This document shows positions 1 through 32,620 of a stretch of 32,620 bases of DNA, one piece after another. Made by a program: the position numbers and the translations under genes. Position 1 is the first letter of the stretch; every line of letters starts with the position of its first letter. The DNA lies in NCBI GenBank assembly GCA_947588755.1, contig CANPZB010000018.1:1-32620 (forward strand), given 5' to 3'. Source of the DNA: Candidatus Gastranaerophilales bacterium. Lineage in GTDB: Bacteria; Cyanobacteriota; Vampirovibrionia; Gastranaerophilales; Gastranaerophilaceae. The notes below the pieces were generated by a model. The model searched no databases. It saw only the letters and a program-made list of their open reading frames with translations, and was not told where the DNA came from.

Positions 1-438
1 AGCTCCTGCATGCATTGGAGTATATCCAAGACGTTTCAGGATTATGTACCAATACCGAATAAATAAGACCCTGAAACGAGTTCAGGGTGACATGTATAGT
101 TATAGTTTTCAATAAATAGTAATAAAAAAAAAGAAAGGGAAAAAAATATGAAAGAAAAAATTAAAAACGTGAAAATTTTGGAAAAGACTGTGAGACCCGA
201 AAATGGTAAGATCCTGAAACGTCTTGGATTTGCTCCACGCTCGCAGAGTTTCGCATTTGTGGCTCTGCCACAGTATGCTCAATCTGTTCGCCTCTTGGTT
301 GCTCGCGTTTAACGGGTCTGCGGTTGGTGTCTGCAATGACTTTGTCATTTTGCCACCAAGCCTCGCCCTCAGCTCGCAATCCGCTATCCGGACTCGTTTA
401 CACTCCGTCCGTCCGCAAATCCGCAAGTTCAGGATGAC
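1..438. other. Repeat-rich intergenic region, no convincing gene
   Basis: No open frame here resembles a protein. The stretch from about 205 to 435 is visibly richer in G and C than the rest of the window. It holds a hairpin at 68-88 (ACCCTGAA, 5-base loop, TTCAGGGT), a perfect 19-bp inverted repeat between 24-42 and 211-229 (ATCCAAGACGTTTCAGGAT and its complement), and copies of TTCAGG(A/G)TGACA at 81-92, 428-439 and 449-460. The 211-435 segment begins ATCCTGAA and ends TTCAGGAT, so it looks like a small palindromic or MITE-like intergenic element. That identity is inferred from structure only. Confidence 0.6.
24..229. repeat. Perfect 19-bp inverted repeat pair (24-42 / 211-229)
   Basis: ATCCAAGACGTTTCAGGAT at 24-42 is exactly complementary to 211-229. 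The arms are 168 bp apart and enclose the 68-88 hairpin. The arms may be terminal repeats of a small non-autonomous element or two inverted copies of one dispersed repeat. No transposase is visible. Confidence 0.6.
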
Positions 439-460
439 ATGTGTGGGGTTCAGGATGACA
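428..460 (+). repeat. Tandem direct repeat TTCAGGATGACA, 21 bp apart
   Basis: TTCAGGATGACA occurs at 428-439 and again at 449-460, with a one-base variant at 81-92. The first copy supplies AGGA followed by the likely start codon of the prepilin gene at 439. The second copy encodes part of its leader peptide (QDDK). The repeat is therefore fused into a coding sequence. Confidence 0.7.
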
Positions 461-1431
461 AATTTGGTTTTACATTAGCGGAAGTCCTAATAACCCTCGG
501 CATCATCGGTGTGGTAGCTGTTTTGGTTATACCGGGAATGATTAAAAATTATCGTGCAAAAGCATATAATACTCATTATAAAGTGTTTGAAAGAAAACTT
601 GAGGAAGCTACAAAACAGATGGCTATACAAGATAAACTGGCTCCCTATGCTGATACAAATTTGTTTGTTAATGCATTTTCTAAATATATGAAATTGTCTA
701 AAGTATGCAATTCAGATAATTTATCCGGATGTTTTTCCAAAACCATTAAAATAGGTGATGAAAATGTTGATGTATCTGATTTATCAAAAAGTAAAAATTT
801 CGGTAAAGAAGATTATAATACTGGAAATGTGGCAGTACATTTGCCGGACGGTTTAACCGCAATACTTTCATACAATCCCAAATGTGATATTAATGACATA
901 ACAACTATAAACAAAGGAACCGATTCTGCTTCTTGTATTTCTTATATTCTTGATTTAAACGGATATGCGAAACCAAATACGATAGGTCAGGATATTGTAA
1001 CTATCGGAGTTGAGATAAAAACTAATAAAAATGATTGGGAAAAAATACCCTGTAAATTTAAATCATCATGGGGGAACCCTTCTCAATGTACGAAATCTGA
1101 AATATATTCCGATATTGCTGATTCCGTTACAAATGAAGGTTTAGGAATAAGTGGGTCTATGGGTGCAAGCAGTAATGGAGCTCTCATGGGCTGGGACCTT
1201 GCAAACAAAACTTGCAATGATAAAGGGATGCGTTTACCCAATCACGCTGAATTTAATTCACTTTTACAAGCCGCTAGTGAGGGGCTTATTCCTCCGTTAC
1301 AGTCCGATGAATATTGGTTAGGAACGGGAGGATCTGATACTTACAAACATAATTGCCGCGGAGAACGTCTTGACTACTGCGGTTCTCAGGGTACATCATC
1401 ACACAGACGTGTCAGATGTATAGCATATTAA
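439..1431 (+). CDS. Type IV prepilin/pseudopilin with lectin-like C-terminal domain
   Basis: 330 residues. A short leader (about 10 residues) ends in G and is followed by FTLAEVLITLGIIGVVAVLV, the class III signal of type IV prepilins: cleavage after Gly by prepilin peptidase, Glu at +5, and a hydrophobic helix that anchors and assembles the subunit. The middle is a typical variable pilin globular domain with paired cysteines. The last ~85 residues (GWDLANKTCNDKGMRLPNHAEF..., ending RRVRCIAY) resemble the C-type-lectin-like/DUF1566 tails found on surface adhesins, inferred from the RLPxxxEF and terminal RVRC patterns. The start at 439 is the only in-frame ATG before the signal; AGGA lies 5 bases upstream. 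The leader is repeat-derived and unusual (MCGVQDDKFG instead of a short basic leader). It ends convergently with the XRE gene, overlapping by 4 bases. Confidence 0.85.
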   Translation: MCGVQDDKFGFTLAEVLITLGIIGVVAVLVIPGMIKNYRAKAYNTHYKVFERKLEEATKQMAIQDKLAPYADTNLFVNAFSKYMKLSKVCNSDNLSGCFSKTIKIGDENVDVSDLSKSKNFGKEDYNTGNVAVHLPDGLTAILSYNPKCDINDITTINKGTDSASCISYILDLNGYAKPNTIGQDIVTIGVEIKTNKNDWEKIPCKFKSSWGNPSQCTKSEIYSDIADSVTNEGLGISGSMGASSNGALMGWDLANKTCNDKGMRLPNHAEFNSLLQAASEGLIPPLQSDEYWLGTGGSDTYKHNCRGERLDYCGSQGTSSHRRVRCIAY

Positions 1432-1646
1432 AAATCAATTAATTCATTTACTTTAACTTCAAGTTTTTCCGCAATATCAATCAAAAGCCCAAGACTTACA
1501 CAACGCTTGGCGGTTTCAATTTTTGCCAGATGCTCTCTTGAAATATTAAGCATTTCCGCAAATGTGTTTTGGGATAATTTTTTCTGACGCCTGAAATTGT
1601 ATATTTTTCTGCCTAATTGTAAAAGTTTTGTAACCTTATTGTCCAC
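1428..1646 (-). CDS. Small XRE-family helix-turn-helix regulator
   Basis: 72 residues, essentially a single Cro/C1-type HTH domain (LGRKIYNFRRQKKLSQNTFAEML, then NISREHLAKIETAKRCVSLG, then LLIDIAEKLEVKVNELIDF). Such stand-alone XRE proteins bind operator DNA as dimers. The best start is a GTG at 1646; no strong ribosome site is visible. It diverges from the glycan genes that start at 1770, with 123 bp between them, so it could regulate that promoter, but nothing in the sequence proves it. It could equally be a mobile-element or toxin-antitoxin leftover. The fold assignment is firm, the target unknown. Confidence 0.85.
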   Translation of the reverse strand: MDNKVTKLLQLGRKIYNFRRQKKLSQNTFAEMLNISREHLAKIETAKRCVSLGLLIDIAEKLEVKVNELIDF

Positions 1647-1706
1647 AAAAATATTTTATGTTATCCTTATGGTGAAGTATGTAGTCTTAAAGAGAACAAT
1701 TATAAA

Positions 1707-1712
1707 TATAAT
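1707..1712 (+). promoter_or_regulatory. Possible -10 element upstream of the acetyltransferase
   Basis: TATAAT at 1707-1712, 57 bases before the start at 1770, in the intergenic gap divergent from the XRE gene. No good -35 hexamer is seen at 16-18 bp, so this is only a weak promoter call. Confidence 0.3.
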
Positions 1713-1769
1713 CGGTTTTTATCTTAAAGATGAAGTTGTCACATTGTTAATGAGAGAAAATAAATTAAA

Positions 1770-2201
1770 ATGATTCACGCATCTGCTGACGTACAAAGTG
1801 AAAATATCGGTAAAAATACAAACATTTGGCAATATTGTATCGTATTACCGAATGCAAAAATAGGCAGCGGATGTAATATATGTTCTCACTGTTTTATAGA
1901 AAATAATGTTGTAATCGGGGATAATGTTACTGTTAAATGCGGAGTTCAACTTTGGGACGGTTTGACTGTGGAAGATAATGTTTTTATCGGACCGAATGTT
2001 ACTTTTTGTAATGACAGATACCCGAAATCCAAAAATAAAAATTTTAAATTGGAAAAGATAAGAATATGTAAAGGTGCAAGCATTGGAGCAAACGCAACCA
2101 TACTTCCGGGTGTAACTATCGGTGAAAATGCTTTGATAGCCGCAGGTGCAATTATTACGAAAGATGTTGCCGAAAATGAAAAAATAATTGGGATTAAATA
2201 G
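1770..2201 (+). CDS. dTDP-3-amino-3,6-dideoxyhexose N-acetyltransferase-like, left-handed beta helix
   Basis: 143 residues made almost wholly of hexapeptide repeats ([LIV]-G-x4), e.g. [66 protein letters not shown]. The pattern and the CNDRYP segment match the WbbJ/FdtC/QdtC-type sugar N-acetyltransferases, which use acetyl-CoA to acetylate a nucleotide-linked 3-amino sugar. The C-terminus ends at KIIGIK, some residues short of the usual G(N/V)PA(K/R) tail. It opens the + strand glycan cluster and partners the ketoisomerase at 3070 and the aminotransferase at 8184, which supports the FdtC/QdtC role. It carries no homopolymer tract. Exact sugar (Fuc3N or Qui3N) cannot be decided from sequence alone. 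Confidence 0.8.
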
Positions 2202-2251
2202 TTATTTTATATAACTTTGCATTAAAAGTTTATTTATGATATTAAAAAAAT

Positions 2252-3009
2252 ATGTCAGATATCAGAGATATAACAAAATATACTGAAGATTATATTCATC
2301 ATGATTTTGAAAACGTCATGGTAAAGTATCGCAGGGAAAAAGTTTTGGAAGTTTTAAGGCAGTATAAACCCAAAAGTATTTTGGAAATCGGCTGCGGTAT
2401 GGATAGTGTTGTAAATTATTACAATGACTGTGAAAAATTTGTAGTTGTAGAACCTTCCGAAACATTTGCTCAAAAAGCGTCAAATGATATCAAAAATCTT
2501 ACCCCCCCCCCCCCCTCACAGCTTGTGTAATCAATGATTTTGTTGAAAATAAAACAGAAGAATTAAAAAGTTATGACTTTGATTTTATTATTTTAGCCGG
2601 TTTATTAAATGAAGTGGCAGATGCCGATACTTTAATCAGGCAAGTCAGAAAATTATTGACTCCGAAAACGATATTGCATGTAAATGTTCCGAATTACAAC
2701 AGTTTTCATTTGGTCTGGGCTTATAAAAGCGGAATTATAAAAGAACTCGGAAATCTTACTCCTACGGCTCGTAAACTGCAACAAAATAATACATTCAATT
2801 CCAAAATTTTGAATGAATTTATGAATAAAAACGGATTAAAAGTTATAGAAAGCGGTTCATATTTTATAAAACTATTTAATCATTCCAAAATGTCCCAACT
2901 TTTAAATGAAAAAATTATCAACTCGCAATTACTTGACGGATTATACAAAATGACGGAATATATGCCGGATTTAGGTGCAGAGATTTTTGTTAATTGTAAA
3001 CTTTTGTAA
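2252..3009 (+). CDS. SAM-dependent methyltransferase A, phase-variable, OFF (frameshift at poly-C)
   Basis: First of three paralogous class I methyltransferases. The N-terminal part (2252-2530) carries motif I, SILEIGCGMDS, and VVVEPSETF, the acidic ribose-binding strand end. At the C14 tract (2502-2515) the frame runs into TAA at 2528-2530. The rest (ACVINDFVENKTEEL... to EIFVNCKLL, stop 3009) is open in the next frame from 2518. C15 or C12 would join the two parts into about 252 residues, matching the intact paralogue at 4269. The tract lies in the loop just before the conserved INDF segment. Likely role is O- or N-methylation of a sugar in the surface glycan, inferred from the neighbours. 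No ribosome site is clear; TATGAT lies at 2235-2240. Confidence 0.85.
2502..2515 (+). repeat. Phase-variation tract 1, C14
   Basis: Fourteen C in methyltransferase A. The present length is out of frame; C12 or C15 restores the frame. Flanks (G strand: TGTGA-G14-TAAG) do not match the TC-G-CAAT module of the other tracts. Confidence 0.95.
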
Positions 3010-3069
3010 ATTTTGCAGTAAAATTATTTTTATGATTAAATATTCAGAGATAATTTTCTAAGGTTTAGG

Positions 3070-3480
3070 ATGAATTATAAATTAGTTAAACTAAACATAT
3101 ATGGTGACAACAGAGGTAAACTTGCCGTTGTTGAGGGCAATAAAGACATTCCCTTTGAAATAAAACGTGTTTATTGGATTTTTGATACTGTGCCCGAGCA
3201 GGAGAGAGGTAAGCATGCACATAAAGATTTGGAACAAATTATTGTAGCAATGGATGGGGCATGTCAATTTATGCTGGATGACGGTAAAACACAAGAAACT
3301 GTTTGGTTAAACCGACCTGATGTTGGTCTTTATATCGGTAAAAATATGTGGCGTGAAATGAGACATTTTTCATACGGATGTAAGTTAATGATTTTAGCCA
3401 GCAGACACTATGACGAAAAGGAATATATTAGAGATTATGAAGTATTTAGGAGAGAAATATGTGCAAAACAAGAGATATAG
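3070..3480 (+). CDS. fdtA: dTDP-4-keto-6-deoxyglucose 3,4-ketoisomerase-like cupin (FdtA/QdtA family)
   Basis: 136 residues, the usual length for FdtA/QdtA/TylM3-type sugar ketoisomerases. The sequence has DNRGKLAVVEG near the N-terminus, RVYWIFDTVPEQERGKHAHK with the family HAH motif, then QFMLDDG, a single cupin barrel. The family converts dTDP-4-keto-6-deoxyglucose to the 3-keto sugar, the substrate for a PLP aminotransferase such as the one at 8184. Ends inside the start of methyltransferase B (22-base overlap), so the two are translationally linked. FdtA versus QdtA (galacto or gluco product) cannot be separated by eye. No homopolymer tract. Confidence 0.85.
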   Translation: MNYKLVKLNIYGDNRGKLAVVEGNKDIPFEIKRVYWIFDTVPEQERGKHAHKDLEQIIVAMDGACQFMLDDGKTQETVWLNRPDVGLYIGKNMWREMRHFSYGCKLMILASRHYDEKEYIRDYEVFRREICAKQEI

Positions 3481-4210
3481 AGGATTATACAAAATTATAT
3501 TTAAAAGATGAGTATGAAAAGTATCAGGTAATATACCGCAGAAAAAAGGTACTTGAAATATTAAACAAATATCAGCCTGAATCTGTTTTGGAAATAGGCT
3601 GCGGAACTGATTCCATCTTCAATTACTATACAAATCTTGCGTTCGGGGGGGGGGCATAGTTGAGCCTTCTTCTGAATTTTGTAAAATAAATCAAAGAAAA
3701 TTGTCCGACAACCCCAATATAAAAATTATTAATGATTTTGCTGAAAACGCAATTGAACAATTAAATAATAAGGAATTTGATTTTATATTAATATCAGGAC
3801 TGATACATGAATTGATAAATCCTGACATTTTAATGAGAGCCGTAAAAAAAATATGCACTTCTAAAACAATTGTACATATTAATGTCCCCAATACGCATTC
3901 TTTTCATAATCTTTGGGCGAAAGAAGCAGGAATTATTAAAAATCTTGAGGATTTATCTTTAACCGCAAAGCAATATCAACGTAATCATGTTTACTGTCTT
4001 AAAACTTTGAAAGAATATTGTATCTCACACGGGTTTGAAATTATCGATGAAGGAAGTTATTTTATAAAGATTTTTAATAATGCAAAAATGCTTGAATGTC
4101 TTAATAACAAAATATTGGACGATAATTTAATTAATGCATTAAATTCATTAATTAAATATTTTCCCGAAAACGGTTCCGAAATATACGTTAATTTACAAAA
4201 AATCCAATAA
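3459..4210 (+). CDS. SAM-dependent methyltransferase B, phase-variable, OFF (frameshift at poly-G)
   Basis: Second methyltransferase paralogue, with a good ribosome site (AGGAGA, 6 bases before ATG) inside the end of the ketoisomerase gene. It has motif I, SVLEIGCGTDS, then reaches G10 (3645-3654) and stops at 3657-3659 (AFGGGA-stop). The continuation, IVEPSSEFCKINQ...KIINDFAENA... to EIYVNLQKIQ, is open from 3656 in another frame and ends at 4210. G11 (or G8) would give AFGGGGIVEPSSEF and a protein of about 251 residues, aligned with paralogues A and C. The tract sits just before the EPS motif, a different place from A and C. Confidence 0.85.
3645..3654 (+). repeat. Phase-variation tract 2, G10
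   Basis: Ten G in methyltransferase B, flanks GCGTTC-G10-CATAG. Out of frame as sequenced; G11 or G8 is in frame. Shares TC before and CA after with most other tracts. Confidence 0.95.
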
Positions 4211-4221
4211 GATAAAATCAT

Positions 4222-4250
4222 TAGACATTATATTTGTTTTATGTTATATT
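4222..4250 (+). promoter_or_regulatory. Sigma70-type promoter for methyltransferase C
   Basis: TAGACA at 4222-4227, 17-bp spacer, TATATT at 4245-4250, with TG at 4242-4243 giving an extended -10 (TGTTATATT). It lies right before the AAGGAG site at 4257-4262 and the ATG at 4269. Methyltransferase C can therefore be transcribed independently of the tract-disrupted genes upstream. Confidence 0.55.
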
Positions 4251-4268
4251 TGTCTCAAGGAGAAAAAT

Positions 4269-5000
4269 ATGCAGATTACACGTGATATAGAAAAGTACGC
4301 AAAAGATTATCTTGATGATGAATTTGAATTTGTGATGTCTAAATACAGAAAAAATATGCTTGTGGAAATGCTTAAAAAATACAAGCCTAAAAATATTGTT
4401 GATATCGGACCTGCATATAATTACCTTTTTAATGATTACAAAGATTTTGATACATATATAATAGTCGAACCGTCAAAAATAATGTGTGACAGAATTGTTC
4501 CTCAAAAAGGAGTGAGAATAATAAATGATTTCCTTGAAAATGTTGACAATTCCGAATTTAAAAATATTGATTTTGTAATAGCAAGCGGAATGATACACGA
4601 AGTGGAAAATCCCGAAAAATTCTTGGAAAAAATCCATTCAATATGCACAAAAGATACTATTGTGCATGTTCTTGCACCAAACAGTAATTCCTTTCATTTA
4701 ATATTTGCTAAAGAAGCAGGCATGATAAAAGAAATCGGTGAAATTACCGATTATTCCCAAAAAATGCAAAGATTAAGAACTTTTAACATAAATTCTCTGG
4801 AAAAATTAATTAACGACTGCGGATTTGAGACCGTTGAAAAAGGTTCGTTTTATTTCAAATTTTTTAATCAGTCCAAAATGACAAAATGTATAAAAGAAAA
4901 AATGCTGACAGATGATTTATTGGATGCTTTGGTTAAACTCGGGGGGGGGGCAATGCGAGACTATTCTGCGGAAATTTGGGTTAACGGGAGAATTAAATAA
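4269..5000 (+). CDS. SAM-dependent methyltransferase C, phase-variable, in frame (ON)
   Basis: Third methyltransferase paralogue and the only intact one (243 residues). NIVDIGPAYNY is the motif I region (the usual GCG is GPA here, so SAM binding may differ), followed by IIVEPSKIM, RIINDFLENV, IDFVIASGMIHEVENP and a C-terminal half shared with A and B. The G10 tract (4941-4950) is read as Gly-Gly-Gly-Ala near the C-terminus, where A and B have TEY and IKY; a one-base change would swap the last ~16 residues (AMRDYSAEIWVNGRIK) for an unrelated tail. Good ribosome site, AAGGAG. Probably modifies a glycan sugar; substrate unknown. Confidence 0.85.
   Translation: MQITRDIEKYAKDYLDDEFEFVMSKYRKNMLVEMLKKYKPKNIVDIGPAYNYLFNDYKDFDTYIIVEPSKIMCDRIVPQKGVRIINDFLENVDNSEFKNIDFVIASGMIHEVENPEKFLEKIHSICTKDTIVHVLAPNSNSFHLIFAKEAGMIKEIGEITDYSQKMQRLRTFNINSLEKLINDCGFETVEKGSFYFKFFNQSKMTKCIKEKMLTDDLLDALVKLGGGAMRDYSAEIWVNGRIK
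4941..4950 (+). repeat. Phase-variation tract 3, G10
   Basis: Ten G in methyltransferase C, flanks AAACTC-G10-CAATGCGAG. In frame at this length. The outermost CTCG and CGAG are complementary. Confidence 0.95.
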
Positions 5001-5005
5001 GAAAA

Positions 5006-5954
5006 ATGCATAAAGAAATCGGCGGATATATTGAATTTGAATTTAATTCAAAGACAGAACCTTATTATAAGCTGCCTGCATTGAATACTTCAAGAAATGC
5101 TCTAAAATATATAATTAAAGCATATAATATTAAAGAAATGCAGGTTCCTTATTATAATTGTCCCGTTGTTTGGCAAGCAATTGAGGAAACAGGCTGTAAA
5201 ATTAAATTTTATAAAATAAATGAAGATTTAATGCCCGATTGTGAATTCAGGGAAGATGATTATATCTTATACACAAACTATTTTGGAATAAGTTCCAAAA
5301 ATATAAAAAAACTGGCAAAAAAATATAAAAATTTAATAATTGATAACGCACAAGGCTTTTTTATGAAACCGATGGGTATAGGAAGTGTATATTCTCCGAG
5401 AAAATTTTTCGGTGCTCCCGATGGTGCCTATGTTTATTGTAAAAAAGAATTGAATGAACATTTTGAAAAAGATATGACTTCTCATACGAGAGTTTCTCAT
5501 CTGGTTAAAAGAATTGAAGGCGGGTCAAACTTTGGTTATGATGATTTCAATAAAAATGAAGATACGCTAATCAGTGCAGAAATAAAAACAATGTCGGATT
5601 TAACTTCATATATACTTTCCCATGTTGACTATAAAAAAGCAAAAACAAAAAGAAGAAATAATTTTAAATATCTTCATAAATTTCTTAGAAAATATAATAA
5701 ATTAAAAATAGAATTAACCGATGATGATGTCCCGATGTATTATCCTTTTTATATTAAAAATGACATCTTAAGAGAGCATTTAGTAAAAAATAAAGTATAT
5801 ATTCCGATTTGTTGGAAATTTGATACGCTTTCGGGGGGGGGGGCAATTGCTGGAGTATGATTTGAAGGAATATGTATTTCCTTTAATTGTTGACCAGAGA
5901 TATGATAAAGAGGATATGAAGCATATTATTCAAATAATTAAAGAGGTTCTGTAA
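5006..5954 (+). CDS. DegT/DnrJ/EryC1-like PLP-fold protein, phase-variable, OFF
   Basis: Resembles the DegT sugar-aminotransferase fold in a shortened form: VPYYNCPVVWQAI (cofactor-loop region), DDYILYTNYFGI, LIIDNAQGFF (the DxAxx strand) and YSPRKFFGAPDGAYVYC, where the Lys corresponds by position to the PLP-binding loop. With G11 at 5833-5843 the frame ends at 5860 (SGGGAIAGV). The genuine C-terminus, QLLEYDLKEYVFPLIVDQRY...IIKEVL, is open in the next frame and stops at 5954; G10 would restore it and give about 316 residues. Starts 5 bases after methyltransferase C. Whether it is an active aminotransferase is uncertain; similar proteins occur beside GNAT-type transferases in LPS loci, which fits the next genes. 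Confidence 0.75.
5833..5843 (+). repeat. Phase-variation tract 4, G11
   Basis: Eleven G in the DegT-like gene, flanks CGCTTTC-G11-CAATTGC. Out of frame now; G10 (or G13) restores the native C-terminal 36 residues. Confidence 0.95.
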
Positions 5955-5984
5955 CCGTTTTTGTGATAGTTGAAAAGGTAAAAG

Positions 5985-7112
5985 ATGGAAATAATTGAAA
6001 TTGATAAATCCGAATACAAAAGACTTGTTGTAAAGCCTTTTTCAAAATTTGAAACCGTTGAGTTTGCGGAATTAAATAAACATAAAGTTGATGATGTTAA
6101 ATATTTTTTGTTTAATAACGGAAAAAACAGGTTTGCAATATTTGCGGGAATTAAAGATAATATATTAAAATTTCCTTTTTCCGCTACTTATTCAATGTTT
6201 TCCGAGGTTACACAAAATAATAAAATTAATTGTTATTACGAAACAATATCAGCCTTAAATAATTGGGCAAAAAATAACAATATAAAAAAAATAATAATAA
6301 ACACACCTGCCCTAAGTTATGATTCTATGGAAATAACAAAATTGCATAATGCACTTTTGCAAAATGAGTTTAAAATAAAGAGTTTAGATGTAAATTTTGA
6401 ATATAATCTTGAAAATTTTGATGATGAATATATATCAAAAATTCATCACAGTGCAAGAAAAGCTTTAAAAGCCGCAATAAAAAACAATTTAAAATTCAAA
6501 AAAACAGACGATGTTAAATCCGTATATGAGATTATAAAACGAAACAGAGAATACAGAGGATTTCCTTTGAGAATGAATTTGGAAGAAATTATTAAGACTT
6601 CTAAAGTTATTGACAGTGATTACTTTATCGTAACCGATTCCGATGACCGCGGTATTGCTTCCGCATTTATACATCATCTCAGGGATGATTTGGTGCGGGT
6701 TGTTTATTGGGGGAATACTCCCGAAAGCGAAGCATTAAGACCCGTTAATTTTATTGCTTATAATATTTTCAAATTCTATAAAGAAAGCGGTAAAAAGCTT
6801 GTTGATATAGGTACATCTACGGTTGACGGGCAAGCAAATTACGGATTATGCGATTTTAAAGAGAATATAGGCTGTTCGTGTTCACCCAAGATTAATTTTG
6901 AAGAAGAATTTTTCTCTCACTCGGGGGGGGGGCAATGCGAGCCCGTCCGTAGTTTAGCAGCTTTATTATCCGCCATTTTAAATAAAATTGAAAACGAAGT
7001 TTTTGCTTTAATTTCCGTTGTCGAATTAATACTTGAAATATTTAATCCCGATGTTTTATCAGATGCCGTAAAAAGCTTTTATATATATCCCGGGAGGACT
7101 GTATGGAGTTAA
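5985..7112 (+). CDS. GNAT/FemAB-like acyl or aminoacyl transferase 1, with tract-controlled tail
   Basis: 375 residues. Residues 1 to about 305 align with the next gene throughout: FNNGKNRFAIFAGIKDNILKFPFSATYSMFSE, HHSARKALKAAIKNNLKF, KRNREYRGFPLRM, VRVVYWGNT and GTSTVDGQANYGLCDFKENIGCSCSPKINF. This is the BioF2/FemX-like GNAT arrangement. After that comes a G10 tract (6923-6932, SGGGQ) and a ~55-residue tail absent from the paralogue. G9 or G11 would end the protein within about 11 residues, close to the paralogue's length. The long form ends overlapping the start of the paralogue at 7103. Likely adds an acyl or amino-acid group to a sugar; substrate unknown. Confidence 0.75.
   Translation: MEIIEIDKSEYKRLVVKPFSKFETVEFAELNKHKVDDVKYFLFNNGKNRFAIFAGIKDNILKFPFSATYSMFSEVTQNNKINCYYETISALNNWAKNNNIKKIIINTPALSYDSMEITKLHNALLQNEFKIKSLDVNFEYNLENFDDEYISKIHHSARKALKAAIKNNLKFKKTDDVKSVYEIIKRNREYRGFPLRMNLEEIIKTSKVIDSDYFIVTDSDDRGIASAFIHHLRDDLVRVVYWGNTPESEALRPVNFIAYNIFKFYKESGKKLVDIGTSTVDGQANYGLCDFKENIGCSCSPKINFEEEFFSHSGGGQCEPVRSLAALLSAILNKIENEVFALISVVELILEIFNPDVLSDAVKSFYIYPGRTVWS
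6923..6932 (+). repeat. Phase-variation tract 5, G10
   Basis: Ten G in the first GNAT-like gene. Flanks GAATTTTTCTCTCACTC-G10-CAATGCGAG are nearly identical to those of the tract at 12027 in an unrelated gene on the other strand. Confidence 0.95.
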
Positions 7113-8038
7113 ATCTTGTAAGCAGAAAAGAGTATGACAATTTGGTGGTAACTCCTTTTTCGGGATTTGATAAATCCGGTTTTATTGAATTAAATAAACA
7201 TAAAGCAGATAAGGTACTTTATTTTATATTTAATAACGGTAAAAACCGTTTCGGATTAGTCGGGGGAATTAAAGATAGTGTTTTAAAATGTCCTTTTTCT
7301 GCGACTTTTGGAATATTCAGCGAAATTTCAAAAAACAACAAGCTGATTCATTATCATGAAGCATTGAAAGTATTAATTGATTGGGCGGAAAAAGAGAGTT
7401 TGAATAAAATTATAATATGCTGTCCTGCTAATTTTTATAACGAAACACATATTGCAAAAATGCAAAATGCACTATTCTGCAACGGTTTTAAAATTTTAGA
7501 TTATGATTTGAATTTTCAATACGATTTAAAAGGACACACGGATAATTATATTGAAAATTTATCGTCTAATTCAAGGAGAAACTTAAAAATAGCTTTAAAA
7601 AATGGGTTAACTTTTGAAAAGACTGATGACATAAACACGGTATATAAAATAATTAAGCAAAACAGAGAAGAAAAGGGATTTCCTTTGAAGATGAGCGAGA
7701 ATGATATTATTGAAACCGCAAAAATAATAAAATCAGATTTTTTCATTGTGCGAAATAATTCTTCAGAACCTGTTGCCTCAGCTTATATTCAACATATTAC
7801 AAAAGAAGTTGCAAATATTGTATACTGGGGAAATATTCAAAAATTTGATTTTCTATGCCCGATGAATTATATAGCATGCCAAGTTTTTGATTATTATTCA
7901 AAAGTCAAAGATATAAAATATGTAAACATAGGAACATCGACAGAAAACAGCATGCCAAATTTCGGGCTTTGCGATTTTAAAGAAAGTATAGGTTGTTCTT
8001 GTTCTCCAAAAATAAATTTTGTTTGTGATATAACATAA
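7103..8038 (+). CDS. GNAT/FemAB-like acyl or aminoacyl transferase 2
   Basis: 311 residues, a tandem paralogue of the preceding gene: FNNGKNRFGLVGGIKDSVLKCPFSATFGIFSE, SSNSRRNLKIALKNGLTFEKTDD, KQNREEKGFPLKM, NIVYWGN, GTSTENSMPNFGLCDFKESIGCSCSPKINF and a short end. No homopolymer tract. A strong ribosome site (GGGAGGA) sits 4 bases before the ATG, and the start lies inside the end of the long form of gene 1, so its translation may be coupled to that form. Two such transferases side by side suggest two similar modifications, or one backup that does not phase-vary. Confidence 0.75.
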   Translation: MELNLVSRKEYDNLVVTPFSGFDKSGFIELNKHKADKVLYFIFNNGKNRFGLVGGIKDSVLKCPFSATFGIFSEISKNNKLIHYHEALKVLIDWAEKESLNKIIICCPANFYNETHIAKMQNALFCNGFKILDYDLNFQYDLKGHTDNYIENLSSNSRRNLKIALKNGLTFEKTDDINTVYKIIKQNREEKGFPLKMSENDIIETAKIIKSDFFIVRNNSSEPVASAYIQHITKEVANIVYWGNIQKFDFLCPMNYIACQVFDYYSKVKDIKYVNIGTSTENSMPNFGLCDFKESIGCSCSPKINFVCDIT

Positions 8039-8085
8039 TAAGACTTTTTTATGTTAAAATTTATCAGTCTGAAATTTTTTATAAC

Positions 8086-8114
8086 TTGAAAATAAAAAAA
8101 GAAGGTTATATAAT
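8086..8114 (+). promoter_or_regulatory. Sigma70-type promoter before the aminotransferase
   Basis: TTGAAA at 8086-8091, exactly 17 bp, then a perfect TATAAT at 8109-8114. It lies in the 118-bp gap after the GNAT genes, so the aminotransferase and the two glycosyltransferases behind it can be transcribed on their own. Confidence 0.65.
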
Positions 8115-8118
8115 AAAT

Positions 8119-8136
8119 CCTGTAAATGTTTACAGG
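8119..8136. promoter_or_regulatory. Operator-like palindrome at the transcription start
   Basis: CCTGTAAATGTTTACAGG: two perfectly complementary 8-base arms around TG. It begins 4 bases after the -10 box, so it covers the expected +1. This is where a repressor would bind; the palindrome could also form a 5' hairpin in the transcript. The binding protein is unknown. Confidence 0.5.
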
Positions 8137-8183
8137 CTTAAAAACATCCTGTTAATATGAAATCAGTTCATTCAGGTATGAAA

Positions 8184-9266
8184 ATGATTAAATTTTTAGA
8201 TTTAAAGAAAATAAATTCAAGATTTGATATAGAGAATGCCGTAAAGGAAGTTATTAATTCCGGCTGGTATATCCACGGCGAAAAGAATAAACAGTTTGAG
8301 AGAAACTTTGCACAATATCTGGGAGTAAAGCATTGTATCGGCTGTGCTAACGGGCTTGACGCATTAAAACTTATTATAAATGCTTATGATTTTAAAAACG
8401 GTGATGAAATAATTGTTCCCGCAAATACATTTATTGCAACAATTCTGGCAGTTTCCGCATGCGGCTGTACTCCTGTTTTGGTTGAACCTGATATAAATAC
8501 TTACAATATTAATCCCGATTTAATTGAAGAAAAAATAACTCCGAAAACAAAAGCCATAATAATAGTTCATCTTTACGGGCAAGCTGTTCAGACGGAAAAA
8601 ATTCGGGCTTTGGCAGAAAAATATAATCTGAAAATTATAGAAGATGCCGCTCAGGCTCACGGTGCGGTTTATAACGAAAGAAAAACAGGTAATCTCGGCG
8701 ATGCCGCAGGATTTTCCTTTTATCCCGGAAAAAATCTGGGCTGCATAGGCGACGGCGGATGTGTAACTACAAATGATGATGAACTTGCACAAAGAATAAG
8801 AGCAATAGCAAATTACGGCTCTGACAGAAAATATCACCATATATTTAAGGGGATTAATTCAAGGCTCGACGAAATTCAGGCGGCAGTTTTGGATTTAAAA
8901 CTCCCCCAGCTTGATGCCGATAATGAAAAACGTCGTCAAATTTCCAAATACTATCGGGAAAATATTAAAAATCCAAAAATAATTTTACCACAGGCTTATG
9001 ATGAAAAAGCTCATGTTTGGCATGTGTTTGTTGTGAGATGTGAAAACCGTGAAAATTTACAAAATTACCTTGCCAAAAACGGTATTGAAACTAACATTCA
9101 TTATCCGACTCCGCCTCATAAACAGGGTGCATATAAGGAATTGTCACATTTAAGTTTTCCGGTGTCTGAAAAAATTCACGAAGAAGTTATTTCAATCCCG
9201 ATTTCACCGGTTATGACATTGGACGATGCAGAAAATGTTGTGAGGATTATAAATGATTTTAATTGA
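8184..9266 (+). CDS. fdtB: dTDP-3-amino-3,6-dideoxyhexose aminotransferase (FdtB/QdtB-type, DegT family)
   Basis: About 360 residues from [14 protein letters not shown], the usual family start; ATGs at 8157 and 8178 are also in frame, but CAGG sits 7 bases before 8184. Clear DegT/DnrJ/EryC1/StrS aminotransferase: [64 protein letters not shown] with the PLP-binding Lys, [24 protein letters not shown], and [14 protein letters not shown]. The family moves an amino group from glutamate onto the 3-keto sugar made by the ketoisomerase at 3070. The product would then be acetylated by the enzyme at 1770. Gene order is split (1770, 3070, 8184) by decorating enzymes. No homopolymer tract. Confidence 0.88.
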
Positions 9267-10242
9267 AATATTTGTAAAACTGATACTGTTTAAATTATTA
9301 CGTAAAAAACTTATTCTTGTTAATGAAGCTGCAGGTTTAGGCGATTATCTATGGGTAAGAAATTATCTGGAAAAACTGAAAACTGACCCGTATTACAAAA
9401 AATATAAATTAGTACTTTGTGCGACAAGGCGTTGGCTTGATTTTGCCAAAGATATGGATTCCAAATATGTTGATGTTTTTTTACCATTTAATAGCCCTCA
9501 TAATCCTAAATTTAAAAATCTTTTACCTTTGTATTTATTTAGTTTTGATATATTTATTAATTTCAGAGCATCCAGTAAATTATATACAAAAATAACAAAT
9601 GCTGCCCGTGCAAAAATAATTTATACTAATGATATAGCATTGAATAAAAATTTATTTTATTCAAATTATGACAAATTAATTGTAAAACAACTTGCCCCCC
9701 CCCCAGAATATGATATTCAGCATAAAATACCTGTTGTAAAGACAATAGATGAGTGTTATAAAAAAGATGATTACTGTGTTTTGAATTTAGGCGGCTATTA
9801 TGAAGGTCTTTTAAGCATTGAACAACTTGTGACTATAGTAAAGTCAATTAATAAATATTTTAATATTAAAATTATAATTAACGGGACTGACAAACAAAAG
9901 TATTTAAGTGACGGGGTAATAAATAGTTTCCCCGATAGCGATAATATTATCTCTTTGTGCGGTGAATTGTGTACTTCTCAATTACCTGATTTAATCAAAA
10001 ATGCAAAATTTATTATAACTACAAATACCAGTATTTGGCATTTTTCAATACAATTAAACAAGCCTCATATAGTAATGTTTAAGGATAGTCCTTGGGTGTA
10101 TGATTCAATGAGTTATCCGTACGTTGATAAAGAAAATATTAACTTTATTCCGGTAAAAGAGTGTTATGAAAATCTTGAATTGCCTGAATTAGAAAGTAAA
10201 ATGAATTTATATTTGAAAAAATTCAAACAACGTAATTTATGA
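9253..10242 (+). CDS. GT9-family (heptosyltransferase-like) glycosyltransferase, phase-variable, in frame
   Basis: 329 residues, starting 14 bases inside the aminotransferase gene with GAGG before the ATG. The N-terminal half has [20 protein letters not shown], the GxGD-type opening of GT9 enzymes. The C-terminal half has [51 protein letters not shown] and [20 protein letters not shown], which matches the donor-binding segment of ADP-heptose LPS heptosyltransferases. A C10 tract (9695-9704) is read as Ala-Pro-Pro-Pro between the two domains, so a single-base change would remove the whole donor-binding half. Sugar specificity is not visible. Confidence 0.8.
9695..9704 (+). repeat. Phase-variation tract 6, C10
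   Basis: Ten C in the GT9 gene. On the G strand the flanks read ATATTCT-G10-CAAGTTG, sharing CAA after the run with five other tracts. In frame at this length. Confidence 0.95.
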
Positions 10243-10248
10243 TATAAT
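10240..10248 (+). promoter_or_regulatory. Extended -10 element directly before the GT-B gene
   Basis: TGATATAAT at 10240-10248 overlaps the stop codon of the GT9 gene. The expected +1 is at about 10255-10256, on or next to the second ATG of the following gene, so a leaderless transcript is possible. Confidence 0.4.
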
Positions 10249-10249
10249 C

Positions 10250-11818
10250 ATGACTATGAGATACAAAAAATATTATAAATTTATAAAAAATAATCAAGCG
10301 TTTTTTGAAAATGCACTTAGACAATTAAATGTCATTGATAATATTGAGGACAAATTAAATTTGTGCATTTATATTGCCAAATTTGCGACCTTGTGTAATA
10401 CCGGTTACTTCACGTCTTCTACATTAGAAAGCTTTTTGACAGATATGGCGAAGCAAATTAATGTTAATTGTGATGATATAACTTATAAACCTAAGAGTTT
10501 CCTGCATGTTATGACCGAAGGATATAATTTTGGCGGTCATACAAGAGTTGTAGAGCGATGGATTAAAAATGCTTCGCAAACACAACTACACAGTGTTATT
10601 TTTACGGGGGATCAAAAATATAATCTCCCTGTTTTGGAAAAAAATGTTTACGATAAAAACGGAAGCATTTCTTATCTTGACAGTTCTTTATCAATTTTTG
10701 AAAAAGCTGCCGAATTAAGAAAAATAGCTATGAACTATGAGTATGTAATTTTACATGTTCACATGTACGATATAATACCATTACTTGCATTCGGGGTTGA
10801 AGAATTTAAACGCCCTGTTTTGTTATATAATCATGCAAGCCATATGTTTTGGATAGGTAAAAGTATTGCGGATGTTGTTTTGGATATTGTAAATAATGAT
10901 GATATTACCAAAATAAGAAGAAATATAAATGATACTTTTTTCCTCGGTGTACCATCTGAAGAAATAAAGTTGGAACAGGCTGAAAAACTTAATATACGTG
11001 AAAAATTGAAACTGCCAAAAGGCAAAAAGATAATAATAAGTACCGGAAGTCATTATAAATATTATCCTGTATGCGATGATAATTTTATAAATTTGATAGA
11101 GGAATTAGTTAATAAAGACACATACTGTTATGTTATAGGAATAGACAGTAAAGATAAAGTATGGAAAAGGGCATGTAAGCGTTCCAAGGGACATATAATA
11201 ACTTTAGAGTTTATTGACCATGATGCGGGATTTATGGATTATTTAAAAGCAGCAGATTTATGCCTGGATTCATATCCGCTTGGAGGCGGCACCGCTTTGA
11301 TTGATGCAATTTCTGCAGGTACTCCTGTTTTATCACTTCGTTCGGCAATTCATCAGTTTGACTATTTGACTTGTACCGAGGCTTATTGCACAACAAAAGA
11401 GGAGTTTTTTGTCAAAGCAAGAAAAATATTGCAAGATAAAGAATATTCAAATTATATTCTTTCCATTTTGCAAAAATCGTTAATTAAATATCAATCATCA
11501 GAAGCTTGGAATGATAAGATTGAACATTTACTTGAAAGTGTTCCAAAGCAACATTCGATAAAAAACCTTAAAAACGAAAATGATTACAAAGAAATAGATG
11601 ATTTATGCGTTTTATCTGATTTGAAAAACATTATTGAACGGGCACAATATAGACCTAAAAATCCTACTTTTTTTGCCAAAAGTTTATGCTTTTTTGCAAA
11701 GAGTCAAGGTATTCCAAATATCTTGCAGGTAATTACTTATAAAAGCAATTTTGATAAAGTGAAAATAGTTAAACTTTTTAATATTACTATTCTAAAAATT
11801 ATGACTTCTTTGCAATAA
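10250..11818 (+). CDS. GT-B-fold glycosyltransferase
   Basis: 522 residues. SFLHVMTEGYNFGGHTRVVE marks the acceptor domain opening. The donor domain has KGKKIIISTGSHYKYYP, CYVIGIDSKDKVW, and DSYPLGGGTALIDAISAGTP, the GG-T-x-x-D/E-A loop of GT-B enzymes that binds the nucleotide sugar. A C-terminal ~100-residue extension has no recognised domain. Starts at ATG 10250 or 10256; neither has a ribosome site, but an extended -10 lies just upstream. Last gene of the + strand run, with a 120-bp gap to the convergent GT2 gene. No homopolymer tract. Linkage made is unknown. Confidence 0.75.
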   Translation: MTMRYKKYYKFIKNNQAFFENALRQLNVIDNIEDKLNLCIYIAKFATLCNTGYFTSSTLESFLTDMAKQINVNCDDITYKPKSFLHVMTEGYNFGGHTRVVERWIKNASQTQLHSVIFTGDQKYNLPVLEKNVYDKNGSISYLDSSLSIFEKAAELRKIAMNYEYVILHVHMYDIIPLLAFGVEEFKRPVLLYNHASHMFWIGKSIADVVLDIVNNDDITKIRRNINDTFFLGVPSEEIKLEQAEKLNIREKLKLPKGKKIIISTGSHYKYYPVCDDNFINLIEELVNKDTYCYVIGIDSKDKVWKRACKRSKGHIITLEFIDHDAGFMDYLKAADLCLDSYPLGGGTALIDAISAGTPVLSLRSAIHQFDYLTCTEAYCTTKEEFFVKARKILQDKEYSNYILSILQKSLIKYQSSEAWNDKIEHLLESVPKQHSIKNLKNENDYKEIDDLCVLSDLKNIIERAQYRPKNPTFFAKSLCFFAKSQGIPNILQVITYKSNFDKVKIVKLFNITILKIMTSLQ

Positions 11819-11876
11819 TTCTTTTAAATATTCCTCCTCAATAATAATATATGTGTGCCAAGTTGAAGTGAACTAT

Positions 11877-11951
11877 TTAGATACATCTTTGCTTTTGTAT
11901 TTGACCGAAATTTAATATGTTAAATGCTCCGTAGGCAATTACTTTTCTTTT
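11877..11951 (-). pseudogene. Remnant of a TagD-like cytidylyltransferase start
   Basis: Read on the - strand, this overlaps the 3' end of the GT2 gene in another frame and encodes KRKVIAYGAFNILNFGQIQ before a stop. It aligns with the start of TagD in this window (MKRVITYGTFDILHWGHIN): 9 of 15 core residues agree, and D/N, W/F are mild changes. The catalytic H-x-G-H has become N-x-G-Q. No continuation follows, so it is a decayed fragment rather than a gene. Confidence 0.55.
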
Positions 11952-12856
11952 AACTCCATTGCATTCTGAATTTTTTTGATAAATTGGTATTCTTGTATAA
12001 CTTTTTGTAAGAATTTTCTCTCGTTCGGGGGGGGGGCAATGCGTCTGAGTATTTTCAATAATGGAAATATTTTGTCTATAAATAATATAATATTGTTTGA
12101 AAAAGAATAATTGGTTTCAGTTGGAACAAAGGAATCATTAATTATTTGTGCTTCATTTTCTTGTACAATAAAATTTGAACTATAGTCATAGCTGTATAAA
12201 GAACAGTGTTGACCTGATATCCCGAGATGTTGTATCAGACTGTTTTTTACACAGAAAATTTTAATATCATGTTTTTCCAAAAATTCCGATAAACCCCAAT
12301 CGGTTAAGGGACCAAAATTGAATTTCATTTTTTTATTTTCTGCATAGTACAAGAATTTTTGTAAAATATCTTTTCTTATAACTAAACCTGCGAAGCCTGC
12401 ATCTTTTTTTATACATAATTCATCGTTGTATTCTTCCGTTAAATGAAAAAAAGAATTATACAATGTTATTACTCCTTGTGTTTTATCAATTAATGTTGAT
12501 AAAACATCAAAGAAATTCTTATGGATAATTAAATCACTATCAAAAATCAAAATATATTTGCACGAAGAATTTATAAAATCCTTAAAAATATTAATAGTGT
12601 TCATGTCTGCTTTTATATTCTGTGAATTTCTTTTTATAATTTTATCGGAATTAGTTTTAAAAAAATCATTATTTGTAGATTCATATATCAAATCTATTAA
12701 TTCTTCTTTAGTGAATTCATTTGAATTATCATCAAAAATATTAAAATTATATTCACCGCTAAAAAATCCCGCATCTTCCCAATTTTTTGATAAGAGTTTT
12801 ATCAAATGTTTTCTATTGTATACAGGCATGCCGATGTATAAATCTTGCTTTTTCAT
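11939..12856 (-). CDS. GT2-like (GT-A) glycosyltransferase, phase-variable, in frame
   Basis: 305 residues. DLYIGMPVYNRKHLIKLLSK is the usual opening of inverting GT-A enzymes, NFNIFDDNSNEF follows, and YILIFDSDLIIHKNFF holds the DxD-type metal and nucleotide site. Later segments (DAGFAGLVIRKDIL, GPLTDWGLSEFLEKH) fit acceptor and catalytic loops. The tract (12027-12036; C10 on the coding strand) is read Ala-Pro-Pro-Pro about 30 residues before the end, so the catalytic part survives any tract length and only the tail would change. No ribosome site is seen; an extended -10 ends 8 bases before the ATG. It stands apart from the lipid genes behind it by 230 bp. Confidence 0.75.
   Translation of the reverse strand: MKKQDLYIGMPVYNRKHLIKLLSKNWEDAGFFSGEYNFNIFDDNSNEFTKEELIDLIYESTNNDFFKTNSDKIIKRNSQNIKADMNTINIFKDFINSSCKYILIFDSDLIIHKNFFDVLSTLIDKTQGVITLYNSFFHLTEEYNDELCIKKDAGFAGLVIRKDILQKFLYYAENKKMKFNFGPLTDWGLSEFLEKHDIKIFCVKNSLIQHLGISGQHCSLYSYDYSSNFIVQENEAQIINDSFVPTETNYSFSNNIILFIDKIFPLLKILRRIAPPPNERKFLQKVIQEYQFIKKIQNAMELKEK
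12027..12036. repeat. Phase-variation tract 7, G10 on + strand (C10 in gene)
   Basis: Ten G, flanks GAATTTTCTCTCGTTC-G10-CAATGCGTC, almost the same as tract 5 although the gene is unrelated and lies in the opposite orientation. Confidence 0.95.
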
Positions 12857-12863
12857 ACCAAGA

Positions 12864-12872
12864 ATTATAACA
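12864..12872 (-). promoter_or_regulatory. Extended -10 element (TGTTATAAT) before the GT2 gene
   Basis: On the - strand TGTTATAAT ends 7 bases before the ATG at 12856, so transcription would begin at about the start codon itself. No ribosome site is present between them. Confidence 0.45.
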
Positions 12873-13086
12873 TAAAATCTTGTTAAACTGATTATGAATA
12901 AATGTTATTAAGTTGTAGTTCGAAGTTACTCACTTTGAAAATTTGAAATTCTATAGTTATTTTTTTAAATCAGAACAAATTAATTGTATATAGTTCCGAA
13001 AATTTTCCCTCAAAAAGCTGTAAAATCACGTCTTGACTTTTTTTGATGTACAAGTAGTTTGCTTATTTTGAGCGGGGAGTTGATAT

Positions 13087-13941
13087 TCAAGAAAAAATTT
13101 TTATTTTTTTGCTCAATATATCAAATTTTATATCGCCTGAAAATTTAACTTTTTCTCCGTCTATATGTCCGAGTGTAATATTATTTTTTATTGTCAGGGA
13201 AGATGTTTGTACGTATTGAGCTACTTTTGAATTTTGTTTTATACCTAAAAATAATTTTACTATTTCGAGAAAAAATGAAATAGGATTTGTTGTTTTTAGT
13301 ATAAAAACATCAAATAAACCGTCATCAAGTTTGGAATTTTTTGCCACGGAAAACATGTTTTTATACATATTAGGGGAGTTGGCAGCTATTAAGCAGGAAG
13401 CATTTATATCAATTTCATCGTCATTTATTATAAGACCGTAGTTTTTATTCTTAAGTCTTAATGCAAAGATTATACCCGCAATGAAGTATGAAAAATATCC
13501 GAATTTGTTTTTCCAAAACTGCATGGTTTTACAGATTACATCCGCATCGTATCCAAATCCGCAACGCAAAGCCGATAATTTGCCGTTAACCGTTATTAAA
13601 TCTATTTGTTTAATATTCTGAGCATCAATTACTTTAAGAGCCTTGGAAATACTGTTTATCCCCAGATTTGAAGCTAATAAATTAGCCGTTCCCGAAGGAA
13701 TTATTCCTAAAATTTTATCCGTATTAATAAGATACGGCAGAACTTTGTTTATTGTTCCGTCCCCTCCGACAACAAAAATTGTATCAAACTTTTCCGTTTC
13801 GATTTCATTTAATTTTTCAATGCTTACAAATTGAAAATGAAGATTTCTTTTGAAAAGAAATTTATGGATGCTTTTTTTATATTTTATTGCTTGTTTTCTT
13901 CCCGCACTAAAATTCTCAATAACAAGAACATTATTCATCAT
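13087..13941 (-). CDS. Diacylglycerol kinase-like lipid kinase (YegS/BmrU/LCB5 family)
   Basis: 284 residues. FDTIFVVGGDGTINKVLPYL is the GGDGT nucleotide-binding motif, followed by LGIIPSGTANLLASNLGI, the second conserved block (PxGTxN-x-L-A). KNSKLDDGLFDVFIL near residue 200-220 is the typical C-terminal beta-domain motif. These enzymes phosphorylate diacylglycerol or related lipids at the inner membrane face. Its start overlaps the PAP2 gene by 11 bases and has AAAGGAG upstream, so the kinase and the phosphatase are translated together. Together with the radical SAM gene it makes a lipid-handling trio; the exact lipid is unknown. Confidence 0.88.
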   Translation of the reverse strand: MMNNVLVIENFSAGRKQAIKYKKSIHKFLFKRNLHFQFVSIEKLNEIETEKFDTIFVVGGDGTINKVLPYLINTDKILGIIPSGTANLLASNLGINSISKALKVIDAQNIKQIDLITVNGKLSALRCGFGYDADVICKTMQFWKNKFGYFSYFIAGIIFALRLKNKNYGLIINDDEIDINASCLIAANSPNMYKNMFSVAKNSKLDDGLFDVFILKTTNPISFFLEIVKLFLGIKQNSKVAQYVQTSSLTIKNNITLGHIDGEKVKFSGDIKFDILSKKIKIFS

Positions 13942-14542
13942 CAGCTCCTTTATTGATTATTTTAATATATAAATATAAAAGAATTGCACCTGATAAATAT
14001 GCACCCAAAACATCCGAAGGATAATGCACAGCAAGGTAAATTCTTGATAATCCGACAAATATTATCCATAAAATTGCCGCAACTGTTCCTGAATATTTCA
14101 GAACTTTATTTTTGCAGTATTTATTCAAAAAATAGATTACCGCTCCCCATAAACAAAAAGTTACAAGGCTGTGGCTTGACACGTAACTGAAACTTTCGGG
14201 ATGAATTGAAAACTGTAATTCATAAGGTGGTCTTGCTCTGTGTATAAGAGGTTTTATAATACAGTTTAATAAAAATGCCGCAAGAGGAACGGAAAATAAG
14301 AACAATATATTTGAATACATTTTCCTTTTTAAAAAATATAAACCGCCTAAAACCAACGGTATAATAATCATGACCGAGTATAATTTGCAGTCGGGAAGTT
14401 CAAAAATCCAAAGCGGCAACTTGCCAAAAATGGCTTGCATAAGTGTTATAAATTCTTTGTCCCACATATTCAATGTGGGACAAAATTTTACTAATATCGT
14501 AAATAATATAAAAACAATTATGCAAAATATAAATTTTTTCAT
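13931..14542 (-). CDS. PAP2-family membrane lipid phosphatase
   Basis: About 203 residues from MKKFIFCIIVFILFTILVKF; this ATG (14542) has GGAAAA upstream and sits just after the end of the radical SAM gene, so it is preferred to the earlier in-frame start at 14626. It has several membrane helices and the three PAP2 motifs: KPLIHRARPPYE (KxxxxxxRP), YVSSHSLVTF (the PSGH motif here reads SSH), and SRIYLAVHYPSDVLGAY (SRxxxxxHxxxD). The family removes phosphate from lipid phosphates such as undecaprenyl-pyrophosphate or phosphatidate. Paired with the lipid kinase downstream. A perfect 12-bp hairpin lies in its 5' coding part (14456-14484). Confidence 0.88.
   Translation of the reverse strand: MKKFIFCIIVFILFTILVKFCPTLNMWDKEFITLMQAIFGKLPLWIFELPDCKLYSVMIIIPLVLGGLYFLKRKMYSNILFLFSVPLAAFLLNCIIKPLIHRARPPYELQFSIHPESFSYVSSHSLVTFCLWGAVIYFLNKYCKNKVLKYSGTVAAILWIIFVGLSRIYLAVHYPSDVLGAYLSGAILLYLYIKIINKGADDE
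14456..14484. repeat. Perfect 12-bp intragenic hairpin in PAP2 5' region
   Basis: TTTGTCCCACAT (14456-14467), 5-base loop, ATGTGGGACAAA (14473-14484). It is inside coding sequence about 60-85 bases after the PAP2 start. A function as an mRNA structure is possible but unproven. Confidence 0.6.
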
Positions 14543-14546
14543 GTAT

Positions 14547-16061
14547 TTATTTTCCGCAAGTTGCACAATTACCGCTGCATTGGTGCTGCGGTTTTTCTGT
14601 TGAACAGAAATTATCTCTGTCAACATAGTATTCGCCTACAAGAGGGAATATAGTCATCCAAAGGTTGTTTTTCCAGTCATCATCTAAAATATCTTTAACA
14701 TCAGAAGAATATTTATCAATTTTGGCTTTGATTTTAGGATTAGTTAAGTAATCAGCCGCTTTTTCATGTGTTTCATAAGGTTTAAATTCTTCATAATATT
14801 TTCTCAGCATTTCGGGACGGTCAACTATCATACAAGGTCTGAGCATATTACCGTCTTCATAGGGAATACCGTCACGAATAGCCTTCATAAACGGAGCTGC
14901 CAAGGCTTCCGTTAATGTGCAATTATTTACATTGTGTGTTGCCAAATGGACAAAAGTGCATGGTTCAACATCACCTTTGGGGTTAACGTGAATATATTGT
15001 CTGCCGCCTGCAATACATCCCATCATTTCAGGGCCGTCACCCCAGAAATCAACCGTCATCATCGGAAGTGTGTTTCTCGCGTTATAAACGGCTTTTAAGA
15101 TTTTTTGTCTTTGCTTTGCATCGGGTACTAAATCAACATCAGGGTTTTCACCAATCGGAACATAATGGAAAAACCAGCTCCACAAGCACCCTTTGTCCGA
15201 TAACATTTTCATATATTCATCGGATGTAACTTCGTCGCAGTTTTCTTTTGTAACGGTTATTGAGCTTCCAAAGAATATGCCTGCTTTTTTGAGCATATCC
15301 ATTTTCTGCATAACCATATCAAAACAGCCTTCACCTCTTACTTTGTCGGTATTTTCCTTCATTCCGCCCAAAGAAAACATAGGCTGAACATTACCCAATT
15401 TTTTGAGTTTTTCAACTGTTTTTTCGGTAATAAGTGAACCGTTTGTAAATGTTATGAATGTACAGTCGTTAAATTCTTCGGCAAGCTCTAAAAATTCTTT
15501 TCTGCAAAAAGGTTCTCCGCCTACAATCGGGAATATGTGAATGCCCATTATATCGCGAGCTTCCGTAAAAATTTCTCTCCATTTTTCTTTTGTTAAATCT
15601 TCTCTAACATCGTATTCGTGTGCCCAGCATCCTTTGCAGTGGAAGTTGCAATTTTTTGTAATACTTGCAAGCAAAACGGTAGGAGGGAAAAACCCGTTCT
15701 TTTGGTTAAATTGGGAGCGTTTCCTTAAGTTATCGCCGTAATATCCGTTTACAAAGAAATTTTTAATCCATTTATTTCTGCAATTCGGGTCTAATTCTGT
15801 TAAAATCTTTTTCCACCAGAGAAGATGCGGATGTTCCGATTCAAAAAGCCATTGCATTCTTTTAGCATGATTAATTCCGCCTTTTGAGCCTGATATTTTT
15901 TCAAATATTTTAGCTAAATTAATTAATTTTTCTTTGGAAAAGTTTTTTCCGAGATAATTAATTGTACTATCAATAATAAAATCATTAAATTTCAGCTTTA
16001 GTCCATCAAAACAGCCCATTGTATTTGACTGCCATACTGTTGATTGTTTTTCAACTTTCAT
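14547..16061 (-). CDS. Radical SAM protein with cysteine-rich C-terminus
   Basis: 504 residues. ASITKNCNFHCKGCWAHEYD carries the Cx3Cx2C cluster motif that binds the catalytic 4Fe-4S with SAM. IFPIVGGEPFCRKEF is the GGEP motif. The later part has GGRQYIHVNPKGDVEPC, the SPASM-like arrangement that binds further clusters, and the end (CSTEKPQHQCSGNCATCGK) is a cysteine cluster. Good ribosome site AAGGAG before 16061. It lies between Wzz and the PAP2/lipid-kinase pair, so a role in modifying a lipid or lipid-linked glycan is inferred. No specific family name is certain by eye. The N-terminal ~110 residues are an extra domain without visible motifs. Confidence 0.8.
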   Translation of the reverse strand: MKVEKQSTVWQSNTMGCFDGLKLKFNDFIIDSTINYLGKNFSKEKLINLAKIFEKISGSKGGINHAKRMQWLFESEHPHLLWWKKILTELDPNCRNKWIKNFFVNGYYGDNLRKRSQFNQKNGFFPPTVLLASITKNCNFHCKGCWAHEYDVREDLTKEKWREIFTEARDIMGIHIFPIVGGEPFCRKEFLELAEEFNDCTFITFTNGSLITEKTVEKLKKLGNVQPMFSLGGMKENTDKVRGEGCFDMVMQKMDMLKKAGIFFGSSITVTKENCDEVTSDEYMKMLSDKGCLWSWFFHYVPIGENPDVDLVPDAKQRQKILKAVYNARNTLPMMTVDFWGDGPEMMGCIAGGRQYIHVNPKGDVEPCTFVHLATHNVNNCTLTEALAAPFMKAIRDGIPYEDGNMLRPCMIVDRPEMLRKYYEEFKPYETHEKAADYLTNPKIKAKIDKYSSDVKDILDDDWKNNLWMTIFPLVGEYYVDRDNFCSTEKPQHQCSGNCATCGK

Positions 16062-16072
16062 CTTTTTCTCCT

Positions 16073-17419
16073 TTATACTAAAACTTCGGCTATAACTTTT
16101 TTGTTCATCCTTTCAAACAATTGTTTTACTTTTTTAAATAGTCTTGAATCAGTTTTAGCAATTTGTGCAATGATAATTACTTTGTCAGAGTTTTCAATTC
16201 CCTTCTCAAATTCATCGGAAATATCTGCTTTAACAATGTTTATATTTTTATACTTCTGTAACTCGTCTGTAATGTGATTATTTATATTTTCAAATAAAAT
16301 AACAGATATTGCTTCTTTTTTTTCTGCTAAAAGTATAGATTTCAAATCAATGAAATCCTTTTCAATATTGTATATTATTTCATCACCTAACATTGAATAA
16401 GATAGTTTTTTATCAGTATTTTCTTTAAAAATAACCATACCGAGTGCTGCTAAAATACCGAATACTATACCGAGTATAATATTTATAAACAATTTCGGTG
16501 AAGATTGCTCATAATCCTGCAAGAGTCTGGGTTCTTTCAGTATAAGAACCTTTGAAGTATCGGACATGCTGTCAACTAATTTCGCCCATTCAAGTTTTTT
16601 TGCCAATTCCGTTACTTTTTCAGATTCTTCCCTCAAAGCTATTTCTGATTTAATGCCTTGTGCATATTGACCCTGTATGCTTGATAAAGCTTTTCTTGCA
16701 GAGTTGGAAAAAGCACTGAAAGCGGATATCCCGCCCGAACCACCTATTGATGCTGCCGGTATACCGCTAATTGAATTCATTTTTTTGTTTAATTCGGCTT
16801 TGGCATTGTTGTATTCCGTTTCTAAAACAACAATATCAGATCTGGATTTTTCGGTATTTAATTCTTTATGTAATTGAATATAATTGTTTATAACGGAATT
16901 TACTATGTTATAAGCAAGCTTAGAGTTTTTGGACTTATATTCAATTGTTATGACATTTGTTCCTTTTTTGTTTTCAAAAGTGATACCGCTTTTTAAAAAG
17001 TCGTCTGTAGTCAGGTATTTACCGGTTTTACGTGTAGGTATAATACCATAAAGTTTTTTAAAACGGAGATTATTTTCTTTAATAACCTTTTCTATAACAA
17101 GCGGGGACTGAATAAGTTCTAATTCATTAGAGAGTCCTCCTCCGCTTGTCATTAAAGCCGCCATGCCGCCTCCGCCGGTCCCGAGTTCGGATATAACATA
17201 AGGATTAATTTCCATCATGTTTGAATTATTAGATTTGTTTACATATAAATCGGAATTCACCACGTATTTTCTAGGCAGAATAAACGTAAGCACAATGAAG
17301 AATACAAGAACAGATAAAAATGTCTTAACAATCAACTCTTTTCTGCTCCATAATGCAAAGAATATCTTCTTCAAATCAATACTCAATTCTTCATCCAATT
17401 CATTAGTATAATTATCCAT
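16073..17419 (-). CDS. Wzz/Wzc-type chain-length determinant with kinase-like tail lacking Walker A
   Basis: About 448 residues from MDNYTNELDEELSIDL; this start (17419) has AAGGAGA 7 bases upstream, better than the earlier ATG at 17440. It has one membrane helix near residues 30-50 (KTFLSVLVFFIVLTFILP), a long periplasmic coiled-coil part with a Gly-rich stretch, and a second helix (LFINIILGIVFGILAALGMVIF) after SSPKLF, the Wzz layout. The last ~110 residues (SYSMLGDEIIYN..., DKVIIIAQIAKTDSRLFKKVKQLFERM, KKVIAEVLV) resemble the end of a BY-kinase fold, but no Walker A is seen. It probably sets polymer length. Confidence 0.8.
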   Translation of the reverse strand: MDNYTNELDEELSIDLKKIFFALWSRKELIVKTFLSVLVFFIVLTFILPRKYVVNSDLYVNKSNNSNMMEINPYVISELGTGGGGMAALMTSGGGLSNELELIQSPLVIEKVIKENNLRFKKLYGIIPTRKTGKYLTTDDFLKSGITFENKKGTNVITIEYKSKNSKLAYNIVNSVINNYIQLHKELNTEKSRSDIVVLETEYNNAKAELNKKMNSISGIPAASIGGSGGISAFSAFSNSARKALSSIQGQYAQGIKSEIALREESEKVTELAKKLEWAKLVDSMSDTSKVLILKEPRLLQDYEQSSPKLFINIILGIVFGILAALGMVIFKENTDKKLSYSMLGDEIIYNIEKDFIDLKSILLAEKKEAISVILFENINNHITDELQKYKNINIVKADISDEFEKGIENSDKVIIIAQIAKTDSRLFKKVKQLFERMNKKVIAEVLV

Positions 17420-17481
17420 TATATTCTCCTTGTGTTGCATTTTTATACTAACACAAAATATTAAAATATGAAAAAATCATA

Positions 17482-18990
17482 TTAGTCTGTAATTTCACCT
17501 AAATTTTTATAAACGAATTTGCAGCTGTTATTTTTAGCGACATCAAATCTTGAAGTTTCTCCGCTTAATACGGTTATAAAATCAATGTTTGAATTAATTG
17601 CCAGCTGCATATCGGTGTAAAGTCTGTCACCTGCAATTGCAAGATTTTTTTCTCCGTATTTTTCTATGATATGTTTAATTAAATTAATAGAGGGTTTGCC
17701 AAACGTAGTGTCAGGGGTTTCAGATGTTGTCAATTTTATTAATTCTATAAAACTTCCAATATCAGGTATATTGCCTTTTTCCGTCGGGCAAAATGTGTCT
17801 GCGTGTGTTGCAATATATTCTATATTTTTTTTGTTATTTAAAAGTACGGATATATTTTTCATTTTACTATAATCGATTTCTGTATCATAGGTTAATACAA
17901 TAGCTTCATTTGTATTATAGTCATATTCTATGTTAATATCCGGTAAATTTTCTTTTATAAATGAAGTAATTTCTTTATTGGATACTAAATATATTGATTT
18001 ATATTTTTTCAAGTATTCAATTAAAGGATATAACGGAGTTAAAATTTGTGATATTTTACATGGAATTCCGGCATTATTCAGTTTTTGAACATATTTATCC
18101 GGTGTTTTTGAAGTATTATTAGTTAAAAAATAAAAATCAAAAATATTACTGTTGTTTTTGACAAAGTTTATTGCGGGTGTAATCGGTTCATTCCCCATAA
18201 ACAATGTTCCGTCTAAGTCACAGATATAAGCTTTTTTTGATTTATAATCAAAAGTGGAAAATTTTTTATCTGCCGTTAAAAGATCTTCCATATTATCTAC
18301 TTCAACCCATTTCTTATGTTTTATATCAAATGGAAAAACGTCAACTTTTTTAAACAAAAAAGGAAATGCAATTTCACTCCATTGTTTTAAATCCTTTTTT
18401 ATTTCTATAAAATCACAAACAATTTTATATAATTCATCAGTGGCATTTTTTGAATATTTGTATAAATCAATAGAAACGGCATACGCTTTTTCTTTAGTTA
18501 TTGTTTTTGCTATATCAATTATTCTTTTATTTTTATCAACAACAATTTTCATGGATTCGTCAATAAATGTACCTGCTTCAGAAGCAATTGCCGATTCGTA
18601 CTCGCAATTAACAAATTCAAACATCATATTTTCATCATATAAACAATCTGCGTTATTTATGAACAAATTGTCAAAGTCAGGCTTATTATCATGAATGTAT
18701 TTTAAAGCCATATACAGTGAATACATGTTATTAGTTGAAAGATAATCTTTATTTTCGATTATATTAACTTTGGGATAATTCTTCAATAAAAATTCTCTAA
18801 ATTGCGGTGTTCTGTACCCTGTAACTATTGAAATATCTTCCTCTTTAATTCCTGCTTTAATATATCCTTGAATTTGATAATCTACAATTTCTCTTCCGTT
18901 AACCTTAACCAATGACTTTGGCATAATTTCCGTAATTGGATATAATCTGCTTCCAATGCCTGCGGCAAGTATTACTGCATATTTTTTCAT
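17482..18990 (-). CDS. Fused nucleotidyltransferase (LicC-like) and HAD-IIA phosphatase (NagD-like)
   Basis: 502 residues in two domains. Residues 1 to about 235: YAVILAAGIGSRLYPITEIM with the GxGxRxxP nucleotide loop, PKSLVKVNGREIVDYQ, and STNNMYSLYMAL, the pattern of LicC-type CTP:phosphocholine and related cytidylyltransferases; NNADCLYDE holds the metal Asp. Residues about 245 to 502: KAYICDLDGTLFMGN (HAD motif I), FYFLTNNTSKTPDKYVQKL (motif II plus cap), FGKPSINLIKHI and LAIAGDRLYTDMQLAINSNI (motif IV), as in NagD/p-nitrophenylphosphatases. The fusion suggests making and dephosphorylating a small alcohol phosphate, then activating it with CTP. Ribosome site AAGGAGA. A terminator separates it from TagD. 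Confidence 0.82.
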   Translation of the reverse strand: MKKYAVILAAGIGSRLYPITEIMPKSLVKVNGREIVDYQIQGYIKAGIKEEDISIVTGYRTPQFREFLLKNYPKVNIIENKDYLSTNNMYSLYMALKYIHDNKPDFDNLFINNADCLYDENMMFEFVNCEYESAIASEAGTFIDESMKIVVDKNKRIIDIAKTITKEKAYAVSIDLYKYSKNATDELYKIVCDFIEIKKDLKQWSEIAFPFLFKKVDVFPFDIKHKKWVEVDNMEDLLTADKKFSTFDYKSKKAYICDLDGTLFMGNEPITPAINFVKNNSNIFDFYFLTNNTSKTPDKYVQKLNNAGIPCKISQILTPLYPLIEYLKKYKSIYLVSNKEITSFIKENLPDINIEYDYNTNEAIVLTYDTEIDYSKMKNISVLLNNKKNIEYIATHADTFCPTEKGNIPDIGSFIELIKLTTSETPDTTFGKPSINLIKHIIEKYGEKNLAIAGDRLYTDMQLAINSNIDFITVLSGETSRFDVAKNNSCKFVYKNLGEITD

Positions 18991-19013
18991 ATATTATCTC
19001 CTTTATTTTGCAC

Positions 19014-19069
19014 AAAAAAATAGGATACAACTTTTTACGCAACATCTAAAAGTTGTATCCTATTTTTTT
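19014..19069. terminator. Perfect 22-bp inverted repeat, bidirectional terminator
   Basis: Arms at 19014-19035 and 19048-19069 are exactly complementary (core ATAGGATACAACTTTT), with a 12-base loop. A run of A at the outer left and of T at the outer right makes it a Rho-independent terminator in both directions. It lies between TagD and the fused nucleotidyltransferase gene, so these two - strand genes are probably not one transcript. Confidence 0.8.
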
Positions 19070-19098
19070 GATACAAATCTGAAATATTTTTTAAATGG

Positions 19099-19527
19099 CT
19101 ATTTTTTGGAGTCCTCCCCCCCCCCCTCAATGATAAATGCAGTTTTGTTAATGAAGGCTTTGGTTTCGGTTGTGGAAACTCCGGGAGTTCTTTGCAAATA
19201 AACGACTTCACAGTAATCCTTTAAAAAGTCAAATTTGCCTTCCCAATCATTTCCCATAACAAAAATATCTATTTTATATTTTTTAATATCATTGATTTTT
19301 TGTTCCCAATTGCATTCGGGAATTACTAAATCTACATATCTTAAAGACTCTAAAATGGTTTTTCTTTGTTCATAGGTATAGTATGATTTTTTATTTTTTA
19401 ATTTGTTAAATTCATCCGTAGATAATGCAACGACTAAATAATCACCCATTAATTTTGCTCGTTTTAACAAATTAATATGTCCCCAATGTAAAATATCAAA
19501 TGTTCCGTATGTAATTACTCTTTTCAT
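19099..19527 (-). CDS. tagD: Glycerol-3-phosphate cytidylyltransferase (TagD/TarD), tract at C-terminus
   Basis: 142 residues, starting MKRVITYGTFDILHWGHINL; the GTFDxxHxGH nucleotidyltransferase motif and later YVDLVIPECNWEQK, VMGNDWEGKFDFLKDYCEVVYL and RTPGVSTTETK match TagD closely (the family is about 130 residues). It makes CDP-glycerol from CTP and glycerol-3-phosphate, the donor for the two glycerophosphotransferases upstream. The G11 tract (19116-19126 on the + strand as C) falls after the conserved domain, read Glu-Gly-Gly-Gly-Glu, five residues before the stop. Other lengths would only change the tail (about 8 or 26 residues). Activity is therefore likely in every phase. Confidence 0.9.
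   Translation of the reverse strand: MKRVITYGTFDILHWGHINLLKRAKLMGDYLVVALSTDEFNKLKNKKSYYTYEQRKTILESLRYVDLVIPECNWEQKINDIKKYKIDIFVMGNDWEGKFDFLKDYCEVVYLQRTPGVSTTETKAFINKTAFIIEGGGEDSKK
19116..19126. repeat. Phase-variation tract 8, C11 on + strand (G11 in gene)
   Basis: Eleven bases at the far 3' end of tagD; coding-strand flanks CATTGA-G11-AGGAC. Does not share the TC-G-CAAT flanks. Confidence 0.95.
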
Positions 19528-19577
19528 AAAATCTCCGTTTTAAATTTTTCCTTATTTTCTGCACATATTTTAAGATT

Positions 19578-20819
19578 TTATCCTTTTGACCTTAGAAGAT
19601 TATATTTTTTCACGTATGTCATTCGAATTAAAAATACAATGAACTCGGTAACTAAAACCATTGTTGCAATAGTATAAATATTCATCTTCCCTGTTAAAAA
19701 TAATACCACAAGACCTAAAACATGTACAACAGAACCTATAATTACACTGTTGTTCGCAATATTAGTATAGCCCATACCTCCTAAAAGGGGATAACCTACA
19801 AGAATTGACGGAACGACAAAGCTTGCCACTATACAAAAAATTCGGAGTACTTTATAAGCATTTGTCATTTCAACACCATAAAACAGTGCTATTATAGGTT
19901 TTGCAAAAACAAATATAATACTGCATGCAATAAAATTTATTAATACAGCTAATAAAAATATTTTTTTAAAAGTTTTAATATCCCTGTTTTTTGCGACATA
20001 AGGATATAATGCACCATTCAAGGGAATGGTAATTCCGTTTACTGCCTGATAGATTTTTTCGGCAGCTACATAATAGCCTACCATAATATTTGAGCCGATT
20101 AAACCTAAGCAAAAAGCATTTGTATTTGTGTAAGCGGACACCGATACCCGCGATAAAAAGAATTCAGTGGAGTATTTTAATTGTTTTTTTATGGAACTAA
20201 ATTTTGGCATGTAAAATTTTGCACCAAGATTTTTCATCGCAAAGTACATGCCGATTAATCCGGAAACTATAAAACCCATTGAATTAAGTAATGGAACGAT
20301 GATATAGTCACTTTCTGATTTAACAAAAACAAAAATCAAAATTAAAAATATAAGTTTGGATAAAATATTCAAAAACGTAATATATTTCATTCTTTCCATG
20401 CCTTGAAAAAACCAGACGGGATATATGGCATTACCCACAACCATTAAAAAAGAAAGATGAAATATCAGCCAATTTTGGTGCAATTTCGGAACAAATATAG
20501 TAAGTATGCATAATAATAAATAACTTATCAGAAGGAAAAATATTTTTAATACGGTAACTGCACTAAAAATATTAGACAAGTTTTTTTTGTTATGCCTGTT
20601 TACGGCAATTTCGCGTGTCGCTGAAAGTGCGAAGCCGTAATCCGTAAACATGGCAAAATACTGCATGAAAGCAAACGCAAAAAATACCAGCCCGAATTTT
20701 TCAACCCCCAAAATTCTTGATAAATACGGCAGATTAATAAGAGGGATTACGTAACTGATAATTTGTAATGCTCCCAGCGATAAAAAATTTTCTAATAAGT
20801 TTTTCTTCTCTATTTGCAT
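19578..20819 (-). CDS. wzx: Wzx-type polysaccharide flippase (MOP superfamily)
   Basis: 413 residues with about 12 hydrophobic segments. The opening LLENFLSLGALQIISYVIPL and INLPYLSRILGVEKFGLVFF, then TDYGFALSATREIAVNR, YPVWFFQGMERMKY, and PLNGALYPYVAKNRD are the classical Wzx/RfbX features. It would flip the undecaprenyl-linked repeat unit across the inner membrane, implying a Wzx/Wzy pathway together with the membrane protein at 27569 and Wzz. No ribosome site is obvious. No homopolymer tract, as expected for an essential assembly step. Confidence 0.9.
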   Translation of the reverse strand: MQIEKKNLLENFLSLGALQIISYVIPLINLPYLSRILGVEKFGLVFFAFAFMQYFAMFTDYGFALSATREIAVNRHNKKNLSNIFSAVTVLKIFFLLISYLLLCILTIFVPKLHQNWLIFHLSFLMVVGNAIYPVWFFQGMERMKYITFLNILSKLIFLILIFVFVKSESDYIIVPLLNSMGFIVSGLIGMYFAMKNLGAKFYMPKFSSIKKQLKYSTEFFLSRVSVSAYTNTNAFCLGLIGSNIMVGYYVAAEKIYQAVNGITIPLNGALYPYVAKNRDIKTFKKIFLLAVLINFIACSIIFVFAKPIIALFYGVEMTNAYKVLRIFCIVASFVVPSILVGYPLLGGMGYTNIANNSVIIGSVVHVLGLVVLFLTGKMNIYTIATMVLVTEFIVFLIRMTYVKKYNLLRSKG

Positions 20820-20835
20820 GATATTTCAGATTAAA

Positions 20836-20910
20836 CTAGTTTAGTGTCGTAATCCATTCTACCACACGCTCACAATTTTTACCATCCTGATATGAAAAAT
20901 ATTTTATTTT
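20836..20910 (-). pseudogene. C-terminal remnant of a glycerophosphotransferase
   Basis: In the gap between the flippase and the glycerophosphotransferase, the - strand reads KIKYFSYQDGKNCERVVEWI and then stops. This matches the last ~20 residues of the two neighbouring enzymes (FTYQDGKNCERIAKWIKSL at 22141 and KYQDGKNCERLTNYIKNL at 20930). There is an in-frame stop just upstream. It is the tail of a third, deleted copy, showing that the family has expanded and contracted here. Confidence 0.7.
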
Positions 20911-20929
20911 TTATCGGGAAAAAGATATT

Positions 20930-22131
20930 TTATAAATTTTTTATATAGTTTGTCAGTCTTTCGCAGTTTTTGCCGTCTTGATATTTATTAAATTTATCGT
21001 GAATTTCTTTTCTTTTATTTATATAATCATCTTTACCATGAAATATGGTTTCTATAACAGAATACATTTCTTTCCAGTTTAAAACTTGAGGACCGGGAAT
21101 GATATTGTCATATTCAAAATAAAGTTCTCTATCCGTTGTTACATAGTCTTTTTTATCAAAAGGGAAAAATAATATAGGTTTTTGTGTAAATAGATAATCA
21201 AAAAATATTGAAGAATAATCTGTAATAAGTAAGTCTGTAAATGCTAAAACAGAATAAATATCCTGTTGTATATCATAATCTTTTATAAATATAATATTTG
21301 AGAATTGTTGTTGTTGATTATCTATATCTTTCTGGTGATAAAAATGTAATTTTATTAAAAATATTGCATTCATTTTTATCATATTGTTATTTATCGTTTG
21401 AAGTTCATTAATTAAGAATTTTGAAAAATTAACTTTCCCTTCTTTTCTGTGGGTGGGCATATATATAATAATTTTTTTATTTTGTTCTTTGAAATTCGCA
21501 ATTTTTCTCTGTAGGGGGGGGGGCAATCGTTCGCATTATTTTCACTTATAAAATCACATCTGGGTTGACCTAAAATATCAAATCGTTCGGATAAATTACG
21601 AAAAGCTGATTTATATATATTATTAACTGTTTCTGATGTAGAAATTGTTGAATAATAATTATCTTTTAAGAAGGGAAAGATGAAATTTCTGATTTTAATA
21701 TATAAGGACTTTTTCTTTGTAATTGAATTGATTTTATCATCTTCCATTATTTTTTTTAATGGAATTCCATGCCATAAATTAATCACTTTAGCATTTCCAC
21801 TTGCCAAAAAATTTACGTCATTAAAACATGTTGAAATAAAATAATATTTTGCAATTAAAGAATACCAGTAGCCTAAAAAACTATAGGACATACAAACTTT
21901 CAAATTCTTTGATTTTACTAAATTATAAACCTCTTTGTTTGTAGTTAACCATACAGCAGTTATTTCAGGACAATTTTTTGAAACATATTCAAATAAATAT
22001 TTTGAATTATCGGCATATTTTTTACCAAACCAAGCACCAAAAATATATGTGTTTTTATCTCTAACAATGAATAAAGATAAAATATAAATCGGCAAATTAA
22101 TTAAATATTTGAAAAAATTAATAATTTTCAT
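20930..22131 (-). CDS. CDP-glycerol glycerophosphotransferase (TagB/TagF-like) 1, phase-variable, OFF
   Basis: Two frames joined at a tract. The N-terminal part (to 21412) has TYIFGAWFGKKYADN, FISTCFND, NLWHGIPLKKI and LGQPRCDFISENN, the start of the Glyphos_transf domain. The C10 run in the gene (21514-21523) throws the frame into an early stop at 21412-21414. The remainder (PLQRKIANFKEQNKKIIIYMP, LLITDYSSIFFDYLFTQKPI, KYQDGKNCERLTNYIKNL) is open to 20930. C11 would give about 400 residues, equal to the next gene (403). The active enzyme would transfer glycerol phosphate from CDP-glycerol to a membrane-linked glycan. As sequenced it lacks the catalytic C-terminal half. Confidence 0.88.
21514..21523. 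repeat. Phase-variation tract 9, G10 on + strand (C10 in gene)
   Basis: Ten G, flanks AATTTTTCTCTGTA-G10-CAATCGTTC. Out of frame now; one more base (G11) or G8 restores the enzyme. The upstream flank matches tracts 5 and 7. Confidence 0.95.
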
Positions 22132-22140
22132 AGATTAATT

Positions 22141-23352
22141 CTACAAACTTTTAATCCATTTTGCAATACGTTCACAATTTTTCCCGTCTTGATAAGTAAA
22201 AGTCATATCTCTTAATATTTTTCTTTGTTCTTTAAAGTTATCAATTCCGTTTATTGTTTTTGTCATCGCATTGATAAGTTCATCTTCGTTTTTAGCTGTT
22301 TCGCCCGCAGCATATTCTTTAAAAGGCATATAAAAAGTATGACATTTTTCCTGATATTTCTCTAAATCAGGCACATAATATATAATGGGTCTATCTAATA
22401 ATAAATAATCAAAAGAAGCTGATGAGTAGTCTGTTATAAGTATATCAGCGTATTTTAAAACCGTATTGATATCTGTATTTGCTTCTAATTTGTGAATAAA
22501 TTCATTGTTTAAATTAAAATTGTTCACATCAACAGGGTGCAATTTTATTATTAGAACAGCATTATTTTCGTTTAGTACATCTTTTAATTTTTCTGAATTT
22601 ATATAATTCATAACATTTTCTTTAGTATCTCTGTATGTTGGGATATATAATAATATTTTTTTGCCGGATTTTTTTATTTCTGAAATTTTATGAATTTCAT
22701 CTTCTATAAATATATCTATATCTTTGATATCGTCATTAAACAGAATATCGGTTCTTGGAGCTCCGAGTTTTACAACTTTTTCGTCGGACAGCCAGAAGGC
22801 ATGTTTTAAAATATTTGTATCGTATTTGCCGTTAGATATCATATAATCACTATTGATGAATAAATTTTTATATATTTTCTTTTTTGTTTCCGATAATTCG
22901 GAATAGTTTCTGTTGGCTAAGTCAAACCCTATTGTCTTTAAAGGAATTCCATGCCAGCAATTTATTAATATAGCACCATAAGACAAAAATCTTGAAATCT
23001 CGGTTTTAAATGTGTCTACGTTTAATATATAGTATTTTGCTTTTAAACAATAATATAGCCCTTTAAGAGAATATTTATAAAATGCGATATAACCTTTATC
23101 GTTTAAAGTTTTTACAATTTTTTTATCTGTGCTAATCCACACAGGCTTAATATTATATTCAGGATGCTGGCTCAGATATAAATATAAAAATTTAGTATTA
23201 TGAGTAAAAGAGTTTTTATTTTTAATTGTTACCACACAATTTAAAGCAGCAATTTGTTTATCTCTCGGAAATATTAACAGTAAAATTTTACCTATAATAA
23301 TTCTGAGAGAATAATATAAAAAAAATCTTGTTTGTTTAAAGCATTCTATCAT
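22141..23352 (-). CDS. CDP-glycerol glycerophosphotransferase (TagB/TagF-like) 2, stable
   Basis: 403 residues, intact, without a tract. Shares with the neighbour AKYYILNVDTF, NCWHGIPLKTIGFDL (acceptor-side His region), LGAPRTDILFND, KKILLYIPTYRDTK, ADILITDYSSASFDYLLLDR and the end YQDGKNCERIAKWIKSL. The family is monofunctional TagB/TagF-type; it uses CDP-glycerol from TagD. An N-terminal hydrophobic stretch suggests membrane association. Because this copy is constant while copy 1 is switchable, the two may add the first and further glycerol phosphates, or work on different sugars; this is inference. Confidence 0.88.
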   Translation of the reverse strand: MIECFKQTRFFLYYSLRIIIGKILLLIFPRDKQIAALNCVVTIKNKNSFTHNTKFLYLYLSQHPEYNIKPVWISTDKKIVKTLNDKGYIAFYKYSLKGLYYCLKAKYYILNVDTFKTEISRFLSYGAILINCWHGIPLKTIGFDLANRNYSELSETKKKIYKNLFINSDYMISNGKYDTNILKHAFWLSDEKVVKLGAPRTDILFNDDIKDIDIFIEDEIHKISEIKKSGKKILLYIPTYRDTKENVMNYINSEKLKDVLNENNAVLIIKLHPVDVNNFNLNNEFIHKLEANTDINTVLKYADILITDYSSASFDYLLLDRPIIYYVPDLEKYQEKCHTFYMPFKEYAAGETAKNEDELINAMTKTINGIDNFKEQRKILRDMTFTYQDGKNCERIAKWIKSL

Positions 23353-23379
23353 TTTATTTCCTCTTTTAATTTAGTATTA

Positions 23380-24432
23380 CTAATCACCAATAATTTTATA
23401 CAATTGAGATTTGATAATTTCTATATCAAATCTTTTAATGTTTTCTTTACCCAGTTTTTTTAATTCAGACAATCTGTCAGGATTTTCTATTAAATAATCT
23501 ATTTTTTCTGCAATTGAATTTGAATCAGTTTGGCAAAATTCAGCACTATTTCCTGCAATTTCTTTAAATATGGGGATATCGGAGCATAAAACAGGGCTAT
23601 TAAAATACTGTGCTTCTATGATTGGAAGCCCAAAACCTTCTTCTAGAGAAGGCATAACAAAAAATTTTGCATTTTTATATAGGGCTACAACTTCTTCTGT
23701 TGTTAAATAGCCTGTGTATATTGTATTTTCATTGTTAAATCCACTATATCTAAGATTGCCTTTATAACCGGCAACAACAAGCTTAGTGCCACTTCCCTTT
23801 AACTTGTTCATTGCTTCAAATAATGATTTAGTATTTTTATGCATCCAGGAGCCGGCAAGTGAGAATATATAGCTGTTGGGTTTTAAGTTTAGTTTATTTA
23901 AAATATTTAAATCTTCTTTTGCGTTTTTAATAAGTTCATTTACACAAATATAAGTAACTGCCAGTTTTTCTTCTTTTATACCTAATTCTTCTATAAATTG
24001 GTTTTTAACGGTATTTGAAATAGTTATAATTTTTTTTGCATTTTTATTTGCTATTTTTAGTTGTCTTAAAAATGATTTTTGAGCACCCGGAAAAAATTTC
24101 GGTCTATATGGCATTAAATCAAGAAATACCGTGTAATAAGAAGTTTTTTTTCTTACAAGTGTGGGCATAAAATACGCAGGGAATATTATTATTTCAGGTT
24201 TCAAAATCACGGTTTTTATAAAAAAGTATGTATTAAGATATAGCCAGTAAAATTTATTCTGATGAGGAAAATTCATAAATGGATTGTGGAAACATCTTAA
24301 ATTGTATTTATCTTTTAATATATCAAGATACATTTTGGCAAATATTCCCATACCACACATCTGGCTTCTTTTTAACATCGTTATATCAAGCCAGACGGTA
24401 GTTTTTTTATTTTTTTTAAATAAATTCATCAA
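23380..24432 (-). CDS. GT4-family glycosyltransferase
   Basis: 350 residues with the GT-B C-terminal pattern of GT4: SYIFSLAGSWMHKNTKSLFE, GYLTTEEVVALYKNAKFFVM, PSLEEGFGLPIIEAQYFNSP (the E-x7-E retaining motif), and VLCSDIPIFKEIAGNSAEF. The N-terminal VWLDITMLKRSQMCGMGIFAK fits the acceptor domain. Probably adds one sugar of the repeat unit, possibly mannose, but the donor cannot be read from sequence. Lies between the acyltransferase and the glycerophosphotransferases. No tract. Confidence 0.85.
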   Translation of the reverse strand: MMNLFKKNKKTTVWLDITMLKRSQMCGMGIFAKMYLDILKDKYNLRCFHNPFMNFPHQNKFYWLYLNTYFFIKTVILKPEIIIFPAYFMPTLVRKKTSYYTVFLDLMPYRPKFFPGAQKSFLRQLKIANKNAKKIITISNTVKNQFIEELGIKEEKLAVTYICVNELIKNAKEDLNILNKLNLKPNSYIFSLAGSWMHKNTKSLFEAMNKLKGSGTKLVVAGYKGNLRYSGFNNENTIYTGYLTTEEVVALYKNAKFFVMPSLEEGFGLPIIEAQYFNSPVLCSDIPIFKEIAGNSAEFCQTDSNSIAEKIDYLIENPDRLSELKKLGKENIKRFDIEIIKSQLYKIIGD

Positions 24433-24483
24433 ATAAATTATCCGTTTTTAAATAATATTATTAAAATAACATAAAGTTTTTTA

Positions 24484-25594
24484 TTAACAAAATTTATTTT
24501 TAATAAATTTTTTATAAAACATGTTAGCAAGCAATGGTCCTAATATTCCAATTATAAAGTACCCCCCCCCCCCATAACTGCTTTTTATAAAGATATGGAA
24601 AGGCTGCCAACATATAATTAGGCAGATTGTATACATGGACTTGAATTAACGTAATAAATTTAAAAAATATAAAATGCAGACACATTATTGATAAGGTATT
24701 TTGTCCTATGTAAGAAAATAATTGAGATAATCTGTTTTGTTTATTTATAATATAAGAGATGTAATATATCATAGTAGTCCCGCTCACGGCACATAATACA
24801 AACCAAACAGGATTTAAATATGTATTTGCCGAAACATTTACTTTAGCTCCTATTTTTAAAATATAGAAAACTATACATAAAGTTGAAATGATAAAGAAAG
24901 AAAGATTTATGTTGATTTTACTTTTAAATTTAGTAAATAATATACCAATTTCAAAAAATATAGCACAGGAAAACATTGTTCCTAAAAAATAAAAATTAAA
25001 ATCTGCTTTATGAAATATAAAACCAACTATAAGGCATAAAATACATATTAAAATTCTGAATGTTTCAAAATATCTTTGAAGATTGAATTTATGCAAAATT
25101 TTATTTAAAATCCAACTTACTATAGCAAATGATATACTGATAAAAAATAAAGCCTTTAAAAACCAGCAGGCTCCGAATAATTGCTCTCCTCTAAAAAGTA
25201 TTAAAGTTAATATCGTTTTGAAAAATATTTGTTTGGAGTCAAAATATTGGAAAATTTCGTTGTGCCCGCCCAAAATATTCATAATATCAGGATTGCTCGT
25301 TAAAATATTTATATCCATAAGGAAATTATGAAGGTACAGCAAAATCAAATTTAATATGATATATGGTAGTAAAAGAGCTTTGGATTTTCTTATTATATAA
25401 TCTTTTATTTTTGAAATGTTTTCATAAGAACTTTCTTTAAAAAATACCCCCGCAGCTATAAAAAATAAAGGCATGTGAAATAATGATATAAATTTGACTC
25501 CGTAACTAATATGACCGAGAACCATTAACATAATACCAATAGCTTTTACTATATCAATGATTCTGTCTCTTTGTTTTACATCGTTTTTATTCAT
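24484..25594 (-). CDS. Acyltransferase-3 family membrane O-acyltransferase, phase-variable, OFF
   Basis: Integral membrane protein of about 370 residues in its intact form. RDRIIDIVKAIGIMLMVLGH is the family opening with the catalytic-type His, FHMPLFFIAAGVFF the next signature (HMPLFFFxSG), followed by about nine more helices. At G12 in the gene (24562-24573) the frame goes to LWGGGVLYNWNIRTIAC and stops at 24524. In the next frame the natural last helix, YFIIGILGPLLANMFYKK, continues to a stop at 24484; G11 restores it. Such enzymes O-acetylate or acylate surface sugars (OatA/Oac-like). The truncated form loses the final helix, so it is probably inactive. Confidence 0.85.
24562..24573. repeat. 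Phase-variation tract 10, C12 on + strand (G12 in gene)
   Basis: Twelve bases near the 3' end of the acyltransferase gene; coding-strand flanks CAGTTAT-G12-TACTT. Out of frame as sequenced; G11 is in frame. Confidence 0.95.
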
Positions 25595-25602
25595 AAAAAC
25601 AG

Positions 25603-25611
25603 ATTATCATA
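25603..25611 (-). promoter_or_regulatory. Possible -10 element before the acyltransferase gene
   Basis: TATGATAAT on the - strand, 9 bases upstream of the ATG at 25594, with no ribosome site between. The 59-bp gap to the divergent GT2 gene must hold both promoters; TATGAT also occurs on the + strand at 25636-25641. Confidence 0.3.
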
Positions 25612-25653
25612 AAAAAATATGCCTGTAGAGGTTTTTATGATAGTATTAAAAAT

Positions 25654-26502
25654 ATGGATGTATCAATAATATTAGTGAGTTATAATACCAAAGATTTAAC
25701 AAGAAACTGTCTTAACTCTATCTTGGAAAAAACTCAGGAAGTCGACTTTGAGATATTTGTTGTTGATAATAATTCACAAGACGGTTCACCCGAAATGATT
25801 GAACAGGAATTTCCCGATGTTCATTTAATTAAGAATTCGGAAAATAAAGGATTTGGGGCAGCAAATAATATTGCCGTTAAGCAAAGCAAGGCAAAATACG
25901 TATATTTGTTGAATACGGATACAATACTTATCAACAACAGCGTTAAGGCATTTTTTGATTATATGGAAAAACCGGAAAATCAAATGGTTGGTGCGTGCGG
26001 GGGAATTATGTATGATAAAAATGGTAATAAAACATATATTGAGTTTAAATTCCCGCATATTTTTGATTCTTTGTTTGCAAATATGAAAAAAACGGAACAG
26101 GACTTATCAAAAGAAAAAGAAGTTGATTGGATGGGAGGTTCAAACCTTTTTTTAAGAAAAAGCTGTTTAGATAAAGTTGGACTCTTTGATGAAAAATTTT
26201 TTATGTATTTTGAAGAAACCGATTTATGTAAAAGAATTAAAGAAAACGGATTTAAAGTATTTTTTATACCTTATTCTTCCATAATTCATTTTGAAGGGTC
26301 ATCTTTTGAAGCAAATAATACAATTAATTTCTCCAAAGCAAGAATATTTGCTCAAAGCAAGTGTTACTATTTCAAAAAACACCATGGACTTTTAAGCGTT
26401 TTTATAATAAAGTTTATAAATATAGTCATCCAATTATATAAATTTATAAAAAATAAAAATAGTGATGAACTAAAAGTATTAAAAATAAAATTAGAGGCTT
26501 AA
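25654..26502 (+). CDS. GT2-family glycosyltransferase (rhamnosyltransferase-like)
   Basis: 282 residues. SIILVSYNTKDLTRNCLNSI, FVVDNNSQDGSPEMI and NKGFGAANNIAVKQSKAKYV are the usual WbbL-type opening; LLNTDTI gives the DxD-like site. WMGGSNLFLRKSCLDKVGLF and DEKFFMYFEETDLCKRIKEN (ED-x-D-L) are the catalytic-base region. Related enzymes transfer dTDP-L-rhamnose, which would suit the dTDP-sugar chemistry here, but the donor is not proven. A short A-rich leader without a ribosome site precedes it. First gene of a two-gene + strand island (stop followed almost at once by the GT4 start). Confidence 0.85.
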   Translation: MDVSIILVSYNTKDLTRNCLNSILEKTQEVDFEIFVVDNNSQDGSPEMIEQEFPDVHLIKNSENKGFGAANNIAVKQSKAKYVYLLNTDTILINNSVKAFFDYMEKPENQMVGACGGIMYDKNGNKTYIEFKFPHIFDSLFANMKKTEQDLSKEKEVDWMGGSNLFLRKSCLDKVGLFDEKFFMYFEETDLCKRIKENGFKVFFIPYSSIIHFEGSSFEANNTINFSKARIFAQSKCYYFKKHHGLLSVFIIKFINIVIQLYKFIKNKNSDELKVLKIKLEA

Positions 26503-26503
26503 A

Positions 26504-27577
26504 ATGAAATTAGGGGTTGATATAACATGTTTTAAAGGTACAGGCGGCGGCATAATAAAAGGTATTCAGTATTTAATAAATGCTTGCAAAAAATATTACC
26601 CTGATTTAGAAGTCGTTTCTTTTTCCGGTCGCTTTGATTTAAGAAATGATTTTAATTTTTATAATAAAAAATATTTTTACATACCTATGCCGTTTAAATT
26701 GCATGAAAAATATTTAAAATCAAAATTGGCAGATTGTGATTTCTTACTATTCGGAAATAATGGTGAGCATGCAACAATGTTTTCTGAATTTTCAGAAAAA
26801 AATGTCTCAATTATCCATGATGTGCTTCCGCTTGAAATTCCTAATTATTTTAAGTCGGAAAATTTAAGACAGGCATATATAACCAAAATGCAGTCAATTA
26901 TTGATATATCTAAAATAATCTATACGACATCGGAATATTCAAAGAAACAAATACTTGCAAATTTTGATTGTAAATCCCCGATTTATATTATTCCATGGGG
27001 AATTACCATTCCTGAAATTGACGGGAGTGAAAATGACTCCTCTATAAAAGAACCATATTTTATTTTTAATGGAGGTTATGACCGCAGAAAAGGGATGATT
27101 TCTCTATTAAAAGCCTTTTTATTAGCCCACAAAAAAGGAAATTTTAAATCAAAACTATTATTTACGGGCAGACCAAAATATTTTTCGGAAGAATTTGTCC
27201 AATTAGTTAAAGAAGCAAAAAAACAAAAGATTTTAATAGAATTGGGCTTTGTTGAAAACGTTAAACTTGCAAAATTGATTAAAAATGCAAGAGCACTTGT
27301 TTATCCGTCTAAGTATGAGGGATTTGGGCTTCCGCTTTTGGAAGGGATGATGCTTGATTGTCCCGTCATAGCAGCCCATGGTACATGTATTGATGAAATT
27401 ACACAAGATGCTTGTCTTTACGCGGATTTAGATGATATATCTTCTTTTGCGGATATGCTTATTGATATGGAAAAAAATGAAACGCTTAGGAATGAGCTTG
27501 TAAAAAAAGGCAGAATAATTGTAAAAAAATACTCCTGGGAAAAAGCAAGCAATATTTTTATTGAAAATCTAAGATAA
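26504..27577 (+). CDS. GT4-family glycosyltransferase
   Basis: 357 residues, starting 2 bases after the preceding stop codon region, so the two form an operon. KLGVDITCFKGTGGGIIKGI is the N-terminal acceptor domain; FIFNGGYDRRKGMISLLKAF, LLFTGRPKYFSEEF, NVKLAKLIKNARALVYPSKY and EGFGLPLLEGMMLDCPVIAA are the GT-B nucleotide-binding domain with the E-x7-E motif. Its 3' end overlaps that of the convergent membrane protein at 27569 by 9 bases. No tract. Donor sugar unknown. Confidence 0.85.
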   Translation: MKLGVDITCFKGTGGGIIKGIQYLINACKKYYPDLEVVSFSGRFDLRNDFNFYNKKYFYIPMPFKLHEKYLKSKLADCDFLLFGNNGEHATMFSEFSEKNVSIIHDVLPLEIPNYFKSENLRQAYITKMQSIIDISKIIYTTSEYSKKQILANFDCKSPIYIIPWGITIPEIDGSENDSSIKEPYFIFNGGYDRRKGMISLLKAFLLAHKKGNFKSKLLFTGRPKYFSEEFVQLVKEAKKQKILIELGFVENVKLAKLIKNARALVYPSKYEGFGLPLLEGMMLDCPVIAAHGTCIDEITQDACLYADLDDISSFADMLIDMEKNETLRNELVKKGRIIVKKYSWEKASNIFIENLR

Positions 27578-28975
27578 TTTATTTTTGTTGTTTATCGGAT
27601 AAAAAATAAGTCCCATCCCAAAGAAAAACCATATAAATAAGGTAAGATAATTTATATCATAAATAGATATAAATATATATGCCAAAGTCCCTTTTGATAT
27701 ACCGTCTAAAAATAAATAATAAATTCCCGTATAATAAAGTTTTAATTTTTTTTCCCATAAATAGTTTTTAATTAAAAAGTAATAAAATAAAACGAAACCT
27801 ATAATGCCTGTATCTGAGAGTATATCAAAAAATAAAGAACCGTTTAATCCCATTTTTGACTCGCGTAAAATAAGAATATTGTTTAAGCGGCTATGAAATT
27901 CATAAGTTAATGGCATTGGATGATTTAATATTTGAGTTAACGTATAATATTTTGCATTGCCGAGTCCTACCCCTAAAATGCAATTGGCAAGAAAAACTTT
28001 GAAGGTATAATAATATGATAAAACTCTTGTTGCTAAGGACGGCTCTGCAAAAATAAATATTTCAAAATTTTTAAAAGTCTGTAATGCTACATATATTCGG
28101 TTTAAGTAGGTATCTGAGGTATTTATTTTAGATAAAAATAACATAATACAAGCACAAATCAATACAAAGGCAATGCTAAATTTAATGAAGTGCTTAATAA
28201 TAAAAGCAATAATATTCTTTGCAAAATAAATTCCTGTAAGTAATAAACAAAATACCAGCCAAATAGGGCTTTTTGTTAATATTAAACAAACCCAAAATAA
28301 AGGAATAGCCAGTATTTTTGTTAGTTTATTTAAGTATTTATTATCAAAAATTTTATATTTTGACAAACAGCAGTTATATACTATAGGCAGATTTAAAAAT
28401 ATGAATGCACCAAAGTATCCCGGTTCTTCATAAAGACCTGATAATCGGGTTGCAGATAGTTCGTGGTCAATGCTTACTAAAAATCTTATATTAGTTAAAA
28501 TCTTTAAAATAGAGTTTATGACATTTATATTTAAATTAACGGAGATATATTGTATTAATCCCGCAAAGCATGAAATTAAATATACACAAAACATAAATTT
28601 GATAAAAAGTTTTTTTGAAAGATATTTGGGAAAAATTATTGACGGTAAAAAATAAGAAAAAATAAAAGTTAATAATAAAAGGGTAATCATATAATATAAG
28701 TAATTTGAAAAGTTATATTTATTTAAAATTACAAGCAAAAATCCATCCGCCAAAAGCCATAAAATAAAATACCAAAAATATTTGGCAGGAGTTTTCTTTA
28801 TTAATAAATTTATTCTCTTAAATAAATAATTCCTTTTAAAAATAAGCAATAACAAATAAAAGCCTATTGCACATATATAATATAAAAGAACAGGTCTATA
28901 TAATGGTATTGCACATGCAGGCAATAACAGCAAAAATATTATAGGAATTAATATTAAATATTTTATTTTAATCAT
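27569..28975 (-). CDS. O-antigen polymerase/ligase-type membrane protein (Wzy/WaaL-like)
   Basis: 468 residues with about a dozen hydrophobic helices and a large loop in the C-terminal half. EFHSRLNNILILRESKMG followed by FFDILSDTGIIGFVLFYYFL is the HNxxL...xxxGIIG signature of the O-antigen ligase/polymerase (Wzy_C) family. LYEEPGYFGAFIFLNLP and ILGVGLGNAKYY fit the other conserved blocks. It would either polymerise the undecaprenyl-linked unit (Wzy) or attach the polymer (WaaL); with Wzx and Wzz in the same locus Wzy is favoured. Overlaps the GT4 upstream of it by 8 bases. No tract. Confidence 0.8.
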   Translation of the reverse strand: MIKIKYLILIPIIFLLLLPACAIPLYRPVLLYYICAIGFYLLLLIFKRNYLFKRINLLIKKTPAKYFWYFILWLLADGFLLVILNKYNFSNYLYYMITLLLLTFIFSYFLPSIIFPKYLSKKLFIKFMFCVYLISCFAGLIQYISVNLNINVINSILKILTNIRFLVSIDHELSATRLSGLYEEPGYFGAFIFLNLPIVYNCCLSKYKIFDNKYLNKLTKILAIPLFWVCLILTKSPIWLVFCLLLTGIYFAKNIIAFIIKHFIKFSIAFVLICACIMLFLSKINTSDTYLNRIYVALQTFKNFEIFIFAEPSLATRVLSYYYTFKVFLANCILGVGLGNAKYYTLTQILNHPMPLTYEFHSRLNNILILRESKMGLNGSLFFDILSDTGIIGFVLFYYFLIKNYLWEKKLKLYYTGIYYLFLDGISKGTLAYIFISIYDINYLTLFIWFFFGMGLIFYPINNKNKLS

Positions 28976-30167
28976 TTTTTGATTCTATTATATCAACAAA
29001 TACCTTTTCCAGCATATTTGTATTTTCTATCCAAGAAAAATTGTTAATACAAAATTGTCTTGATATCGAAGAATATTTATCTCTCAATTCTTTATTTTCT
29101 AAAATAGAACAGACTTTGTCAGCGAAATCTTTACTATTATTTTCAATTAATAAAATATTTTTATCAAAAGTAATTCCTTCTGCACCAGAAGTTGTTGTGA
29201 CGGTGGGAATGCTCATTGCCATTGTTTCAAGAATTTTGTTTTGTAAACCGCAGGCTATTCTCATTGGAGCAACAGCAATAGCTGCTGTTTTGGCATATTC
29301 TCTAACATCATCGACTTTGCCGGTTAAAGTAACGGATGAATCATTTGAAACCAAATCAACCAATTCTTTTTTAGGATATGCCCCTATAACTTTAAAAGTA
29401 GCGGAAGGAATTCTTTTCTTTATTAGCGGATAGATTGAATTTATGAAATATTTTACCGCATCATGGTTTCCGTCTGCTGACATCGTTCCTATGTAGATTA
29501 TTTCATTGGGATTATATTCTTTAGTATCATTTTTAAAGTAATCGGTGTCCACTCCGTTAGGAATAACTATTGTTTTATCTTTGTTTGTTTCATCGGTAAC
29601 AAAATTTCTATCTACATCAGATATATAGATGCATTTATCAAACATGTTTATGCAGTCTTTTTCTAAATTAAGCATAAAATCACGCTCTAATTTTATGAAA
29701 AATTTCTTTAATATATTTTTTTCTTGTTTTAACTGCCTGTCATATACAAGATATGCACAATCGCATAAATCAATTACAACATTTTGATTTTTATATTTTT
29801 TAAGATATGGAACCATCTTATAAAAATGAGAGTACAAAATATCATAATTTTGGGATTTCAATTCTTTTGCGATAGCCCTTTTCATTTTTAAAGTGTTTGA
29901 AAATTCCATTTTAAAGGGCTGTTTTGTAAAAAATGATTTTAATGTTCTTAGGTATCCGGCTGTTCTGTGGAGTTTTACGGTTATTATTTTATTATAATAT
30001 TCGTTTTCAGGTTCTACTTTTTCAAGTTCTTTATCATCTTCATAAAAAGAAATCAGTGTAATATAGTGTCCTTTTTCTTTTAATATTTTCAAAAAAGGAT
30101 AGAGCCTTCTTGTTAAGCCAGAATCTTCAGTTGTTAAAAGTTTTTTTGTTAATGCCAATATTTTCAT
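28968..30167 (-). CDS. GT4-family glycosyltransferase
   Basis: About 399 residues from MKILALTKKLLTTEDSGLTR; this ATG (30167) has GAAAGGT upstream, better than the TTG six codons before. N-terminal domain as in GT4: LYPFLKILKEKGHYITLISF, YDILYSHFYKMVPYL. C-terminal domain: DKTIVIPNGVDTDYF, EIIYIGTMSADGNHDAVKYF, VAPMRIACGLQNKILETMAMSI and TSGAEGITF, close to WcaI/Stp1-like sugar transferases. Followed by the Wzy-like gene with an 8-base overlap. No tract. Acceptor unknown. Confidence 0.85.
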   Translation of the reverse strand: MKILALTKKLLTTEDSGLTRRLYPFLKILKEKGHYITLISFYEDDKELEKVEPENEYYNKIITVKLHRTAGYLRTLKSFFTKQPFKMEFSNTLKMKRAIAKELKSQNYDILYSHFYKMVPYLKKYKNQNVVIDLCDCAYLVYDRQLKQEKNILKKFFIKLERDFMLNLEKDCINMFDKCIYISDVDRNFVTDETNKDKTIVIPNGVDTDYFKNDTKEYNPNEIIYIGTMSADGNHDAVKYFINSIYPLIKKRIPSATFKVIGAYPKKELVDLVSNDSSVTLTGKVDDVREYAKTAAIAVAPMRIACGLQNKILETMAMSIPTVTTTSGAEGITFDKNILLIENNSKDFADKVCSILENKELRDKYSSISRQFCINNFSWIENTNMLEKVFVDIIESKND

Positions 30168-30192
30168 TATATTTTGACCTTTCAAATTACTT

Positions 30193-31251
30193 TCAGATAT
30201 TTAAAATATTCTTAAACTGAAATTTTATTTCATCCATAGCAAATCTGACAGAATTTTTTGACCCTTCCTCTATTAATTGCATTCTCAGGTTGGGGTTTTC
30301 TATTAAATCTTTAAGTCCTTTTGAAAAACATTCGGTGGTTAAGTCACATAATAGTGCACTATCTTGTGCTACTTCTCTGAATATCGGAATGTCGGAACAA
30401 ATTACGGGAACTCCGAGCATTTGGGCATCAATTATTGGGATGCCAAACCCCTCATAAATTGACGGGAATGCAAATGCTAAAGCATTTTTGTATAATACGG
30501 CTAATTCTTCATCAGAAATATAGCCCGTAAAAAATATGTTATTATTTCGCCTATTTTCGTACTGTTTTAAATTATTATTATGATTTCCCACAAGGACAAG
30601 TTTGATATCAGGGTAATCACTGCTTATGTCATTAAACGTATTAATAAGAAAATCTATATTTTTATTTTTATTCATAGAGGAAACAGATATAAAGTATAAT
30701 TTTTTACAATCTGATAAATTAAATTTTTTAAGTATTTCGTCTTCGTTTATATTCTTGGGAGTTTTTAAGCTAAAAGTATTGTAAACAACCTTAATTCTAT
30801 CTTCTTTTAGATTATAAATTTCTAAAATTTCTTGTTTTACAGTTTCCGCATTTGTTAAAATAATATCGCATCTAGAGGTTATTAAAATATTTAAAAGTAA
30901 ATTATTTATTTTCCCGGAGGAAGTTATTGCAGTCGGATATTTTTTAAATAATACATCATGAATAATTCCGACTTGTTTTATCTTTTTTAATTTAATAAGT
31001 GGTGGAAACGAAGTATATATTACAACAGTGTCTTTTTTTTGAAATAATAATTTAAAAAAGAAACAAGTATTAAGCCAAATTAAAAATATAACCCTTTTTA
31101 AAACTGCATTTTTGATTTTGCCAATAAAATCGTTTGAAATAATTTTATATTCATAACCCGAATTTTCTATTAGATTATTTAGCATTGCGGTATGTTTGCC
31201 AACCCCTGTTTTTATTTGTTTTGTGATAGTTTCTTCAAGTATTATTCTCAT
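30193..31251 (-). CDS. GT4-family glycosyltransferase
   Basis: 352 residues. VGKHTAMLNNLIENSGYEYK begins the acceptor domain; LYFISVSSMNKNKNIDFLIN, IKLVLVGNHNNNLKQYE, GYISDEELAVLYKNALAFAF, PSIYEGFGIPIIDAQMLGVP (E-x7-E motif) and VICSDIPIFREVAQDSALL form the donor domain. It is clearly related to the enzyme at 23380 (SDIPIF(K/R)E, EGFG(L/I)PII(E/D)AQ), so the two may be duplicates. AAGG lies upstream of the start. No tract. Confidence 0.85.
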   Translation of the reverse strand: MRIILEETITKQIKTGVGKHTAMLNNLIENSGYEYKIISNDFIGKIKNAVLKRVIFLIWLNTCFFFKLLFQKKDTVVIYTSFPPLIKLKKIKQVGIIHDVLFKKYPTAITSSGKINNLLLNILITSRCDIILTNAETVKQEILEIYNLKEDRIKVVYNTFSLKTPKNINEDEILKKFNLSDCKKLYFISVSSMNKNKNIDFLINTFNDISSDYPDIKLVLVGNHNNNLKQYENRRNNNIFFTGYISDEELAVLYKNALAFAFPSIYEGFGIPIIDAQMLGVPVICSDIPIFREVAQDSALLCDLTTECFSKGLKDLIENPNLRMQLIEEGSKNSVRFAMDEIKFQFKNILNI

Positions 31252-31388
31252 AATAAATAATCAGTCCTTGTTTTTAATATTTATAAAATGCCTTAATCCC
31301 TTGCTTTTATCCAAATTTAACACGAAATACAATATTATTCAATAAATAATAACTGATGGGTAAATTTTATTTCTAAGGGAAAAAATTT

Positions 31389-32573
31389 TTACGAAAAAAA
31401 GTCTTTCATTAAACTATTATACTTTTCTTTAATTGTGTTAATATTAAAAACTTCATTAACTCTTTTTTGGGCATTTTCTCCCAGAGTGAGTCTTAAATTA
31501 TCATCTTTTAACAACTTATTAATTGCATTTTTAAGTTGTTCAGGGTTTTTAGGTTCAACCGTTAATCCCGTTTCTTTGTCTATGGAAACATAATTTACTC
31601 CCGTACCCAAGTTTGTATTAATAACGGGTTTTGAATGCTTCATTGCTTCTAATTGAACTATACCAAATGATTCTGATTTACGGATGGAAGGCAAAATAAA
31701 TATATCAATATTGCTAAAAAGATAGTCTTTTTCTTTATTATTAATCACATTCCCTAATAACAAAATTTTATTTTGCAGTCCGTTATCATTAATATATTTT
31801 TTATAATTTTCAAATTCTTCACCATTACCTGCAATTAATAATACGGCATCGTCGATATACTTCATTATCTCAATAATAATAAAAAATCCTTTCCAGTTTA
31901 CAAATCTTCCGACACAGAGTAATTTCTTTTTGCCGTTGGCAAATTTATTAATATCATAAGTATTAATCAATATATTTTTGTTTTCGTTATTTGCTGTGTT
32001 AACTCCATAAGGTATAACGATACATTTTTGTCTGTTTAGGGATAATATTTCATCGGATTCTATTATATTTGGAGAAAGTACATGGATTATATCGGCTTTT
32101 TTATAAAAATATTTATATAATCTTTCAAAAGGTTTCATATATTTGTCATAGCCTACAATTGCCCCATGGTATGTAATTATCATTTTTTTATATTTTAGTA
32201 AGCCTAAATGAAATAAAATAAACCAAATGACAACATTTTGAATAACAGGCATATGAAAATGAATAATATCTGTTTTTAAAAACATCATCTTAAAAAACAA
32301 ACAAGGGGATATGGAATTTGCGGCAAAATTAAATAAATACCTGCACCTTATATACTTTACACCATTTTCAACCGACGATTTATCGGTATTGGAGCAGCAA
32401 ATAACCTCTTTTTCAAATTCTTCATCACTAAGACATTCATTAATCTGGTTAATTACGGCTTCAATGCCCCCGATATGAGGATAGGCATAGCGGGCAATGT
32501 GGGTGATTTTAATTTTTTTCAATATCCAACTGTTCTCCTTAGTTTGTACAACAATTTGTTTAAAATGTTGCAT
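31389..32573 (-). CDS. GT4-family glycosyltransferase
   Basis: About 394 residues from the ATG at 32573, or about 377 from a TTG at 32522, which has AAGGAG 12 bases upstream; family members start right at KITHIARYAYPHIGGIEAVI, so the shorter form is plausible. Further motifs: TDIIHFHMPVIQNVV, IVIPYGVNTANN, KLLCVGRFVNWKGFFIIIEI, VLLIAGNGEEFENY and LPSIRKSESFGIVQLEAMKH, with SFG-x4-EAM as the GT4 E-x7-E region. NTNLGTGVNYV closes the donor site. No tract. It begins the - strand group and the window ends 47 bases upstream of its longer start. Confidence 0.85.
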   Translation of the reverse strand: MQHFKQIVVQTKENSWILKKIKITHIARYAYPHIGGIEAVINQINECLSDEEFEKEVICCSNTDKSSVENGVKYIRCRYLFNFAANSISPCLFFKMMFLKTDIIHFHMPVIQNVVIWFILFHLGLLKYKKMIITYHGAIVGYDKYMKPFERLYKYFYKKADIIHVLSPNIIESDEILSLNRQKCIVIPYGVNTANNENKNILINTYDINKFANGKKKLLCVGRFVNWKGFFIIIEIMKYIDDAVLLIAGNGEEFENYKKYINDNGLQNKILLLGNVINNKEKDYLFSNIDIFILPSIRKSESFGIVQLEAMKHSKPVINTNLGTGVNYVSIDKETGLTVEPKNPEQLKNAINKLLKDDNLRLTLGENAQKRVNEVFNINTIKEKYNSLMKDFFS

Positions 32574-32620
32574 GTATTAAACAGGTAAAAATGAGCACAA
32601 TTAAACCAATCAGAGATTTT

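Follow-up and report, generated by a model that had tools for sequence, protein, structure and literature searches.

Two adjacent genes in a surface-glycan locus of Candidatus Gastranaerophilales bacterium encode glycerophosphotransferase-like proteins (Pfam family PF04464), and the reading frame of one of them is interrupted at a run of ten cytosines. The question is whether this gene has been lost, has been misread, or is one that the bacterium switches on and off. Contingency genes that switch at poly-G or poly-C runs are textbook features of Campylobacter and its relatives. Among the titles and opening portions of abstracts that our search covered, none dealt with phase variation, phase-variable genes or homopolymers in Melainabacteria, Gastranaerophilales or Vampirovibrionia.

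We analysed a stretch of 32,620 nucleotides, referred to here as the window, and call the interrupted gene copy 1 and its intact neighbour copy 2. Very likely, copy 1 is a phase-variable gene of the simple-sequence contingency type, which would switch by slippage at a poly-C tract in an interdomain linker and which is OFF at C10 in the one assembly analysed. Points that weigh against such a switch include the absence of the tract from three orthologues, the scarcity of tracts across the PF04464 loci examined and the chance that a 10-base run was miscounted in a single assembly.

Copy 1 is divided at a C10 tract

Copy 1 occupies positions 20930 to 22131 on the minus strand, and the C10 tract (G10 on the plus strand) lies at 21514-21523. 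The N-terminal frame (21412-22131, minus strand) begins with an ATG at 22131 and runs through 203 codons before it reaches the tract; beyond the tract it continues for 33 codons and then meets a stop, so that the present state is predicted to give a truncated product of 239 aa. The C-terminal frame (20930-21526, minus strand) has 193 stop-free codons between the tract and its natural stop at 20930 and contains the TDYSS motif. Neighbouring genes show an off-frame stop rate of 10%, at which the probability that 193 off-frame codons would be open by chance is about 1.5e-9.

Both halves belong to PF04464. The N half matches positions 7-197 of the 367-position profile (1.7e-24, 86.9 bits) and the C half matches positions 190-365 (2.7e-44, 152.1 bits); each exceeds the gathering score of 22.1 bits, and together they span the whole domain. 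The frame break therefore sits between the two matches. The tract is the sole lesion of the gene, with zero stops elsewhere across 396 codons. Copy 1 carries a mononucleotide run of slipping length within the gene, as contingency genes do, and its halves are otherwise intact and homologous, such that a change in tract length alone would be predicted to restore the frame. Runs of A or T are also found in copy 1 (T7, T8 and A8 are seen across copies 1 and 2). The preliminary description had placed the break at 21514-21523, with resumption in the next frame, which includes the DYSS region, and the frames and the Pfam matches bear this out. It had also named accumulated nonsense mutations as evidence that would count against switching; none were found, and both halves are open and undecayed.

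Whole orthologues lack the tract

The nearest relatives of copy 1, retrieved by a search with an alignment of C-terminal halves, are found in RUG12268, RUG14125 and a third genome, G296, all in the family of the host. Their identity to the C half is 58-59%, and identity to the N half is about 50% in the two measured (RUG12268 and RUG14125). All three genes are whole, with open frames of 405-433 aa, and in none of them do G or C runs reach a length of 6. Counted by eye, the linker that separates the RCD motif from the following helix is 12 residues long in the orthologues and would be 14 or 15 in copy 1. Because three whole orthologues have no tract and a linker 2-3 residues shorter, the tract, with its flank, is a small derived insertion in a linker that tolerates changes in length. 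Linker length differs among the sequences of the homologue alignment, and in a structural model of the RUG14125 protein (pLDDT 78, pTM 0.82) the tract site falls in a coil (residues 199-204) between the two domains. A Foldseek search with this model returned TagF structures as top matches (TagF 3l7m, 1.6e-20).

Nucleotide differences between copy 1 and its orthologues fall mostly at the third codon position. Across the first, second and third positions they are 0.295, 0.158 and 0.505 for the C half against the RUG12268 gene, and 0.314, 0.189 and 0.53 for the N half against an orthologue. The comparisons show both halves under constraint, the C half without drift, although most of that history is older than the tract. 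The OFF frame just past the tract resembles the orthologues at one place (EKLR), which we set aside as a coincidence, since the other frame aligns gap-free to a further homologue (L277).

The orthologues also bear on whether the break is bypassed during expression. If -1 ribosomal or transcriptional slippage on C10 recoded the message constitutively, every allele would yield some full-length protein. A -1 shift would indeed be required, and identical codons follow one another in the tract, but the 80 bases past the tract hold no stable structure (MFE -2.6 kcal/mol, z 0.23), the orthologues lack any such site, and the abundance of other tracts points to mutation. We consider constitutive recoding extremely doubtful.

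The window is rich in G/C runs, which probably slip in this genome

The window contains 10 G/C runs, each of at least 10 bases and mostly in surface-glycan genes. Under a first-order model of this sequence, about 0.1 G or C runs with a length of at least 8 are expected, compared to the 10 observed, and the observed count of G9 matches was reached in 0 of 100 shuffles. Three of the runs split genes (2502, 3645 and 21514) and three are in frame, well inside genes (6923, 9695 and 12027). The other four (4941, 5833, 19116 and 24562) lie at gene ends, within approximately the last 15 codons, including those of the genes for TagD and an acyltransferase; because of this position, a frame change there alters only the tail of the product. 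The two further split genes, at 2502-2515 (C14) and 3645-3654 (G10), have downstream halves that are methyltransferase-like, and both genes are probably OFF as well.

These other runs help in judging the possibility that the C10 tract was simply miscounted, in which case the true majority length would be in frame and copy 1 would be ON in the sampled population. The assembly is in 89 contigs, homopolymers of 10 are prone to error, and the halves of copy 1 look maintained, all of which would fit a miscount. But with two more genes of the window split at runs and others in frame, the locus looks as expected of a mixed phase state, and a miscount would change the state of copy 1, not the presence of a switchable tract. 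We therefore judge a miscounted ON gene to be improbable, and retain slippage at the C10 tract as the preferred reading.

A weak similarity was seen in the DNA surrounding the tracts at 6923, 12027 and 21514. The best pair matches at 19 of 27 positions, a value reached in 10.6% of random sets, and the mean similarity was reached in 1.9%; we do not claim a shared cassette. Promoter-like sites in the window occur at chance level (62 vs 63.6), and terminator-like sites, which were also scored, were uninformative.

The host genome (1.83 Mb, 89 contigs) contains 92 G/C runs with a length of at least 8. Dispersed repeats that carry G8-G12 at a fixed place account for the majority: 38 in family A, a count that includes one copy (L124, G12) with flanks closer to a small third family, 20 in family B and 8 in small families. 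The repeats of family A (e.g., L053 and L054) and family B (e.g., L059 and L106) are very roughly 150-250 bases long, and many contigs end near copies of them. With three contig-edge repeat copies set aside, unique sequence contains 23 runs, of which the window has 10 and the remainder of the genome 13, an enrichment (binomial 3e-12) to be read with the knowledge that the window had been chosen with tracts in view. Outside the window, the genes hit by runs that could be identified are AlgX-like, PMP-repeat, asparagine-synthase-like, FkbM, DUF2142, PMT_2, DUF1796 and RamC-like genes and one for an EF-hand protein, and several of these are read as having surface or glycan functions.

The repeats also offer a proxy for slippage. 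Among pairs of copies with at most 1 mismatch in the 45 bases past the run, run length differs in 73 of 178 pairs of family A and 30 of 75 pairs of family B, although pairs share copies and are not independent. When both flanks were compared (85 bases, at most 2 mismatches), run length differed in 9 of 18 and 4 of 14 pairs, respectively. Because near-identical copies differ in the length of the G run, tracts probably slip in this genome, though assembly error may account for part of the difference. A C comes directly after the G run in 17 of the 23 unique runs, compared to 843 of 3887 when shorter runs of 3-5 G are taken from these sequences. Per-genome counts of runs of 9 or more range from 0 to 115 in 35 other members of the family.

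Copy 2 and remains of a third transferase gene

Copy 2 (22141-23352, minus strand) lies 9 bases upstream of copy 1 and is a single open PF04464 gene. As the preliminary description held, it has no such tract, its longest G/C run being 3. The two copies are 33-36% identical, and so are not recent duplicates. The further proposal, that glycerol-phosphate addition is switchable for one enzyme and constant for the other, survives in part. Its first half agrees with a copy 1 that is broken solely at the tract and has maintained halves, next to a copy 2 that is free of G/C tracts; "constant", however, may not apply to the second, given the G11 run in the TagD gene, the tracts in other genes of the locus and the A/T runs of 7-8 within copy 2 itself.

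Between copy 1 and the flippase gene that follows it lies the degraded C-terminal tail of a third PF04464 gene (20836-20892, minus strand), which translates as YQDGKNCERVVEWITTLN followed by a stop. Of seven sequences compared at the DNA level, the nearest was L034 (46 of 56 positions). We infer that the transferase slot in front of the flippase has gone through one or more rounds of rebuilding.

This tail, as a sign that transferase genes at the locus decay or are replaced, could be taken to mean that copy 1 is a fixed, recently inactivated pseudogene, redundant beside an intact copy 2, with the frameshift as its first decay event. The form of the damage argues otherwise: a single lesion at a slippage-prone tract with no other stop in the 396 codons, a tract inserted in a tolerant linker, and nine more tracts in the same window. 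A fixed pseudogene is accordingly very improbable in our judgement.

Neighbouring genes and possible donors

In minus-strand order, the locus consists of genes for an acyltransferase, a glycosyltransferase, copy 2, copy 1, a flippase, TagD, a fusion of an NTP-transferase with a HAD phosphatase, and Wzz. The flippase-like Polysacc_synt gene (19578-20819, minus strand) has counterparts, 72-75% identical, after the copy-1 orthologue in both RUG12268 and RUG14125. It is possible that the OFF state of copy 1 exerts polarity on this downstream gene.

The TagD-like glycerol-3-phosphate cytidylyltransferase gene (19099-19527, minus strand) scores 197.6 bits against TIGR01518, above the cut-off of 165.4, and is the sole match in the host genome at the cut-off used. 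The G11 run at 19116-19126 lies a few codons from its 3' end; since this is past the catalytic domain, TagD is not expected to be switched off by the run. The NTP-transferase/HAD phosphatase fusion (17482-18990, minus strand) is a possible second supply of activated polyol and may be a second producer of a CDP-polyol. At the threshold applied, 5 of the 288 genomes searched have such a fusion, with an adjoining PF04464 match in all five.

Equivalog scores place neither transferase among TarF, TarL or TarB. Against the NCBIfam equivalogs, which have cut-offs of 500-1000 bits, the copy-1 halves scored singly reached 43.6 and at most 82.2 bits, and copy 2 reached 160 bits. The presence of TagD in the locus makes glycerol-phosphate transfer, with CDP-glycerol as donor, plausible for copy 1. 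As the locus has two nucleotidyltransferases (TagD and the fusion), the two transferases could take different donors. In one other locus (L209) a copy-2-like enzyme occurs together with the flippase and TagD, and in G296 the copy-1 orthologue has TagD about 1.3 kb beyond it; both transferase subfamilies can thus accompany TagD. A strict pairing of copy 1 with the fusion's donor and of copy 2 with TagD's, as RUG14125 and L209 had suggested, was dropped because G296 pairs a copy-1 orthologue with TagD.

A more elaborate arrangement may be imagined for the locus, in which two polyol-phosphate decorations are made from two donors, the phase of copy 1 together with polarity on the flippase toggles the cell between two surface polymers instead of adding or removing a single group, and the transferase slot is exchanged by recombination, leaving the third-copy tail. 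We consider this rather unlikely.

Proposed switching and comparison with known systems

If copy 1 is phase-variable, slipped-strand mispairing at the linker poly-C would alter the length of the tract as the DNA is replicated. Of the three length classes, one (2 modulo 3 on the present reading) would fuse the halves, giving a complete PF04464 transferase whose linker has gained a few prolines, while the other two classes, C10 included, would give a truncated product that lacks the C-terminal TDYSS domain. Copy 2, upstream and without such a tract, would be made regardless of the state of copy 1. The population would then be mixed, with a surface polymer that either has or lacks the copy-1 polyol-phosphate step. 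The donor of copy 1 would probably be CDP-glycerol or a related CDP-polyol, and the acceptor, the role at the surface and a benefit of the switch, such as escape from phages or immunity, are presumed in this scheme.

In the capsule locus of C. jejuni, poly-G runs in transferase genes (cj1421, cj1426 and 06810) are reported to switch frame and phage sensitivity (PMC8949473). These resemble copy 1 in that the run is inside a surface-glycan transferase gene. They differ in enzyme family and phylum, and variation was observed there whereas it is deduced here. The C. jejuni NCTC12662 gene 06875, which encodes a CGPTase, is needed for phage adsorption; exposure to phage CP39 led to its inactivation, with mutations at nine sites, most often the deletion of a T (PMC8949473). 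One isolate was mutated in a T8 run, and the authors state that no mutation was in a homopolymeric tract of the kind present in the MeOPN transferase genes (PMC8949473). Gene 06875 and copy 1 are both capsule-type or glycan-locus cases in which a glycerophosphotransferase is turned off by frameshift, but the mutations in 06875 are spread over those nine sites and the break in copy 1 is at a C10 run. The HS1 capsule locus has a CGPTase close to TagD (PMC7901785), and another paper concerns a phase-variable capsule in Akkermansia (PMC13343947). The fold and the PF04464 profile are common to copy 1 and the teichoic-acid transferases TagF, TarF and TarL, but copy 1 falls below the equivalog cut-offs and lies in a Wzx/Wzz-type glycan locus, not in a wall teichoic acid locus.

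A gut relative of the cyanobacteria seems to run a set of contingency genes comparable to that of Campylobacter. Should sequencing reads confirm this, uncultured gut bacteria would vary their surface glycans at random, which would bear on phage predation and on strain tracking.

Tracts in other PF04464 genes

A PF04464 match is present in 122 of 288 genomes drawn from the family. We examined 70 loci with strong matches (from about 86 bits upward), one of which is copy 2 of the host. Among these loci outside the host, just one genome (G253) shows a PF04464 gene with internal runs that are 9 or longer, a C10 and a C9 that both keep the frame. In another genome (G083), a G10 run lies within the open frame, ahead of the probable start of the PF04464 gene. 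Tracts in PF04464 enzymes are rare, yet they are found beyond the host. The G253 gene, from another species of the family, is a fused IspD-epimerase-PF04464 gene (L134, G253:C15), and its C runs, at 245-254 and 1370-1378, lie between domains.
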